Assembly (NCBI GenBank): GCA_019454985.1 | Contig: JACFNF010000002.1 | Coordinates: 62,001-126,000 of the forward strand | Length of the DNA: 64,000 bases | Source of the DNA: Bacteroidales bacterium | GTDB lineage: Bacteria; Bacteroidota; Bacteroidia; Bacteroidales; F082 | Reading direction: 5' to 3' | Shown: one piece after another, positions 1-64,000 of the stretch | Numbering within the stretch: position 1 is the stretch's first letter | Layout of the letters: each line of letters opens with the position of its first letter | Notes under the pieces: model-generated | What the model was told of the DNA's origin: nothing | Databases searched by the model: none | The model's input: the letters and a program-made list of their open reading frames with translations, nothing else | Program-made: the position numbers and the translations under genes

Positions 1-1046
1 CGAATTTTCTGTCCTACCGAAATGTTTTGGGTAAGTCCGGGATTATAGTCTCTGAGTTCATCAACACTTACGCCATATTGCCTCGAGATGCGAAAAAGCG
101 TTTCGCCACGACCAACGATATGGATTTCAACCGTATCGGTTGCGGGTTGTTGCTCAACGACCGGTTTTTGTGTGTCAGGGAGTTTCAGAACCTGTCCAAC
201 ACGTAAACCCGTGTTGATGCCAGGGTTGGCAGCCAGCAAAGCTTCAGGGCTGATTTTTCTGCTGCTGGCAATGCTTTGCAAAGTCTCGTTGGGTTTAACC
301 ACATGCACTCCTTCGTCAACCGGGGTTTCGGGGCGAACGGATGAAGCCGGACGCTCGTGCTGCCGGCTCGTTTGTTCCGGTGGACCCACAGGATTCAGTG
401 GCGAATCAAACGGCGAGACGGTGACAACTTTATTATTGCTGATGAGCTGGCTTGGGTCAGGAAGGTTTTTGGGTTGGGGATTGTTTTGAAGGTAAGGGTC
501 GTAATTGCTTCTTTTAAAACGATTCTCGGTTTCAGTGGTCGGAGCTTGTTTTTTACTGATAGGAACCAGCACATATTCGCCTTCGCGAAAAGGTTCTCTC
601 ATGCCTTTATTGGCATTTCGGATAAGGGCTTCCTGAACTAAATAGACACCGGCAAGATAACGGAAATTTTCGTTACGTCCGGCTACATGATAGACATATT
701 CATATTCATCGGAAATTGCCGGGGCAGGGTGGGGCAGTTCTTTGGTCAGCTCGGTTCCTTTGCTTGTTTTTGAGACCGGGATGCGAAGCACCTGATTGCT
801 GCGTAATCCTTTTCGGGCGTCCGGATTCTCGAGGAGGATGCTCTCGGCGGGTATGCCATATGCACGGGCAATGGCCGATAAAGTCTGCTGTTCTTCAACC
901 CGGTGCAAATAGTAATTTTTGCCGTTATACTCCATCACAGCACGCGAAACAGAAATCTCATTCTGGCAAAAAGCAGAGTTGGTGCTGTAATACCAGACCA
1001 AGGCGATGAGCAAATATTTGAAAAGCCTATGATGTATATGTTTCAT
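1..1046 (-). CDS. LysM-repeat protein, 3' end beyond window edge
   Basis: The reading frame runs from an ATG at 1046 to the left edge without a stop, so at least 348 residues are present and the C-terminus is missing. A hydrophobic N-terminus ending near TNSAFCQ looks like a signal peptide. At least three clear LysM-type units are visible (about residues 49-95, 245-290 and 305-348), with repeated 'ETL..IA..' and 'G.VL.IP' signatures, plus a degenerate one at about 116-165. LysM units bind N-acetylglucosamine polymers, so the protein probably binds peptidoglycan in the periplasm. A Pro/Ser-rich linker lies between the second and third units. It follows guaA by 25 bp on the same strand. A downstream enzymatic domain cannot be excluded because the end is missing. 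Confidence 0.85.
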   Translation of the reverse strand, partial: MKHIHHRLFKYLLIALVWYYSTNSAFCQNEISVSRAVMEYNGKNYYLHRVEEQQTLSAIARAYGIPAESILLENPDARKGLRSNQVLRIPVSKTSKGTELTKELPHPAPAISDEYEYVYHVAGRNENFRYLAGVYLVQEALIRNANKGMREPFREGEYVLVPISKKQAPTTETENRFKRSNYDPYLQNNPQPKNLPDPSQLISNNKVVTVSPFDSPLNPVGPPEQTSRQHERPASSVRPETPVDEGVHVVKPNETLQSIASSRKISPEALLAANPGINTGLRVGQVLKLPDTQKPVVEQQPATDTVEIHIVGRGETLFRISRQYGVSVDELRDYNPGLTQNISVGQKI

Positions 1047-1071
1047 ACAAACAGGGTTTTACACACAAGAA

Positions 1072-2604
1072 TTATTCCCATTCGATGGTAGCCGGCGGCT
1101 TAGAGCTGATGTCGTAAACCACGCGGTTTACCCCTTTCACGCGGTTGATGATGTCGTTGCTCACACGTGCCAAGAAGTCGTAGGGAAGATGTGCCCAGTC
1201 GGCAGTCATTCCATCTGTTGAATTCACTGCCCGCAGAGCTACCACATTTTCATAGGTGCGTTCGTCACCCATTACTCCCACCGACTGAACCGGAAGAAGG
1301 ATTGCTCCGGCCTGCCATATTTTTCCGTAAAGCTCCCATTTGTGGAGCGATTCGATGAAAATATCATCAACCTCTTGCAGGACACGAACTTTTTCGGCGG
1401 TGATTTCGCCAAGGATGCGTATGCCGAGTCCCGGGCCGGGAAAAGGATGACGGTCGAGGATGAATGATGGCAGGCCAAGTTCGCGGCCCACAATGCGCAC
1501 CTCGTCTTTGAAGAGACTTCGCAGCGGTTCTACCACCTTGAGTTTCATAAAATCAGGCAGACCGCCTACATTGTGATGGCTTTTGATGGTGGCCGAGGGT
1601 CCTTTTACCGAAACCGACTCAATGACGTCCGGATAGATGGTACCTTGTCCGAGCCAGCTTACACCTTCAATCAGATGTGCCTGCTCGTCAAACACTTCAA
1701 TAAAGGTTCGACCAATAGCTTTGCGTTTCTGCTCCGGCTCACTGATGCCTTTCAGGGCGCTGAGAAAGCGTTCTTTGGCATCAATTCCTTTGACGTTTAA
1801 GCCAAGATCCAAATAAGAGTGAATCACTTTATCGAACTCATTTTTCCGGAGCAGACCGTTGTCCACGAAAATACAGTAGAGGTTCTTTCCAATGGCTTTG
1901 TGAAGCAGCATGGCTGCAACCGATGAATCAACACCGCCGCTTAGACCCAGCACCACCCTATCGTTTCCAAGTTTGGCACGAAGCTCCTCAACCATGTTTT
2001 CGATGAATGAACCTGCCGTATGATTTTGAGGACAACCACAAATGTCAACCACGAAATTTCGGATTAGCTTTTGCCCTTCATTAGTGTGATAAACTTCGGG
2101 ATGAAATTGAATCCCAAAAGTTTGCTCGCCTTTGATGCGGTATCCGGCCACCTCCACATCTTGAGTGCTTGCGGTAACTTCGAAGTTTTCTGGGAGGCTC
2201 AGGATGGTGTCGCCATGCGACATCCATACTTGCGAACCAATACTCAAAGAATGAAAGAGCGGGTCGTCAGGCGCTATAAGACTCAGATTTGCACGACCAT
2301 ACTCGCGGATGGCAGAAGGTTCAACATTGCCACCGCTTTCCCAGGCAAGCATTTGTGCACCATAACAAACACCTAACAGCGGAAGTTTGCCGCGGATAGC
2401 CGAGAGGTCGGGCGGAGCAATCACACCATCACGCACCGAATATGGGCTGCCTGATAAAACCACTCCTTTCACGTCGGGGCTGATTTCCGGAAAATGATTG
2501 AACGGATGGATCTCACAATACACATTGAGTTCGCGTATGCGCCTGGCAATGAGTTGGGTGTATTGGGATCCGAAATCAAGGATGAGGATGGTTTCTTGGG
2601 TCAT
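1072..2604 (-). CDS. guaA: GMP synthase (glutamine-hydrolysing)
   Basis: Converts XMP to GMP using glutamine and ATP in purine nucleotide synthesis; cytoplasmic. The class I glutamine amidotransferase domain comes first, with the nucleophile Cys80 in GVCYGAQ and a later FHPEV histidine-glutamate pair. The PP-loop ATP pyrophosphatase motif SGGVDSS follows, then the FPGPGLGIR motif, and the protein ends in the family's PPATIEWE tail. The open frame extends 27 codons upstream of 2604, but the ATG at 2604 ([12 protein letters not shown]) gives 510 residues, matching the usual family length and N-terminus, so that start is chosen. It lies between a hybrid kinase gene and a LysM gene on the same strand; co-transcription is possible but no functional link is evident. 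Confidence 0.97.
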
Positions 2605-2696
2605 AAGGACTGCTAAATTGAGAATGCAAAGAAACGAAAAAAAGAGCTTGAGTGGTTTGAAGCCGGCAGGCTTTTGTCCGGACAAAGCCTTGTTTT

Positions 2697-4628
2697 TTAT
2701 CTTTCGCGACGCGGAATCTGAAGTAAAAGCTGGGCTAAAACTTTTCCTTCCACAGGTTTATAAAGAAGATCGTCAAAACCTTTCTTGATGTAATCGGTTT
2801 TTACAGGCATTGCCTGACCTGCCGTCAATGCGACAATATATGGCTGTTTCTTTTTGCTGAATTTCGTTCGGATAATGTTGGTGGCTTCAATCCCATCCAC
2901 CAGGGGCATCTGGATGTCCATGAATACCACGTCGTACATCCGCCTCTCTAAAGATTCGATAGCCTCTCTGCCGTTATCGGCTACCCGCACCTGATAGCCA
3001 TATCGGTTGAGGACGCTCATAAGAATGCGTTGATTGATTACATTGTCGTCGGCTACAAGAATATCTAAGGGGTGATATTCGGCCATATGCTCATCGGGTT
3101 GAAGAGATTGACCGATCGTATTGAGACGGTCGGCCTGTTTGTCGAGTGTAGCGCGGATAGAATCAAACAAATCTTTGTAATACAATGGTTTGGGTAGAAT
3201 GACCGTATCTTTGCGGATGACGATGAGTTTGTCGCCCATCTTTTCGCGGTCTTTGATCAACAGGTGGGGGATTTGTTTCTGTTCGCGGACGATATCTACC
3301 AGCTTGAGGTCAATTTTGATGTTGGTTCTCAAATGGGTAATGAGCAAATCAAAAGGCTGGAGCCAATCCGAAAGACCAGAAAAATCGTTGCCGATAGTCA
3401 TAGTTTCAAATTCCATCCCGTTATAGGCCATGTATTTTTTGAGGATGGGCTCGAGAAGAGTATCGTGGCTTAACAGAAGTACTTTTTTGCCTTTCAGTTT
3501 TGGGTCAGGTGGGTTGGCCGGAGTGTTTTTTGGCGAATGATAGGGGAGGAATAAAGAAAAACGCGACCCTTTTCCCGGCTGGCTTTCAACCTCAATTTTT
3601 CCGTTCATTTTTTTTACTAAGCGGTCGCAAATGGTTAAACCCAATCCAATGCCTTTAATGCTTTCCTTTTCGTTGAGTGTTTCGATATAAGGCTTGAAGA
3701 GTGAATGGATCTGACCGGGTTTAATACCTTCGCCGGTGTCTTCCACTTCGATGCAAAGCCATTGTTTGTTTTCTTTTCCAAAGGCGCGTGCCCGAAGACA
3801 AACCGAGCCGTGTGAGGTAAATTTTAAAGCGTTTTCCATCAAATGCATCACCACTTGTCGCAGCCGCAACACATCACCCAGAAATTGTTTAGGCAATGAG
3901 GGCTCAATGTCAAACAAGAGTTCAAGTCGTTTGTGGCGGGCTTGCTCCATCACTTCGACGATGACATCTGAAAGACATTCGTGCAGGTTGAACGGCCGGT
4001 TGTAAATAGGGATATTGTTGGATTCGATATTGCTATAGTCGAGAAGATCGTTGAAAAGTGTGAGTACGTGAACTCCGCTTTCGCGTATGGTTTCGATATA
4101 AAAACGCTGTTTGCTGTCGGGACCGGTATCATAGAGCATTTCGGCCATCCCGATGACGGCATTCATGGGAGTACGCACTTCGTGGCTGATACGTGCCAAC
4201 AGGCTGTTGCTATAATCCATCACTTTGCGTACCTGGTTTTCTCCCCAGCGGGCTTTTTCCATCAAATCAACTCTTTGTCTGTTGCTCAGGATGGCTTTTC
4301 GTAGCGTGACCGTACTGATCGAGCTGCTGATCAGATAATCCCAATAGGCGGTGTTCATGCTGTCTAACATGGCTTGTTCAAACGACACAGTACCGATGGC
4401 AATCAATGGCAGATGAGGATATTGATCGGCCAGCGCCTGTACTGCAGTTGCGTTGTGTGAACGATCATGCTCAGTAAAAATGGCGGAAATGTGAAAGCTG
4501 TTCATCAGTTTATCTAGGCCCACAAAGTCGCCATGGGGTAAAAAATGAAAACAGAAATCATCAAGTCCTTGCAAACGGCTTATTTTTTCGACCAGCAAGG
4601 GGTTGTTCCAAAGAAGCAGGATATTCAT
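2697..4628 (-). CDS. Hybrid histidine kinase with degenerate and canonical receiver domains
   Basis: Signal-transducing kinase of 643 residues with no obvious membrane segment, so probably cytoplasmic. Order: an N-terminal region (about 1-115) patterned like a receiver but lacking a clear phospho-acceptor; HisKA with His149 in the [10 protein letters not shown] motif; HATPase_c with an N-box (LMENALKFT) and G-boxes (DTGEGI, GIGLGL); a second receiver-like region (about 375-495) without canonical acidic residues; and a C-terminal true receiver with VADDN and Asp571 in MDIQMP. The kinase core and last receiver look intact. The two unusual receiver-like segments may serve as sensory or protein-protein modules; that is inference. 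No partner response regulator lies adjacent, so output may pass to an unlinked phosphotransfer protein. Confidence 0.88.
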
Positions 4629-4736
4629 AAAAAAGTTGTTTTGTGCGGCAAGATAGATTATTCCGTGATATGCCGGGCGAATGAAACCGAATTTTCACTT
4701 GAATTGCTAATTTAGCCAGCTCAAACAAGTTTTCAA

Positions 4737-6137
4737 GTGTCCGAAATCATCAACGGAAATCCGGTTTTCAGCCTGAAAGAAGTGGCCGAAAGCATCAAAC
4801 GCACTCTCCAAACACGTTATACCTCAGCGTTTTGGGTACGAGCCGAGATGAACCGACTGAATTTTTATCGTCTTTCCGGCCATTGTTATCCCGATTTGGT
4901 GCAGAAGTCTGAAGGTTCTGTCATTGCACAAATGCGTGCCGTGATGTGGAGCAGCGATTATCAGCGAATTAACCGAAACTTTGTGCAGACCACAGGCGAG
5001 CCGTTGCGCGAGGGCATCACCATGCTTTTTCAGGCAAGCATTCAGTTTGATGCCAATCACGGACTCTCGCTCCAGATTCACGATATTGACCCGGTGTATG
5101 CCTTGGGCGAATTGGAGCGCGAAAAACTTGAAACAATCCAAAAACTCAAAGTCGAAAGATTATTCGGTCTAAATGCCCAAAAGTCTTTGCCTTTACTCGT
5201 CAAGCGTTTGGCGATTGTATCAGTTTCGACAAGCAAGGGATTGGCCGATTTTGAACAGGTGCTTCGCGAAAGTAAATCCGGCTATCAGGTTGATCTGATG
5301 TTGTTCCCATCATTGCTTCAAGGCGAAAAGGCAGCCCTCCAAATTGAACGCCAACTTGAATGCATTGCCTCGGTAGCCCATCATTTTGATGCTGTAGCCA
5401 TCATCAGAGGCGGGGGAAGCGATGTTGGGCTCACTGCTTTCAACGACTTCCGGCTAGCCTCAGCCATTTGTCGCTTCCCATTACCCGTTCTTACAGGGAT
5501 TGGTCATGCCACCAATCTCACCGTGGTCGAAATGGTGGCACATACCCATGCCATCACACCAACCAAACTGGCCGAAATAATTCTGCAACGTTTTGAGATT
5601 GTGGATGTAGGACTGGATCGTGCCGCCAAGATCTTAACAAAGTCATTGCAGCAAATCAGGCTTGAACAACATCGGCTCGAAACCGTAAGTCTCAACATGA
5701 AAGGGCTTACGCTTTCCGAGATCATGCTGAACCGGAACAGGATTATGGATAAAATGCTTGAAATACGTTTTATTTCACGCCAGCACATGCATCATGAGAA
5801 CAACCGACTCGGGCAAATGCAGACCAATCTTGAAAGCAAATCTGGATATCAAATTTGGCAAACCGCAAGCTTACTGTCTCAGAAGGAAAATGATTTTTTT
5901 AAACAAATTCCTGCGTTTCTGGTACAAAAGTTTGTTGATATTGATCATGTTGAACGTTTGATTGAGCTCTCGCGTCCTGAAAAAATCCTTAAACGGGGTT
6001 TTAGTATTGTTTATCACAACGGCCGAGCGCTCACCGATGTTGATCAGCTTCATCAAGGCGACACCTTAGATATCCGGCTTGCCGAAGGCAGGGTAGTGGC
6101 ATCCGCAACAGAAATTTATGAAACAAACCAAGAATGA
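4737..6137 (+). CDS. xseA: Exodeoxyribonuclease VII large subunit
   Basis: Catalytic subunit of the single-strand DNA exonuclease ExoVII. An N-terminal OB-fold region (about 10-120) precedes the catalytic domain with RGGGS (224-228), AFND, and GIGHATN (254-260), followed by a coiled-coil-rich C-terminus. Aligning spacing to E. coli XseA places Asp171, Arg224 and His257 at positions equivalent to D155, R205 and H238. The residue equivalent to D241 is Asn260. The start is GTG at 4737, giving 466 residues, close to family length; no better ATG is seen. The stop overlaps the xseB start by 4 bp, indicating translational coupling. Confidence 0.93.
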   Translation: MSEIINGNPVFSLKEVAESIKRTLQTRYTSAFWVRAEMNRLNFYRLSGHCYPDLVQKSEGSVIAQMRAVMWSSDYQRINRNFVQTTGEPLREGITMLFQASIQFDANHGLSLQIHDIDPVYALGELEREKLETIQKLKVERLFGLNAQKSLPLLVKRLAIVSVSTSKGLADFEQVLRESKSGYQVDLMLFPSLLQGEKAALQIERQLECIASVAHHFDAVAIIRGGGSDVGLTAFNDFRLASAICRFPLPVLTGIGHATNLTVVEMVAHTHAITPTKLAEIILQRFEIVDVGLDRAAKILTKSLQQIRLEQHRLETVSLNMKGLTLSEIMLNRNRIMDKMLEIRFISRQHMHHENNRLGQMQTNLESKSGYQIWQTASLLSQKENDFFKQIPAFLVQKFVDIDHVERLIELSRPEKILKRGFSIVYHNGRALTDVDQLHQGDTLDIRLAEGRVVASATEIYETNQE

Positions 6138-6397
6138 CAAAAAAAATGCTTTATGCCGAAGCCTATGAAGAGCTGCAGCTTTTGGTTTCGGAATTAGAAA
6201 ATGGTGAAATAACAGTGGACGAGCTTGCCGACAAGGTGAAACGCGCAGCTCAGCTGATTCGTTTTTGCAAAGAAAAACTTCATTCAACCGAGTTGGAAGT
6301 AAATATGGTGTTGAAGGAATTGGGCGATACTCCAAAAACTGCATCGGAAGGTTTGCCGGAAGATCGTGGTGGATTATCCTCAGATTTCGAAACTTAA
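6134..6397 (+). CDS. xseB: Exodeoxyribonuclease VII small subunit
   Basis: Small helical subunit of ExoVII, 87 residues. It has the family pattern YEELQLLVSELENGEITVDE, a helical hairpin with charged heptads, and a C-terminal tail typical of XseB. It overlaps xseA by 4 bp (ATGA), so the two are almost certainly co-translated. Its last 18 bases overlap the 3' end of the convergent MBL hydrolase gene, which leaves no room for a conventional terminator between them. Confidence 0.92.
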   Translation: MTKKMLYAEAYEELQLLVSELENGEITVDELADKVKRAAQLIRFCKEKLHSTELEVNMVLKELGDTPKTASEGLPEDRGGLSSDFET

Positions 6398-7141
6398 ACC
6401 ATCCCAGGCCAAAAACATATTAGCCGGCAGTTCGGCCTGCACTTCACGATGAAACCCCATCAGGTGACTGATATGGGTGAAATAGGCCGTTTTTACGGCA
6501 AGTTGTTCTGCTACTTCAATGGCTTGTTCAAGGTTGAAGTGGGAGAGATGCGGCTTTTTTCGCAGCGCGTCAATCATCAGTATTTCAATGCCTTCTAAAA
6601 CTTTCATACTTTTTGGTGGAATATGGTTCACGTCCGTCAGATAGGCAAAGCGACCAAAACGGAAGCCGAAAACGGACAGATGCATGTGAAGAAGCTCAAC
6701 GGCCTGAATCGGAATATCGCCAAGTTGGAAAGGTTCAGTCGTAAGCTCATGCAGGTCATATTCAGGCACACCCGGATAGGGATTCTTCGTAAACGCATAA
6801 CTGAACTCGTGCCTGATCTCTTCCTGATCGCGCTTGCAAGCAAAAACAGGCATAGGCTTGCCGGTCAGATAATTGAAAGAACGCACATCGTCCAAACCTG
6901 CAATATGATCTTTGTGGGTGTGGGAAATCAAAATTGCATCGAGCTTTTTTACCCCTGCCCGCAACATTTGCTGCCTGAAATCAGGGCCGGCATCCACAAC
7001 AAGAGTTGTGGAAGCAGTTTGCAAAAGAATAGACGAACGCAGGCGCTTGTCGTGCTCATCGGCCGAGGCACAAACCGGGCATGGACAGGCAATAACCGGA
7101 ACCCCCTGAGATGTGCCACTTCCTAAAACCGTAACTTTCAC
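6380..7141 (-). CDS. PhnP-like MBL-fold metallohydrolase
   Basis: Metallo-beta-lactamase-fold hydrolase of about 253 residues. Key features: N-terminal VLGSGTSQGVP, a CPCPVC cysteine cluster, the metal-binding HTHKDH motif, a later LTDVNH segment and a terminal FTHISH motif. The arrangement resembles PhnP and related cyclic phosphodiesterases; the actual substrate is unknown. The frame is open to 7186, but family members begin directly at the M-K-[LV]-T-[VI]-LGSGTS block, so GTG at 7141 is preferred; ATG at 7171 is an alternative. It converges on xseB with an 18-bp overlap of coding ends. Confidence 0.88.
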   Translation of the reverse strand: MKVTVLGSGTSQGVPVIACPCPVCASADEHDKRLRSSILLQTASTTLVVDAGPDFRQQMLRAGVKKLDAILISHTHKDHIAGLDDVRSFNYLTGKPMPVFACKRDQEEIRHEFSYAFTKNPYPGVPEYDLHELTTEPFQLGDIPIQAVELLHMHLSVFGFRFGRFAYLTDVNHIPPKSMKVLEGIEILMIDALRKKPHLSHFNLEQAIEVAEQLAVKTAYFTHISHLMGFHREVQAELPANMFLAWDGLSFEI

Positions 7142-7313
7142 CTTACTTTTTTTATTGCAAAGAAACAACATCCGCGGCATATACACGTTTCGTCAAACGA
7201 CAGAACGCCGGATTTTTTCGCTTTTCCATTGAATAATCTGGCTTGATTGTCTTTTTTTCATTCTGAAAACCTGTAATTTTACCGCCTCAACATCGAGGTG
7301 AAAATTTCATCGC

Positions 7314-7844
7314 ATGGCATTCACTTATTTTCTCAACCGAAACATTTGCAGGCTGGCCGGACAGTTAAGCAAGGTCAGGCTTGGAGCCTTTGATGGTTTA
7401 CATTCACTTTTGGTTTTTGTCAACACTGATGACAACGAGGCCCGGAGAAGATACCAATGGCTCAAAACGCAGTTTCCATTCATTAACTTATTGATTGTTA
7501 TTCAGTTCACTCAGGAGAAAAAATTGGATTACATGGTTCACAACGGCATTCTGAAAATTTCCCGACATAGCTTCACTTTTTTTGGGAAACCCGTTGCTGC
7601 CCTTCAAAACATGATTAAAAACCAACATTTTGAGCTATTGATCAATGCCGACGAAACGAGCTCTCTTTATCTTCATGCTTTGGCAGCCAATGCCGAAACA
7701 AAGCTCAAAATCGGTGCCCCTTCAAAACAATGCAATGCATTGTATCCAATATCCATTTATTCGCAGGATTCGGTTTCCTTTGAGGATTATATGATGCAAT
7801 GCCGATCTTATCTCAATGCGCTTGCAGGTTTTTCACCTACCTGA
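7314..7844 (+). CDS. DUF6913-type protein of unknown function
   Basis: A 176-residue protein with no signal peptide or membrane segment and mixed alpha/beta character. It resembles the Bacteroidota family I know as DUF6913, commonly found just upstream of dapA, as here (31 bp before dapA, same strand). Visible conserved-looking blocks include FELLINADE and KIGAP. Its conservation beside dapA suggests a role near lysine/diaminopimelate or cell-wall metabolism, but nothing in the sequence proves this. ATG at 7314 is the natural start. Confidence 0.8.
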   Translation: MAFTYFLNRNICRLAGQLSKVRLGAFDGLHSLLVFVNTDDNEARRRYQWLKTQFPFINLLIVIQFTQEKKLDYMVHNGILKISRHSFTFFGKPVAALQNMIKNQHFELLINADETSSLYLHALAANAETKLKIGAPSKQCNALYPISIYSQDSVSFEDYMMQCRSYLNALAGFSPT

Positions 7845-7875
7845 TTCTTCGACCAAATTTTAATCTGACCGCCTT

Positions 7876-8763
7876 ATGAACAATTTTACTTTTACTGGCA
7901 CCGGTGTAGCTTTAATTACGCCTTTTAAACCAGATTTCTCAATTGATACCGATGCACTGAAACGCATCGTTGATCATGTTATCGCCGGTGGTGTGGAGTA
8001 TATTGTGGCGCTGGGAACCACCAGTGAAGCTCCGACACTTGCTACAGCAGAAAAACAATTTGTAACACAACTCATTCTGCAACAGGTAAATGGCCGCGTT
8101 CCCGTGGTCAAAGGCGTTGGTGGAAATAATACCGACGAAGTGGTGAATCAGTTGAAATATGATTCATTTGAGGGGATTGCTGCGGTGCTTTCGGTGACAC
8201 CTTATTATAATAAACCCGGGCAGGCAGGATTGCTTCGCCATTTCGATCAGGTGGCCGAGGCAAGCCCGGTACCCGTCATTTTATACAATGTCCCGGGGCG
8301 CACGAGTGTGAATATGAAAGCTGAAACTACGCTTGAACTTGCAAGACGTCATCCAAATATTGTGGCTATTAAAGAAGCGTCGGGCGATTTTAACCAGATG
8401 ATGGAGATCATTGCCAATAAACCTCCTCATTTTGAGCTTATCTCAGGAGATGATTCCATCACTTTCCCATTGATTGCTGCCGGAGCCAAAGGCGTCATCT
8501 CCGTTGCGGCCAATGCTTTTACCCGACATTTCACCGATATGGTCAGGGCGGCATTGTTTGGCGATTTGCAACATGCCAGAGATTTGCAATACCGGATGCT
8601 TCAGCTCTATCATTTGTTGTTTGCCGAAGGTAGCCCGTCCGGAGTTAAGGCACTGATGAATCAAATGAAACTTTGTGAAAATGTGCTGAGGCTTCCGCTT
8701 GTTCCTGCCAGCGAGAAACTTGCAAATCAATTGGTTAACCAATGGAATTTATTGAACCGTTAA
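7876..8763 (+). CDS. dapA: 4-hydroxy-tetrahydrodipicolinate synthase
   Basis: Condenses pyruvate with aspartate semialdehyde, the first committed step of the diaminopimelate/lysine pathway. It is a TIM-barrel Schiff-base enzyme of 295 residues, the usual family length. Visible signatures are GTTSE (residues 47-51), the catalytic Tyr137 in LYNVPGR, the Schiff-base Lys166 in VAIKEASG, and ISGDDS. It follows the DUF6913 gene by 31 bp and is followed by a secreted carboxypeptidase gene after 13 bp, so the three could share a transcript. Confidence 0.97.
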   Translation: MNNFTFTGTGVALITPFKPDFSIDTDALKRIVDHVIAGGVEYIVALGTTSEAPTLATAEKQFVTQLILQQVNGRVPVVKGVGGNNTDEVVNQLKYDSFEGIAAVLSVTPYYNKPGQAGLLRHFDQVAEASPVPVILYNVPGRTSVNMKAETTLELARRHPNIVAIKEASGDFNQMMEIIANKPPHFELISGDDSITFPLIAAGAKGVISVAANAFTRHFTDMVRAALFGDLQHARDLQYRMLQLYHLLFAEGSPSGVKALMNQMKLCENVLRLPLVPASEKLANQLVNQWNLLNR

Positions 8764-8776
8764 TTCAAAACAGAGA

Positions 8777-11101
8777 ATGATTACTTTTTACCGTAAAATG
8801 ATAATCACGCTGATTATCATCTTCTTTGGCCACCAGATGATGGCACAAAGCCAAAGCGAACTGCTTCAACTTCAGGCATTGCGTCAGGAATTTTATTTCA
8901 GCCTGAAGGTGGACAATCCTAAAAGCCTCAACGAAATCAGCCATATCGTATCGGTTGACCGGCTGACAACCCAAGGTTGCATTGCCTATGCAAATCCTTT
9001 GCAATACGCCCGCCTTATTGATGCCGGTTTCGAACCTGTGCTGCTTGTGCCGCCTTCACTTGAGTTCCCCAACCAGCCCATGATGGACTTTGACGCTTTG
9101 AAAGGAACTTTTGAATGGGATTCCTATCCTACCTATCCGGCTTATGAAGCCATGATGGAGCAGTTTGCAACCGATTACCCGAATCTTTGTACCCTGCACA
9201 ACATTGGGACTCTTGCCAGCGGCCGAAAGTTGCTTGCCGTCCGTATCCATAACGGCGATGCCGTGGGGAAACCTGAGTTTCTTTACACTTCAACCATTCA
9301 TGGTGATGAAACAACAGGCTATGTACTCATGCTGAGGCTGATAGACTATTTGCTTCGAAACTATGGAACCGATCCGGAAGTTACAGCTTTGGTGGATGCA
9401 CTCGATTTGTGGATTAATCCCAATGCCAATCCCGATGGAACTTATTATGGTGGTAATAACACCGTGAATGGGGCGCGCAGAGGAAACGCCAATAACGTGG
9501 ATATGAACCGCAACTATCCCGACCCCGAAGACGGACAGCATCCTGATGGCAATGCCTGGCAACAGGAAACAGTCTATTTTATGAATTTTGCCGACCAGCA
9601 CAACTTCTCCATGGCGGTGAATTTTCACGGAGGCGCAGAAGTGCTTAATTATCCATGGGATACCTGGTCAGTGTCTCATGCCGATAATGCGTGGTGGGTG
9701 AATATCTGTCGCGAATATGTGGATACCGTCCATCTTTATTCACCGGCCTATTATATGACTGACCTCAACAACGGAATCACCAAAGGCTACGATTGGTATT
9801 CCATCAGCGGCGGACGCCAGGATTATATGAATTATTTTCAGCAATGTCGGGAAATGACCCTCGAGATTTCATCTAACAAACAACCACCCGCTTCGCAACT
9901 GCCTAATTTCTGGAACTACAACAAACGCTCACTGATCAATTACCTGAAACAGGCTACATATGGCTTTCACGGCGTAATTACCGACAGCCTTACCGGCCAG
10001 CCCATCCGGGCAAAAGTGGAAGTGGTTGGCCACGAGATAAATAATTCGCATGTGTTCTCGAATGCCGAAACAGGTTTTTATTCCCGACCCATTCAGGCAG
10101 GTATCTACAGTTTGAAGTTTTCGGCCGAGGGCTATTATCCCAAAACTATTTCAAACCTGAGTATTGCCAATAAAACCAAGGTGATACAGGATGTTCAGCT
10201 CGTGCCGGGGAACATCATTGCCGATTTCACCGCTAGCGCTTATGATATTGCCAAGGGAGGCTCGGTCAACTTTTTTGATAATTCCTACGGCCAGAACATC
10301 GTTTCCTGGCAATGGCAGTTCGAGGGAGCCGTACCTTCATCGTCCACGCTGAAAGATCCGGTGAATATTGTTTATCCGCAATCGGGCAGCTTCGATGTGC
10401 AACTCACCGTCACCAATAGTCAGGGGCAAACTTCCACAATCACCAAAACCGATCTTATCCATGTTTCGGCTATGTATATCATGACCAATGGAACTTTTGC
10501 CACCTGTGAAGGGACTTTCTTCGACCCGGGTGGACCCGACAACAATTATGGCAACAACCTTAATGTGGTTACTACTTTTATTCCCGATACTGAAGAGGCC
10601 CTTACGCATGTAAGCTTCACCTCTTTCGATGTGGAGGCTCAGTCAAATTGTAACTACGACTGGCTTAAAATTTATGACGGATTAGATACCAATGCACCGT
10701 TACTTGGAACCTGGTGCGGAACCAATTCGCCCGGAACCATCATTGCCAACAACGGAGGCAAAGGGCTAACCTTTCAGTTTCATAGTGATATTTCAGTAAA
10801 CAGGCCGGGCTGGGTTGCCGAAATCACTTGTTTCCCGACTGTAGGCCTCGATGAAAATCAAACAGGCGGCTTCCGGATTTATCCTAACCCAACGAACGGA
10901 AACCTTATTCATATCAAGGCACCCGAAGCATTGAAAAGCGTTTCCGTGCTGAGTCTGCAGGGTCGCACCATACTCGAACGATCAGCCGAGACTCTTGACA
11001 ACGGCCAGCTCGACCTTTCGGATGTACCAGCCGGAACTTATCTCATTGTGATTCGAACAAAAGATATGATTTACACTCAGAAGCTGAACCGGATTCAATA
11101 A
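8777..11101 (+). CDS. Secreted M14 zinc carboxypeptidase, T9SS cargo
   Basis: Multi-domain exported peptidase of 774 residues. An N-terminal hydrophobic stretch ending in MMAQS is the signal peptide. The M14 catalytic domain contains the zinc motif HGDE (His175, Glu178), an NPDG segment, an NFHGG zinc-histidine motif and a late catalytic glutamate in MTLEIS. A carboxypeptidase-regulatory-like domain, a PKD domain (VSWQWQFEGA) and a CUB-like region follow. The C-terminal ~80 residues (IYPNPTNG, ... GTYLIVI ... QKLNRI) form a type A T9SS sorting domain, so the enzyme is probably exported to the cell surface or medium. It likely releases C-terminal amino acids from peptides. A strong terminator follows. 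Confidence 0.93.
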   Translation: MITFYRKMIITLIIIFFGHQMMAQSQSELLQLQALRQEFYFSLKVDNPKSLNEISHIVSVDRLTTQGCIAYANPLQYARLIDAGFEPVLLVPPSLEFPNQPMMDFDALKGTFEWDSYPTYPAYEAMMEQFATDYPNLCTLHNIGTLASGRKLLAVRIHNGDAVGKPEFLYTSTIHGDETTGYVLMLRLIDYLLRNYGTDPEVTALVDALDLWINPNANPDGTYYGGNNTVNGARRGNANNVDMNRNYPDPEDGQHPDGNAWQQETVYFMNFADQHNFSMAVNFHGGAEVLNYPWDTWSVSHADNAWWVNICREYVDTVHLYSPAYYMTDLNNGITKGYDWYSISGGRQDYMNYFQQCREMTLEISSNKQPPASQLPNFWNYNKRSLINYLKQATYGFHGVITDSLTGQPIRAKVEVVGHEINNSHVFSNAETGFYSRPIQAGIYSLKFSAEGYYPKTISNLSIANKTKVIQDVQLVPGNIIADFTASAYDIAKGGSVNFFDNSYGQNIVSWQWQFEGAVPSSSTLKDPVNIVYPQSGSFDVQLTVTNSQGQTSTITKTDLIHVSAMYIMTNGTFATCEGTFFDPGGPDNNYGNNLNVVTTFIPDTEEALTHVSFTSFDVEAQSNCNYDWLKIYDGLDTNAPLLGTWCGTNSPGTIIANNGGKGLTFQFHSDISVNRPGWVAEITCFPTVGLDENQTGGFRIYPNPTNGNLIHIKAPEALKSVSVLSLQGRTILERSAETLDNGQLDLSDVPAGTYLIVIRTKDMIYTQKLNRIQ

Positions 11102-11130
11102 ATATCGAATCTGTTTTTGCATAATTTTTC

Positions 11131-11163
11131 AAAATCCGGTGCACCGACACCGGATTTTTTCTT
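11131..11163 (+). terminator. Rho-independent terminator after M14 peptidase
   Basis: An 11-bp stem (11131-11141 pairing with 11148-11158) encloses a 6-nt loop and runs into a T-rich tail. It lies 30 bp after the M14 stop codon and ends the dapA-side transcript. Confidence 0.85.
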
Positions 11164-11230
11164 TTGTTTCAATGACTTCAATAATGTACATATCGAAATA
11201 TTTCGTTGTCTGATTTTATTGCTGCAAACG

Positions 11231-11260
11231 TTTGTATTTTTAATTGAATTATTAACTTTG
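11231..11260 (+). promoter_or_regulatory. Bacteroidota-type promoter of pckA
   Basis: TTTG at 11231-11234, an 18-bp spacer, then TAACTTTG at 11253-11260, matching the TTTG/TAnnTTTG primary-sigma consensus of Bacteroidota. The pckA ATG lies 42 bp downstream, leaving a short leader. Confidence 0.75.
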
Positions 11261-11301
11261 CCTCTTTAACAAACTTCAACGTTTAACTAAATTACTCCAC
11301 A

Positions 11302-12918
11302 ATGTTTAAGGACGAAAAAGTGCTCAGAGAAGAGCTGGCACAATACGGTATTACCAATGTTTCAACGATTTATCATAACAGTTCTTACGACGAGCTATAT
11401 GAACATGAAACGGCTCCAGGTCTCGAGGGCTTTGAAAAAGGTGTTGTAACAAATATGGGCGCTGTATCGGTTGATACAGGTGTGTTCACAGGTCGCTCTC
11501 CAAAAGACAAATACATTGTTTATGACGATGTTTCAAAAGATACCGTGTGGTGGTCCACTCAGGGAAAAAACGATAACCGTCCGCTCGAACCCGAAAAGTG
11601 GAATCGTCTGAAAGCTCTTTCTGCACAACAGTTGAGCAACAAAAAGCTCTATGTAATGGATGCTTATGCCGGCGCTAATCCTGACACCCGACTGAAAGTT
11701 CGTTTTGTGGTGGAAGTTGCCTGGCAGGCCCATTTTGTAAAAAACATGTTCATCCGCCCCACGGCCGAAGAGTTAGCCACCTTCACGCCTGATTTTGTGG
11801 TACTCAACGCCTCAAAAGCTGTTAATCCTGATTGGAAAGAGATGGGGATGAATTCCGAGAACTTCGTGGTGTTCAACCTTGCCGAACGTATGGCTTTGAT
11901 TGGCGGCACCTGGTATGGGGGCGAGATGAAAAAAGGCATCTTTACCATGATGAACTATTATTTACCGTTGCGCGGCATTGCGTCTATGCATTGCTCGGCC
12001 AATATGGGAAAGGACGGTGATGTAGCCATCTTTTTCGGCCTTTCCGGTACGGGAAAAACCACCCTGTCGGCTGACCCGAAACGGGCACTGATTGGTGACG
12101 ACGAACATGGTTGGGACGACGACGGTGTATTCAATTTTGAAGGCGGATGCTATGCCAAATGTATCAACCTGAGCGAAGAGTTTGAACCCGATATTTATCA
12201 CGCCATCAAACGCGATGCCCTGCTCGAAAATCTTGTGGTACGTCCTGATGGTTCCATTGACTTCGACAGTAAAGCTAAAACCGAAAACACCCGTGTATCT
12301 TATCCGATTTACCATATCGAAAACATTGTGAAGCCGGTTTCCAAGGGAGGTCATGCCACCAAAGTCATCTTCCTCACGGCCGATGCTTACGGTGTTTTAC
12401 CTCCAGTAGCCAAGCTGAGCAGCGACCAGACCAAATACCATTTTCTTTCGGGATTTACAGCCAAATTGGCCGGTACCGAACGCGGGGTCACCAGCCCGCA
12501 ACCGACATTCTCAGCCTGTTTCGGAAATGCTTTCTTAGCTTTGCATCCAACAAAATATGCGGTCGAGCTGGTTAAAAGAATGGAGGCTGTAGGTGCAAAA
12601 GCCTATCTGGTCAATACCGGATGGAACGGAACAGGCAAACGTATCTCGATCAAAGATACCCGAGCCATTATTGATGCTATCCTCGACGGAAGCATCGAAG
12701 ATGCACCAACCCGCATCACCCCGCGATTTAAACTCGAAGTGCCAACCCAGCTCAAAGGCGTTGATCCAAATATTCTTTTCACCCGCAACACTTATGCCGA
12801 CCCATCGGAGTTTGACCGCAAAGCAAACGAATTGGCTCGTATGTTCATCGAAAACTTTGAAAAATACACCGATAACGAGGAAGGCAAACGGCTTGTAGCT
12901 GCCGGCCCCACTCTTTAA
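11302..12918 (+). CDS. pckA: Phosphoenolpyruvate carboxykinase (ATP)
   Basis: Interconverts oxaloacetate + ATP and PEP + CO2 + ADP. In anaerobic Bacteroidota it commonly runs toward oxaloacetate, feeding succinate formation; this direction is inference here. At 538 residues it has normal length. Signatures are the P-loop GLSGTGKTT (about 247-255), the metal/kinase-2 region [12 protein letters not shown] with FEGGCYAK, and the N-terminal FTGRSPKDK substrate motif. It is a single-gene unit, bounded by its own promoter and a strong terminator. Confidence 0.97.
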
Positions 12919-12950
12919 CGACTTTTTTAATTAACCACTGCCAAATTCAA

Positions 12951-12979
12951 GGAGAGGGGAAACCCTCTTCTTTTTTTTT
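12951..12979 (+). terminator. Rho-independent terminator after pckA
   Basis: A stem of 8 bp (12951-12958 with 12963-12970, one G-T pair) closes a GAAA tetraloop and is followed by nine T residues. It lies 32 bp after the pckA stop. Confidence 0.88.
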
Positions 12980-13122
12980 CGCACTTGTTTGAAATGAAAA
13001 CTAACACAGTATTGGCTCCAAAAAATAAAGTATTTTTGGAAAAAGTTTTCCGGTCTGCACGCACCGATAAAGAATAAAAACAAAGTGACAATCAACTGCC
13101 GGATGAAAAGTTATCAGCAAGG

Positions 13123-13150
13123 TGCAACTATTTTTATGCACTGGACGTCT
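13123..13150 (+). promoter_or_regulatory. Candidate ECF-type promoter upstream of sigma gene
   Basis: TGCAAC at 13123-13128, a 17-bp spacer, then CGTCT at 13146-13150. This has the layout of ECF sigma -35/-10 elements (an AAC core followed by CGTC). It sits 38 bp before the sigma factor ATG, and the same TGCAAC-N17-CGTCT arrangement recurs at 15024-15051, suggesting autoregulation. Confidence 0.6.
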
Positions 13151-13188
13151 GTAAACATACTGAAGGGAGTTGGCTTTTTGAGCCCCTG

Positions 13189-13734
13189 ATGGACGAAAAA
13201 CAACTGGTGACAGCCTGCCGCAAAGGAGATCGTAAGGCACAAAAAATGCTTTACGATTTGTTTGCGCCCAAGATGTATGCCGTTTGTCTGCGTTATGCCA
13301 AAAACCAAAGTATGGCGCAGGACTTTCTTCAGGAAGGATTTATCAAGGTCTTTACCCACCTCGATAAATTTCGTTTCGAGGGCTCGCTTGAAGGTTGGGT
13401 AAGGCGTATTATTGTAAATGCTGCTTTGGAGAAACTGAGGAAAACAGATGTATTTAGAAACAGCACAGGTATGGAAGGGCTGTCAAATCTTGATTCGGGC
13501 GTAGTGCCAGCTTTAGACGAGATGCAGGCAGCCGACCTGATCCACCTGATCCAGCAATTACCTGTGGGGTTTCGAACGGTGTTCAATTTATATGCCATAG
13601 AAGGCTTTTCGCATCAGGAAATCGGTACGATGCTCGGTATCAGCGAGGGAACTTCTAAATCGCAGTATTCAAGAGCGCGGCAATGGTTGCAGCAGCGTTT
13701 GTCTCATCGAAAGAAAGAGGAAGGCAATGGATAA
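13189..13734 (+). CDS. ECF-type RNA polymerase sigma factor
   Basis: A 181-residue sigma-70 family protein of the extracytoplasmic-function type. Region 2 is visible at about 20-85 (core LRYAKN..MAQDFLQEGFIKVF and the FEGSLEGWVRRI segment). Region 4 is at about 122-172 with the HTH signature GFSHQEIGTMLGISEGTSKSQYSRAR. It directs RNA polymerase to a small set of promoters. The gene overlaps by 8 bp with the next gene, which encodes a membrane-anchored protein in the usual anti-sigma position. A matching ECF promoter upstream suggests positive autoregulation. Confidence 0.93.
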   Translation: MDEKQLVTACRKGDRKAQKMLYDLFAPKMYAVCLRYAKNQSMAQDFLQEGFIKVFTHLDKFRFEGSLEGWVRRIIVNAALEKLRKTDVFRNSTGMEGLSNLDSGVVPALDEMQAADLIHLIQQLPVGFRTVFNLYAIEGFSHQEIGTMLGISEGTSKSQYSRARQWLQQRLSHRKKEEGNG

Positions 13735-15016
13735 AAAAGATGAATTGAAAGAACTGTTTGCCAGAAATTTAACCGACTGGCAGCAACAACCGCCCACCCA
13801 GGTCTGGGATGCGGTGAATCAGCAGTTGATGTGGAAATCTCGCCGTCGTCTGGTTCTTTATTCTTTGTCGGCTGCGGCAATCCTTATCCTGATGATTATT
13901 CCCCTCGGCGTATGGATGTGGAAAGACAATGTCAATCCTAACCCTGATCTTGCCGAAACGATTGTAACAGAATTGCCTTCCGATCAAATAATTGCTGTTG
14001 GACAGAATGCCCCTTTGCCGGATGTGACAAAAAAGGCTCGTCAACAAAGCCTTGAACTTCAAAGCGACTTTCGTGTTCAGTCAACAAAACCAAAATCGAA
14101 TATCGGCTTGAACGAATATCTTGTCCTCACATCCGAAACTGAAAAAACCGAGGTAATACCTGTCAGTATTGCTGAAAATAGCATTGACGACAATGAGGAT
14201 GAAACACAAAAGGTTGAAGAAAAAGAAAACCTTGCCGAAAATCATGATATCAATGAAAGGCTTCAACGTGTTACCTTGGCTTCCCGCATACTTCAACAAA
14301 ACGATGATGGAATCCTGGAACAACAAAAATTCCACGATAAACAAGCAGCCGAACGGATGAATCTCATTCTTGCATACGGAAGCGTCCCGGGCGGTACAGT
14401 TTCGGCCAGCGAGTTGCTTTATGAGAATAGCAATGTGCGCTATCGCCCCGACACCTATCAGTCCGAAATGGCTTACGAAACCTCTTTTTACGAAGAAATT
14501 GAGCGGACTGATGTTCAGGCGCCTTTGAGCTTTGGATTGAAAATGAGCTATCGGGTCGGAAGGCGGATTTTCCTTGAGACCGGCCTCAGCTATACTTCTC
14601 TTGGTGTTGTGAGCAAGACAATTGACTTCGATGAAACATACAACAGATATTATCGCACCTTGCATTATTTGGGAATCCCATTTGGCATTAGATGGGAAGT
14701 GATTCGTACACAACCTTTCAAAGCTTATTTGATACAAACTGTGATGTTAGAGAAAGGGATAAGAGCTGCCAACCGTAAAAACCGATACGAACAGTTAGAA
14801 TTGGTTTCAAGTGAGTTGAGTTCTACCCGTATTCCCGGCTTTCAGCTCTCGACCCTCTCATCCGTTGGAGCTGATTTGGGTATTTATCAGAATTTTAGTG
14901 TGTTTGGCGAGGGTGGCATCCAGGTTTTTTACCTTAACAGCACACAGCCTTTTAATATGCGTTCGGCAAAGATGATGTGGCCGGTTTTCCAAACCGGAAT
15001 CAGAATGAATTTTTAA
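13727..15016 (+). CDS. Putative anti-sigma protein with C-terminal outer-membrane barrel
   Basis: A 429-residue protein translated in 8-bp overlap with the ECF sigma gene. The first ~40 residues are charged and soluble with the pattern F...L.DWQQQPPTQVWDAV, typical of short cytoplasmic segments of ECF-linked membrane proteins in Bacteroidota. One strong transmembrane helix follows (about 43-66). A long acidic, low-complexity linker (about 80-200) leads to a C-terminal region (about 255-429) rich in alternating aromatic/beta segments and ending in GIRMNF, as in small outer-membrane barrels. I infer that the N-terminus binds the sigma factor and the distal part sits in or near the outer membrane. 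The anti-sigma role is not proven by any recognised anti-sigma motif. Confidence 0.75.
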   Translation: MDKKDELKELFARNLTDWQQQPPTQVWDAVNQQLMWKSRRRLVLYSLSAAAILILMIIPLGVWMWKDNVNPNPDLAETIVTELPSDQIIAVGQNAPLPDVTKKARQQSLELQSDFRVQSTKPKSNIGLNEYLVLTSETEKTEVIPVSIAENSIDDNEDETQKVEEKENLAENHDINERLQRVTLASRILQQNDDGILEQQKFHDKQAAERMNLILAYGSVPGGTVSASELLYENSNVRYRPDTYQSEMAYETSFYEEIERTDVQAPLSFGLKMSYRVGRRIFLETGLSYTSLGVVSKTIDFDETYNRYYRTLHYLGIPFGIRWEVIRTQPFKAYLIQTVMLEKGIRAANRKNRYEQLELVSSELSSTRIPGFQLSTLSSVGADLGIYQNFSVFGEGGIQVFYLNSTQPFNMRSAKMMWPVFQTGIRMNF

Positions 15017-15023
15017 GACCAAA

Positions 15024-15051
15024 TGCAACGGTTTGTACTGTATGCGCGTCT
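15024..15051 (+). promoter_or_regulatory. Second candidate ECF-type promoter
   Basis: TGCAAC at 15024-15029, a 17-bp spacer and CGTCT at 15047-15051, identical in elements and spacing to the candidate promoter ahead of the sigma gene. It lies immediately after the putative anti-sigma stop codon and 22 bp before the LVIVD lipoprotein ATG. Confidence 0.6.
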
Positions 15052-15073
15052 TTGAGGCATATCAGTGCAAACC

Positions 15074-16372
15074 ATGAAAACCATTTTTAAAGTCTTCGTT
15101 GTTTTTTGCCTTTCTTTCACAGGCAGCTTTTTTATGAGTAGCTGTCGTGACAAGGTATTCGAACAAATTTCTTACGAGGCCAATGTGCCGGTTTATATGG
15201 ATTTTGCCACTTTCCGTGCGGCAGTCAAGCGCGAAGCACCACGAGAACTAATTCAGCCCGGAAAGATATATTATTACAATAATATATTGTTTATCAATGA
15301 AATACAGCAAGGCGTCCATGTGATTGACAACTCAAATCCTGCCTCGCCTGTCAATATTGCTTTCATCGAAATTCCAGGAAATATTGACATCGCCATCCGG
15401 GGCAATATCCTTTATGCCGATAGCTACATTGATTTGGTAGCCATTGATATCACCAATCCGCTACAACCGGTTGAGGTGAGCCGAATCGAAGGTGCGTTCC
15501 CTAAAGTACTCCCTGCCATGGAAGCAGCTTATCCTGTCTATGGTCTCGATTTTTCAAAAGGGATCGTCGTGGGTTGGGAGAAAAAAGTGGTAACGGAAAT
15601 GATTGAAAAGGACAGTTTTTCGCGACGCAACCAGATATGTTATGATTTTGTTGGTGCACCAAGTTTGGGCTCGTCAGAAGTTGGTCTCGTCGGTAGAGCA
15701 AATGGCACTGCCGGTTCAATGGCTAGATTTACCCTTATCGGCAATTATTTGTATGCCGCTCATAACACAGCACTGAAAGTGTTTGACCTGACAAGCGCGC
15801 CCGAAATGTCGCTTGGAGGTGAAGTTCAGCTTGAGCGCGTAGCCGAAACGATTTACCCTTTTGAGGGACGGCTTTTCTTAGGAACCACGACCGGAATGTT
15901 GGTGTATAGTCTCGAGCAGCCAACAACACCTAAGTTTGTATCCGTATTCGAGCACATTACCTCTTGCGACCCGGTCGTTGTTTCGGGTCAGTATGCCTAT
16001 GTTACCCTTCGCTCCGGAAATAACTGCAACAATTTGGTTAATCAATTGGATGTATTGGATATTTCATCTATTGAGCATCCTTTCCTAATGAAGTCGTACC
16101 CATTCTTCAATCCACATGGCCTGGGTGTTGACGGTTCTTTGCTCTTTGTCTGTGATGGTGATGCAGGGCTTAAAATTTTCGACAAGACCGACCCAATGAC
16201 AATTCACTTGCATCAGCTTGCCCATTTCGATGGAATCAACAGCTACGATGTAATCCCTCACGATGGCGTGCTCATGATGATTGGCTCCGACGGACTTTAT
16301 CAGTATGATTATACCGATGTGACTAATCTTAGATTGTTAAGTAAAATTCCGGTTGTAAAACCTCAGCCATAA
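15074..16372 (+). CDS. LVIVD-repeat lipoprotein
   Basis: A 432-residue exported lipoprotein. The N-terminus has a hydrophobic signal and a lipobox-like SFFMSSC, placing the lipidated Cys near residue 23. The remainder shows repeated units of the LVIVD type, with recurring blocks such as GVHVIDNSNPASPV and LVAIDITNPLQPVEV, predicted to fold as a beta-propeller-like scaffold. An in-frame GTG lies 9 bp upstream, but ATG at 15074 directly precedes the signal peptide and is preferred. Its own candidate ECF promoter suggests it is a target of the adjacent sigma factor. No catalytic motif is seen; the role is probably binding or envelope sensing. Confidence 0.85.
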   Translation: MKTIFKVFVVFCLSFTGSFFMSSCRDKVFEQISYEANVPVYMDFATFRAAVKREAPRELIQPGKIYYYNNILFINEIQQGVHVIDNSNPASPVNIAFIEIPGNIDIAIRGNILYADSYIDLVAIDITNPLQPVEVSRIEGAFPKVLPAMEAAYPVYGLDFSKGIVVGWEKKVVTEMIEKDSFSRRNQICYDFVGAPSLGSSEVGLVGRANGTAGSMARFTLIGNYLYAAHNTALKVFDLTSAPEMSLGGEVQLERVAETIYPFEGRLFLGTTTGMLVYSLEQPTTPKFVSVFEHITSCDPVVVSGQYAYVTLRSGNNCNNLVNQLDVLDISSIEHPFLMKSYPFFNPHGLGVDGSLLFVCDGDAGLKIFDKTDPMTIHLHQLAHFDGINSYDVIPHDGVLMMIGSDGLYQYDYTDVTNLRLLSKIPVVKPQP

Positions 16373-16423
16373 ACAAAAGATGTACTCACTAACCACTTTA
16401 TATAAACGGGTTTAATACCCAGG

Positions 16424-16452
16424 CTGCTGCCCCCGGAAACCGGGGGCAGCAG
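16424..16452. repeat. Perfect 13-bp GC-rich inverted repeat (hairpin)
   Basis: CTGCTGCCCCCGG at 16424-16436, an AAA loop, and the exact complementary arm at 16440-16452. No T-run follows on either strand, so it is not a textbook terminator, although its stability could attenuate or protect the upstream lipoprotein mRNA. It lies 52 bp after the LVIVD stop. Confidence 0.85.
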
Positions 16453-16471
16453 TTGAAAAACTTAAAATGCT

Positions 16472-16663
16472 ATGAAACTCAGATTCAGGAAAAAAAATGC
16501 ACAAAAAACCGAAGCTGCTGAAAGCCCGTTGTGGCAGCTTTCGTCACTTCGTAAATTGGCCGGGAGCCAGCCACTTGCCTGGAACAACCGTCTTGGGAAA
16601 CAACATGGTTTGCGCAAACACCTGAGCAAGCTATGGAAAATTAATCAGGCTTCGCTTTGGTAA
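16472..16663 (+). CDS. Possible small basic protein
   Basis: An ATG-initiated frame of 63 codons, rich in Lys, Arg, Leu and Ser, without signal peptide, membrane segment or family resemblance. It begins 20 bp after the GC-rich hairpin and ends just before the frameshifted outer-membrane protein gene. It may be a genuine small protein of the ECF locus or a chance frame; I see nothing that decides this. Confidence 0.3.
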   Translation: MKLRFRKKNAQKTEAAESPLWQLSSLRKLAGSQPLAWNNRLGKQHGLRKHLSKLWKINQASLW

Positions 16664-16686
16664 CCAAACCGATAGCAGACGGCTGG

Positions 16687-17435
16687 ATGCTGAAAACATT
16701 ATGGCAACGCATATCGCTGACGATATGGGTGATGTTGTTTTTTGTCCTCGGTTTGCCTTTCGTTTCTTATGCCGTACCCGAAAAAGAACACTTTTCTGAA
16801 CGACAGTATAACTCTTTTATTCAGGATAAATTACGCTGTGATAATGATATGCAGGGCTGTTTTGACTTATTGACGGTTGAAACACAGATTCTGCAAAATC
16901 CAGACAATCTGGTTCACTCTCAAAAATCATCGGGGAAGGATATTACAACCTGAGCTCCTTGGCCTTGCTTTTTGGCGAAGGTCAACGGGGTTATATGCCT
17001 TTTCCTTCGCTCACAATGGTCAACGGCTATTGCTTTCAGCCGGGTCTTTTCACAGGCATTGGCCTTGGTTATGAATATCTCGATTGTAGCATGATGCCCA
17101 TCTTTGCCGATGTAAAATATATTCTTCCCGAGCGGCGCCACATCCCTTTTGTTTCGCTGAAACTTGGTGGAGCAGTTCCTTTAGGGTCGGACGAACTCTA
17201 TTCGGATTATGGTTTTGCTGAAAAGACAACTGTATATGGCGGCATACTCATCTCGCCTGAGTTTGGTGTGCTTTTTCCGCAAAAAGGAAAAAATGCCCTT
17301 TTGGTTAGTGTGGGCTATCATCATCAGGAGATTTCATACGAGAACTTTTCTAATCGTGGTCCCGAAAATCTGGGACAACGAACCTTTGTCAATTTCAACC
17401 GGATCAGCTTCCGTATTTCCTACCTTTTCAGATAG
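16687..17435 (+). pseudogene. Frameshifted outer-membrane beta-barrel protein gene
   Basis: Two adjacent frames together make one plausible protein. The first (ATG 16687; GTG 16657 also possible) supplies a signal peptide ending near FVSYA and runs to a stop at about 16951. The second frame is open from 16881 to 17435 and supplies GEGYYNLSSLALLFGEG and a barrel-like sequence ending in FRISYLF. Adding one A to the run of five A at 16922-16926 would join them. Either the gene is broken, or there is a homopolymer indel in the assembly, or ribosomes slip at AAA. The intact product would be a ~250-residue exported barrel of the PorT/OmpW-like kind, located downstream of the ECF locus. Confidence 0.7.
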
Positions 17436-17518
17436 GTTGCCTGAAAAACCTTGTTAATTTGTTCTATTCTCCTCAACGAAGCGGAATGGCTTGATTTTGG
17501 AAAAAAAACGGGTAAGAT

Positions 17519-18322
17519 TTACAGATCGAGTTTCATCTGTATTGCTTGTACCTGACGTTGGAGCTGTTTCACGGTTTCGGCAAGGGTATCGCGCTCGCGG
17601 TTGGGTTCGGGCATTTCCGAACTGATATAGTGCACGAACCTCCATACTTCCATGATTTCGGCAACAGGAATTTTGTAAGGTTCATAAAGCGGGTTGAGGG
17701 AGTGAAGTTTGAGAACGCCCTCTTCATTGAGTCTATTTTCCACGATTTTGAATACAATACCTTCGTCGCGGGTGAGAATGATATAAGGCTGATGGTTGCG
17801 GATGAAATTCCAGTCGGTAACATATTCGCCCGTCACAAACGATTTGTCAGGGATGGGAAGCATGGAGTCGCCGCTGATCTGGAAAGTGCGGTATTTTTTG
17901 CTGGCCGATAAAAACGGCAGGTTAAACGTTGGGAGAATCCGTATGTATTCGGGGTCGGCAAAACCTGTGGTGTAACCTGCTTTGGCTTTCTCTTCGATCA
18001 GTTCGATGTTTTCGTTGTTTTTGCTGTCAACGGTGGTGGTGAGCACACGCAGACTGCTACCGCGGATATAGACATCGTGACCGCGTTCGAGCTGGCTTAG
18101 CTGAATTTCGCTCAAGGCCGAAAGATCAACCGTGATCAATGTGTCAATGGCAATGTTGAAGTATTTGGAGAAACTCACAAGTGCCTCGATGCCCGGCTGA
18201 GCCACTTGATTTTCGTATCCGCTCAGTGTGGAGCGCTTCATGTTGAGCGCAAAGGCAATGTCGTCCTGTGTGCGGCCACGCCTTTTCCTGAGAAACCTGA
18301 TGTTGTTGCTGAAATGGGTCAT
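17519..18322 (-). CDS. LexA-like XRE-family repressor with S24 domain
   Basis: DNA-binding regulator of 267 residues. An N-terminal XRE helix-turn-helix (about 5-57, with TQDDIAFALNMKRSTLSGYE) is followed by a linker and an S24/LexA-type domain. The potential catalytic Ser153 lies in ISGDSM and Lys192 in IVFK; an Ala115-Gly116 pair sits 38 residues before the serine. In E. coli LexA the site is 35 before Ser119 and Lys156 is 37 after it, so the geometry matches a self-cleaving repressor. The C-terminal ~35 residues form a coiled coil. The frame extends to a GTG at 18346, but ATG at 18322 fits XRE proteins better. It is divergent from dinB, suggesting damage-inducible control of that gene. Confidence 0.88.
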   Translation of the reverse strand: MTHFSNNIRFLRKRRGRTQDDIAFALNMKRSTLSGYENQVAQPGIEALVSFSKYFNIAIDTLITVDLSALSEIQLSQLERGHDVYIRGSSLRVLTTTVDSKNNENIELIEEKAKAGYTTGFADPEYIRILPTFNLPFLSASKKYRTFQISGDSMLPIPDKSFVTGEYVTDWNFIRNHQPYIILTRDEGIVFKIVENRLNEEGVLKLHSLNPLYEPYKIPVAEIMEVWRFVHYISSEMPEPNRERDTLAETVKQLQRQVQAIQMKLDL

Positions 18323-18399
18323 AAACTGCTTGCGGTTTGCTGCCACAGGGTTGTGCTATGGCGATATCTTTTATAAGAAAAAACTTGCGTTTATTTTTA

Positions 18400-18485
18400 A
18401 AATGATTAAATTAACGGCATGAAAAATGATTAGAAACACGTCAAAGATACAACATTACAATGAAATGTCAAGTGTTTAATCATTT
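18400..18485. promoter_or_regulatory. Three copies of an 11-bp motif between the repressor and dinB
   Basis: AAATGATTAAA occurs at 18400-18410, with one mismatch (AAATGATTAGA) at 18424-18434, and exactly in the opposite orientation at 18475-18485. All lie in the 199-bp divergent intergenic region, 78 bp from the repressor start and 37 bp from the dinB start. The repetition makes them candidate operators for the adjacent LexA-like repressor; binding is inferred. Confidence 0.5.
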
Positions 18486-18521
18486 ATTTTGGTTGAGCTA
18501 ATCAATATAAGGTGTTTGGCG

Positions 18522-19718
18522 ATGGATGAGCAGACAGACAGAAGGACGATCGTACACATGGATCTCGACACTTTTTTTGTATCGGTTGAACGTCTGATCA
18601 ACCCGTTGCTGGTCGGTCGTCCGGTGATTATCGGCGGGATGTCGGATCGCGGGGTTGTGGCAGGTTGCAGCTACGAGGCACGTCGTTTTGGTGTTCATTC
18701 GGCCATGCCGATGCGGATGGCCAAGCAGCTTTGCAGTCAGGCAGTATTTATCCGTGGCGATATGGAACTTTATAGCCGTTATTCGCGCTTAGTGACGGAG
18801 ATCATCGCTGCGAGCGCGCCTCTGTATGAAAAGGCTTCTATTGACGAGCATTACCTCGACCTGACGGGGATGGATCGTTTTTTTGGTTGCTACAAATGGA
18901 CGCACGAATTGCGCGGACAGATTATACGGCATACGGGGCTGCCCATTTCGTTTGGTCTGTCGGCCAACAAAACGGTATCTAAGATTGCCACAGGTCAGGC
19001 TAAACCCAATGGCGAGCTACAGATTGTGCCTTCGGGAATAAACCGTTTTCTCGATCCTTTGTCTATCCGCAAAATCCCGATGGTGGGCGATGTCGGATAC
19101 CGTCTCTTACGTTCGATGGGTGTGGCCACCATTGGAACACTCCGCCAAGTGCCACCCGTGATGATGGAGCAGGTGATGGGTAAAAACGGCCTGATCATCT
19201 GGCGCAAGGCCAATGGTATAGACCCTTCGCCGGTGCAGCCTTATGCCGAACAGAAATCGTTGAGTAGCGAGCATACTTTTGAACAAGATACTACTGACGT
19301 GTTGATGCTGAGACAGATGCTATCGGCTATGGTGGAAAAACTGGCTTTCGAGATGCGGACAAAGGAGAAACTATCGGGCTGTATAACGGTGAAAATACGC
19401 TATGCCAACTTTGATACTCACAGCCAGCAGAAACGCATTGCTTTTACTGCCTTCGACCATGTGCTGCTGAGTACGGCTCTTGAACTTTTCAATAAATTGT
19501 ATCAGCGACGAATGCTCATCCGACTGATTGGGGTGCGTTTGAGCGATTTGGTGGGAGGCTCGCAACAACTCGACATCTTTGATGAAACGCCACAAATGGC
19601 TGGCCTTTATCAGGCAATGGACCGCATCCGACGACGGTTTGGCCCGGAAGCTATCGGCCGTGCAGCCGGAATGGAGATGTTGAAAACCGCAAGAAATGAA
19701 CCCGAAAAAATGGAATAG
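18522..19718 (+). CDS. dinB: DNA polymerase IV (Y-family)
   Basis: Translesion DNA polymerase of 398 residues. It has the catalytic MDLDTFF motif (Asp14), SIDEHYLDLTG supplying the second acidic pair, the SYEARRFGV fingers segment, GLSANKTVSKIA, and a helix-hairpin-helix region around IPMVGDVGYR. The little-finger domain lies at about 240-350. The ORF can be extended to a TTG at 18489, but ATG at 18522 is preferred. The alanine more usual after SIDE is His here. It is divergent from a LexA-like repressor and shares a regulatory region with three repeated motifs, so SOS-type induction is likely. Confidence 0.94.
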   Translation: MDEQTDRRTIVHMDLDTFFVSVERLINPLLVGRPVIIGGMSDRGVVAGCSYEARRFGVHSAMPMRMAKQLCSQAVFIRGDMELYSRYSRLVTEIIAASAPLYEKASIDEHYLDLTGMDRFFGCYKWTHELRGQIIRHTGLPISFGLSANKTVSKIATGQAKPNGELQIVPSGINRFLDPLSIRKIPMVGDVGYRLLRSMGVATIGTLRQVPPVMMEQVMGKNGLIIWRKANGIDPSPVQPYAEQKSLSSEHTFEQDTTDVLMLRQMLSAMVEKLAFEMRTKEKLSGCITVKIRYANFDTHSQQKRIAFTAFDHVLLSTALELFNKLYQRRMLIRLIGVRLSDLVGGSQQLDIFDETPQMAGLYQAMDRIRRRFGPEAIGRAAGMEMLKTARNEPEKME

Positions 19719-19881
19719 AATGTTGTACGACAATAACTTTCTGAGAAAGGAGTTTGCGGCTGTCTTAGATTGCCTTTACTGGGAAAAGGCAATTGACGAC
19801 TTGCCGGTTGAACTTCTTGATTTTGAATACGCTAAACTCTGCCAGGAGTGGGGATTTGGGCAAAATGAGCAGGCCATATAA
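19696..19881 (+). CDS. Small hypothetical protein downstream of dinB
   Basis: A 61-codon frame overlapping the dinB 3' end by 23 bp; an alternative ATG at 19720 gives 53 residues and no overlap. The product is acidic, with aromatic residues (LYWEKAIDDLPVELLDFEY) and no signal or membrane segment. Its position suggests co-transcription with dinB. I do not recognise a family. Confidence 0.5.
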   Translation: MNPKKWNRMLYDNNFLRKEFAAVLDCLYWEKAIDDLPVELLDFEYAKLCQEWGFGQNEQAI

Positions 19882-19884
19882 TAG

Positions 19885-20505
19885 TTAGCGATAAAGGATA
19901 ACTCCAAAACCAAATTCAATGATGTCGCTAACCGGAATAGACGAATTGCCCAGCTTGCTGGCAAGATAAAGGCCCCGGCTGCCAAGTCTGAAATATAGTG
20001 AAACACCCGAAGCGTACGAGCTGCTTTTGAATAATCCTGTTTTGATCTCGCCGCCGAGAAAAGCTCCGGCATTTCGACCAGGCGACCACCAATAATAGCC
20101 CTTTGGATAATGCGATGGCAACCTGATCCAGTATTCATTGCCAAAAGTATGATGAAAAAACACCCCGAAATTGAGCGGAAAAACCTCGATACCATCCCAG
20201 GCAGGTATCCTAAAAGGCTTCACAACAAGTTGTATGCTAAGGCTATGAAGGTCGTCAACCGAAACAAAGCTTGGGACATAACCGTAGAAATAGGAAACAT
20301 CGAGTTTTTCATTAAAAAAGGTGTAGCCGGCTCCAATTGAAATAAATCCGATTCCACCGGCAAACTGGAGCTTCACATTGTCCGGAACAAATTTCATGTA
20401 TATTGGTTCCGGCTGGTGCTCCTGAACTTGCCCGACAACAAAAACCGGTTGAAGGGTTGATAGCAGACAGATTAGGAATGTCAGTTTAAAAACGTCTGGT
20501 TTCAA
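19885..20505 (-). CDS. Exported beta-barrel protein of unknown function
   Basis: A 206-residue protein with an N-terminal signal peptide ending near VFVVGQ. The remainder consists of alternating hydrophobic/aromatic segments with Gly turns (GIGFISIGAGYTF, GAFLGGEIKTGLF) and ends in FGFGVILYR, typical of a small outer-membrane barrel. The first 20 bases overlap the end of the metallophosphoesterase gene, so the two are translationally linked in a three-gene minus-strand unit. Confidence 0.7.
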   Translation of the reverse strand: MKPDVFKLTFLICLLSTLQPVFVVGQVQEHQPEPIYMKFVPDNVKLQFAGGIGFISIGAGYTFFNEKLDVSYFYGYVPSFVSVDDLHSLSIQLVVKPFRIPAWDGIEVFPLNFGVFFHHTFGNEYWIRLPSHYPKGYYWWSPGRNAGAFLGGEIKTGLFKSSSYASGVSLYFRLGSRGLYLASKLGNSSIPVSDIIEFGFGVILYR

Positions 20506-21307
20506 GGCGGTAATCGTTGTTGAAAATTTTAATTACATTGTATTTTCGGTGCTCCACCCCATAAACGTTGATAAGAGGAGGAGAGGCAGTGTCGGGGAAG
20601 ACAACTTCATGATGATGAAGATGACCGTGAACAGAAAACATCACATGGCTGTAATGCGAAAGACAGCCGTAAAATGGTCTTGCCAAAGAGGAATCAAAAT
20701 CATTGTCGTATGGAGGAACGTGAAAAACTATTATTGCTGTTTTGAAGCCCGATTGAGGCTTCAGTTCGTTATCCAACCAATTGATGTCCGGCACTTTGCC
20801 ATTAAATTCGAATTCGCGGCTGTTAGTGTTGATGAAAATGAACTTCGTACTGTCGAAAATGAAACTAAAATTCAATTGCCCAAACATTTCTTCATAGGCT
20901 CTCAGACCATTGCCAACCAAATCGTGATTTCCGATGACAACGAAATAGGGGGCATGAAGTTTTCTAAGCAATGAGTGCCCCCATTCATATTGTTTGGGTA
21001 GGCCAAAATCGGCAATATCCCCCACATGAATCACAAAATCAATGCTGCTGTCGGCATTGACGCTCTTTGTAAAATCATCTAAGTCGTCATAAAAACGATG
21101 GGTGTCGCCAGTAAAAGCAATAGTAATGGTGTCGTTGGTTTTGGTTGCGCCAAGCCGAATCAGATTTTTGGCATGAATATTTTTATCTTCCTCGCCGAAA
21201 TGTATTGCATAAGGTGAATAATCAAAAGTCTCCCTACACGAAAACAACGATAGACAAATGATTATGACAGCAATTTTGTATTTTGTGTCTGAAAAGCGAA
21301 AGTGCAT
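20486..21307 (-). CDS. Lipoprotein metallophosphoesterase
   Basis: Calcineurin-like phosphoesterase of 273 residues. The N-terminal hydrophobic segment ends in SLFSC, a lipobox, so the enzyme is probably tethered in the periplasm or at the surface. The five metal-binding blocks are visible: FTGDTH, HVGDIADFG, VIGNHD, the IVFHVPPYD region and VHGHLHHHE. The substrate is unknown. It is the middle gene of a minus-strand trio, 6 bp after the upstream gene and overlapping the downstream one by 20 bp. Confidence 0.9.
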   Translation of the reverse strand: MHFRFSDTKYKIAVIIICLSLFSCRETFDYSPYAIHFGEEDKNIHAKNLIRLGATKTNDTITIAFTGDTHRFYDDLDDFTKSVNADSSIDFVIHVGDIADFGLPKQYEWGHSLLRKLHAPYFVVIGNHDLVGNGLRAYEEMFGQLNFSFIFDSTKFIFINTNSREFEFNGKVPDINWLDNELKPQSGFKTAIIVFHVPPYDNDFDSSLARPFYGCLSHYSHVMFSVHGHLHHHEVVFPDTASPPLINVYGVEHRKYNVIKIFNNDYRLETRRF

Positions 21308-21313
21308 AGTGGA

Positions 21314-21982
21314 TCAGCGGTGTATTTTTTTGAGGCGTTGTGCGCCTACCCATTCATCATAAAGGCTGCCCCAGCCTTCGTAATTCACTTTGTATTTTTC
21401 GTCTTTGATTTCCAGAATAGTGCCTTTGTACCAACCGCCCGACCAGTTGATTTCAACCTTTTCGTTGACGACATAGTGGGCAATGGCAGGGCTTGCAGGT
21501 TGAAACTCAGGCTTGGGAGACTTGTTATTTTTCGGAATATTTTCGGCATTTTTTTCTTCTTTGTTTTTGCCTATTCGGCTGGCTGTGGCAGCATGTCCGC
21601 CCGATTCGCCAAACATCAGAATCAACTGGTCAGTGTCTTTTTTGTACCACATATCATACTGATTGTTGCGGCTGTCAAAAATCTGATAATATGTTTTTTC
21701 AGGGTCGGCATACCAAGGTTCTGTCTTTCGGAGCTTCCCCTTTTGCTCGCCCCACTGATAGCTGCCGTTCGCTTGAATCGTGAGTGCATTCATGGCTGCG
21801 CCGGATGTATAATGCCGATAGACATCATTTTCTGTCGCAACATAACCCATGGTGCCGGAAATCCAGACCTCCCAGCTTCCTGTAATTTCTTTTTCCGGAG
21901 GAGCTGTTGCGTCATTATTTTGGGGATGAGCTTTCAGTGAAAAGCCCATACATACGAAAAGAAAGACTGCGAATGTTTTCAT
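21314..21982 (-). CDS. Exported protein with C-terminal Tudor-knot-like domain
   Basis: A 222-residue protein with a signal peptide (cleavage near KAHPQ). The N-terminal half (about 28-130) contains a lipocalin-like or DUF-type beta region beginning GSWEVWISG. A Lys/Glu-rich linker follows. The last ~55 residues form a compact beta module with an aromatic cage-like pattern (VEINWSGGWYKGTI, YEGWGSLYDEWV) resembling Tudor-knot or agenet domains. These are best known from eukaryotic chromatin proteins but also occur in Bacteroidota exported proteins. The ligand here is unknown. A TATCTTTG -7 element on this strand lies about 20 bp upstream. Confidence 0.7.
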   Translation of the reverse strand: MKTFAVFLFVCMGFSLKAHPQNNDATAPPEKEITGSWEVWISGTMGYVATENDVYRHYTSGAAMNALTIQANGSYQWGEQKGKLRKTEPWYADPEKTYYQIFDSRNNQYDMWYKKDTDQLILMFGESGGHAATASRIGKNKEEKNAENIPKNNKSPKPEFQPASPAIAHYVVNEKVEINWSGGWYKGTILEIKDEKYKVNYEGWGSLYDEWVGAQRLKKIHR

Positions 21983-22190
21983 TGTTTTGTTTTTTTTCTG
22001 CTCAAAGATAAAGCGAAAGAACAGAAATTATCCTCATTATGAATTATTTAACTGTTTTTCGTAAAAAGATAATCCGATGCAATGGAGGGTATCTTTGTGT
22101 CAACTAGCGGATACAAAAAAGAAAAAACCCGTCGGCAGGAAGTGTTGAGATTCCTTTTGGCGGGGAAAAGATTTTTCTTTGGTGATAAAG

Positions 22191-22264
22191 TCGGGGTGAC
22201 TGGATTCGAACCAGCGGCCTCTTCGTCCCGAACGAAGCGCGCTACCGGGCTGCGCTACACCCCG
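22191..22264 (-). tRNA. tRNA-Pro (anticodon CGG)
   Basis: A 74-nt cloverleaf on the minus strand. The acceptor stem CGGGGTG pairs fully with CACCCCG; the first pair is C1-G72 with discriminator A73, as expected for proline tRNAs. The anticodon stem CTTCG/CGAAG encloses TTCGGGA, giving anticodon CGG. The T arm has GGTTCGAATCC. CCA is not encoded. Confidence 0.95.
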
Positions 22265-22351
22265 AAATCCTTGCTTTAGAGTGCAAGGGCGTTTTTCGGA
22301 CTGCAAAAATACGATTCTTTATTGAAAGTGCAATTCAATTTTTAAACAGAA

Positions 22352-24859
22352 TTATTCCTTCTCGCGTGAAAGTGATTCTGATTTGGGAAGCTTTCCTTGA
22401 ACGATAAGGTGTTGTTGAACTGTTCTGATTTCGTTGTAAGAAAAATCGGGACCCAGTACCTCGATAGCCGAGCCAATATGCGGGTCGCCGGTATCAATAA
22501 AATATTCGGTAATGATCTCCGTTTTCTCTTTTCCAATAAGGGCTTCGGACTGAACTAAGCCCTGCATAACATATCGAATCAGATGTTGGAAAATAGTGCT
22601 TTGAGCCAATTCACGTTCAGCTGCAATCTCCAAAATGCTCTTGCCCTCACAAAACAAATCATAGCTGATTTCGTGGCTTGATTTTTTGACTATTGCCGAT
22701 TTTGACGACTTTTCCTGAGTTTTATTCGATTCGATTGAAGGAGTAATCGTTTCTGACAACATTTTCAGTATTTCAGCGCCAAAACGTTTGGCTTTTTGTT
22801 TACCAAATCCTTTGATGGCGAGAAGCTGTATTAAATCGGCCGGTTTTTTTGAGGCAATTTCTTTCATTGTTTTGATAGGCAATATGCGGTAAGGCTCTAC
22901 CCCTTCGTCTAAGGCTAATTGGTCGCGCCAATTCCGTAGGATTGTGTAGATGAGATCGTTGGTTGTCTTTCCTGCTTTTTTTGAGGTTTTTCGTGTCTTG
23001 TTTTTAGCCGAGGATGCGGCAAGGGCTCTTGCAGCCAGATATCCCGAAATGGTAAAACCATCTTTGCTGACTTTCAGACAGGTGTGTGAAACTTCTAATT
23101 CGTCAAACAATTGTGCCAGGATTTCCTGGAGAGCCTTGCTGGCAACTTTGTTGTCGGTATCAAATTCAATATCAATACGTTCTATCACTTTTTCGATATA
23201 TGGCAGGAAGTATTCAACTGCTTTTTTGATTCTTTCTTGCAGAAGAGTGTTTTGCTCTAAATCGGGTTGTTGCTTTGCAACTTGCTGAATCTGGCGGCGG
23301 AAGCGTGTGCCGATAGATGCTATTTCTTTGTCAAAATCGTCTTCAATTGTTTTAAAGTCGTTGATTGTCTGTTGACTAAACGATGATTGGTACTCGCTTA
23401 TGACACGATGTGTTTGTCGAATTCTTTTTTTGATCGTGTCGAAATCGAACAAGTCGTTCACCAATTCTAACTGAAAGGCGTTTTTTGCATCAGAAAGAGA
23501 TTTCTCGTTGGGTTTTTCGGTCTCAACTTTTTGCATGAAACTGTTGATGGCACTGTTTGTTTTGATGGCGCTGGATGGGATGGCGCTCCGGAATAGTATT
23601 CCCTTGAGCGAAGTGCAGCGGCTCAACGCCACATATACTTGTCCATGAGCGAAAGCTGCCTGTGCATCAATAATAACTTTGTCAAAAGTAAGTCCCTGAC
23701 TTTTGTGAATGGTGATGGCCCAGGCCAAACGAAGTGGGATTTGGGTGAAGCTGCCGATCACTTCTTCTTCAATTTCTTTGGTTTCGTTGTTTAACGAATA
23801 GCGGCAGTTTTGCCATTCAACCGGTTTAGTTTCAATCACTTCATCTCCGTTGTTGCAAGCCACGCTGATAGTGTCGTTTTCATCGTCAATATCCACAATT
23901 TGCCCAATTTTTCCATTAAAATATTCTTTAGCCGGATTGGGGTCATTTTTAACGAACATCACCTGGGCGCCGATTTTCAAGGTTAGTTCATCCAGCGTAG
24001 GATACAGATACTCAGGGAAGTCGCCTTTGATAGTGGCTTTGAACCGATATGTTTTTTTCTTGATAGTACCCAGTCGCTCGTCGTTGATAGATTGTGCCTG
24101 AAGGTTGTGTGTGGTGAGGGTGATATAGCCTTCCGGGTTTTTCTCAACGATTTCGGGGAGATATCGCTGATTCAACTCACGAATATCGCTTTCGTCAGGT
24201 GCTGAAGAACGCACTTTGTTCAGCAAATGAATGAAATGGCTGTCGCTTTGTCGAAAAATGGTTTTCAATTCGATGCTGACGAAAGGAATTTGTTGCAGTG
24301 CCCGACTGCTGAAAAAGTAAACGGAAGGATAATATCCGGAAAGTAATTTCCATTCTTCTTCTTTAGCGACGGGCGCCAACTGATAAAGGTCGCCAATCAT
24401 CAATAGCTGTAGCCCGCCAAAAGGACGTTGACGATTCCGATAACGTCGCAAAACGGTATCAATAGCATCCATAGTATCGGCTCGAACCATGCTGATTTCA
24501 TCAATAACCAATAGATCGAGGCTACGGATGAGATTGATTTTTTCGCGGTTAAATTTTTGGTTACGGGCAGATGGGCTTGCCGGTAACGTTGTTTTGGCCC
24601 TGCTTCCTTCATCGGATTCGTTGGGGATTTGTGGCCCAAACGGCAGTTGGAAAAAACTATGAATGGTTTGGCCCCCGGCATTGATAGCGGCAACACCTGT
24701 AGGAGCCAGCACAACAAAACGTTTTGTGGTGATTTGATGGAGTGTTTTCAGAAAAGTTGTCTTCCCGGTGCCTGCTTTCCCGGTAAGGAAAATATGGACA
24801 TTGGTATCTTGAATATATTGCCGGGCGAGTTGTAACTCGTGATTGGTTTGAAGCGTCAT
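22352..24859 (-). CDS. Pif1/RecD-type helicase with HRDC and HTH domains
   Basis: An 835-residue superfamily 1B helicase. Walker A is GKAGTGKT at residues 27-34, Walker B is VIDEIS, and later motifs include QLAPV and the UvrD-like C-terminal block VALSRC with ITIHKSQGLTFDKV, as in Pif1. After the motor core come a helical region (about 430-570), an HRDC-like domain (about 655-720, RILPIKTMKEIA ... LLAIKGFGKQKAKRFG) and a C-terminal helix-turn-helix of the RecQ/HTH_40 type (about 745-800). These accessory parts are usually found in RecQ helicases. Likely roles are G-quadruplex, R-loop or replication-fork processing. Confidence 0.9.
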   Translation of the reverse strand: MTLQTNHELQLARQYIQDTNVHIFLTGKAGTGKTTFLKTLHQITTKRFVVLAPTGVAAINAGGQTIHSFFQLPFGPQIPNESDEGSRAKTTLPASPSARNQKFNREKINLIRSLDLLVIDEISMVRADTMDAIDTVLRRYRNRQRPFGGLQLLMIGDLYQLAPVAKEEEWKLLSGYYPSVYFFSSRALQQIPFVSIELKTIFRQSDSHFIHLLNKVRSSAPDESDIRELNQRYLPEIVEKNPEGYITLTTHNLQAQSINDERLGTIKKKTYRFKATIKGDFPEYLYPTLDELTLKIGAQVMFVKNDPNPAKEYFNGKIGQIVDIDDENDTISVACNNGDEVIETKPVEWQNCRYSLNNETKEIEEEVIGSFTQIPLRLAWAITIHKSQGLTFDKVIIDAQAAFAHGQVYVALSRCTSLKGILFRSAIPSSAIKTNSAINSFMQKVETEKPNEKSLSDAKNAFQLELVNDLFDFDTIKKRIRQTHRVISEYQSSFSQQTINDFKTIEDDFDKEIASIGTRFRRQIQQVAKQQPDLEQNTLLQERIKKAVEYFLPYIEKVIERIDIEFDTDNKVASKALQEILAQLFDELEVSHTCLKVSKDGFTISGYLAARALAASSAKNKTRKTSKKAGKTTNDLIYTILRNWRDQLALDEGVEPYRILPIKTMKEIASKKPADLIQLLAIKGFGKQKAKRFGAEILKMLSETITPSIESNKTQEKSSKSAIVKKSSHEISYDLFCEGKSILEIAAERELAQSTIFQHLIRYVMQGLVQSEALIGKEKTEIITEYFIDTGDPHIGSAIEVLGPDFSYNEIRTVQQHLIVQGKLPKSESLSREKE

Positions 24860-24892
24860 GCCGAAGGTCTGATCGAAAAAAACCTTTCGATG

Positions 24893-26398
24893 TTACCAAT
24901 TGAGATAATGAATGGTGTAGTTGTCTTCTAAATAACTTGCTATCACTGTTTTACGCCCTTTTTCGGCATCGCTTATACTCGTAAATGCATTCGAAGTGCG
25001 ATGCCCTCGATCTGCAAAATTCCAGCCCGGAAACTGGGTGGTAAGCAGATGATTGAATTCGTAATTTAGGTCGTAGTCTTTCTTTTCTTTATGGATGTTT
25101 GACACGAATCCGTGATAGGATTTTTTGCCGGTATTTTCGGGGTCGCAATAGCACGAAGAAAAGACAAAGTAGTATTTTGGTCCGCGGCTAAAATCAATGG
25201 GAACGTCAGCCAGTGGGCTTTCGGCGATGTCGAGGTTGTGGCCGGAGCTGAGGCCGCAGCGATAAACACTGCCGACAAGGTTGTAACAAACATCAATTCC
25301 GGTGATATATAGGTCGAGATCACCATCGCCATCAAAATCGCCCCACCGTGCGGTTCCGTTAGCCAGACCGGGAAGTCCGGCCATCATATCTTTAAAGCCT
25401 TTGCCTTGTATATTTTTGAGTACTAAGGTGTAAGGTCTTTCAAGACTTTCACCTGTGATGACAACATCAGTAAAACCATCGCCGTCATAGTCGCCGGCAT
25501 CGAGCGAGGCGTTCATCAACTGGCGAATGCCATTGTTGTTGCCTTCGATGAACTGATAGTTTCGCCGGTTGAGATAGTATTTTGTGACAGGATAGCCGTT
25601 TTTGGCTTGTCCGGCTATCATCAGGTCAAGCAGACCGTCATTATCGAAGTCGGCACTGACAGCATCGCTGTGATACAGGGGCGTAAAATGTGGGGAAGAG
25701 GCAACGAAGTTACCGTTTTGCTGTATAAAAAGACGGGTGATGATTTCATGATCTGTTTTTCCGGTCAGGAGTACGTCTAATCTGCCGGTATTGCTAAAAT
25801 CAGCCCATAGCGCCTTTCCGAAACGGATGCCGGGCAGAGGGGTTTGAACGGGGTTAAGGCTATTGCCGTTGTTGCGCAAAATGATGGTTTGCGCCTGGCC
25901 ATTGTCGGCAATACCACAGATCAGGACATCCAGATAGCCATCTTTGTCATAATCGCCAAATTGTACTGAGCCGTCTGAAAGAGCCGGAATCTGATGCTGA
26001 CTTTTGATGAAACCGCCGTTTTTCTGTTGCAGATAAATGCCTGCAATACGTTTCCCATTGTTACCTATGCCGGTGATGATCACATCTTGCAGACCGTCTT
26101 TGTTAAAATCGCCGACATCCATCCCGCCTAACGAAACGTCGGGGAGTCCTGAAGCACTAGCCACAAATGATGAGCCTCGTTGCTGGTGGAGAATGGTACG
26201 GCTCTGGTTTCCGCTACCTGAAACCTGACCGCTGGCAATGGGGTGAAGCTTTTTGCCTGCGGATAGCCAAACGGCCTTGGAATGAACCATCGGAGTGCCT
26301 GAACGCGGTACTTCTACGAACAGTTGAGCCTGAACCTGAATGCCTGTGAATATAAAAAAGGTAAATAAAAACAGTTGAATCGGTTTCAGAGGTTTCAT
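24893..26398 (-). CDS. FG-GAP/VCBS repeat exported protein
   Basis: A 501-residue protein with signal peptide (GIQVQAQ). It contains at least six FG-GAP/VCBS-like repeats with calcium-binding loops (DFNKDGLQD, DYDKDGYLD, DFDNDGLLD, DYDGDGFTD, DFDGDGDLD), predicting an integrin-like beta-propeller. The C-terminal ~110 residues differ and have no T9SS sorting signature, so final location is uncertain. It lies 33 bp upstream of the helicase gene on the same strand. A carbohydrate- or protein-binding role is inferred. Confidence 0.87.
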   Translation of the reverse strand: MKPLKPIQLFLFTFFIFTGIQVQAQLFVEVPRSGTPMVHSKAVWLSAGKKLHPIASGQVSGSGNQSRTILHQQRGSSFVASASGLPDVSLGGMDVGDFNKDGLQDVIITGIGNNGKRIAGIYLQQKNGGFIKSQHQIPALSDGSVQFGDYDKDGYLDVLICGIADNGQAQTIILRNNGNSLNPVQTPLPGIRFGKALWADFSNTGRLDVLLTGKTDHEIITRLFIQQNGNFVASSPHFTPLYHSDAVSADFDNDGLLDLMIAGQAKNGYPVTKYYLNRRNYQFIEGNNNGIRQLMNASLDAGDYDGDGFTDVVITGESLERPYTLVLKNIQGKGFKDMMAGLPGLANGTARWGDFDGDGDLDLYITGIDVCYNLVGSVYRCGLSSGHNLDIAESPLADVPIDFSRGPKYYFVFSSCYCDPENTGKKSYHGFVSNIHKEKKDYDLNYEFNHLLTTQFPGWNFADRGHRTSNAFTSISDAEKGRKTVIASYLEDNYTIHYLNW

Positions 26399-26460
26399 AC
26401 GGTAGTTATTGGGTTAAGAATGAACATTTTTAAAGTTAACTCTATCAATTGTGAGGAGAA

Positions 26461-29229
26461 TCATGATAGGAGAAAAATTCGGGTTACTTCCATCAGCTTC
26501 GACATGCTGATTGGTTTACTCAGATAAGAGTCAAATCCCATTTTGATAAATTTTTCAGCATCTTCTGATAGGGAGAAAGCCGAAACAGCGATAATTTGTT
26601 GCTGGGGATTTGTTTTTTTAATTTCTTTCATGGCTTCTATGCCGTCTTTTTCAGGCATCTGGATATCCATTAAAATGAGGTCGGGTTTGTGTTTAAGAGC
26701 CATATCCACTGCAATCAATCCGTTTGAAGCGTGAAGAATATTGGCTTCTGTAGGACGAAACATTCGTTGGATAAGTGTAAAATTGGTATCCACATCTTCG
26801 GCCAAAAGAATGGTTTTCGTTTCAAGATTGAGATTTGCCGCACTGTTGGTCGAGGGTAATGAGGGGGCAGGAAGTGTGAAATAAAAGGCAGAACCTTTAC
26901 CAGGAACTGACTCAACCCAGATGGCGCCTCCAAGCAGTTGTGTTAGATTTTTTGTGATGGCAAGTCCGAGCCCGGTCCCGCCAAAAAGACGTGTATGCGA
27001 ATCGTCGGCTTGTCTGAAACGCTGAAAAATAACGTCTAACTTATCTTCAGGGATTCCAATACCGGAGTCTTTTACGAAAAACTGATAATTATCGCCAACC
27101 GGGATAACTCCAAATTCAATTTCACCACTTTGGGTAAACTTGACGGCGTTACTCAGCAGATTGGTAAAAATTTGGTTGAGTCGTAATTTGTCAGAGAAAA
27201 TCAGAAGTTCACTATTTTGCTCATTGGCATTGAGAATTAGCCGAATATTGTTTTTTTGCACAAGATTAAGCTGTTGCCTGAACGTTTGGAAAAGTGAATC
27301 GAGCAATTCTTTGAGGTTAAACTCTGTGTTCTGTATCTTGAGCTCCCCTGCTTCAATCTTCGAGATGTCAATAATGTCGTTAATCAGGTTGAGCAAAACT
27401 TTCCCACTCGAACGTATCATTTCGACGAACTCTTTTTTCTCATCGTTTTCATATTCGTCTGAAGATAGTAAGTCCGAAAAACCCAGAATTGCGTTCATCG
27501 GAGTACGTATCTCATGCGACATATTGGCCAGAAATGCCGATTTGAGGTGGTCAGACTCTTCGGCTTTGTTTTTGGCTTTAATAAGATCGCTTTCAAACTT
27601 CTTGGTTTCCGTGATATTTTCCATCACAACAACCAGCCCGGTAAATTCTCCATCATTACTAAGTGGCGCTGCCTTGAGACGAATCCAGCGGACAAACTTT
27701 TCGTTGCGGATACGGAAATTTAGGTTGGCCACAGCTTCGCCTGATTTATGGGCGTTCTGCCAAGTCATCTCTACTTTTTTGCGGTCTTCATTCAGAATGT
27801 GACGAAGCCAGGTGCTGTCGAGAAATTCTTTTGCCAGTATTCCGGTTGATTCTGACAGACGGCTATTGGTGTGGAGAATACGCCCATCGGTGTTGGTGAC
27901 TGCGATGCCAAAAGGTGAAGTGTCGTAAATTCCTTTAAGGTGTTGTTGGTTCTCTTTTAAGATGTTATAGGTATCCTGCTTTTCTTTAATTTCTTTGTAA
28001 AGTTGTTCGGTACGCTCTTCAACTCTTGTTTCCAATTCCTGATTCAGTTTTTCGAGATTTTTTTTATTCCTGGAATTGACTGCCAACCGATTGATAAAAA
28101 CAAGGATTGCAATGAGAAGTATGAAGATAAATGTACCGGCAATAACGTATTTAAGTCGGTAATCGTTTTCGATCAGACGAAGGCGAAGAATTTCGTTTTC
28201 GGCATCTAACTTTTGAGTTTCATACCTAACCTGAAGCTCATTGATTTCATGATATTGACGTTCAGTATAAAGGCTGTCTCTTATACGTGAAGCTTCTTCG
28301 GCGTAATGGAGGGCCCTGTCGGCTTTTTTAAGCGATTTGTAAATTTCTTTTTGCAGCTTGAAATTGTAATGGAGTATTGCCTTGCTGTTGATTTTTCGTC
28401 CGATTTCTTCTGATTCTTCAAGGTATTTGAGCGCTTCTTCATATTTTTGCTGAATGACTAACAAATTTGCCATTTGATTGAGAACCGAAGCTTTGCCGTA
28501 AAGGTTGCCGATTTTGCTGTGAATTTCCAAAGATTGTTCAAGATAACTCTGTACATCAGTGAATCGGTTAAACATGGTCATCACTTTCCCGATGCTTGCA
28601 TAAGTGTCGGCTAATCGCGGAAGATTGTTGTTTTTTTTGTGGATAGCCATAGCGCTGATAAAAAAATCCAGCGCACGACGGTAATCTTTCATGTCGAGCA
28701 ATACAAGCCCGATTGCAGTTTGTGAGTAAGCAATCTGGTTGTCGTCATTCAAATGCTCCTTCAGAAAAAGTGATTTAAAATGATGGTCAAGCGCTTTATC
28801 ATATTCTCCGATTTGATGATAGACATTGCCAATATTGGCCAGCGAAAAGGCAATGCCCATGGTGTCTTTATTGGCTTCAAAAATTTTGAGCGCCTCAAAA
28901 TGAAGTTCCAGAGCTTTTTCAGGCAGGTTTAATTTGCGAAAGCAAACGCCTTCCTCATTGATCAATCGTGCTTTAAGGAGTACGTACTTATCAATATCAG
29001 GTAATTTATAAGCCTCCTTGGCAAAACGAATTCCGGCGGCGGGATCAATGTTACGCAGATCTTTTATAAGATGGATATAGGTTTCAATTTTTTCGGCATG
29101 ATGGGTTTTCGCAATTGAGTTGATTAAGCTGTCAATATGGGGAGAATAGGTGGTAGCCGACCGCCCGGGAGGCAGATGGATTAGAATTACTGCAAAAAAA
29201 AGTACAAAACGAGCCGATACCTTGTGCAT
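26461..29229 (-). CDS. TPR-PAS hybrid histidine kinase/response regulator
   Basis: A 922-residue membrane sensor kinase. A signal sequence is followed by a periplasmic TPR array (about 30-330), a transmembrane helix (about 360-382), a coiled coil, a PAS domain (about 430-540, with ITETKK end), HisKA with MSHEIRTPMN (His near 571), HATPase_c with NLLSNAVKFT and GTGLGLAI, and a C-terminal receiver with LMDIQMP (Asp near 853). The frame is open to 29262, but a TATATTTG -7 element on this strand covers 29260-29267, so ATG at 29229 is preferred. It is followed on the same strand by FG-GAP and helicase genes and preceded by a lone receiver gene. Confidence 0.92.
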   Translation of the reverse strand: MHKVSARFVLFFAVILIHLPPGRSATTYSPHIDSLINSIAKTHHAEKIETYIHLIKDLRNIDPAAGIRFAKEAYKLPDIDKYVLLKARLINEEGVCFRKLNLPEKALELHFEALKIFEANKDTMGIAFSLANIGNVYHQIGEYDKALDHHFKSLFLKEHLNDDNQIAYSQTAIGLVLLDMKDYRRALDFFISAMAIHKKNNNLPRLADTYASIGKVMTMFNRFTDVQSYLEQSLEIHSKIGNLYGKASVLNQMANLLVIQQKYEEALKYLEESEEIGRKINSKAILHYNFKLQKEIYKSLKKADRALHYAEEASRIRDSLYTERQYHEINELQVRYETQKLDAENEILRLRLIENDYRLKYVIAGTFIFILLIAILVFINRLAVNSRNKKNLEKLNQELETRVEERTEQLYKEIKEKQDTYNILKENQQHLKGIYDTSPFGIAVTNTDGRILHTNSRLSESTGILAKEFLDSTWLRHILNEDRKKVEMTWQNAHKSGEAVANLNFRIRNEKFVRWIRLKAAPLSNDGEFTGLVVVMENITETKKFESDLIKAKNKAEESDHLKSAFLANMSHEIRTPMNAILGFSDLLSSDEYENDEKKEFVEMIRSSGKVLLNLINDIIDISKIEAGELKIQNTEFNLKELLDSLFQTFRQQLNLVQKNNIRLILNANEQNSELLIFSDKLRLNQIFTNLLSNAVKFTQSGEIEFGVIPVGDNYQFFVKDSGIGIPEDKLDVIFQRFRQADDSHTRLFGGTGLGLAITKNLTQLLGGAIWVESVPGKGSAFYFTLPAPSLPSTNSAANLNLETKTILLAEDVDTNFTLIQRMFRPTEANILHASNGLIAVDMALKHKPDLILMDIQMPEKDGIEAMKEIKKTNPQQQIIAVSAFSLSEDAEKFIKMGFDSYLSKPISMSKLMEVTRIFLLS

Positions 29230-29259
29230 TTTGCTATTGTTTTGTGAAATACACAGGAG

Positions 29260-29267
29260 CAAATATA
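29260..29267 (-). promoter_or_regulatory. -7 element upstream of TPR hybrid kinase
   Basis: TATATTTG on the minus strand, matching TAnnTTTG. Its position 30 bp before ATG 29229 argues against the longer reading frame. No good TTTG is seen 19 bp further upstream. Confidence 0.4.
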
Positions 29268-29353
29268 AGCTATTTGATAAGAAAAGCTTTGGGTTTTGTT
29301 TTTTGGCACCGTAAATTTTTTTCTTTCACGTGACTTGCTGTCGGCCTGATGAT

Positions 29354-29803
29354 TTATTCATCGGTTTTTGCAGATAGAAGTTTATAGACCTCATTGATCA
29401 ATGCTTCGGCGTTGACGGGCTTACTCAGATAACTGTCGTAACATTGGTCGTTGGCCACAAAAGCCGGATTGCCGCTGAAGGTGCTGATTGAAATGACCGG
29501 TAGATTGGGACGGATTGATTTGATAATCTCGGTGGCAGTGGTTCCGTCCATGCCCGGCATGTTGTAATCCATCAATATCAGATCACAAGGCATTCCGCTT
29601 TGAATATGCTCAACGGCTTTTATGCCGCTATCGCAATAACTAAAAACCGGGTTGAATTTTCCCAATACAGCTTTCATCAACAGGTAATTGACCCGCAAAT
29701 CATCAACGACAAGGATATACAATGGCTCATTTGTTTTTGAGAGCAGTTCGTTCATTAGGTTTTCCTTGCTTATTGCCACAGTGTGAAGATCAAGAGTTTT
29801 CAT
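29354..29803 (-). CDS. Single-domain response regulator
   Basis: A 149-residue receiver domain preceded by a ~25-residue N-terminal extension. The acidic pocket is LVVDD (residues 31-35), the phospho-acceptor is Asp79 in LMDYNMPGMDG, and the conserved Ser/Thr and Lys are in ISIST and LSKPV. There is no output domain, so it acts through protein contact or phosphotransfer. Its position 124 bp upstream of the TPR hybrid kinase on the same strand makes that kinase a plausible partner. Confidence 0.9.
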   Translation of the reverse strand: MKTLDLHTVAISKENLMNELLSKTNEPLYILVVDDLRVNYLLMKAVLGKFNPVFSYCDSGIKAVEHIQSGMPCDLILMDYNMPGMDGTTATEIIKSIRPNLPVISISTFSGNPAFVANDQCYDSYLSKPVNAEALINEVYKLLSAKTDE

Positions 29804-30031
29804 TGCACAACAAGGTGCAATTTATAGACCATTATTTTATATACCTGAAAATCATTTTAATAATAGAAAATGTAAACATTAGAACTGTTTCATTTCGGGA
29901 AAATAGTCTAAATAATAGACGTAGATTCTTTTAAGTTTTCTATGGGAAAAAACAGAAGTAAGCCGAAACAGCTTTATTTTTTATTGAATGCTCATTGATT
30001 TTTAGATTCATAAATACAGAACAGCCCGATT

Positions 30032-32167
30032 TTAAAGGTTTTCGTCGAAATAGGTGCTTATTTTTCTGATCAAATGTGCGCGGTCTTTACCTTGCACATT
30101 ATGCACATGACCGGGATAAACAAAATAGTCCACCAATTTGCCTTCGTCCACACAGGCTTTGAGAAAACTCAGGCTGTGTTGCCAAAGAACAACCGGATCC
30201 ATATCGCCTTGAATAACCAACAATTTCCCTTCGAGGTTTTTTACTTTCGAGCGCAAATTGGCTGCGGCGTAACCATCGGGGTTTTCATCGGGAGTGTCCA
30301 TATAGCGTTCGCCATACATTACCTCATAATATTTCCAGTCAATAACCGGCCCACCGGCAACAGCCACCTTGAAAATTTCAGGATGACTCAGTTTGAGATT
30401 GATTGACATAAAACCTCCGAAACTCCATCCGTCAACGCCGATACGGTTTTCGTCAACAAACGGCAGTTTTTTCAGATATTCAATGCCTTTGAGCTGGTCT
30501 TGCATTTCCACCTTGCCCAATTGGCGATGGATCACCTGCTCAAACCGTTTTCCGCGGTGTGCTGAGCCTCGGTTGTCGAGGGTGAAAACTACATATCCTT
30601 TCTGACTCAGATAGTTGAGATAAAAACCTGCGCCGTTGAGCCAGCTATCGGTAATGAGCTGGGCATGAGGGCCTCCGTAAACATAAACGATGACTGGATA
30701 TTTCTTTTCCGGATCAAATGACGCTGGAAGGATCAATCGGCCAAAGAGCAATGTGCTGTCGTCGGCTTTGAGCTCGATGATTTCGGTTTTCCCCAAACGA
30801 TACTCCTGAAGCGGGTTTGCGGCGCTCAAAAGATTTTCTAAGCGCTTCCCTTTGTTGTTCAGAAGGTTGATCTCTCTGACAACTGTCGAGCTACTGTAAG
30901 AGTCTATAACAAAATTACCACTGAAACTGATCAGGCTTCGATGTGTGCCTTTTTCAGGAGTTAGTAGGGTTTGCTTCAGGCTGTGCATTTCAAGCGAATA
31001 AGTTTGCCGTTCGAGTGGGCTGGCTTCTGTGGATTGGTAAAAAACTCTTGTTCCTTTTGGGTCGAAGCCAAGGAAATCGGTGACTTCAAAGTCGCCTTTT
31101 GTCAACTGCTTGATTAAAGTGCCGTTGGTGTGATAGAGATAAAGATGCGCAAAACCGTCGCGTTCGCTAACCCAGACGAATTGATCCGGCTTGGTCGGAA
31201 CAAAATAGAGTGGATGCGTAGGTTCTACATAATGTTCATTTTGTTCGTCGAAAAGGGTTCGTAGCTCTTTGCCAGTCTGCGCGTCAAATGCTTTCAGGCG
31301 CATGAAGTTTTGTTCGCGGTTGAGAATTGCCGTATAAACGACCTTACTGTCGGGTTGCCAGCTCACACAAGTGAGATATTGTTCGGCAGGCTCACCTGTT
31401 TCAAGGTAAACAGTCTGTTGAGTGTTTAAATCATAAACTCCAATGGTAACGTGATGGCTTTTCATCCCTGCCATGGGGTATTTTTCGTTTTTCAGTGTGG
31501 CAATGCGAGTGCTGATGTCCACCAACGGATAATCGGTAACCATACTCTGATCCATTCGATAGAAGGCAATACGGCTTTCGTCGTCCGACCAGAAAATACC
31601 TTTTTCAATTCCAAACTCATTCCGATGAACCACTTTCCCGCTCACCACATCCACCGGGTTTTCGGTGATGCGGCGGTGTTCGTTGCCGATGGCAACATAC
31701 AGATCGTTGTCAATTGTATAGGCCACTTTCAGGCTGCCGGGTGCAATCTGAACGTTGTCGGCTTCTTCGGGAAGCGTTGTGATAAACTTGATTTTCATCC
31801 CGGGCATCAACAGCTCAAAAAGCTTGCCTTTGCTTTGGTAATAAGCGCGTTCATACGAAAGCCACTTAAAGGCCGGAAGCCGCTTCAAACTATCTTCACC
31901 CATTGCCGACAAACTGCTGTTCATCTCATCGAGCGTGAGATAAGCAGTTGTTTTTACTTTTTGCGCAGACGAAATTTTCACTTCGTTCTTTTCCACATAC
32001 GAGAAAACATCGCTTTTGCCCATCCATTGCAGTTGAACGAGATTTTTTGGGAAAAGTGCGGAATTCATCCCGACTACCTCTTCGGGTGTAAACATTTTTT
32101 CCTGTCCGTAACTGAAGACAGTGCCGAGTGCAATAAAAAACAGGATGAGTAAAGAGCGCTTTTTCAT
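30032..32167 (-). CDS. Dipeptidyl peptidase IV-like S9 prolyl peptidase
   Basis: Exported serine peptidase of about 711 residues that would remove Xaa-Pro dipeptides. The N-terminus is a signal peptide ending at FSYGQ. A beta-propeller domain (about 30-470) precedes the alpha/beta-hydrolase domain, with the nucleophile in GWSFGGF (about 580), Asp in GDMDPV (about 657) and His in GHVHN (about 687). Family members often have GWSYGG; here Phe replaces Tyr. The frame extends to 32206, but ATG at 32167 begins the signal peptide. It would supply dipeptides for the amino-acid catabolism suggested elsewhere in the window. Confidence 0.93.
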   Translation of the reverse strand: MKKRSLLILFFIALGTVFSYGQEKMFTPEEVVGMNSALFPKNLVQLQWMGKSDVFSYVEKNEVKISSAQKVKTTAYLTLDEMNSSLSAMGEDSLKRLPAFKWLSYERAYYQSKGKLFELLMPGMKIKFITTLPEEADNVQIAPGSLKVAYTIDNDLYVAIGNEHRRITENPVDVVSGKVVHRNEFGIEKGIFWSDDESRIAFYRMDQSMVTDYPLVDISTRIATLKNEKYPMAGMKSHHVTIGVYDLNTQQTVYLETGEPAEQYLTCVSWQPDSKVVYTAILNREQNFMRLKAFDAQTGKELRTLFDEQNEHYVEPTHPLYFVPTKPDQFVWVSERDGFAHLYLYHTNGTLIKQLTKGDFEVTDFLGFDPKGTRVFYQSTEASPLERQTYSLEMHSLKQTLLTPEKGTHRSLISFSGNFVIDSYSSSTVVREINLLNNKGKRLENLLSAANPLQEYRLGKTEIIELKADDSTLLFGRLILPASFDPEKKYPVIVYVYGGPHAQLITDSWLNGAGFYLNYLSQKGYVVFTLDNRGSAHRGKRFEQVIHRQLGKVEMQDQLKGIEYLKKLPFVDENRIGVDGWSFGGFMSINLKLSHPEIFKVAVAGGPVIDWKYYEVMYGERYMDTPDENPDGYAAANLRSKVKNLEGKLLVIQGDMDPVVLWQHSLSFLKACVDEGKLVDYFVYPGHVHNVQGKDRAHLIRKISTYFDENL

Positions 32168-32275
32168 GGTTTTAAGGAATTTTAAAAAAACATCATTTTG
32201 ATGCAATGATAGGGCGAAAATATATTTTCATTGCAGCAATTCAGTTTAAGGCAGTCTCTTTCAAGCTAAAAGGAT

Positions 32276-33004
32276 TCAGGAAATATTACGGACGGCTTCC
32301 ACAAAACTTTCCAGCAGTTGTGGTTGTTTCTCAAGCATATTTCCAATGACCACTACATCGGCCCCGGCTTTGAGTTTGGCCATAGCCATTTCGGGAGTTT
32401 TTATGCCGCCGCCAACCAACAAAGGCACGCCGATACTGGCTTTCACCGACTGTATCATGGAGTCGGGAACGGGGTTTAAAGCTCCGGATCCGGCATCCAT
32501 GAAGATGAGTTTCATGCCCAGCATTTCGCCGGCCATTGCTGTACACATAGCGATGTCGTCCTTGTCGGAAGGGATGGGGTAGCTGTTGCTCATATAACTC
32601 ACTGTAGTCGGACGCCCGCTTTCGATGAGCATATAACCCGTACTGATGACCTCCAAACCGCTAAGTTTCAGATATGGGGCAGCTATTACATGAGCGCCGA
32701 TGAGCATGTCGGGGTTGCGGCCCGAGATGAGCGAAAGAAAAAGGAAGCTATCGGCCAGATGACTCACCTGATGTGTGTTTCCGGGGAAAAGAACAACCGG
32801 AACGGTGGTTTTCGAACGAATGAGACGGATGCAATGGTTCAGGCCATCGTTGGTCAGCAAAGAGCCGCCAACAAAAATAAAATCAACGCCGCAACGCTCG
32901 GCCTCGGTAGCAAGGCTAAGCATTTCTTCGTCCGTGGGTTTGTCGGGATCAATCAGAATGGCAATTTTCTTTCCCGGACTGCAGAAACGTTCGTAATTGT
33001 TCAT
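32276..33004 (-). CDS. Geranylgeranylglyceryl/heptaprenylglyceryl phosphate synthase family
   Basis: A 242-residue TIM-barrel prenyltransferase that joins a polyprenyl diphosphate to sn-glycerol-1-phosphate, making an ether. Visible features are ILIDPDKP at the N-terminus, FVGGSLLTNDG, VLFPGNTHQVS, FMDAGSGA and VGGGIKTPE with a terminal VIGN, as in PcrB/GGGPS. The archaeal enzyme makes membrane lipid precursors; homologues from Bacteroidota have been studied biochemically. Prenyl chain length cannot be read from the sequence. It stands alone, 108 bp from the DPP-IV gene. Confidence 0.92.
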   Translation of the reverse strand: MNNYERFCSPGKKIAILIDPDKPTDEEMLSLATEAERCGVDFIFVGGSLLTNDGLNHCIRLIRSKTTVPVVLFPGNTHQVSHLADSFLFLSLISGRNPDMLIGAHVIAAPYLKLSGLEVISTGYMLIESGRPTTVSYMSNSYPIPSDKDDIAMCTAMAGEMLGMKLIFMDAGSGALNPVPDSMIQSVKASIGVPLLVGGGIKTPEMAMAKLKAGADVVVIGNMLEKQPQLLESFVEAVRNIS

Positions 33005-33212
33005 GGTGGATGGCTTGGTCTGTCAGGCAAAAATACAAAACCAGATGTGAAAACTGTCAATATTTTGTGAAATGATTCTGGCATTTGCAGGTCAGTGACA
33101 AAACTGATTGGTTATTTTTTACCAGATTTTTGATCATTTTGATTATTTGTAAAACGGTTTCCGGAGCTGTTTTTACGTTTGTCGGGGATGGGCAGCCGAA
33201 AACTTTCTTTTC

Positions 33213-33243
33213 TTTGATTCGTCGGGTTAAACACCTAATTTTG
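33213..33243 (+). promoter_or_regulatory. Bacteroidota-type promoter of the DUF5916 gene
   Basis: TTTG at 33213-33216, an exact 19-bp spacer, then TAATTTTG at 33236-33243. The ATG of the DUF5916 gene is 20 bp downstream. Confidence 0.75.
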
Positions 33244-33263
33244 TTGTTGTTTAAGCCTGATTT

Positions 33264-35714
33264 ATGCGAGAGTTCTGTCTGCCATTTGTTTTCTTTATTT
33301 TTTTGTTGTTGTATTCTTCCGAATTGACAGGTCAGGAAAAGAAACAACTCATCGCTTCTCGTTTTATCCAGCCTCCCAAAATTGACGGCCGGCTTGATGA
33401 CAGTTGCTGGATGAAGGCTTCTGAAGCAGTTGATTTTGTGCAGATTGAACCATATAATGGCCTGCCTCCTATTTTTTCGACCCGGGTTTTGGTAGGATAC
33501 GACGATTTTGCACTTTATATTGGCGCCCGACTATATGATTCGTGTCCCGACAGCATCTCGCTCGAGCTGCACGAACGAGACAATATGGGATTGGCCGATT
33601 ATTTTGAGATGATTCTCGATCCTTTCGACGACGGGCTGAATGCTTTGTCATTTGCAGTTACTGCACGTGGGGTTCAGGTAGATATGAAAATGAGCAACCG
33701 CAATGATTTTATGGATGAATCATGGGATGCTGTCTGGAATTCGGCCGTAAGCATTGACGATCAGGGATGGGTGGCCGAAATGTCAATTCCTTACTCGGCA
33801 TTGCGGTTTCCGGAACTGGCTCAGCAGCAATGGGGCATCAATTTCAAGAGGAGCGTACAGCGAAAACGAGAATACGATTGCTGGAATCTGATAGATGTTC
33901 ATAAATCTGGCACTGTTTCCCAGCTTGGAATACTTCTGATTAACGATGCTCTGAAGTCACCTTTGAGACTCAGTGCAACACCTTATCTGGCGGCAAGCAC
34001 CAGCCACAATACCGAGACCGTTAAGTGGAATTCGGCCTACAACTACGGCATGGATTTGAAATTGGGCTTAAGCAAAAGTTTTACGCTTGATGTGACCCTC
34101 ATCCCCGATTTCGGACAGGTGGAATCGGATAAACTGATTTATTCATTGACGCCTTTCGAGGTGTATTACGACGAAAAGCGGCCTTTTTTTACCGAAGGGA
34201 CAGAGCTTTTCAGCAAAGGCGGACTTTTCTATTCGCGGCGCATCGGAGCCGAACCCAAAGGTTATCAACAGGTAGCCATGAATTACGATAGACAACAGAT
34301 TGTCAGCAATCCCGAAACGGTTCAGCTCATCAATGCGGCAAAGTTATCGGGCAAAAACTCACGAGGCCTTGGGGTCGGGCTGTTCAATGCCATCACGGCC
34401 AACACCTGGGCCAAAATAACCACCGACAGCAGTGATTTAAAAATTCTCACCGAGCCTTACACCAATTATAATATGTTGGTGTTTGAGCAGGCGATGCCCA
34501 ATAACTCCCAAATAAGCCTTTACAATACGAATGTGGCACAACCCGACAAAAATCGAATGGCCAATGTTACCGGTACAGAAGTGGCAATCCGCAACAAGAG
34601 AGCCAGCCGCGAGATTTATGCCATGTTTAATGTGAGCCAGGAATACCGAAAAAACCAGGAGGCTGTAACGGGCGAGAGTTTACAGTTGAGCTACGGCAAG
34701 ATTGATGGCACGGTTAGGCCATCGGCCTCGGTGAGAGTTGTAACGGATGCCTATAATCCAAACGATATGGGTTATCTGAAGAACAACAACGAAATTGTCA
34801 GCACTTTCAATCTCGAATATCACCTTTTCGAGCCCAATTCCTGGAGGCTGAAATGGGATAACATCTTCGAATTCAGCCAGTTTTTTCAATACGCCCCTTT
34901 CAAATTCAGTAAAGTTGAGCTGAGCGCCAACTCATATTTGACCACAGCAAAGCGAATGACTATTGGCGGCCATGTGAATATTTATCCTTTGGGTGAGCTT
35001 GACTTTTTTGAGGCCCGATGCAAAGGACATTATTTTCAGAAGCCGTGGAGCTTCAACACTGTATTTTTTGTCTCGCCCGATTACCGGAAAAAGTTTTTAG
35101 TTGACTATAATTTTGGAGTCTTTCTCCACCCCGAATGGAATCGTTTCAATTGGTGGTTGGGGTTTTCACCACGTTGGCGTATCAAAGACCATGTACTTTT
35201 GGTTCCCGGAATAAATTATGACGATACCTACAACGACATCGGTTATGCCGCCCAGCTTGAGTCAGAAAACAACAATGTCATCGTGTTTGGGCAACGCCGC
35301 CTGAAAAACCTGACCACTTCTTTCGATTTCAATTATGCCTTTAATGCAAAATCTGTTCTTGTTTTCGGAATGAGACACTATTGGCTTTTGGTTGATTATC
35401 AGAAGTATATGAGATTATTGCCAAATGCAGGCTTAGAAAATATCGCATACGATGGCCGGCACGATTTTTCGGTGAACACCTTCAATATTGATTTGGTCTA
35501 TAAATGGAATTTTGCACCGGGCAGCGAGCTGCTTTTTATATGGAAAAATGCCGTTTACACACTTTTCTCCGGCGATGAGTTCGATCAAAATTATTTCCGT
35601 AATCTGGAAAAAACCTTCAATAGCCCAATGGGCAACAGCTTGAGTGTTAAGCTGCTATATTATATTGATTGGCAGCAGCTTACGCATTTGAAACAAAGTT
35701 GGAAAACAAGCTAA
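33264..35714 (+). CDS. DUF5916 protein with CBM9-like N-terminal domain
   Basis: An 816-residue exported protein. After a signal peptide (ELTGQ) comes a carbohydrate-binding family 9-like sandwich (about 25-210; IDGRLDDSCWMKA, VGYDDFALYIGARLYD, WVAEMSIPYSALRFP). The rest is the DUF5916 region, with many aromatic beta segments consistent with a large outer-membrane barrel. Such proteins are common in Bacteroidota; function is unproven, and glycan binding or transport is inferred. It converges on speA with a 17-bp gap. Confidence 0.87.
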   Translation: MREFCLPFVFFIFLLLYSSELTGQEKKQLIASRFIQPPKIDGRLDDSCWMKASEAVDFVQIEPYNGLPPIFSTRVLVGYDDFALYIGARLYDSCPDSISLELHERDNMGLADYFEMILDPFDDGLNALSFAVTARGVQVDMKMSNRNDFMDESWDAVWNSAVSIDDQGWVAEMSIPYSALRFPELAQQQWGINFKRSVQRKREYDCWNLIDVHKSGTVSQLGILLINDALKSPLRLSATPYLAASTSHNTETVKWNSAYNYGMDLKLGLSKSFTLDVTLIPDFGQVESDKLIYSLTPFEVYYDEKRPFFTEGTELFSKGGLFYSRRIGAEPKGYQQVAMNYDRQQIVSNPETVQLINAAKLSGKNSRGLGVGLFNAITANTWAKITTDSSDLKILTEPYTNYNMLVFEQAMPNNSQISLYNTNVAQPDKNRMANVTGTEVAIRNKRASREIYAMFNVSQEYRKNQEAVTGESLQLSYGKIDGTVRPSASVRVVTDAYNPNDMGYLKNNNEIVSTFNLEYHLFEPNSWRLKWDNIFEFSQFFQYAPFKFSKVELSANSYLTTAKRMTIGGHVNIYPLGELDFFEARCKGHYFQKPWSFNTVFFVSPDYRKKFLVDYNFGVFLHPEWNRFNWWLGFSPRWRIKDHVLLVPGINYDDTYNDIGYAAQLESENNNVIVFGQRRLKNLTTSFDFNYAFNAKSVLVFGMRHYWLLVDYQKYMRLLPNAGLENIAYDGRHDFSVNTFNIDLVYKWNFAPGSELLFIWKNAVYTLFSGDEFDQNYFRNLEKTFNSPMGNSLSVKLLYYIDWQQLTHLKQSWKTS

Positions 35715-35723
35715 GAAGCTTGT
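35706..35723. terminator. Short hairpin between convergent DUF5916 and speA genes
   Basis: ACAAGCT at 35706-35712 and its complement at 35717-35723 close an AAGA loop across the DUF5916 stop codon. There is no long T-run, so a bidirectional terminator role is only tentative. Confidence 0.35.
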
Positions 35724-35731
35724 CTGATGTT

Positions 35732-37624
35732 TTATTCCAAATAAGTGTAGCCATAAAGTCCTGACCGGTAGATGGATAGAAATTCCTTCCCCTCTTCAGC
35801 CGATATTTTCCCCTGCTTCACCGAAGTCATCACCCAGGTTTCAACCGTGCGCACTAATTTTTTGGAATTGTACTGCACATAGTCGAGTACTTCGGCAACG
35901 GTTTCGCCATCAATCACCTGATCAATGTAATGCCCTTTGCTGTCCACCGAAATGTGGACGGCATTGGTGTCGCCGAAAAGGTTGTGCAGGTCGCCCAGTA
36001 TTTCCTGATAAGCGCCGGTGAGAAATACGCCGATATAATATGACTCGCGCCCTTTGAGTGAATGTACGGGCAAATGATGCGCGTAATTTCGGGTGGCAAT
36101 GAAGTTGTCAATTTTACCATCCGAATCGCAGGTAATGTCCTGTAGTGTGGCATAACGATCGGGCTTCTCGTCCAAACGGTGGATGGGAATGATCGGGAAA
36201 ATCTGGTCAATGGCCCATGAATCGGGGAGTGACTGGAAGAGTGAGAAATTGCAGAAATATTTATCCGACAACAACTTAGGCAGAATGAGCAATTCTTCCG
36301 GAGGGCGCTTCATCTCGTTGGCCATTTGCTGGATTTCTTTGGCTACAGTCCAGAAGAGACGTTCAATCTGTGCGCGGGTTTTCAGGTCGAGAAGTCCGAG
36401 GCTGAACATGTCTAAGGCTTCCTCTCTGATTTGCTGTGCATCGTGCCAGGTTTCGAGCATGCGTGGCTGATTCAGGTTTTCCCAGGCAGAATAAAGCTCA
36501 TGAAGAAGTTCGTGGTCATCTTCTTTGATCTCTTCATCTTCCTCCCAGCTGGGGAGAGTGGCATGTTCAAGCACTTCGAAAACCAATACCGAATGATGGG
36601 CTGTGATGGCGCGCCCCGACTCGGTGATGATATTGGGATGAGGGATTTCGTTTTTATCGCTGGCATCCACCATTGCAAAAGTGGCATCGTTCACATATTC
36701 CTGAGTGCTGTAGTTTACGCTGCTGCCGCTGTTGGCCGAGCGCGTGCCGTCATAATCCACACCAAGACCGCCTCCAACATCCACAAACTCAAGATGGAAG
36801 CCCATTTTGTAAATTTGAACATAAAACTGGGCAGCTTCGCGCAGGGCAATTTTAATGCGGCGGATTTTATTGACTTGGCTTCCGATATGGAAATGTACCA
36901 ATCGCAGACAGTCTTTCATGCCGTTGCGATCCAGAAAGTCGAGTGCTTCAAGGAGTTCGCTCGAGGTGAGGCCAAATTTGCTGACATCTCCGCCTGAATC
37001 TTCCCATTTGCCACTCCCGGAGCTGGCCAGTTTGATACGGATACCGATATTGGGTTTCACTTTCAGGCGCTTGGCAACACGGGTGATGAGTTTCAGCTCG
37101 TTGAGTTTTTCAACCACGATAAAAATAGCTCTGCCCATCTTTTGTGCCAGTAATGCCAACTCAATATAGCTTTCGTCTTTGTAACCATTGCAGATAATTA
37201 ACGAATCGCTGTCAGGGTTGATAGCCAATACAGTGTGAAGCTCTGGCTTAGAGCCTGCTTCAAGACCAATATTGAACTTCTTACCATGGCTTACGATTTC
37301 TTCCACCACCGGACGCATCTGATTCACCTTGATCGGATAAACGACAAAGTTCTTACCCTTGAATTCATATTCGGTAGCTGCTGCTTTGAAACAGGTGTCC
37401 ATCAGCTCGATACGGCTGTCTAAGATGTCCGGAAAACGAAGCAAAACCGGCGTTGAAACATCGCGCAGCATCAATTCGTCTAAAAGTTCTTTCATGTCAA
37501 TGGTAACGCCGTCCTGACGAGGTTTGACCGTTACGTTTCCTTTTTCGTTAATCGAAAAAAAGTTGATGCCCCAGCCATTGATGTTATATAGTTCGGCTGA
37601 ATCTTCGACACGCCATTTTCTCAT
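35732..37624 (-). CDS. speA: Biosynthetic arginine decarboxylase
   Basis: Decarboxylates arginine to agmatine, the entry to polyamine synthesis; PLP-dependent, alanine-racemase fold. The 630-residue length and order match SpeA: PLP lysine Lys99 in YPIKVNQ, EAGSKPEL, HFHIGSQ, DVGGGLGVDYDG, and ESGRA. The C-terminal region carries the conserved GAYQEILGDLHNLFGD substrate-side motif. ATG at 37624 gives the expected N-terminus. It is a single gene convergent with DUF5916. Confidence 0.96.
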   Translation of the reverse strand: MRKWRVEDSAELYNINGWGINFFSINEKGNVTVKPRQDGVTIDMKELLDELMLRDVSTPVLLRFPDILDSRIELMDTCFKAAATEYEFKGKNFVVYPIKVNQMRPVVEEIVSHGKKFNIGLEAGSKPELHTVLAINPDSDSLIICNGYKDESYIELALLAQKMGRAIFIVVEKLNELKLITRVAKRLKVKPNIGIRIKLASSGSGKWEDSGGDVSKFGLTSSELLEALDFLDRNGMKDCLRLVHFHIGSQVNKIRRIKIALREAAQFYVQIYKMGFHLEFVDVGGGLGVDYDGTRSANSGSSVNYSTQEYVNDATFAMVDASDKNEIPHPNIITESGRAITAHHSVLVFEVLEHATLPSWEEDEEIKEDDHELLHELYSAWENLNQPRMLETWHDAQQIREEALDMFSLGLLDLKTRAQIERLFWTVAKEIQQMANEMKRPPEELLILPKLLSDKYFCNFSLFQSLPDSWAIDQIFPIIPIHRLDEKPDRYATLQDITCDSDGKIDNFIATRNYAHHLPVHSLKGRESYYIGVFLTGAYQEILGDLHNLFGDTNAVHISVDSKGHYIDQVIDGETVAEVLDYVQYNSKKLVRTVETWVMTSVKQGKISAEEGKEFLSIYRSGLYGYTYLE

Positions 37625-37890
37625 AAAGCACCTAACTTGGTTAAATGGTTAAACATAAACGAAAAGCATTTACGACGGGCGAAGCTTGACCGTCAAAAAA
37701 AACGCTGGTGCGCAAAACTAAACAATAATCTTTAATATATGCGTCTTTTTTTTACAACTCAAACTACTGAATGTCAGATTAATGCACCTTTGTTTTTGAG
37801 AAGGTTTTAATTAAAACGGCCTGCATGATTCTCAAAACCTGATCAATAGGCTTTTTTTCTACCTTTATGCACTTTTTTAAAATTGTTTCA

Positions 37891-39621
37891 ATGAAGTTTT
37901 TACGCACTCTCCTTTTTGCTTTTTTTCTTCTCGGAATGGGATGGTCGCAGGTTTATGCCTGTACCAATTATTTGGTTTCCAAAGGCGCTTCTGCTGATGG
38001 CTCCACGATGGTGAGCTATGCGGCCGATTCACACATCCGTTATGGCGAGTTGTATTTTAGCGAAGCCACTGACTGGCCCTCCGGCAGCATGCTCACTATT
38101 TACGATCGCGGAACAAATCGAACATTAGGTCAAATACCGCAGGTGGCACACACTTATCGCACTATTGGTTTTATGAACGAATATCAGGTGGCCATTGGCG
38201 AAACAACTTTTGGCGGACGCGATGAGCTTGTTGATTCCACAGGAATCATGGATTACGGCTATCTGATGTTCATCGCTTTGCAAAGAGCCCGGACAGCCCG
38301 GGAAGCCATCCGTGTGATTGCTGATCTGGTAGAACAATATGGCTATGCCAGTTCGGGCGAGTCGTTTTCTATCGGCGACCCTAACGAGGTGTGGATTATG
38401 GAAATCATTGGAAAAGGAGTAGAACTGGTGCACGACAAGAAAACCGGCCAAACCGGCAATCGTTTCAAAGGCGCTGTTTGGGTGGCCATGCGTATCCCTG
38501 ATGGTTATGTGTCGGCTCACGCTAACCATGCACGCATCACTTCGTTTCCGAGAGCAAATGGCGAGACAAGTATCACCGACCGACAGTGGAAATTGCTACA
38601 AAATGCTGATTTGCAAACAATTTACAAGCACGATGTGATTGAGTTTGCCCGTAAAAAAGGTTACTTTTCAGGAAAAGACGAACAGTTTAGTTTTAGCGAT
38701 ATCTATGCACCACTGAGTTTTGATGCCGCACGCTTTTGCGAGCTTCGGGTGTGGAGTATGTTCAATCATGTATCCGACAGCATGGCTTCTTATTGGGATT
38801 ATGCAACAGGAGCTGCCGAAAGCCCGCGTATGCCGTTGTTTATCAAGCCAAACCGTAAACTGACGCCACAAGATCTGATGTCGTTTAAGCGCGATTACCT
38901 TCAAGGCACAGAGCTCGATATGTCGAAAGATGTTGGCGCTGGCGCTTTTGGTTTGCCTTACCGTTGGAGACCCCTCACCTGGGAATATGAAGGAAAGGAA
39001 TATTTTCACGAAAGGGTTACCGTAACCCAACAGACTGGTTTTTCGTTCATTGCACAATTGCGTTCGTGGCTGCCCAATGAGATTGGCGGAGTGTTCTGGT
39101 TTGGCGTTGATGATACCGGTTCAACGGTTTATGTTCCTTTTTATGCCGCACTCAAAAACGTTCCTCTTCAATGGAGCCAGGGCTATGGCGATATGCTCAC
39201 CTATAAAGACGATGCGGCTTTTTGGGTGTTCAACAAGGTAGCCCATTTCGCCTATTTGTTTTATAACAGGGTGATGCCCGATATTCGCAAACGGCAAAAT
39301 GAACTGGAATCGCTTTTTGCCCGGCAACAGGTCGAAACCGATCGGCAGGCTCTGGCATTGTACACCGAAAGCCCCGACAAAGCCCGTGATTTTCTGAACA
39401 GCTATTCGGGCGAAGCAGCCATGAAAGTGCTGAACTCTTGGCAAGAGCTGTTTGGTTATCTGATGGTGAAGTATTTAGACGGAAACGTAAAACAGGAAGA
39501 TGAAAACGGTTTCAAACGCAATCCCTGGGGCTATCCGGCTTCGCCGCGTTTTCCGGGCTACGATGATACCTATAAAAAACAGGTGATTGACAATACCGGC
39601 ACTCGTTTTTTAATGCACTGA
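37891..39621 (+). CDS. C69-family dipeptidase
   Basis: N-terminal nucleophile hydrolase of about 576 residues that should cleave dipeptides. The signal peptide ends just before the catalytic cysteine in YACTNYLVSKGASADGSTMV, so maturation exposes Cys as the new N-terminus. Further family blocks are GIMDYGYLMFIALQRARTAR and SFSIGDPNEVWIMEI. The frame starts at 37867, but ATG at 37891 begins the signal peptide and a TACCTTTA element covers 37860-37867, so the later start is preferred. Fits with DPP-IV and M14 in peptide breakdown. Confidence 0.92.
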   Translation: MKFLRTLLFAFFLLGMGWSQVYACTNYLVSKGASADGSTMVSYAADSHIRYGELYFSEATDWPSGSMLTIYDRGTNRTLGQIPQVAHTYRTIGFMNEYQVAIGETTFGGRDELVDSTGIMDYGYLMFIALQRARTAREAIRVIADLVEQYGYASSGESFSIGDPNEVWIMEIIGKGVELVHDKKTGQTGNRFKGAVWVAMRIPDGYVSAHANHARITSFPRANGETSITDRQWKLLQNADLQTIYKHDVIEFARKKGYFSGKDEQFSFSDIYAPLSFDAARFCELRVWSMFNHVSDSMASYWDYATGAAESPRMPLFIKPNRKLTPQDLMSFKRDYLQGTELDMSKDVGAGAFGLPYRWRPLTWEYEGKEYFHERVTVTQQTGFSFIAQLRSWLPNEIGGVFWFGVDDTGSTVYVPFYAALKNVPLQWSQGYGDMLTYKDDAAFWVFNKVAHFAYLFYNRVMPDIRKRQNELESLFARQQVETDRQALALYTESPDKARDFLNSYSGEAAMKVLNSWQELFGYLMVKYLDGNVKQEDENGFKRNPWGYPASPRFPGYDDTYKKQVIDNTGTRFLMH

Positions 39622-39633
39622 CAAAAAGCTGAT

Positions 39634-41562
39634 TTACTGGTAAAATCTCCAACTCACACCAACGTAAAAACGTGCATCGCGCATCGGATAGTGCGGAGTG
39701 GTGTAATAGCGGTAATCTTTTAACAGCCCGAATGCATTGGAAAACTGACCGAAAATTCGTGCGCGTTTCACCTTCAATGCAATAAACACATCCACAAACG
39801 GATAATTACCTACTTTTTTCTCGCGCTGTGGGTAAAATGATTTTAAGGCCGGCATATAAGCATCGGCGTAATACGACGTAAACCAATAGGATTCTAAACC
39901 TGTCTGAAAAGTGGCTACGTCTTTAATGAGCAATTGACTGAATGTGAACCGAAGCCGGGCCGAAAGGGCAGGCAAACTAAAAAGGGTATCGTTGTCGGTG
40001 TATTGATAATTAAGGTTGGCCAGGACATCAAATTTTCCGGGTTTGAAATGCAAATTGCCAAAAAGACGATAAATTTTTGCTGTACCGTTGGTTTGTTGCG
40101 GCCTGGCCTGCGAATTGAGAAAAAGATATTTGTCCACAATATGCCACTCGGCACCGCCTTCTAAACCTTTGATTTGATAGCCTCCGCGAAAACTGACAAA
40201 AGTGGTCTTCCCAAAATTGTTGTCCCATCGAAAATGATTCGACCGGTAGCGTTCCATAAACCATGACGGGCTTTGGTTGATCAATCGGAAGCTGAAAAAC
40301 AGATGACCCAGATTCCGGGATTCGGTACCCAAAAATTGTCTCACTTTTCCGTAAAGCTCCAAATCGCCCGACGATTCGCTGCCGGTGATGAGTTTCACCT
40401 GGCCGTTCACATAAAATGAGCGAAACAGTGAAATGTTGATCCCTCCAAAAGGATTGACCTGCCATAAACCTTTGCTGAAGATACTGTCGGCCATCCGACC
40501 GGAAACCAGCTCAAGACCGCCATAAACATGTAGCGGCACGTCGCGTTCAAACGTGTTGTAACCCAAACTGCTCCAATAAAAACGGTTGCGTGCAAGCGAT
40601 TGATAGCTACTGTCGTAGGTGGCTTTGTTGTTGATTACCGGATCAAAGTTTTTGTAGAAGTCTGAAAGGGGATTTCGTTCGCTGTAAACCGACTGAATGC
40701 GCTGATATTCAAATTGGTGCACAATCCTCCCCAATTGAAAACGACGTTTTTCGCTGGTGCTGTCGGAGGTTTGACGTTTCTCGGAAAGCAGGATGAAATA
40801 TTGTTCAAAGCCAAAGCCGGAGAGTTTGTATTGATTCACAGCATTTTCGAGGTTCACACCAATCACACGACGATCGAATTCAAGATCTTTCTCAAAAATG
40901 CTGTCGGCCATGATGCCGCCATTTTCATTCACATTGATTTTACTATTCAAATAATGTCCCAATACGCCATATCGTTTGTTTTTGGTGTTGTAACGTGCTG
41001 TGAAATAGACGGCTGAGTTGTTTGTAGCATTATTCTTGTATGGTCCTTTAGAATCAATCAATCGAAAATCCATTCCCACAAATGTGTTTGGAGCCACCTG
41101 CCTGCCAAACAAGACATTGAGTTGCTGTTCTTTTTTTGAACCCATCATATAGCCGATTTCGGTGAGGGCAGCGGTGGGCTGAAGGTATGAGATGTCGTCG
41201 GAAGTGAATATATAAGCACGAAAAGGATTTGGTAAAAGCCCTACGCCATGGTTAAACACTGGCTCAAAGCAAAGCGACTGATGGGCTAAACCAGCATTAC
41301 TGAGGGTTTGCTGGAGATGCACCTGACGCGAGAGCGGGTCGAAACGTGTTACAAAAAGCAGGTTCGTATCCACATAATGGGTGTATCCCAGGCTGAGGCT
41401 GTCGAAGCTGCCATTGAAATACCCCACGATGGTGGAGTCAATCTTTGGTTTCACCGGACGTGGTTTTTCGGGTATAAGGCTGTCCTGTGCCGATACCGTT
41501 TGAACGATGTTGCCAATCAGAAAAAGCGAAAAAAGAAACCAAACCGAAGTTTTACGTGTCAT
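39634..41562 (-). CDS. Putative porin (Bacteroidota family)
   Basis: A 642-residue outer-membrane protein of the Bacteroidota putative porin family. The N-terminus is a signal peptide (IVQTVSAQ). Then follow repeated aromatic beta segments (FGRQVAPNTFVGMDFRL, VYFTARYNTKNKRYG) and the C-terminus ends in FYVGVSWRFYQ, a terminal aromatic as in outer-membrane barrels. The frame extends to 41601, but ATG at 41562 starts the signal peptide. Substrate is unknown. It is divergent from the beta-helix lipoprotein gene with 98 bp between. Confidence 0.85.
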   Translation of the reverse strand: MTRKTSVWFLFSLFLIGNIVQTVSAQDSLIPEKPRPVKPKIDSTIVGYFNGSFDSLSLGYTHYVDTNLLFVTRFDPLSRQVHLQQTLSNAGLAHQSLCFEPVFNHGVGLLPNPFRAYIFTSDDISYLQPTAALTEIGYMMGSKKEQQLNVLFGRQVAPNTFVGMDFRLIDSKGPYKNNATNNSAVYFTARYNTKNKRYGVLGHYLNSKINVNENGGIMADSIFEKDLEFDRRVIGVNLENAVNQYKLSGFGFEQYFILLSEKRQTSDSTSEKRRFQLGRIVHQFEYQRIQSVYSERNPLSDFYKNFDPVINNKATYDSSYQSLARNRFYWSSLGYNTFERDVPLHVYGGLELVSGRMADSIFSKGLWQVNPFGGINISLFRSFYVNGQVKLITGSESSGDLELYGKVRQFLGTESRNLGHLFFSFRLINQSPSWFMERYRSNHFRWDNNFGKTTFVSFRGGYQIKGLEGGAEWHIVDKYLFLNSQARPQQTNGTAKIYRLFGNLHFKPGKFDVLANLNYQYTDNDTLFSLPALSARLRFTFSQLLIKDVATFQTGLESYWFTSYYADAYMPALKSFYPQREKKVGNYPFVDVFIALKVKRARIFGQFSNAFGLLKDYRYYTTPHYPMRDARFYVGVSWRFYQ

Positions 41563-41644
41563 AAAATGTGTAGCCTCATCCACGAACGGGAATTTGGGCA
41601 AAAATACAATAATCGGTCTGTTTCTGCGCTAATGGATTGTTCTT

Positions 41645-41652
41645 TAACTTTG
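41645..41652 (+). promoter_or_regulatory. -7 element close to beta-helix lipoprotein start
   Basis: TAACTTTG ends only 8 bp before ATG 41661; a weak TTTC lies 20 bp upstream. The expected transcription start would fall almost at the ATG, suggesting a leaderless or near-leaderless mRNA. Confidence 0.45.
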
Positions 41653-41660
41653 CCGCCCGT

Positions 41661-43154
41661 ATGAGATCATATTTCAATTGCCATTTTTCTGTCAGTCATC
41701 TGCTTCGGGCTGCGGTTTTGCTCGTGTTTTCGGGAATGTTGGCCGTCTCGTGCCAAAAAGAAGAAGTGATCAGCACCGACCGTGATTTGACATTGGAATT
41801 TTCGACCGACTCGGTGGTTTTCGATACCGTTTTCACCAGTATCGGTTCTATCACCAAAAGGCTGATGGTCTATAATAAAAGCACTAAGCGTTTAAAAATC
41901 AGCCATATTCGCTTGATGGGAACGGCTGGAAGGGTTTTTAAAATGAATGTGGATGGCGTGCCCGGAACAGCCGTCAGCGATATAGAACTTGCCGGAAACG
42001 ACAGTCTTTTTGTGTTGCTTAAAGCCACCATTGATCCCACCGATGCCAACAGTCCGTTTGTGGTGGAGGATGAGCTTCAGTTTGAGACTAATGGAAATCA
42101 GCAGGAGGTGAAGCTGATTGCATGGGGGCAAAATGCCAATTATATCATTGCCGACCGCAAAATTGGCGGTTTCCCTAAATTTAAAATTGTAGCCGACAGC
42201 ACCGAGACTATCCATTGGACTGCCGATAAACCGTATGTGGTTTACGGCTACGCGCTGATAAACTCCTATGGGACACTGGTGATTGATGCCGGTGCGAAGA
42301 TCCATTTTCATAACAATTCAGGTTTGTGGGCTTATGCCGACGGAGTGCTTCGGGTGGAAGGAACACAAGAGCAACCGGTTGTGTTTCAGGGCGATCGCCT
42401 CGATCCGGATTACCGGAATATTCCCGGCCAGTGGGATCGTATCTGGCTGATGGAAGGCCGGCAGGGCTTCAATCACGAAATCAATTACGCCATCATCCGC
42501 AACGGATTCATCGGCATTCAGGTTGAATCTTTTTTGCGACCAACCCAAAACCAACTTAAGCTGAGCAACACCGTTATCGAAAATCATACCGGTATCGGAC
42601 TTTTTAGCCGGTTATTCGCTGTTGATGCCAGCAATATGGTGATTGCCAACTGCGGGTCTTTCGGAGCTTTACTCACCGCCGGAGGAGCCTACCGGTTCAG
42701 GCATACTACGATAGCCAATCACTGGACGTATGGGGTGAGAAATACACCTTCGTTGTTTTACAACAATTTTCTGCTCGATTCGCTCGACAAGCCAATTCCG
42801 ATTCCTTTCAGTCTCGAATTTGGCAACAGCTTGATATATGGTAGCTTAGAAGATGAAATTGGTCGTGAGTTAGTTGCCGGAGCCGACACGACTTATAGTT
42901 TTGACCACTGCTTGATCAAACTGAAAAGCCCGTGGCAAAAAACGGCTTCTTTTGTTTCGTGTGTGTTCAACGAAGATCCTTTGTTCCGCGACTATGCTGC
43001 TTTCAACTATCGTCCCGACACACTATCGCCGGTGATTGGTAAAGGAAATCCCGAGATTGCCAGCCAGATTCCGTACGATCTCGACGGGGTATGGCGCCTT
43101 CCGTTGCCCGATATCGGAGCTTTTCAATATGTTTACAAACCCGACGAAGAATAG
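41661..43154 (+). CDS. Lipoprotein with right-handed beta-helix
   Basis: A 497-residue lipoprotein. The signal region ends in MLAVSC, giving a lipidated Cys near residue 31. The first third has Ig-like/beta-sandwich character, and residues ~190-440 show parallel beta-helix repeats (YGTLVIDAGAKIHF, ADGVLRVEGTQEQPVVFQG, GIGLFSRLFAVDASNMVIANC), as in polysaccharide-binding or degrading proteins; no catalytic residues are recognisable. The stop codon is immediately followed by the ATG of the NR-kinase-like gene, so the three genes to 44305 form an operon. Confidence 0.85.
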   Translation: MRSYFNCHFSVSHLLRAAVLLVFSGMLAVSCQKEEVISTDRDLTLEFSTDSVVFDTVFTSIGSITKRLMVYNKSTKRLKISHIRLMGTAGRVFKMNVDGVPGTAVSDIELAGNDSLFVLLKATIDPTDANSPFVVEDELQFETNGNQQEVKLIAWGQNANYIIADRKIGGFPKFKIVADSTETIHWTADKPYVVYGYALINSYGTLVIDAGAKIHFHNNSGLWAYADGVLRVEGTQEQPVVFQGDRLDPDYRNIPGQWDRIWLMEGRQGFNHEINYAIIRNGFIGIQVESFLRPTQNQLKLSNTVIENHTGIGLFSRLFAVDASNMVIANCGSFGALLTAGGAYRFRHTTIANHWTYGVRNTPSLFYNNFLLDSLDKPIPIPFSLEFGNSLIYGSLEDEIGRELVAGADTTYSFDHCLIKLKSPWQKTASFVSCVFNEDPLFRDYAAFNYRPDTLSPVIGKGNPEIASQIPYDLDGVWRLPLPDIGAFQYVYKPDEE

Positions 43155-43661
43155 ATGCCGGCTCTGACGATTGCGATAGGAGGCGTGAGCAACGCCGGAA
43201 AGACTCATCTGGCAAAGCGGTTGCTCACTCATTTTGGTACTCAGCATGCCGTTGCCGTGTGTCAGGACGATTTTGCCAGACCTGTCCGGCAAATCCCCGA
43301 AATTGCCGGCAGAACCGACTGGGAACATCCTGACTCAATTGATCATCAGGCGCTTCGACAGAAAGTGATTGATTTGCGAAACAAAAAAGAGATTGTGATC
43401 GTGGAAGGATTAATGATTTATCATGACCCGGCCACCGTTGAGTTGTTTGACAAAGTGCTTTTCGTCGAGATTGATTTCCCAACTTTCTGGAAACGACGTA
43501 CAGCCGATACCCGTTGGGGCTACGAACCCGATTGGTATGTGGAGCATGTGTGGAAAAGTTATCTGGCTTACGGCCTGCCTCCCGAAAATGTCAAGCCATT
43601 GTATATCAATGGTTCAAACCCCATCAGACTGAAGCAAATCATCGAGTTTATCGAGAAATGA
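43155..43661 (+). CDS. Nicotinamide-riboside/uridine kinase-like P-loop kinase
   Basis: A 168-residue kinase with Walker A GVSNAGKT at residues 10-17, QDDF (base of the substrate site), WEHPDSID, VIVEGLMIYH (Walker B-like), and RTADTRWGYEP with WYVEHVWKSYLAYG. The order resembles eukaryotic nicotinamide riboside kinases (QDDF.KP, ...EGFL, R..Y.P....W..Y) more than bacterial uridine kinases. It would phosphorylate a nucleoside, possibly in NAD salvage. It starts directly after the beta-helix stop and overlaps the HD gene by 4 bp (ATGA). Confidence 0.8.
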   Translation: MPALTIAIGGVSNAGKTHLAKRLLTHFGTQHAVAVCQDDFARPVRQIPEIAGRTDWEHPDSIDHQALRQKVIDLRNKKEIVIVEGLMIYHDPATVELFDKVLFVEIDFPTFWKRRTADTRWGYEPDWYVEHVWKSYLAYGLPPENVKPLYINGSNPIRLKQIIEFIEK

Positions 43662-44305
43662 AAGATTACGCTGCGATTTTTGAAGATGCAAAACAATTTG
43701 CACAGTCCCATTTGCGAGATGCAGAGCCCGGTCACGACATACTTCACATTGAACGGGTGTTCGACACGGCGATGTATTTGGCCTGCAAACTGAATGCCGA
43801 TTTGCTGGTGGTTGGTCTGGCAAGCCTGCTCCACGATGTGGGCGATGCCAAATTTCACCAGGGCAACGAAACCATAGGCCCGCAACTGATTCGCCAGTAT
43901 CTCGAAAACCGGAATCTCCCTTCAAAGGTATGCGAAGAGGTACTTTTTATTACTGAACATTTTTCATTTCGCAAATCATTGCATTTTAATGGCCAGAAAA
44001 GCATTGAATTTCAAATCGTTCAGGATGCCGATCGGCTCGATGCGATGGGCGCCATTGGTATTGCCAGGGCTTTCAGCTTTGGCGCTTACAAAAAAAGAGC
44101 ATTTTATCAGCTCAAGTTCGAAGGCAATACAAAACGCCTCGACAGAAGCACAAATACAAAAACCGTCAATCATTTCTACGAAAAGCTCCTGCTGCTCAAA
44201 GATTTGATGAACACCGACGAAGCAAAAATGATGGCACAGCAGCGTCACGAATTTATGTTGGAATATCTTCGGCAGTTTTATCGCGAAATCAATGCAGATG
44301 ATTGA
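43658..44305 (+). CDS. HD-domain phosphohydrolase
   Basis: A 215-residue HD-superfamily hydrolase. The metal ligands are in GHDILHIERV, LLHDVGDAKF and DADRLDAMGA, as in the YedJ-like group of HD hydrolases. It starts at the ATG overlapping the kinase stop (43658); the longer frame from 43514 lies within the kinase gene and is a shadow. Coupling to a nucleoside kinase suggests a nucleotide or phosphorylated-nucleoside substrate, but this is inference. Confidence 0.88.
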   Translation: MKDYAAIFEDAKQFAQSHLRDAEPGHDILHIERVFDTAMYLACKLNADLLVVGLASLLHDVGDAKFHQGNETIGPQLIRQYLENRNLPSKVCEEVLFITEHFSFRKSLHFNGQKSIEFQIVQDADRLDAMGAIGIARAFSFGAYKKRAFYQLKFEGNTKRLDRSTNTKTVNHFYEKLLLLKDLMNTDEAKMMAQQRHEFMLEYLRQFYREINADD

Positions 44306-44324
44306 TCAATCGTGCGAAACTTTC

Positions 44325-46184
44325 TTAATAATTTAAGAAATCACCATAGAGTACCTGGAGGTAGGCTTTACCTTCTTTGAGAATCTTCTCTTCATTTTCG
44401 GCCGGCAATGATTTCTGATAATAGGTGTCGGCAAATTTGTTCCAGACAAAATAACCTTCGTCTGTTTTCCATCCCAGGCCTTCATTGAGTTCAAAATACG
44501 CAAAAGGACGATAATAGCGATTTAGGATGTTTTTGCTCCAAACAAACTCTTTGCTTTCTAATCCCAACTGCTTCAGAAGTGTGGCTGGCACATCGGTATT
44601 GCCACAAATTACATTCATTTGTTTTCCCCGAAACTCGTCCTTCAATGCGGGGCCACACAAAAGCAAAGGAATTTTGTGGTGCTCGAAGCTCTCGAGCGGA
44701 TGGTTGCGGTAGGTTGATTTGCTGTGATCTGCCATCACCACAAACAAAGTTTGGTCGTACCAACTGCTATTTCTGGCTTCATCGAAGAAAGCTTTCAAGG
44801 CTTTGTCAGTATAATGCCCTCCATTCACGAACGGTTTTTCAAGCTTCGGCCAGGTGATCACTTGCTCCATTGGGTAGTCGTAGGGTGAGTGTGAGCTGAG
44901 GGTAAAGATTGTACAAAAGAATGGTGTCTTTAACTCATTTATCTGTTGTGCAACATAAGGCAACAATATGCCGTCGTGAACCCCAAGCCGTCCGCGCGGC
45001 ATACTTGAAGGTAAATCTTTGCCCTCTACAATCACATCAATCTGGTTGTGAAGCAGAAAGGTGAGAATGTTGCCATAGTTGAGCTGACCGCCAAAATAAA
45101 AAGCCGAGCTGTAGCCTTCCGACTTGAGCTTCCGGGTCAACGATGGCAAGGCATTGTATTTTTCAGGATGATCAGCGATGTGGGTGATGGGTAGGCCAGG
45201 AAGACCAGCGTAAAGCGAACCCATTGCCTGCTGCGAACGGTTGGCGCTGGCATAAAAACTGGTAAAAAGCAAACCGTCTTTTTCAAGTTCCTTGAAGTTG
45301 GGTGTGATGCCAGGCTCGCCTCCCAGACTCTCGATGAGGTCGGCCGACCAGCTCTCGAGCAGCAAAACGACAATGTTGGGACGCTTGATTTTTAGGATGT
45401 TCAGCGTTGAATCTTTTTCCACCTGATGCAGCTTTTGCACGATGTTCCGCGCTTCGGAATCGTTCATTGTGGCAAAAATATTCTCCCCGTTCAATTGATG
45501 GGCGCTGAGCAGGCTAAACCCGATATTGTAAAACGAGTTCACCGAAGCAGCGTTCAGGATGGAGTGTTGGCTGAACGAAGCCGAACTAATGCTTACCGGA
45601 ATGGCTGCCCAACCGCCTCGGGCGCCTAAAAAAATCAGTGGTAGCAACCACAAGGACGATATTGTTGCACGAACGTTGAGCGGGGGAGGGCTGTCGGCAT
45701 AACGACCAGCTAGACGACGATAGAGCCACACGCCTCCAAAGGAGAGCCCAAGCCAGATGAGAATGAGCGAGGTGAACTGCAAACCGGATACAGTCTGAAA
45801 TATTTCAAGCGGATGCGAGAGGTGTGATAAGACTTTGGCCGTCAACTTTGATTTCCATTCGGCATAAAGCCCTAACTCGGCGCCGACAATGAGTGCAAAA
45901 AGAAAAATCAACAGGTATTGAAAAAAGTGGTGAAGCTTGCGCAAAATTTTCTGCGAAAAAATGGCAGATAAAAGAAGTAATAGAAAAGAAGGCAAGATGA
46001 CGTAGGATGCTGTGGCAAAGTCAAGCTTCAATGCCGCCACGAAAGAATACAAGGATTCCTTAACAGGAATTTCCTCAATACGAAGGAGTTGGATGTGATA
46101 AAGTATAAATACAGCCCGCAGGCAAAAAAAATAAACCATCCAAAACAGATAGAGGCGTAAGAGGATCAGGCTGAGCTTTTTCAT
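44325..46184 (-). CDS. LTA-synthase-like sulfatase-fold transferase
   Basis: A 619-residue membrane enzyme. Five transmembrane helices (about 7-170) precede an extracytoplasmic alkaline-phosphatase/sulfatase-fold domain with PNIVVLLLESWSAD, ASANRSQQAMGSLYAGLPG, VVMADHSKSTYR and IPLLLCGP. Phosphoglycerol transferases of this family usually have Thr as nucleophile; the equivalent segment here offers Ser, which needs an alignment to confirm. Likely moves phosphoglycerol or phosphoethanolamine groups onto envelope glycans. A TATTTTTG element sits 5 bp before the ATG. Confidence 0.88.
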   Translation of the reverse strand: MKKLSLILLRLYLFWMVYFFCLRAVFILYHIQLLRIEEIPVKESLYSFVAALKLDFATASYVILPSFLLLLLSAIFSQKILRKLHHFFQYLLIFLFALIVGAELGLYAEWKSKLTAKVLSHLSHPLEIFQTVSGLQFTSLILIWLGLSFGGVWLYRRLAGRYADSPPPLNVRATISSLWLLPLIFLGARGGWAAIPVSISSASFSQHSILNAASVNSFYNIGFSLLSAHQLNGENIFATMNDSEARNIVQKLHQVEKDSTLNILKIKRPNIVVLLLESWSADLIESLGGEPGITPNFKELEKDGLLFTSFYASANRSQQAMGSLYAGLPGLPITHIADHPEKYNALPSLTRKLKSEGYSSAFYFGGQLNYGNILTFLLHNQIDVIVEGKDLPSSMPRGRLGVHDGILLPYVAQQINELKTPFFCTIFTLSSHSPYDYPMEQVITWPKLEKPFVNGGHYTDKALKAFFDEARNSSWYDQTLFVVMADHSKSTYRNHPLESFEHHKIPLLLCGPALKDEFRGKQMNVICGNTDVPATLLKQLGLESKEFVWSKNILNRYYRPFAYFELNEGLGWKTDEGYFVWNKFADTYYQKSLPAENEEKILKEGKAYLQVLYGDFLNY

Positions 46185-46188
46185 ATGG

Positions 46189-46196
46189 CAAAAATA
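46189..46196 (-). promoter_or_regulatory. -7 element immediately before LtaS-like start
   Basis: TATTTTTG on the minus strand ends 4 bp before the start codon at 46184, so transcription would begin at about the ATG. No clear -33 TTTG at the right distance. Confidence 0.4.
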
Positions 46197-46301
46197 GCGG
46201 TTTCAAACATATGCTGCCCTTTGGTATGTCTATCCCCGCTTCAAATTTCCCAGGTTATCATCATGAACTGTCGTCCAGAAGCCGACTAAGTCTTTTTAAC
46301 G

Positions 46302-46309
46302 TAAATTTG
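46302..46309 (+). promoter_or_regulatory. -7 element upstream of YggS gene
   Basis: TAAATTTG at 46302-46309 matches TAnnTTTG, 32 bp before the ATG. No good -33 TTTG is visible. Confidence 0.4.
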
Positions 46310-46341
46310 CATTTTTTGATGGCTTTTCAAATCGTACGAAC

Positions 46342-47016
46342 ATGTCAGTAAGCGAAAATTTACAGGCCCTCAGGGCAAGCCTGAAACCGGGTGTCAGATT
46401 GGTTGCCGTGTCCAAAACCATGCCTGTTAGTGTGTTGCGCGAAGCTTATGATGCAGGCCAACGGCATTTTGGTGAAAATAAAGTACAGGAAATCACCCTT
46501 AAACAGCCCGAAATGCCTCAGGATGTACTCTGGCACTTCATCGGTCATTTGCAAACCAATAAGGTGAAGTATATTGCTCCTTTTGTACATCTGATCGAAT
46601 CGGTTGACAGCCTCAAACTCCTGAAAGAGATTGATAAACAAGGCGCCCGAAATCAGCGTGTCATCAACTGCCTGTTACAGTTTTACATTGCCGATGAGGA
46701 AACCAAATTTGGCCTCGACCGCAGCGAAGCTCAGAGTCTGATGGAAGCTATGCAGTCCGAAAAATTAAACCATGTTGCCATTCTCGGTGTGATGGGAATG
46801 GCCTCGTTCACTGACGATCAAGCTCAGATTCGTAATGAATTCAAGCAGTTGAAAGGCCATTTCGACTGGCTGAAGAATGAATGGTTTGCTACCGATGAAC
46901 GTTTCTGTGAGATTTCGATGGGAATGTCGGGCGATTATCAGATTGCCATGGAAGAAGGCTCAACCAATGTGCGGATTGGAACCGGCATTTTTGGTGTAAG
47001 GGTTTACAATAAATAG
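46342..47016 (+). CDS. YggS-family PLP homeostasis protein
   Basis: A 224-residue PLP-binding TIM-barrel protein (YggS/PROSC) that buffers free pyridoxal phosphate. Key features are Lys25 in LVAVSKTMPV as the PLP Schiff-base residue, HFGENKVQE, WHFIGHLQTNK, KFGLD and SMGMSGDY with IRIGTGIFG near the end. Length and motifs match the family. The DUF3108 gene follows 30 bp downstream on the same strand. Confidence 0.94.
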   Translation: MSVSENLQALRASLKPGVRLVAVSKTMPVSVLREAYDAGQRHFGENKVQEITLKQPEMPQDVLWHFIGHLQTNKVKYIAPFVHLIESVDSLKLLKEIDKQGARNQRVINCLLQFYIADEETKFGLDRSEAQSLMEAMQSEKLNHVAILGVMGMASFTDDQAQIRNEFKQLKGHFDWLKNEWFATDERFCEISMGMSGDYQIAMEEGSTNVRIGTGIFGVRVYNK

Positions 47017-47046
47017 AACTGTTCCAAAGCATTAACGCCAGCAAAA

Positions 47047-47877
47047 TTGAGAATCCGGAAGTTAAGTATCCTGTGTTTTGCACTTTGCCTGACGGATTTT
47101 AGCTGTTATGAAGGCCATGCACAGGTCGGAAATCTTGCTTTCGGAAACGACGAAACCCTCAATTATATAGTGAGTTACCATTGGGGACTTCTTTGGTTAG
47201 ATGCCGGAGAAGTTCAGTTTCGTGCTAATCGCCAAAAAGATGACCCTGATCAGGGCTGGCTCTTCCAAAGCACCGGAAATTCAATGCGGCATTGGGACTG
47301 GCTTTTCAGAGTGCGCGACACTTTTGAGGTACGGACGGCAACCAATCCTTTTGAACCATTGTTTTTTTACCGCCAGACTTACGAAGGTCGCCATCAGACC
47401 TTTAATAACATTCGTTTTGACTGGACAAAAAGAAAAGCCCGATTCATTGCCTCCGAAACCGGAAAACCCGATACAGATACTTTGATTTCCTTGTCTGGAA
47501 ATGTAACTGATGTCCTTACAGCTACTTACTTTACCCGGAGTATGGATTTCGATCACATGAAACCTGATCTGGGGTTCGATTTAAAAATTCTGATGGATAG
47601 CCAGATAGTAACTATGCCCATTCGCTATCTTGGGAAAGAAACTATCACCACACCATCAGGGCTAAGCTTTAATTGTATTGGGTTTTATACCACTCTTGAA
47701 GAAAGCTCATTATTTGAAACGGATGAGAAAATCAAGGTCTGGATAACCGATGATGCCAATAAAATACCGGTACTTATCGAAGCTAAAATTAAAATAGGGA
47801 TGGTGAAAGTTTATCTGAATTCATTCGAAAACCTTGCTCACCCTTTGGATTCATTCCTCCCGATTAGAAAAAACTAA
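47047..47877 (+). CDS. DUF3108 exported protein
   Basis: A 276-residue protein with a signal peptide (SCYEGHAQ) and a DUF3108 domain: LNYIVSYHWGLLWLDAGEVQF, a central FYRQTYEG segment and the C-terminal KVWITDDANKIPVLIEAK. The family is probably periplasmic and beta-rich; function unknown. No ATG exists between the upstream stop codon and the signal peptide in this frame, so TTG at 47047 is the best start. Confidence 0.87.
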   Translation: MRIRKLSILCFALCLTDFSCYEGHAQVGNLAFGNDETLNYIVSYHWGLLWLDAGEVQFRANRQKDDPDQGWLFQSTGNSMRHWDWLFRVRDTFEVRTATNPFEPLFFYRQTYEGRHQTFNNIRFDWTKRKARFIASETGKPDTDTLISLSGNVTDVLTATYFTRSMDFDHMKPDLGFDLKILMDSQIVTMPIRYLGKETITTPSGLSFNCIGFYTTLEESSLFETDEKIKVWITDDANKIPVLIEAKIKIGMVKVYLNSFENLAHPLDSFLPIRKN

Positions 47878-47889
47878 ACCGTTGTCTCG

Positions 47890-47912
47890 GTTGATGATCA
47901 ATCAACTTTTTT
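47890..47912 (+). terminator. Hairpin after DUF3108 gene
   Basis: GTTGAT/ATCAAC stem (47890-47895 with 47901-47906) and a following run of six T. It overlaps the 3' end of the convergent head-GIN gene, so coding constraint also shapes it. Confidence 0.5.
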
Positions 47913-48632
47913 CACGGATGATGCACCGCTTGTGTCAACCGTAATTCTGGGGTCTCCTTTGTATCTTGCTTTAGAGGCACCACTGGCATCCACTTTCAGG
48001 TTTTGAGTAACCCAAACTTCGGCCGAACTTGCTCCGCTAAGATCCAAATTCATGTTTTCAACCTGAAAATCAACCATTTTAACGTTTGATGCTCCCGAAC
48101 ATTCGAGATCGGCTTTGTTGGCGCTCCCCTTCAGATTCATCAACGAGGCGCCGCTCACATCGGCCTTCAAAGCATCAATACGGGTTTCCATCTCAATGGC
48201 AGAGGCTCCGCTGAGGTCGAGCAGGAGTCGGTCGAAGTCTAAAAGCTCCGGTGAGTGAAGTTTCACGGCTCCGCTCAACTCAATTTCACTGAGGTTGACA
48301 AAGGTGATGTAGGCTTTCATCGGGCTACGCGGACTGACGCTGCCTTTCACATATATATTCAGTTTTTTACCTTCAACTTTGGTGATAATGGTTCTCATCA
48401 GATTGTCGTCGGCTTCAATCACCACTTCAGGCTGGCTGCCATGAGTCAGAATCACTTCGAAACCGGCGCTTACGTCCAAACGACTGAAATTGCCAACTTC
48501 GCGCTTCTCGGTGGCTTTCACTCCGTTGCCCCTGATTCCGAACGGCTCGGCATACATACACGAGGTGCATAACTGAAAGATAATGAGGATGAAAGTAATT
48601 TTTTGCAAGAGCAGAAGATTTTTTGTTTTCAT
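47898..48632 (-). CDS. Head-GIN (DUF2807) lipoprotein
   Basis: A 244-residue exported protein with lipobox-like LCTSC near residue 25. The putative auto-adhesin/head-GIN domain carries about seven repeats of a Ser-Gly-Ala-Ser turn (LSGASAIE, VSGASLMN, CSGASNVK, LSGASSAEV and others) spaced about 20 residues apart, forming a parallel beta-helix. Function is unknown; adhesion or polymer binding is inferred. It converges with the DUF3108 gene, 20 bp apart. Confidence 0.88.
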   Translation of the reverse strand: MKTKNLLLLQKITFILIIFQLCTSCMYAEPFGIRGNGVKATEKREVGNFSRLDVSAGFEVILTHGSQPEVVIEADDNLMRTIITKVEGKKLNIYVKGSVSPRSPMKAYITFVNLSEIELSGAVKLHSPELLDFDRLLLDLSGASAIEMETRIDALKADVSGASLMNLKGSANKADLECSGASNVKMVDFQVENMNLDLSGASSAEVWVTQNLKVDASGASKARYKGDPRITVDTSGASSVKKVD

Positions 48633-48740
48633 AAGAGATGAGGTTTGATTTGAATTTATTTATGACGGATGGATGACAAAAAGGTTACAGCATGAATTGA
48701 AAACGGCCGAAAAACCTTCCTCACCTTGGCCGATTTTAGC

Positions 48741-48748
48741 TACTTTTG
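48741..48748 (+). promoter_or_regulatory. -7 element upstream of DMT transporter
   Basis: TACTTTTG matching TAnnTTTG, 17 bp before the chosen ATG 48766. It lies inside the longer frame that could start at 48673, supporting the later start. Confidence 0.45.
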
Positions 48749-48765
48749 CGCGCCATTCCGCATCA

Positions 48766-49686
48766 ATGCTCAAGAATACAAAAAATATCCCACATCTGGC
48801 TGCTCTGGCAGCCATGACGATATGGGGGCTCTCGTTTATCTGGACCAAACAACTGCTCGATCATCTTGATCCCGCGTCAATACTGATGTTCAGGCTGTTG
48901 ATTTCGGCAGTTTTCCTGTTTCTGATTCTTTTTTTCATGCGAAGCTTTCAGCCTGTCAGGCGAAGCGATATCCCTCTGTTTCTGTTGGCTGCGTTTTTTG
49001 AACCATTTCTTTATTTTATGGGAGAAAGTCATGGACTGCGGTTGGTTTCGGCCACCGTTACTTCGGTGATCATTTCCACCATTCCGGTTTTTACTGCCAT
49101 ATTCGCCGGAATATTCCTGAAAGAGCATCTGAGTAAACTCAACCTTTTTGGGCTGGTATTTTCTTTTGCAGGAATTTTAATCATCCTCGTTGACAAGGAG
49201 TTCAATTTCTCGGCTGACCCGAAAGGGGTTCTTTTCCTGTTTGGAGCAGTAGCATCGGCAGTGCTTTATGGAATGATACTGAAAAAGCTGACTTTGTCCT
49301 ACCATGCCCTAACCATCGTCTGGGTGCAAAACCTGATCGGTATTTTTTACTTTTTGCCTGTTGCACTCATCGCCGAAAGAGAGAGCCTGATGGCTTTTGA
49401 CTATGCGCCAAAATTACTTTTTCCGTTAGTGATGCTGGGACTTTTGGGAAGCTCCTTTGCCTTCGTGTTTTTTGCAGTGGCAGTTAAAAATCTGGGAGTC
49501 TCAAAAGCAAATGTCTATACCAATCTTATTCCCGTTTTTACTGCCATTTTTAGTATTATTTTGCTCGGCGATATGCCCGTTGTACGCCAGTTGCTGGGGA
49601 TGGTGGTCGTAATTACCGGTGTGGCAATGTCGCAGATTACAAAAGAAAAGGCTGTTGAGGCTTTTGAACATCAATCGGGAGCCTGA
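48766..49686 (+). CDS. EamA-family (DMT) transporter
   Basis: An inner-membrane protein of about 306 residues with ten predicted helices in two EamA repeats (AAMTIWGLSFIWTK start of the first; LFGAVASAVLYGMILKK start of the second). Members export or import small metabolites such as amino acids or drugs; the substrate is unknown. ATG at 48766 directly precedes the first helix and lies downstream of a -7 element; the 48673 start would add a non-conserved leader. Confidence 0.9.
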   Translation: MLKNTKNIPHLAALAAMTIWGLSFIWTKQLLDHLDPASILMFRLLISAVFLFLILFFMRSFQPVRRSDIPLFLLAAFFEPFLYFMGESHGLRLVSATVTSVIISTIPVFTAIFAGIFLKEHLSKLNLFGLVFSFAGILIILVDKEFNFSADPKGVLFLFGAVASAVLYGMILKKLTLSYHALTIVWVQNLIGIFYFLPVALIAERESLMAFDYAPKLLFPLVMLGLLGSSFAFVFFAVAVKNLGVSKANVYTNLIPVFTAIFSIILLGDMPVVRQLLGMVVVITGVAMSQITKEKAVEAFEHQSGA

Positions 49687-49688
49687 GT

Positions 49689-49721
49689 TTTGAGCCGCTT
49701 AACCCGAAAAAAATACCTTTG
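49689..49721 (+). promoter_or_regulatory. Promoter of saccharopine dehydrogenase-like gene
   Basis: TTTG at 49689-49692 and TACCTTTG at 49714-49721, with a slightly long 21-bp spacer; the ATG lies 15 bp downstream. Confidence 0.45.
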
Positions 49722-49736
49722 TAAAAATTTTAACCG

Positions 49737-50900
49737 ATGTCATCCAAAGTGCTGATTCTTGGCGCCGGGCTCATTGGCCGGCCAATGGCGCTCGACCTGC
49801 TTGGGCAGCGCGATTTTGAGGTGGGCATTGCCGACCTAAGTCTTTCTAAGCTCAAAACCTTCGATCAAACCAATGCAAAAACCTATTGTTGCAACCTCCG
49901 CGACAAGAACTCATGGGCATATTTTGCCGAAGATTACGACTATTTTATCAATGCCGTGCCGGGCTTTATGGGCTACGAAACGCTGAAAACTTTGATTTCG
50001 TTTGGCAAGCCAGTTGTAGATATCGCATTTTATCCTGAAGACCCGTTGGCTTTGCAGTCAATGGCAAAAGAAAGCGGTGCCGTGGTGGTCTGCGATATGG
50101 GCGTGGCACCCGGCATGAGTCACCTGCTGAGCGGAAATGCGGCAGCCGAACTCGACCGCCTCCACAGACTTTTGATCTATGTGGGTGGATTGCCCGTCGA
50201 ACGCAATTTGCCCTGGCAATACAAAGCTGTCTTTTCGCCTGATGATGTGATTGAGGAATATACACGACCCGCCCGCGTTGTTGAGAATGGGAAAATTGTT
50301 CTGAAAGAAGCATTGTCCGACTCGGAATACATTGATATCAAGCCGATTGGAACTTTGGAAGCCTTCAACAGCGACGGCCTTCGTACCCTTGTCCATACCC
50401 TGAAAGCTGATTTCATGGCTGAAAAGACTCTCCGTTATCCCGGTCATATTGATTTGATCAAGGCCTTGAAAATGAGTGGATTCTTTAGTATGAATACACT
50501 AAATGAAGAGTCTGAACCTTTCGTTCCGCTCGAACTCACCAAGGCGGTGCTTTTCGATCAATGGAGGCTGCATCCCGACGAGGCCGATCTGACGGTGATG
50601 CGCATCATCGCCGAAGGAGAGAAATCAGATGGCTCGCGGTGGCGCATTCAATACGATCTGTTTGATACGGCCGATCAAAGTGCGGGTATTCATTCCATGG
50701 CTCGTACCACCGGCTATGCCGCTACCTCGGCGCTTCGAATGCTGAAGGCAGGTTTGCTCACCCAGAGCGGAATTCATATGCCCGAAATCATCGGACAGAA
50801 TAATGAAATCGTAAAATTCATACTCAACGAACAACAGCTACGTGGAATTCACTATGAAAAATCCGTCGAACGGTTGATGCCGGAGACTTTTGACAAATAG
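49737..50900 (+). CDS. Saccharopine dehydrogenase-like NAD(P) oxidoreductase
   Basis: A 387-residue oxidoreductase with an N-terminal Rossmann fold (LILGAGLIGRPMALDLL, GxGxxG pattern), a CDMGVAPGMSHLL segment and a C-terminal substrate domain like saccharopine or lysine-6-dehydrogenases. It probably acts on an amino-acid derivative; lysine is an attractive candidate but unproven. The stop overlaps the open frame of the next gene, whose true start is 80 bp downstream. Confidence 0.86.
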   Translation: MSSKVLILGAGLIGRPMALDLLGQRDFEVGIADLSLSKLKTFDQTNAKTYCCNLRDKNSWAYFAEDYDYFINAVPGFMGYETLKTLISFGKPVVDIAFYPEDPLALQSMAKESGAVVVCDMGVAPGMSHLLSGNAAAELDRLHRLLIYVGGLPVERNLPWQYKAVFSPDDVIEEYTRPARVVENGKIVLKEALSDSEYIDIKPIGTLEAFNSDGLRTLVHTLKADFMAEKTLRYPGHIDLIKALKMSGFFSMNTLNEESEPFVPLELTKAVLFDQWRLHPDEADLTVMRIIAEGEKSDGSRWRIQYDLFDTADQSAGIHSMARTTGYAATSALRMLKAGLLTQSGIHMPEIIGQNNEIVKFILNEQQLRGIHYEKSVERLMPETFDK

Positions 50901-50979
50901 TTCAGATTTTAACCAACGACAAAAATATTTTTATCATATTCTTTTATCTTTTGATTATCAGATAAATGTAGTTGAACAC

Positions 50980-51762
50980 ATGATTTCCAGCAAGGCTAAT
51001 CCAAAAATAAAAAACCTCATCCGTTTGCAAAAGGCTGGCGAGCGGCGTAGTCAGAACAGGGTGTTGGTTGAAGGCAGACGAGAAATTGAGCGGGCGCTAC
51101 TATCGGGATGGGAGGCCGACACCTTATTTTATTGTCCGGAAATTGCGCGTGAACAATGGCCTAGTTTGAGGCGACATATCAATCCGGCCTGTGTGCTGGA
51201 AGAGGTAGAACGCAAAGTGTTTGCCCACGTTGCCTATCGCGAAGGCAGCGATGGATTGCTGGCTGTGTTCGAGCCTCGTTACCTTCATTTAGACGAAATT
51301 CAACTTTCGTCCAACCCCTTGATTGTTGTGTTGGAAAGTGTGGAAAAACCGGGCAATCTGGGTGCCATTCTGCGTACAACCGATGCTGCCGGCGTGGATG
51401 CCGTGATCGTTTGCGACCCGGCCACCGACCTTTTCAACCCAAATACAATCCGTTCCAGTTTGGGATGTGTGTTTGGGCAACAATTAGTTGCAGCCGAAAG
51501 CCCGTCGGTCATTACCTGGCTCAGAAGTCGGGCCATCCGGATTTACTGTACGGCGCTCACGGCCAGCATCCCATACCTTGATGCCGATTTTCGTCAACCT
51601 TCGGCCATCGTGATGGGTGCCGAGGCTAGCGGGCTTTCAGAAATTTGGCTTCGGGCATCCGACCAAAACCTGCTCATTCCCATGCGGGGCGTTGCCGACT
51701 CGTTGAATGTTTCGGTCTCAACGGCCATAGTGGTGTTTGAGGCCCTGCGTCAAAGGCGTTAA
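50980..51762 (+). CDS. TrmH-family RNA 2'-O-methyltransferase
   Basis: A 260-residue SPOUT-fold methyltransferase that modifies 2'-OH groups in rRNA or tRNA. It has the substrate-binding N-terminal domain (LVEGRREIERAL) and the trefoil-knot motifs ESVEKPGNLGAILRT, VMGAEASGLS and SLNVSVSTAIVVFEALR. The frame extends to 50890, but ATG at 50980 gives the usual N-terminus. Target nucleotide cannot be deduced. Confidence 0.92.
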   Translation: MISSKANPKIKNLIRLQKAGERRSQNRVLVEGRREIERALLSGWEADTLFYCPEIAREQWPSLRRHINPACVLEEVERKVFAHVAYREGSDGLLAVFEPRYLHLDEIQLSSNPLIVVLESVEKPGNLGAILRTTDAAGVDAVIVCDPATDLFNPNTIRSSLGCVFGQQLVAAESPSVITWLRSRAIRIYCTALTASIPYLDADFRQPSAIVMGAEASGLSEIWLRASDQNLLIPMRGVADSLNVSVSTAIVVFEALRQRR

Positions 51763-51819
51763 GAGAGCTCATCTTATCCAAAAAAGCATCCGAGGTGTAG
51801 CTTTTCTCATGCTACTTTC

Positions 51820-51827
51820 TACTTTTG
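51820..51827 (+). promoter_or_regulatory. -7 element at trkH start
   Basis: TACTTTTG ends 4 bp before the GTG start at 51832, again placing the likely transcription start at the initiation codon. Confidence 0.45.
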
Positions 51828-51831
51828 CAGA

Positions 51832-53268
51832 GTGAAATTTGACAGTCTTATTTTTCTTTTGAGCAAACTCACGCTCATCATGGGGATAGCCTTGGCCGGT
51901 AACCTTGTCGTTGCGTTGTTTTTCGGCGAAGCTGTGCTGCCTTTCGTGTTGCCTGCTCTGCTAAATTTTACACTGTTTGCCGGTTTGACAAGGACATCCC
52001 AAAAAAAGCCGCCTTCTCAGTTTAAAAAAAAGGAGGCTATCCTTACCGTTAGCATTGCCTGGTTTTTTATGACTCTTGTCAGCGCCTTGCCTTATGTGAT
52101 TGGCGGTGCCATCCCTTCGTTTGTGGATGCCTGGTTTGAGTCGGTGAGCGGTTATACCACCACAGGATCAACCATTTTGGCCGAAATCGAATCTCTTCCG
52201 AAATCCATCCTTTTTTGGCGCGATCTCACCCACTGGATTGGCGGTATTGGCATCATCGTGTTGGTAATTGTCATTATGCCGGGCGCACAAATGAATAACT
52301 ACGCAGTGTTTTCGCTCGAATCCTCCATACGCGAAAAAATCCATCCCCGAATCCGTTCAGTCGGTTATCGTCTTTTGATAATCTATCTCGGACTCACATT
52401 GCTACAAATTGGCCTGCTGCTTCTTGGCGGAATGAGTCTTTTCGAAAGCGTCTGTCATTCATTCGCAACCGTGGCCACAGGCGGTTTTTCGCCAAAAAAT
52501 ACCAGCGTCATTGGTTATTCGCCTTACATACAGTATGTTATTGCCGTTTTCATGCTGCTTGGAGCGACCAATTTCATTGTCCATTATTATTTGATTCATA
52601 GTCGCTTTGAAAAGGTGCGGAACAACGATGAGCTTTGGTTTTTTTTGAAAGTGGTAATGGTTTCTACGCTTTTTATAACCCTTTTTCTCGTGCTGAAGAC
52701 TGATCGTGATTTGGAAAAGTCGTTTCGCGATGCTTTTTTTCAGGTTTCCTCCATCATTTCCACCACAGGCTTTGCTTCGGATGATTATTTGTTGTGGCCA
52801 CCGGCGGCCTCCGTAGTGATTTTTATTTTGCTGTTTACCGGCGGAAGTACCGGTTCTACCACCGGCGGTATCAAGATGGCCCGACATCTGCTGGCCAGCC
52901 GCAGCATTCGCTACTATTTCCGTTCACAATTGCATCCCAATGCCGTTTACTCATTGAAGCTCAACAACAAAACCCTGAGCCCTGCCGAAAGCAATTCCGT
53001 TACGGCATTCATCTATTCTTATCTGGTCATTTTTGTGATTGGCAGCATCGCTCTCGTGTTGATAGGGTCAGATTTACTAACCGCTACAAGCAGCGTTGCT
53101 ACAACACTCGGAGCCATTGGTCCGGGATTTGGAATGGTTGGGCCAGTGGCAAATTTTGCCCACCTTCCTGATGCCTCAAAAGTGATTTTGTCGCTTTGTA
53201 TGCTACTTGGCCGACTTGAACTTTATTCCATTCTGCTTATCGTTACACCGGGGTTCTGGAAAAAATAA
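51832..53268 (+). CDS. TrkH-family potassium uptake protein
   Basis: A 478-residue inner-membrane potassium channel subunit. The four pore-loop segments are recognisable: SVSGYTTTGST, SFATVATGGFS, VSSIISTTGF and SVATTLGAIGPGFG, each contributing selectivity-filter residues (TTG, ATGG, TTG, GAIG). No TrkA-type regulator is adjacent. The gene starts with GTG at 51832, directly after a -7 element. Confidence 0.93.
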   Translation: MKFDSLIFLLSKLTLIMGIALAGNLVVALFFGEAVLPFVLPALLNFTLFAGLTRTSQKKPPSQFKKKEAILTVSIAWFFMTLVSALPYVIGGAIPSFVDAWFESVSGYTTTGSTILAEIESLPKSILFWRDLTHWIGGIGIIVLVIVIMPGAQMNNYAVFSLESSIREKIHPRIRSVGYRLLIIYLGLTLLQIGLLLLGGMSLFESVCHSFATVATGGFSPKNTSVIGYSPYIQYVIAVFMLLGATNFIVHYYLIHSRFEKVRNNDELWFFLKVVMVSTLFITLFLVLKTDRDLEKSFRDAFFQVSSIISTTGFASDDYLLWPPAASVVIFILLFTGGSTGSTTGGIKMARHLLASRSIRYYFRSQLHPNAVYSLKLNNKTLSPAESNSVTAFIYSYLVIFVIGSIALVLIGSDLLTATSSVATTLGAIGPGFGMVGPVANFAHLPDASKVILSLCMLLGRLELYSILLIVTPGFWKK

Positions 53269-53555
53269 ACTGCCTTCGTGCTGACTTATAAATGAAGCCA
53301 ATATTTTGCGCTCCCTAAAATACAACATCCTTTTTGCGCCTATTTTGGGATTTTATGACCGAAATACGGATATTGTAAAAAAAAAGTTATCAACAATGCA
53401 ACCTTTTTACTAAAATGTAAATTAATGACAATCAGATAGATGTAATTGATTTGGGTTTTTCAACATTGCAGCATTGCCTAAATATGCATCATTGAATGAG
53501 GTAATCTCTATATTTGCGCGGGCTATTTGAAGAAGTTTTACTAAAAATTACTGCT
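53269..53555. other. Intergenic region before DhaL-DegV fusion gene
   Basis: An AT-rich 287-bp gap. It holds an imperfect inverted repeat (53312-53322 against 53341-53350) and a -7 element TATATTTG at 53509-53516. The -7 element overlaps the open frame start at 53514, so the true start must lie downstream. A TGCAAC at 53397-53402 is not followed by a CGTC at the ECF spacing. Confidence 0.5.
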
Positions 53556-55349
53556 TTGGAAGACAAACAAATCACCGAAATCAATGGTATTCAACTTTAT
53601 CATAGTTTCGTAGCCGGTGCAAAACGGATTTTTGAGAATCAACAACTGCTCAATAAGATTAATGTTTTTCCCGTAGCGGATGCCGACACGGGCACCAATC
53701 TTGCCAGCACGATGCGCAATATTGTGAATGCTGCGCAACCACAAGCCAGTTTAAAGCTTACAGCCATTTCATTGGCTGATGCCGCACTCACGGGCGCAAG
53801 AGGAAATTCGGGGATTATCTTCGCCCAATTTCTTTATGGTTTCAGCAACGAGATTAAAGAAGAAACCACACTTTCCACCAAAGCTTTCGCTGAATATATG
53901 CTCAGTGCGGTTAAGTACGCCTACGAAGCCATTGCCAATCCTGTGGAGGGTACGATGATTTCGGTGATTAAAGACTGGGCCGAATACCTTTATCAGCTCA
54001 AAGACCATATCGAAGATTTTCTGAAAATGCTCATCAACGCGCTGGTGAAAGCCGTTGAATCACTCAACAGTACGACCAGCAAAATGGCCGTTTTAGCCAA
54101 AGCCGGCGTGGTTGATGCCGGTGCCAAAGGTTTTGTTGTCTTTCTTGAAGGTATGCTCGATTATTTTAAAAATGGTCAGAAAGAGGTTATCCTCAATACC
54201 GACACGATTCAGGTTGAAGAAAGTGTGGATGCTATTACTCATGACCAAATCACCTATCGCTACTGTACAGAAGCCTTGATTAGCGGTAAAAACCTTAGAC
54301 GCGATGATTTTGTAAAAGCCATCAAACACCATGGTGATTCAATGGTGGTGGCTGGTTCGCCCGAAAAAATGCGCATTCACATCCATACCGATAAACCGTG
54401 GCAACTGTTTGAAGATATTGCACCACTCGGAACAGTAACCTACAAAAAGGTGGACGATATGGTGATGCAAAACGAGATTGCCTCAAACCGGAAATATCCT
54501 ATCGCCCTTGTGACCGATTCTACCAGCGATATCCCTGCCGATCTGATTGAAAAATATCAGATTCAGGTTGTGCCGCTTACGGTTCATTTTGGTGAGGAAT
54601 TCTACATTGACCGAATCACCATTCAGCCCGAACAATTCTTTCACAAACTGGAATCTAATTCCATCCATCCAACCAGTGCACAGCCTGCTTTTCCCGACTT
54701 CGTGAACCGCTACAATTATTTGAGTAGTCATTACGATTCGATGATTGGTATGCACATTTCGTCAGGGATGAGTGGTACCTGGCAAAACAGCCTCAATGCT
54801 TCGCGCAAAGCAATGGCTGAATCAGGAAAAAAAATCAGTGTGGTGGATAGCAAACGGCTTACCAGTGCACTGGGACTCGCCGTACTACGCGCTGCTGAAG
54901 CCATCGAAAAAGGAATGTCGCACGATGAAATTGTGAACCAAGCCAACACATGGGTCGAGAAGTCAAAAATCCTCGTTACTTCACGTTCTATGAAATTTAT
55001 GGTGCGAAGCGGAAGGGTGAGCAAATCCAAAGGATTCATCGGTAAGCTTTTTGGCATTAAACCTATTGTGGAGGTGATGAATTATGGGAAAACCGAAGTG
55101 TTTGGCAAACCGCTTTCCGAAAAATCCAGCATGAAAATGGTGATGGGCGAAATGAAAAAGTTCATTGGCCGGCAAGCTGTATGGGGGTACGCCATCACCC
55201 ATTCGGCCAATGAAGAAGGTGCCCAATGGTATGCTGCACAAATGGAAGCTCTTACAGGCAAAAAACCTGTCTTCATCAATCAGGCATCGCCGGTACTGGT
55301 GGCCAATGTCGGGCTTGGCGTTGTGGCACTCTCGGTTCTCCTCGAATAA
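53556..55349 (+). CDS. DhaL(FakA-like)-DegV(FakB-like) fusion protein
   Basis: About 597 residues combining two normally separate proteins. The N-terminal DhaL/DAK2 kinase domain (about 8-205) has the nucleotide/Mg motif VFPVADADTGTN (Asp42, Asp44) and GARGNSG. The middle domain resembles the FakA C-terminal part (YRYCTEALISG, HGDSMVVAGSPEK, HIHTDKP). The C-terminal DegV domain (about 325-597) has ALVTDSTSDIP, HPTSAQP, HISSGMSGTWQNS and VRSGRVSKSKG, the fatty-acid-binding signature. In Firmicutes, FakA phosphorylates fatty acids held by FakB; here both steps may occur in one chain. No ATG is suitable; TTG at 53556 is the best start, since a -7 element lies at 53509-53516. Confidence 0.82.
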   Translation: MEDKQITEINGIQLYHSFVAGAKRIFENQQLLNKINVFPVADADTGTNLASTMRNIVNAAQPQASLKLTAISLADAALTGARGNSGIIFAQFLYGFSNEIKEETTLSTKAFAEYMLSAVKYAYEAIANPVEGTMISVIKDWAEYLYQLKDHIEDFLKMLINALVKAVESLNSTTSKMAVLAKAGVVDAGAKGFVVFLEGMLDYFKNGQKEVILNTDTIQVEESVDAITHDQITYRYCTEALISGKNLRRDDFVKAIKHHGDSMVVAGSPEKMRIHIHTDKPWQLFEDIAPLGTVTYKKVDDMVMQNEIASNRKYPIALVTDSTSDIPADLIEKYQIQVVPLTVHFGEEFYIDRITIQPEQFFHKLESNSIHPTSAQPAFPDFVNRYNYLSSHYDSMIGMHISSGMSGTWQNSLNASRKAMAESGKKISVVDSKRLTSALGLAVLRAAEAIEKGMSHDEIVNQANTWVEKSKILVTSRSMKFMVRSGRVSKSKGFIGKLFGIKPIVEVMNYGKTEVFGKPLSEKSSMKMVMGEMKKFIGRQAVWGYAITHSANEEGAQWYAAQMEALTGKKPVFINQASPVLVANVGLGVVALSVLLE

Positions 55350-55370
55350 ACTCAAGATATTCAATTCCCT

Positions 55371-55396
55371 AAAGCAGGCAAAGCCTGCTTTTTTTG
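55371..55396 (+). terminator. Rho-independent terminator after DhaL-DegV gene
   Basis: AAAGCAGGC / GCCTGCTTT stem (55371-55379 with 55383-55391), loop AAA, and a T-run. It lies 21 bp after the stop. Confidence 0.9.
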
Positions 55397-55421
55397 ATTC
55401 ATTCTAAATACTTCCGGCTGT

Positions 55422-55452
55422 TTTGGCCTTCATCGGCAAATCGCTAATTTTG
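55422..55452 (+). promoter_or_regulatory. Bacteroidota-type promoter of the acyl-CoA synthetase
   Basis: TTTG at 55422-55425, an exact 19-bp spacer, and TAATTTTG at 55445-55452. The ATG lies 37 bp downstream. Confidence 0.78.
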
Positions 55453-55489
55453 CCGAAATATATTGTTAAAAAAATAACATTAAAGCCCT

Positions 55490-57559
55490 ATGATTACCAG
55501 ACAGCTCACCCATCCTGAAAGCATTGTCGTTGTTGGCGGCTCCAACGATGTTACCAAGCCGGGCGGAAAAGTTCTAAAAAACATTCTCGATGGCGGTTTT
55601 ACCGGCCAGATCAGTGTTGTAAATCCAAAGGAAAGCAATGTTCAGGGTATCTCCAGCTATGCAACGGCTTTGGATATTCCCAATACCGATCTGGCAGTGA
55701 TTGCCATTGCCGCCAAATATGTGCCCGATGTGGTGGATCAACTGGCATTTCAGAAAAAGACCCGAGCCTTTATCATTCTTTCGGCCGGTTTTAGTGAAGA
55801 AAGCCATGAAGGCAAGGTGTTGGAAGATAGAATAGTAGCTACGGTTAATCAAGTGGGTGGCTCATTGATCGGGCCAAACTGTGTGGGAATCCTGACGCCA
55901 CAACATCACAGTATTTTCACTTATCCGATTCCGACATTGAACCCTAAAGGATGCGATTTTATCTCGGGCTCGGGTGCTACAGCCTGTTTCATTATGGAGG
56001 CCGGCATTCCTAAAGGACTGACTTTTGCCAATGTTTACTCGGTTGGAAACTCAGCACAACTGGGGATCGAGGATATTTTAAAGCATATGGACGAGACTTT
56101 CGATTCGGCTACCGATTCGCCGGTGAAACTGCTCTATCTCGAAACCATCTCGCGACCCGATATGTTGCTGAAACATGCTTCCTCGCTCATCCGTAAGGGC
56201 TGTCGGATAGCCGCCATAAAATCAGGAAGCAGTGAGGCCGGCAGCCGTGCTGCCTCCTCACACACTGGCGCTCTGGCGAGCCCCGATCTGGCCGTGGACG
56301 CCCTGTTCCGCAAAGCCGGAATTGTGCGGTGTTACGGACGTGAAGACCTTATCACTGTGGCCTCACTTTTTATGCACCCTGAACTTCGAGGTAAAAATAT
56401 CGCCATCATCACCCATGCCGGAGGCCCTGCCGTTATGCTGACCGATGCTCTTTCGTCGGGCGGGATGGAAATCCCCGGACTGAAAGGCGAGGCTGCCGAA
56501 AGACTCAAAGAGAAACTTTTCCCGGGCTCATCGGTTGCCAATCCGATTGATTTTCTTGCCACAGGAACAGCTGAGCAGCTTGGCCAGATCATTGATGCTG
56601 TTGAAAACGATTTTGACGAAATTGACGGTATGGTTGTCATCTTTGGTACGCCCGGTCTTAGCCGGATCTTCGATGTTTACGAATTGCTCGACCAAAAGAT
56701 GAAAACTTGCAAAAAGCCCATTTACCCGGTACTGCCTTCCGTTTTGACTGCCGCTGAAGAGGTGAATATGTTTCTGTCAAAAAACCGCATCAACTTCCCT
56801 GATGAGGTGGTTTTAGGCAATGCCTTGGCACGGGTCTATCATAATCCAAAGCCTCAAATGATTGAGCCTGACGATTTTAAGGTTAATAGTGAAGCAATTC
56901 GTTCGGTCATCAACAGCATTGAGGCTGATGGCTATCTTTCACCGGCTCATGTTCAGTCATTGCTCGATGCAGCCGGTATTGCAAGGGCAGGAGAGGCCGT
57001 TGTTCAATCGGCCGAAGAGGCTGTGAAACAGGCTGTTCGTTTAGGCTTCCCTGTGGTGATGAAAGTGGTTGGGCCTGTGCATAAATCGGATGTTGGCGGC
57101 GTTGCGCTTCATATTGCTGGTGAAGCAGAGGTGATTCAGACTTTTGAACGGATGATCCGTATCAAGGATACCACGGCTGTGCTGATTCAACCAATGCTTT
57201 CCGGCCTTGAGCTTTTTGCAGGCATCAAACGCGAAGGATTATTTGGTCATATTTTGCTGGCCGGCCTGGGTGGTATTTTCATCGAAGTGCTCAAGGATGT
57301 ATCCGCCGAATTAGTGCCTGTTGATCTGCCCTTAGCCGAAAAGATGATTCGTCGTCTCAGGAGCTATGCCTTGCTTGAAGGCGTGCGTGGACAACGAGGT
57401 GTAAATATTGAAGCCTTTAAAGAAGTTATGGTGAGGCTTTCCAGGCTCGTTGAGGCGGCGCCGGAGATTGCCGAACTCGACCTCAATCCTCTTCTGGCAT
57501 CGCCCGAGGCGGTGGTTGCTGTTGATGCACGAATTCGTATTGAAAGGGTAAAAAAATGA
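55490..57559 (+). CDS. ADP-forming acyl-CoA synthetase (acetate--CoA ligase family)
   Basis: A 689-residue fused alpha-beta enzyme that converts an acyl-CoA plus ADP and Pi to acid, CoA and ATP. A CoA-binding Rossmann domain (VVGGSNDVTKPGG) is followed by the ligase domains with the phospho-histidine motif SHTGAL, then a C-terminal ATP-grasp domain (about 470-689; VVMKVVGPVHKSDVGGV, LLAGLGGIF, ELDLNPLL). Such enzymes conserve energy in peptide fermenters. Residue order supports the ADP- rather than AMP-forming family. Its position near a 2-oxoacid:ferredoxin oxidoreductase suggests branched-chain or aromatic acyl-CoA substrates. Confidence 0.92.
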   Translation: MITRQLTHPESIVVVGGSNDVTKPGGKVLKNILDGGFTGQISVVNPKESNVQGISSYATALDIPNTDLAVIAIAAKYVPDVVDQLAFQKKTRAFIILSAGFSEESHEGKVLEDRIVATVNQVGGSLIGPNCVGILTPQHHSIFTYPIPTLNPKGCDFISGSGATACFIMEAGIPKGLTFANVYSVGNSAQLGIEDILKHMDETFDSATDSPVKLLYLETISRPDMLLKHASSLIRKGCRIAAIKSGSSEAGSRAASSHTGALASPDLAVDALFRKAGIVRCYGREDLITVASLFMHPELRGKNIAIITHAGGPAVMLTDALSSGGMEIPGLKGEAAERLKEKLFPGSSVANPIDFLATGTAEQLGQIIDAVENDFDEIDGMVVIFGTPGLSRIFDVYELLDQKMKTCKKPIYPVLPSVLTAAEEVNMFLSKNRINFPDEVVLGNALARVYHNPKPQMIEPDDFKVNSEAIRSVINSIEADGYLSPAHVQSLLDAAGIARAGEAVVQSAEEAVKQAVRLGFPVVMKVVGPVHKSDVGGVALHIAGEAEVIQTFERMIRIKDTTAVLIQPMLSGLELFAGIKREGLFGHILLAGLGGIFIEVLKDVSAELVPVDLPLAEKMIRRLRSYALLEGVRGQRGVNIEAFKEVMVRLSRLVEAAPEIAELDLNPLLASPEAVVAVDARIRIERVKK

Positions 57560-58236
57560 AAAAAACTGATTTTACCATCATCGCCTGCATTGTGTTGATT
57601 GGTGCTGTTTTTGTATTTATGCCACAGGTTTTACAGGCTTATAACACAGCCAATAGCGAACATGGTATGTGGATGAGTTTTGTGAAGTTTGCTGTTTTGG
57701 CCACTTTTGGCGAGGCGCTTGCTTTGCGGATCAGGACAGGTCATTACTATCATCCGGGCTTTGGATTGCTACCCCGCGCATTGGTATGGGGCTTTTTGGG
57801 ACTGACCATCAAAATGGCTTTCACGGTATTTGCTTCTGGCGTGCCGGTTTTTGTTCAATATCTTGGTTATGAACAGGCTACAACGGTGCTCAAAACTGGC
57901 CCTGTACTTGGAAAAATCGGAGTGGCTTTTTGCATCAGCACTTTGCTCAATGTGGTTTATGCCCCGGTGATGATGACATTCCATAAAATCACGGACACCC
58001 ATATTGTACAGAATGGCGGGACGTTGACAGGTCTGTTCAAACCCATTCATTTTGCACAAATTTTAAAAGAAATTGACTGGGATAGGATGTGGAATTTTGT
58101 TTTTAAAAAAACAATTCCCTTTTTCTGGATCCCCGCACACACCATTACCTTTTTATTGCCCGAGACCCTTCAGGTACTCTTCGCTGCTTTACTGAGTGTG
58201 GCATTGGGAGTGTTGTTAAGCTTGAAGAAGACATAG
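57556..58236 (+). CDS. Small polytopic membrane protein, Mpv17-like
   Basis: A 226-residue integral membrane protein with about five helices. The C-terminal block with conserved Trp, KTIPFFWIPAHTITF, LPETLQVLF resembles the Mpv17/PMP22 signature of mitochondrial and peroxisomal proteins (Trp-Pro, Asn-Phe, Val-Pro...Arg), though several positions differ, so the assignment is tentative. It overlaps the acyl-CoA synthetase stop by 4 bp (ATGA) and is therefore co-translated with it. A role in substrate or product transport is an inference. Confidence 0.6.
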   Translation: MKKTDFTIIACIVLIGAVFVFMPQVLQAYNTANSEHGMWMSFVKFAVLATFGEALALRIRTGHYYHPGFGLLPRALVWGFLGLTIKMAFTVFASGVPVFVQYLGYEQATTVLKTGPVLGKIGVAFCISTLLNVVYAPVMMTFHKITDTHIVQNGGTLTGLFKPIHFAQILKEIDWDRMWNFVFKKTIPFFWIPAHTITFLLPETLQVLFAALLSVALGVLLSLKKT

Positions 58237-58306
58237 GTAACGGGCTGTGTAGCAATTAGGTATAATCGAAGGATATTACTTAAGAACATAAAATCATTCT
58301 AAATTA

Positions 58307-58346
58307 CCGAAAGGGTGCAATCGAGTGCGCCCTTTCGGCTTTTTTT
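58307..58346 (+). terminator. Rho-independent terminator after Mpv17-like gene
   Basis: CCGAAAGGG at 58307-58315 pairs with 58330-58338, extended by a G-T and two further pairs, loop of 8 nt, then CTTTTTTT. It separates the acyl-CoA synthetase operon from the aminotransferase. Confidence 0.9.
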
Positions 58347-58348
58347 GA

Positions 58349-58356
58349 TACCTTTG
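58349..58356 (+). promoter_or_regulatory. -7 element upstream of aminotransferase
   Basis: TACCTTTG matches TAnnTTTG and lies 51 bp before ATG 58408, directly after the preceding terminator. No clean TTTG at -33. Confidence 0.4.
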
Positions 58357-58407
58357 TGCAAACACTAACAGTACAACGATTTTGTGCTGTAAGAAAAATT
58401 GAACATC

Positions 58408-59727
58408 ATGAGAAGTACACCCATTGATTACGCAACGGTAAAACAAAAAATTCAGGAACTCGGTGTCGCAAAGGTAGGCAAGGCTTCCATCAGAGAAATA
58501 AAGAAATTGGTTGATGATATCGAAAAAGCCACAGGAGAACGGTTTGTACGTATGGAGATGGGCGTTCCGGGCTTACCCCCTGCAAAAGTGGGAGTTGAAG
58601 GTCAGATTGAAGCACTCAAAAAAGGTGTTGCTGCCCTTTATCCCGATATTCATGGCATCCCGGAATTAAAGAAAGAAATCTCCCGGTTTGTCAAGCTTTT
58701 CGTCAACGTGGATGTTGCTCCCGATGGTTGTATCCCTACGGTTGGCTCCATGCAGGGAGGCTTCGCAAGTTTTTTGATGCTTAGCCGTATTCGTGAAAAT
58801 CATAACACCACGCTGTTTATTGACCCCGGATTTCCGGTTCACAAGCAGCAACATAAAGTTTTAGGCTTACCCTTCGCCAGTTTTGATGTGTATGATTATC
58901 GCGGCCCAAAACTTTACGACAAGGTGAAGTCGTATCTTGATCAAGGCAATATACATTCCATCCTGTATAGCAACCCCAATAATCCTTCGTGGATTTGTTT
59001 CACCGAGAAGGAGTTGGCCAGCATTGGCAAATTGGCCAACGAATATGGGGTGGTCATCATGGAAGATTTGGCCTATTTTGGAATGGACTTCCGTCAGGAT
59101 TTCAGCCGTCCGGGTCAACCGCCATTTCAGCCCACCGTGGCACACTACACCGATAAATATGTGCTTTTCATTTCCAGCTCCAAAGTGTTCAGCTATGCCG
59201 GTGAGCGCATTGGCATGATGGTTATTTCGGACAAATTGTTCAACGCACGTTATCCCGATCTCAAACGTTTCTATCCGAATGACCTCTTTGGCCATGCCAT
59301 GATTTTTGGGACTCTTTATCCGCTGAGCTCAGGAACTTCACATTCAGCGCAATATGGTCTGGCAGCTATGCTCAAAGCTGCCAACGATGGCAGCTTCAAT
59401 TTCATTGAGGAGGTGAAGGAATACGGCGAAAAGGCAAAAATTATGAAGAAGCTGTTCACTGACAATGGTTTCCATATTGTTTATGACAGAGATGAAGACC
59501 GGCCGATAGCCGACGGTTTTTATTTCACTTATGCATATCCGGGCTTTACCGGTGTGGACTTGCTCGAAGAGATGTTGTATTACGGCATCAGCGCCATTGC
59601 ACTCGATATCACCGGCAGCGAACGCCTCGAAGGAATCAGGGCTTGTACCTCACTCATTCAGCGTGATCAGTTTGGCGATCTTGAGAAAAGACTAAAAGCA
59701 TTCCATGCCGATCATCCGATCATTTGA
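58408..59727 (+). CDS. Class I/II PLP-dependent aminotransferase
   Basis: A 439-residue fold-type I aminotransferase. The pattern includes YSNPNNPSWICF, MEDLAYFGMDF (Asp/Tyr contacting PLP) and the Schiff-base lysine in ISSSKVFSYAGERIG (about residue 260). The family assignment is secure but the substrate is not; location between the acyl-CoA synthetase and the 2-oxoacid oxidoreductase makes branched-chain or aromatic amino acids likely. A TTG nine bases upstream could also start the frame; ATG at 58408 is preferred. Confidence 0.88.
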   Translation: MRSTPIDYATVKQKIQELGVAKVGKASIREIKKLVDDIEKATGERFVRMEMGVPGLPPAKVGVEGQIEALKKGVAALYPDIHGIPELKKEISRFVKLFVNVDVAPDGCIPTVGSMQGGFASFLMLSRIRENHNTTLFIDPGFPVHKQQHKVLGLPFASFDVYDYRGPKLYDKVKSYLDQGNIHSILYSNPNNPSWICFTEKELASIGKLANEYGVVIMEDLAYFGMDFRQDFSRPGQPPFQPTVAHYTDKYVLFISSSKVFSYAGERIGMMVISDKLFNARYPDLKRFYPNDLFGHAMIFGTLYPLSSGTSHSAQYGLAAMLKAANDGSFNFIEEVKEYGEKAKIMKKLFTDNGFHIVYDRDEDRPIADGFYFTYAYPGFTGVDLLEEMLYYGISAIALDITGSERLEGIRACTSLIQRDQFGDLEKRLKAFHADHPII

Positions 59728-59863
59728 ATCTACTGATTTTGATGTGCTTTACCGTTATCTGGTTAAATGCGAACGAAAATCACAGCTTATTTAAATTAAA
59801 TATAAATTACGGCAAGTCAGGCATGTAGGCTTTTTATGAAGGTTTTTTGACAAGCTTAATCCG

Positions 59864-59871
59864 TAATTTTG
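59864..59871 (+). promoter_or_regulatory. -7 element of oxidoreductase operon
   Basis: TAATTTTG at 59864-59871, 32 bp before the ferredoxin ATG at 59904. It also shows that a start upstream at 59847 is unlikely. A TTTG lies 14 bp upstream, shorter than ideal spacing. Confidence 0.45.
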
Positions 59872-59903
59872 TAGCAGAAAATGACACCTTAAAAACGATA
59901 ATT

Positions 59904-60128
59904 ATGGCAAAAGTAAGAGGCGCCATTGTGGTTGACGAAGAAAAATGCAAGGGTTGTTCGGTTTGCATCCCTGCCTGCCCCACTTCGGTCATTGCATTGG
60001 CCAAAGAGTTTAACAGTAAAGGGTACAACTACGCTTATATGGAGAATCCCGAAGAATGTACGGGTTGCACCAATTGCGCCGTTGTATGCCCCGACGGGGT
60101 TATCACCGTTTATCGAATTAAATCCTGA
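59904..60128 (+). CDS. Ferredoxin-type delta subunit of 2-oxoacid oxidoreductase
   Basis: A 74-residue two-[4Fe-4S] protein with clusters CKGCSVCIPACP and CTGCTNCAVVCP. It is the electron-accepting subunit of the four-gene 2-oxoacid:ferredoxin oxidoreductase and starts an operon: 26 bp to the next gene. ATG at 59904 is chosen over an upstream start that would lie in the promoter. Confidence 0.93.
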   Translation: MAKVRGAIVVDEEKCKGCSVCIPACPTSVIALAKEFNSKGYNYAYMENPEECTGCTNCAVVCPDGVITVYRIKS

Positions 60129-60154
60129 ACACGATCAGGCAAAAAAATTGAATT

Positions 60155-61240
60155 ATGGGAGAACTGAGATTAATGAAAGGAAATGAAGCATTGGCTGAAG
60201 CCGCCATCCGTGCCGGCGCCGATGCTTATTTTGGCTACCCTATCACCCCCCAGTCGGAAGTGATCGAATATCTGATGGCCGAAAAACCCTGGGAGCGGAC
60301 AGGCATGGTGGTACTTCAGGCTGAGAGTGAAGTTTCTGCCATCAACATGGTTTATGGCGCAGCTTCTACCGGAAAACGTGTGATGACTTCTTCTTCGTCG
60401 CCCGGCATCAGCCTGAAACAAGAAGGATTGTCTTATATTGCAGGCGCTGAGCTGCCCTGCCTCTATGCGAACGTGGTGCGTGGCGGCCCGGGTCTGGGTA
60501 CGATCCAGCCTTCGCAGGCCGACTATTTCCAGAGCACCAAAGGTGGCGGGCATGGCGACTATCGCCAGATTGTACTGGCTCCGGCTTCCGTTCAGGAAAT
60601 GGCCGATTTTGTGAAACTTGGCTTCGAACTGGCTTTCAAATACCGCATCGCCGTTTTGATTCTCTCCGATGGCGTCATCGGTCAGATGATGGAGAAAGTT
60701 GAACTTTTTGACCCCATCCCACGCCTGAGCGATGAAGAAGTGGCAGCCAACAATCCCTGGGCCACAACCGGCAAAAAACATGGAACTCAACGCCGTATCA
60801 TCACCTCGCTCGACTTAGATTCGAGCAAAATGGAGCAACATAACCTTCATCTGCAGGAGAAATACCGCAAGATTCAGGAAAACGAAGTCCGCTACGAACT
60901 CATTGATTGCGACGATGCCGAATATATTTTTGTGGCTTATGGCTCCAGCGCACGTATTGCTCAGAAATCGGTACAATTAGCCCGTGCCAAAGGCATCAAA
61001 GCCGGTCTATTCCGGTTGATCACCCTGTTCCCATTCCCTGGAAAAGAAATGGAAGCTTTGTGCAAAAAAGGCGTAAAAGGCTGGCTTGCTGTTGAAATGA
61101 GCGCCGGACAGATGGTGGAAGATGTGAAACTCTCCGTTAGAGGTTGCGCAAAAGTGGAGCATTTCGGACGCTTCGGCGGCATCGTCCACTCGCCTGAAGA
61201 AGTTTTGAAAGCCTTAGAAGAAAAAATTATAGGAGAATAA
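60155..61240 (+). CDS. vorB: 2-oxoacid:ferredoxin oxidoreductase alpha subunit (VorB-like)
   Basis: A 361-residue subunit carrying the pyruvate:ferredoxin-oxidoreductase domains I and II. Signatures are GNEALAEAAIRAGADAYFGYPITPQSE, VLQAESEVSAINMVYGA and RGGPGLGTIQPSQADYF. The sequence most resembles branched-chain (VorB) and KorA-type subunits; exact substrate cannot be fixed. It catalyses oxidative decarboxylation of 2-oxoacids to acyl-CoA with electrons to ferredoxin. Two bases separate its stop from the beta subunit. Confidence 0.92.
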   Translation: MGELRLMKGNEALAEAAIRAGADAYFGYPITPQSEVIEYLMAEKPWERTGMVVLQAESEVSAINMVYGAASTGKRVMTSSSSPGISLKQEGLSYIAGAELPCLYANVVRGGPGLGTIQPSQADYFQSTKGGGHGDYRQIVLAPASVQEMADFVKLGFELAFKYRIAVLILSDGVIGQMMEKVELFDPIPRLSDEEVAANNPWATTGKKHGTQRRIITSLDLDSSKMEQHNLHLQEKYRKIQENEVRYELIDCDDAEYIFVAYGSSARIAQKSVQLARAKGIKAGLFRLITLFPFPGKEMEALCKKGVKGWLAVEMSAGQMVEDVKLSVRGCAKVEHFGRFGGIVHSPEEVLKALEEKIIGE

Positions 61241-61243
61241 ACT

Positions 61244-62032
61244 ATGTCAACAATAACCCTCGAAGATATCATTAAGCCGGAGAATCTGGTCTATAAAAAA
61301 ACTCCGCTGATGACCGATAAGGTGCTGAGCTATTGTCCCGGTTGCGGACATGGCACCGCCCACCGTATCACGATGGAAGTGATCGAAGAACTTGGACTCG
61401 AAGAAAACACAATTGGCATTGCCCCTGTAGGATGCTCGGTGTTGGCTTATGAGTTTATGGATGTGGACATGGTGCAGGCCGCACACGGACGTGCTCCGGC
61501 ATTGGCCACCGGAATTAAACGCCTTTGGCCCAACAAAACTGTTTTCACCTATCAGGGTGATGGCGACTTAGCTGCTATCGGTACCGCCGAAACCATCCAT
61601 GCCTGCAACAGAGGCGAAAAAATTGTGATCATCTTTGTGAACAACGGTATCTATGGAATGACCGGCGGACAGATGGCTCCAACAACCCTGCCCGGAATGA
61701 AGTCGTCCACCTCGCCTTATGGCCGTGATGTAGAACGGATGGGTAATCCATTGAAGATTACTGAATTGGTTGCTCAACTTCCCGGAACATATTTCGTTTC
61801 ACGTCAAGCGGTTCATACTCCCGCAGCCGTCAGAAAAGCAAAACGTGCAATCAAGAAAGCTTTCGAGAACCAACGCGACAACAAGCCCGGACTTTCGTTT
61901 ATCGAGATCGTATCAAACTGTAACTCGGGCTGGAAAATGACTCCAAACGATGCGAATAAGTGGATGGAAGAAAATATGTTCCCCTTCTATCCATTAGGTG
62001 ATATCAAAGTGGACGGACAACTGCTCAAGTGA
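61244..62032 (+). CDS. 2-oxoacid:ferredoxin oxidoreductase beta subunit (TPP-binding)
   Basis: A 262-residue thiamine-diphosphate subunit. CPGCGHG near the N-terminus, GCSVLAYEF, and the TPP motif GDGDLAAIGTAETIHA ... NNGIYGMTGGQ are all present. It forms the catalytic core with the alpha subunit. The last ~30 residues (SGWKMTPNDANKWMEENM) match family ends. Confidence 0.93.
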   Translation: MSTITLEDIIKPENLVYKKTPLMTDKVLSYCPGCGHGTAHRITMEVIEELGLEENTIGIAPVGCSVLAYEFMDVDMVQAAHGRAPALATGIKRLWPNKTVFTYQGDGDLAAIGTAETIHACNRGEKIVIIFVNNGIYGMTGGQMAPTTLPGMKSSTSPYGRDVERMGNPLKITELVAQLPGTYFVSRQAVHTPAAVRKAKRAIKKAFENQRDNKPGLSFIEIVSNCNSGWKMTPNDANKWMEENMFPFYPLGDIKVDGQLLK

Positions 62033-62056
62033 TTTTAACCGTAACAACTTAGAAAA

Positions 62057-62602
62057 ATGACAGAAGAATTAATCATTGCAGGCTTTGGCGGCCAAGGCGT
62101 ACTCTCGATGGGTAAAATATTGGCCTACAGCGGTATAATGCAAGATCAGGAAGTAAGCTGGATGCCTTCGTATGGTCCCGAAATGAGGGGTGGTACAGCT
62201 AATGTCACCGTGATTGTGAGCGATGAACGTATCAGCTCACCCATCCTCACCGTTTTTGATACCGCCATCATCCTCAACCAGCAATCGCTTGATAAGTTCG
62301 AAAAATCGGTGAAGCCCGGCGGTGTCCTCATTTACGACCCCAACGGAATTACCAAACATCCTACGCGTACCGATATCAAAATCTATCAGGTGGAAGGAGC
62401 CCGTCTGGCGTTGGAAATGGGAAACGCCAAAATTTTCAATATGATTATCCTTGGCGCATACCTTCAGGTAAAACCCGTGGTGAAAATTGAAAATGTGATC
62501 AAAGGGCTTAAAGAATCACTCCCCGAACGTTACCATCATCTCATCCCAATGAATGAGGAAGCCTTAAATTTGGGAATGAAGAATGTGGTTATGTTGAGCT
62601 AA
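62057..62602 (+). CDS. 2-oxoacid:ferredoxin oxidoreductase gamma subunit
   Basis: A 181-residue subunit of the PFOR gamma family, with GFGGQGVLSMGKILAY, SYGPEMRGGTANV and GAYLQVKP. It starts 24 bp after the beta gene and closes the operon. A strong terminator follows. Confidence 0.93.
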   Translation: MTEELIIAGFGGQGVLSMGKILAYSGIMQDQEVSWMPSYGPEMRGGTANVTVIVSDERISSPILTVFDTAIILNQQSLDKFEKSVKPGGVLIYDPNGITKHPTRTDIKIYQVEGARLALEMGNAKIFNMIILGAYLQVKPVVKIENVIKGLKESLPERYHHLIPMNEEALNLGMKNVVMLS

Positions 62603-62622
62603 AGAGCATGAATAGTTTACTT

Positions 62623-62656
62623 AAAGCCGTCAGCAATGCCGCCTGACGGCTTTTTT
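62623..62656 (+). terminator. Rho-independent terminator after oxidoreductase operon
   Basis: AAAGCCGTCAG / CTGACGGCTTT stem (62623-62633 with 62643-62653), a 9-nt loop and a T-run. It sits 20 bp after the gamma subunit stop. Confidence 0.92.
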
Positions 62657-62671
62657 CTTTTTTTTTGTGCC

Positions 62672-63436
62672 ATGAAAATGATTCTTTCCGACTTTCTTGA
62701 AGAAGCATACAGGCGCCACAACGTCCCCGATTTCATTCCCAATGATCCGGTGAGTATTCCTCATCTGTTCTCTAAAAAGGAAGATATTGAAATTGCCGGC
62801 TTTATCGCCGCCCTTTTTGCCTGGGGTCAACGAAAAACCATCATTAGAAAAAGCAAACAACTGTTATCCATGATGGATAATGCTCCACATGATTTTCTTA
62901 TTTCAGCTGGTGAAAAGGATTTTGAAATATTTCTCGAATTCCGGCACCGCACCTTCAATGGGATTGATTGCGTTACTTTGCTGCAATCGCTGCAACATAT
63001 TTACAAACAAAGAGGAGGTCTAGAAAAAGTTGCAACAAGCGGATTTGCGCGTGGCGGCGCTTACCAGGGTATCGAGACAATGGCGGCTGCATTGTTGGAA
63101 TTCCCTCATCTGAAACGTTTTCAAAAACATATTGCGCACCCATCGGCAGGTTCGGCTGCCAAACGCATCAATATGTTTTTGCGGTGGATGGTACGTCGAG
63201 ATGAGGCCGGCGTGGATTTTGGATTGTGGAAAGACATCAGTCCGGCCAGGCTTGTTTGTCCTTTGGATCTTCATTCGGGAAAAGTGGCACGTAAATTAGG
63301 ACTACTTCAACGTCCGCAGAATGATTGGAAAGCAGCGGTTGAACTCACCGAAGCGTTGAAAACATTCGACCCCGACGATCCCGTCAAATACGACTTCGCC
63401 CTTTTTGGTGCAGGAGTGATGAAAGAGGTGATCTGA
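62672..63436 (+). CDS. TIGR02757 family protein
   Basis: A 254-residue soluble protein of the TIGR02757 family, conserved in Bacteroidota and some other phyla. Recognisable blocks are PVSIPHLFSKKEDIEIAGF, FAWGQRKTII, MFLRWMVRRDE, DLHSGKVARKLGLL and KYDFALFG. The family shows resemblance to HhH-GPD DNA glycosylases, so a DNA-repair function is possible. The frame is open from 62636, but the ATG at 62672 follows the terminator and gives the family N-terminus. Confidence 0.88.
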   Translation: MKMILSDFLEEAYRRHNVPDFIPNDPVSIPHLFSKKEDIEIAGFIAALFAWGQRKTIIRKSKQLLSMMDNAPHDFLISAGEKDFEIFLEFRHRTFNGIDCVTLLQSLQHIYKQRGGLEKVATSGFARGGAYQGIETMAAALLEFPHLKRFQKHIAHPSAGSAAKRINMFLRWMVRRDEAGVDFGLWKDISPARLVCPLDLHSGKVARKLGLLQRPQNDWKAAVELTEALKTFDPDDPVKYDFALFGAGVMKEVI

Positions 63437-63579
63437 ACCTGCAGGATAAACAGAAAAACCAAAGAGCAACTACCCGAAACACTGAAAAAATAAGGTAATT
63501 GGCGCGATGTCTTTTTATGTTCTAAGTCGTCTTTAAGCACGTTTAAACATTTTTAAATTCTGACAAAAATTAAATGTAT

Positions 63580-63587
63580 TATTTTTG
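63580..63587 (+). promoter_or_regulatory. -7 element of right-edge gene
   Basis: TATTTTTG matches TAnnTTTG and lies 22 bp before the ATG of the truncated outer-membrane gene. Confidence 0.38.
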
Positions 63588-63609
63588 GTGAGGTATTAAG
63601 CTGAATGAT

Positions 63610-64000
63610 ATGCCGGTATTTCGTTTTCTTTTCGCTTTCATCTTGTTGTTCATCACGTCGGGGCATGTTTTCTCGCAGAAGCCGGAACAGGTTGCATCTT
63701 CAGAGCCACGCCCGAAGCGTTGGGTTATGGGAGGCGATTTTGGCTTAGGCTTTTCGGACTTTGGTTTTAATGCCCGTGTGGCCCCACAGATTGGATATAT
63801 GCTGGCGCAAAGATGGGAGGCCGGAGTGCGATTGACATACCTCTATAGCAACTTTAAATATTTGGATTTACGCTATCATTTTCACGATGTTGGGGGCGGA
63901 CTTTATACTTCTTATGATGTTTATAAAGGGTTCTTTCTCCATGGGGAGAACGAACTGCTGAGTTATAACAAGGCGTTTTTCAATACGGCTGGGATCACAA
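63610..64000 (+). CDS. Exported outer-membrane barrel protein, 5' part only
   Basis: ATG at 63610 opens a frame of at least 130 codons that runs off the window. The N-terminus is a signal peptide ending near GHVFSQ. After a short linker, alternating beta segments (VMGGDFGLGFSDFGFNARV, APQIGYMLAQRWEAGVRLTYLYS) indicate a small outer-membrane barrel. Family and full length cannot be determined. Confidence 0.8.
   Translation, partial: MPVFRFLFAFILLFITSGHVFSQKPEQVASSEPRPKRWVMGGDFGLGFSDFGFNARVAPQIGYMLAQRWEAGVRLTYLYSNFKYLDLRYHFHDVGGGLYTSYDVYKGFFLHGENELLSYNKAFFNTAGIT

Follow-up and report, generated by a model that had tools for sequence, protein, structure and literature searches.

Cell envelope signalling in the Bacteroidota offers close counterparts to the locus described here, in which a gene for an ECF sigma factor (SIG) is followed by one for a barrel-bearing protein (BAR) and then by one for an LVIVD-repeat lipoprotein (LVI). 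In the EcfO-Reo system of Bacteroides fragilis and Phocaeicola vulgatus, as predicted for SIG-BAR, an ECF gene precedes that of an anti-sigma factor whose single chain runs from the cytoplasm to an outer-membrane barrel, and the EcfO regulon, like that predicted for SIG, contains lipoproteins, namely NigD (PMC9308784, PMC13114119). Reo and the Dma proteins, with a layout like that of BAR, are reported to be the anti-sigma factors of the adjacent ECF genes (PMC9308784, PMC13088901, PMC13114119), Dma3, in which a sigma domain is fused, being the reported exception. The available portions of these reports name NigD proteins and a longer O-antigen as targets of EcfO-Reo, and NigD1, vesiculation and PULs as outputs of Das1-Dma1 and Das2-Dma2 in Bacteroides thetaiotaomicron, and in those portions an LVIVD propeller lipoprotein is mentioned for neither. 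The same portions agree with the view of the initial annotation that an ECF gene followed by a barrel protein is a known arrangement in this phylum.

The window, by which we mean the whole analysed stretch of 64,000 nucleotides, comes from a Bacteroidales genome of 3.03 Mb in 109 contigs, and all features given here lie on its forward strand. SIG (13189..13734, 181 aa) matches Sigma70_r2 (1.9e-14) and Sigma70_r4_2 (1.7e-14) in Pfam and scores above the cut-off for TIGR02937; as is characteristic of ECF factors, it is about 180 aa long and lacks region 3 while possessing sigma regions 2 and 4. BAR (13727..15016, 429 aa) overlaps it by 8 nt and carries a predicted C-terminal barrel, and LVI (15074..16372, 432 aa) follows after a gap of 57 nt. 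The motif TGCAAC-N17-CGTCT occurs twice, as had been noted from the sequence, each time intergenic. The first copy, P1 (13123-13150, TGCAACTATTTTTATGCACTGGACGTCT), comprises a -35 element TGCAAC at 13123-13128, a 17-nt spacer and a -10 element CGTCT at 13146-13150, and ends 38 nt upstream of the SIG ATG at 13189; the second, P2 (15024-15051, TGCAACGGTTTGTACTGTATGCGCGTCT), lies between the BAR stop at 15016 and the LVI ATG at 15074, 22 nt upstream of the latter. The two had been called identical, which holds for the 11 named bases and the 17-nt spacing and fails for the spacer sequences.

Taking sequence comparison, structural models and analogy together, we consider it highly probable that SIG is held by a BAR of the Reo/Dma type and reads TGCAAC-N16/17-C[AG]TCT at its own operon, at LVI and at unlinked targets. 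In such a system BAR, spanning the cytoplasm, inner membrane, periplasm and outer membrane as one chain, would keep SIG inactive until a change sensed at the outer membrane led it to set SIG free. Free SIG would then read the promoter before its own operon, yielding more SIG and more inhibitor, and would also switch on the adjacent propeller lipoprotein gene through P2, the unlinked target A and, in part of the genus, target B, so that the output of the regulon would be mainly exported or outer-membrane protein. Comparison supports the element as a promoter, the association of SIG with it and the domain layout of BAR; the sequestration of SIG, the outer-membrane signal, the expression of the regulon and the location of LVI are inferred.

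The tie between the promoter element and SIG is apparent among relatives, the nearest named ones being Bacteroidales MAGs, part of them labelled Lentimicrobium. The order SIG-BAR-LVI-ORFb, where ORFb is the exported protein encoded after LVI, is preserved in 12 fetched relatives (L035-L046), with identities of 55-69% for LVI and 25-47% for BAR. TGCAAC-N16/17-C[AG]TC(T/A) stands before SIG in 12/12 of these and before LVI in 11/12, within intergenic DNA that has otherwise diverged. Scanning named genomes yielded 80 LVI loci, the majority from MAGs and several from the same genomes as the 12 relatives. The motif precedes LVI in 15 of the 17 loci with SIG-BAR directly upstream versus 1 of the 63 others (p 3e-13), and the spacers of 20 SIG/LVI promoter pairs fall into 5 N16/N16, 14 N17/N17 and 1 mixed (p 4e-4), both being Fisher p-values that overstate independence because the genomes are related. 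Before SIG it is found in all 17 of these loci when the TGCAGC variant is counted, and in L283 both promoters read TGCAGC with GCATCT. The agreement in spacer class, and the -35 variant carried by both L283 promoters, suggest that a single sigma factor reads the two sites. L046 and L212 have no motif ahead of LVI, and L253 has it without a linked SIG, in a genome that encodes a SIG homolog of 48% identity. In a different family of the order (L068, 4889-4940), an ORFb-like gene diverges from LVI, and either gene has a TGCAAC-N17-CATCT motif to itself.

Comparison of genomes also supports a wider regulon, with at least two members unlinked to SIG-BAR-LVI. When TGCAAC-N17-C[AG]TCT was listed in seven genomes of the genus and mapped against genes, it was found upstream of target A (contig C108), a secreted barrel-like protein of 280-286 aa, in 6/7. 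Across relatives, all 11 genomes with SIG have the target A motif and none of the 11 lacking SIG does; two more, G001 and G038, have it where the LVI locus is broken at a contig end, and G011 is ambiguous, its motif lying 102 nt from the start with TAnnTTTG closer. Target B (contig C14), a helical protein of about 205 aa with no Pfam match, has the motif in 5/11 genomes with SIG versus 0/18 without. TAnnTTTG is the published housekeeping -7 element (PMC7366714). It is present at target A in 0/12 cases with the ECF motif versus 10/12 without, and at target B in 0/5 versus 17/17; within the 110 nt examined at these two genes, the two elements never occur together. In genomes without SIG, the orthologs of both genes mostly have this box in place of the ECF motif. 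These alternations look like exchanges between housekeeping and ECF promoters, which would be hard to account for were the motif mere decoration. Target A and ORFb may share an origin, the sole sign of which is a weak N-terminal match (E 0.005). In two genomes of the genus (L077, L101) the motif also lies ahead of a TonB-dependent-receptor-like gene. Two different species, G008 and G007, share an identical 28-nt motif stretch (L075, L118), the L075 copy of which precedes a small lipoprotein gene; this is perhaps a recent transfer.

The most serious competitor to our reading is that the element is served by another ECF factor, or by several with a common consensus, with SIG as merely one target. 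TGCAAC/CRTC resembles general ECF promoters, which counts for this alternative, as do the other intergenic matches that precede unrelated lipoproteins and the presence in the genome of about a dozen region-4 sigma-like proteins, among them an ECF (L164; G000:C60, L315 3320-3883) that is 46% identical to SIG. That paralog, however, has neither a TGCAAC motif upstream nor a barrel neighbour and counts as an orphan within the broad group that includes SIG, whereas the motif at LVI and target A tracks the presence of SIG, and within a genome spacing and -35 variants change in concert at the promoters of SIG and LVI. We therefore regard control by a different sigma factor as improbable and retain SIG as the likely reader of the element.

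The partner of SIG is most readily placed by gene order and predicted architecture. Its AlphaFold2 model has a helix at residues 6-15, a second at 24-66 whose later part would form the membrane helix, a disordered linker at 68-172 and an eight-stranded barrel at 258-429, the last with pLDDT mostly 85-96. The barrel is matched by OMP_b-brl_2 in Pfam (2.7e-7) and, in Foldseek, by the OmpA transmembrane domain (1bxw, E 5.3e-7); a PDB sequence search with BAR gave no match. BAR homologs were found in 31/149 related genomes, and a search for related loci with BAR as sole query returned no matches, the protein being too diverged. Profile searches matched BAR to no curated anti-sigma family and recognised the barrel alone, as might be expected if it were simply an outer-membrane protein co-regulated with SIG. 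We think this quite unlikely, given the 8-nt overlap of the two genes, the order SIG then BAR in each of the 20 loci fetched from relatives, a layout equal to that of the reported anti-sigma factors Reo and Dma, and the homology of its first 66 residues, membrane helix included, to Dma-like proteins encoded beside another clade of ECF factors (hhalign E 1.6e-14). SIG-BAR is thus probably a member of the known Bacteroidota kind in which an ECF factor is paired with a one-chain anti-sigma factor.

Within the window there is no third match to TGCAAC-N17-CGTCT on either strand, and the chance expectation is 0.02 per window (100 dinucleotide shuffles, none with two). TGCAAC-N17-C[AG]TCT has 6 matches in the whole genome, and 4 of them (P1, P2 and those at targets A and B) lie about 20-45 nt before a start codon in the correct orientation, a placement expected for about 2.7% of sites if an estimated ~2700 genes are allotted 60 nt each (binomial 7e-6). 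The motif is thus not common at random intergenic sites, which had been named as the outcome that would count against the annotated regulon; the autoregulated ECF regulon proposed there, whose partner protein bears a barrel and whose target is a lipoprotein, gains support from the comparative linkage of motif and SIG. The L002 and C109 matches were discarded as targets, both being inside other genes. Raw genome-wide counts were likewise abandoned as proof: in four genomes the same-coding-phase spacings N14, N17 and N20 give 29, 36 and 22 matches, barely above a codon-phase background for N17, so the signal resides in position and conservation rather than in number. The pattern was set beforehand, and base counts from its matches do not form an unbiased matrix. 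That P1 and P2 arose as a pair by chance, or by duplication of a spacer sequence, has a negligible probability despite these near-equal counts and an identity confined to 11 bases, since 0.02 matches are expected in the window and about 20 loci keep motifs at the same positions although their spacers have diverged. Sequence comparison thus supports the view that the element behaves as a conserved ECF promoter.

LVI itself matches LVIVD (PF08309) at 4.5e-11 and 42.4 bits, against a Pfam cut-off of 20.2, and is modelled by AlphaFold2 as a beta-propeller (pLDDT 79). Its lipobox cysteine, Cys24, follows a hydrophobic segment and is invariant in an alignment of 20 homologs, which identifies it as a lipoprotein. 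A subfamily of LVIVD paralogs consists of two adjacent genes (L069 4168-5642; L070 3257-4554; L071, L072, L073, L074), with a signal peptide or lipobox on either half, apparently one propeller assembled from two separately exported proteins. Programmed frameshifting in the two-frame homologs was ruled out, the second half having its own signal peptide or lipobox. Downstream of LVI lie a G+C-rich hairpin (16424..16452), conserved with some compensatory changes, and a small ORF of 63 aa (16472..16663, MKLRFRKKNAQK...NQASLW) that is kept in relatives and has no Pfam match; hairpin and then ORF are both kept in L035-L040. ORFb (16657..17435), probably an outer-membrane protein, is intact in relatives at 250-280 aa and is here split over two frames near 16930-16950, beside short A and G runs, so that the copy in the window is either a pseudogene or an assembly error.

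LVI is also tied to a second set of ECF genes. Of the 80 LVI loci, 31 have an ECF gene 1.4-2.1 kb downstream of LVI, and in the tree these ECF factors form a single clade (100/98) separate from the SIG lineage. An ORF after the downstream ECF gene was found in 22/31 of the loci and mostly encodes a Dma-like protein of 400-515 aa whose N-terminal part holds a membrane helix. Part of these loci have another promoter: TGCAGC-N17-CGTA precedes LVI in 7/31 of them, 0/17 SIG-BAR loci and 3/32 others. This second ECF/Dma-like lineage, with its different gene order, is apparently new. Because two lineages, SIG-BAR-LVI-ORFb and LVI-(ORFb)-ECF'-Dma-like', join the same lipoprotein family, LVI and the barrel-like ORFb could be standing partners of Dma-type signalling beyond single targets, a pair that may feed back on the anti-sigma barrel or serve as its outer-membrane input; we offer this idea tentatively and hold it to be possible rather than likely.

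A more distant parallel is the sigma-E/RseA system of Escherichia coli, in which an envelope sigma factor has in its regulon the eight-bladed propeller lipoprotein BamB and the anti-sigma factor RseA ends in the periplasm. The likeness lies in a propeller lipoprotein within the regulon, BamB being among the structural matches of LVI, and the difference in that RseA stops in the periplasm whereas BAR is predicted to reach the outer membrane. The matches of LVI also include designed eight-bladed propellers, BtuG2 and many others, and because unrelated propellers match as well, as they would for any propeller, the resemblance to BamB is structural only and its equivalence to LVI a lead at most. 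A promoter consensus for EcfO was reportedly published by Ndamukong in 2013, and TGCAAC-N16/17-C[AG]TCT, provided it differs from that one, is apparently new. The suggestion that no system with an LVIVD lipoprotein target is known to have been described agrees with the titles and abstracts of the surveyed papers that use the term LVIVD, in which no such sigma/LVIVD system is apparent. The SIG-BAR-LVI locus offers a legible promoter consensus, a small set of predicted regulon members and naturally occurring swaps between housekeeping and ECF promoters, so that direct targets become predictable from sequence, and it singles out a conserved propeller lipoprotein as a recurrent companion of ECF/anti-sigma switches. 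The type of switch is thus one known from Bacteroides, and its propeller-lipoprotein output and its set of targets are what appear to be new.
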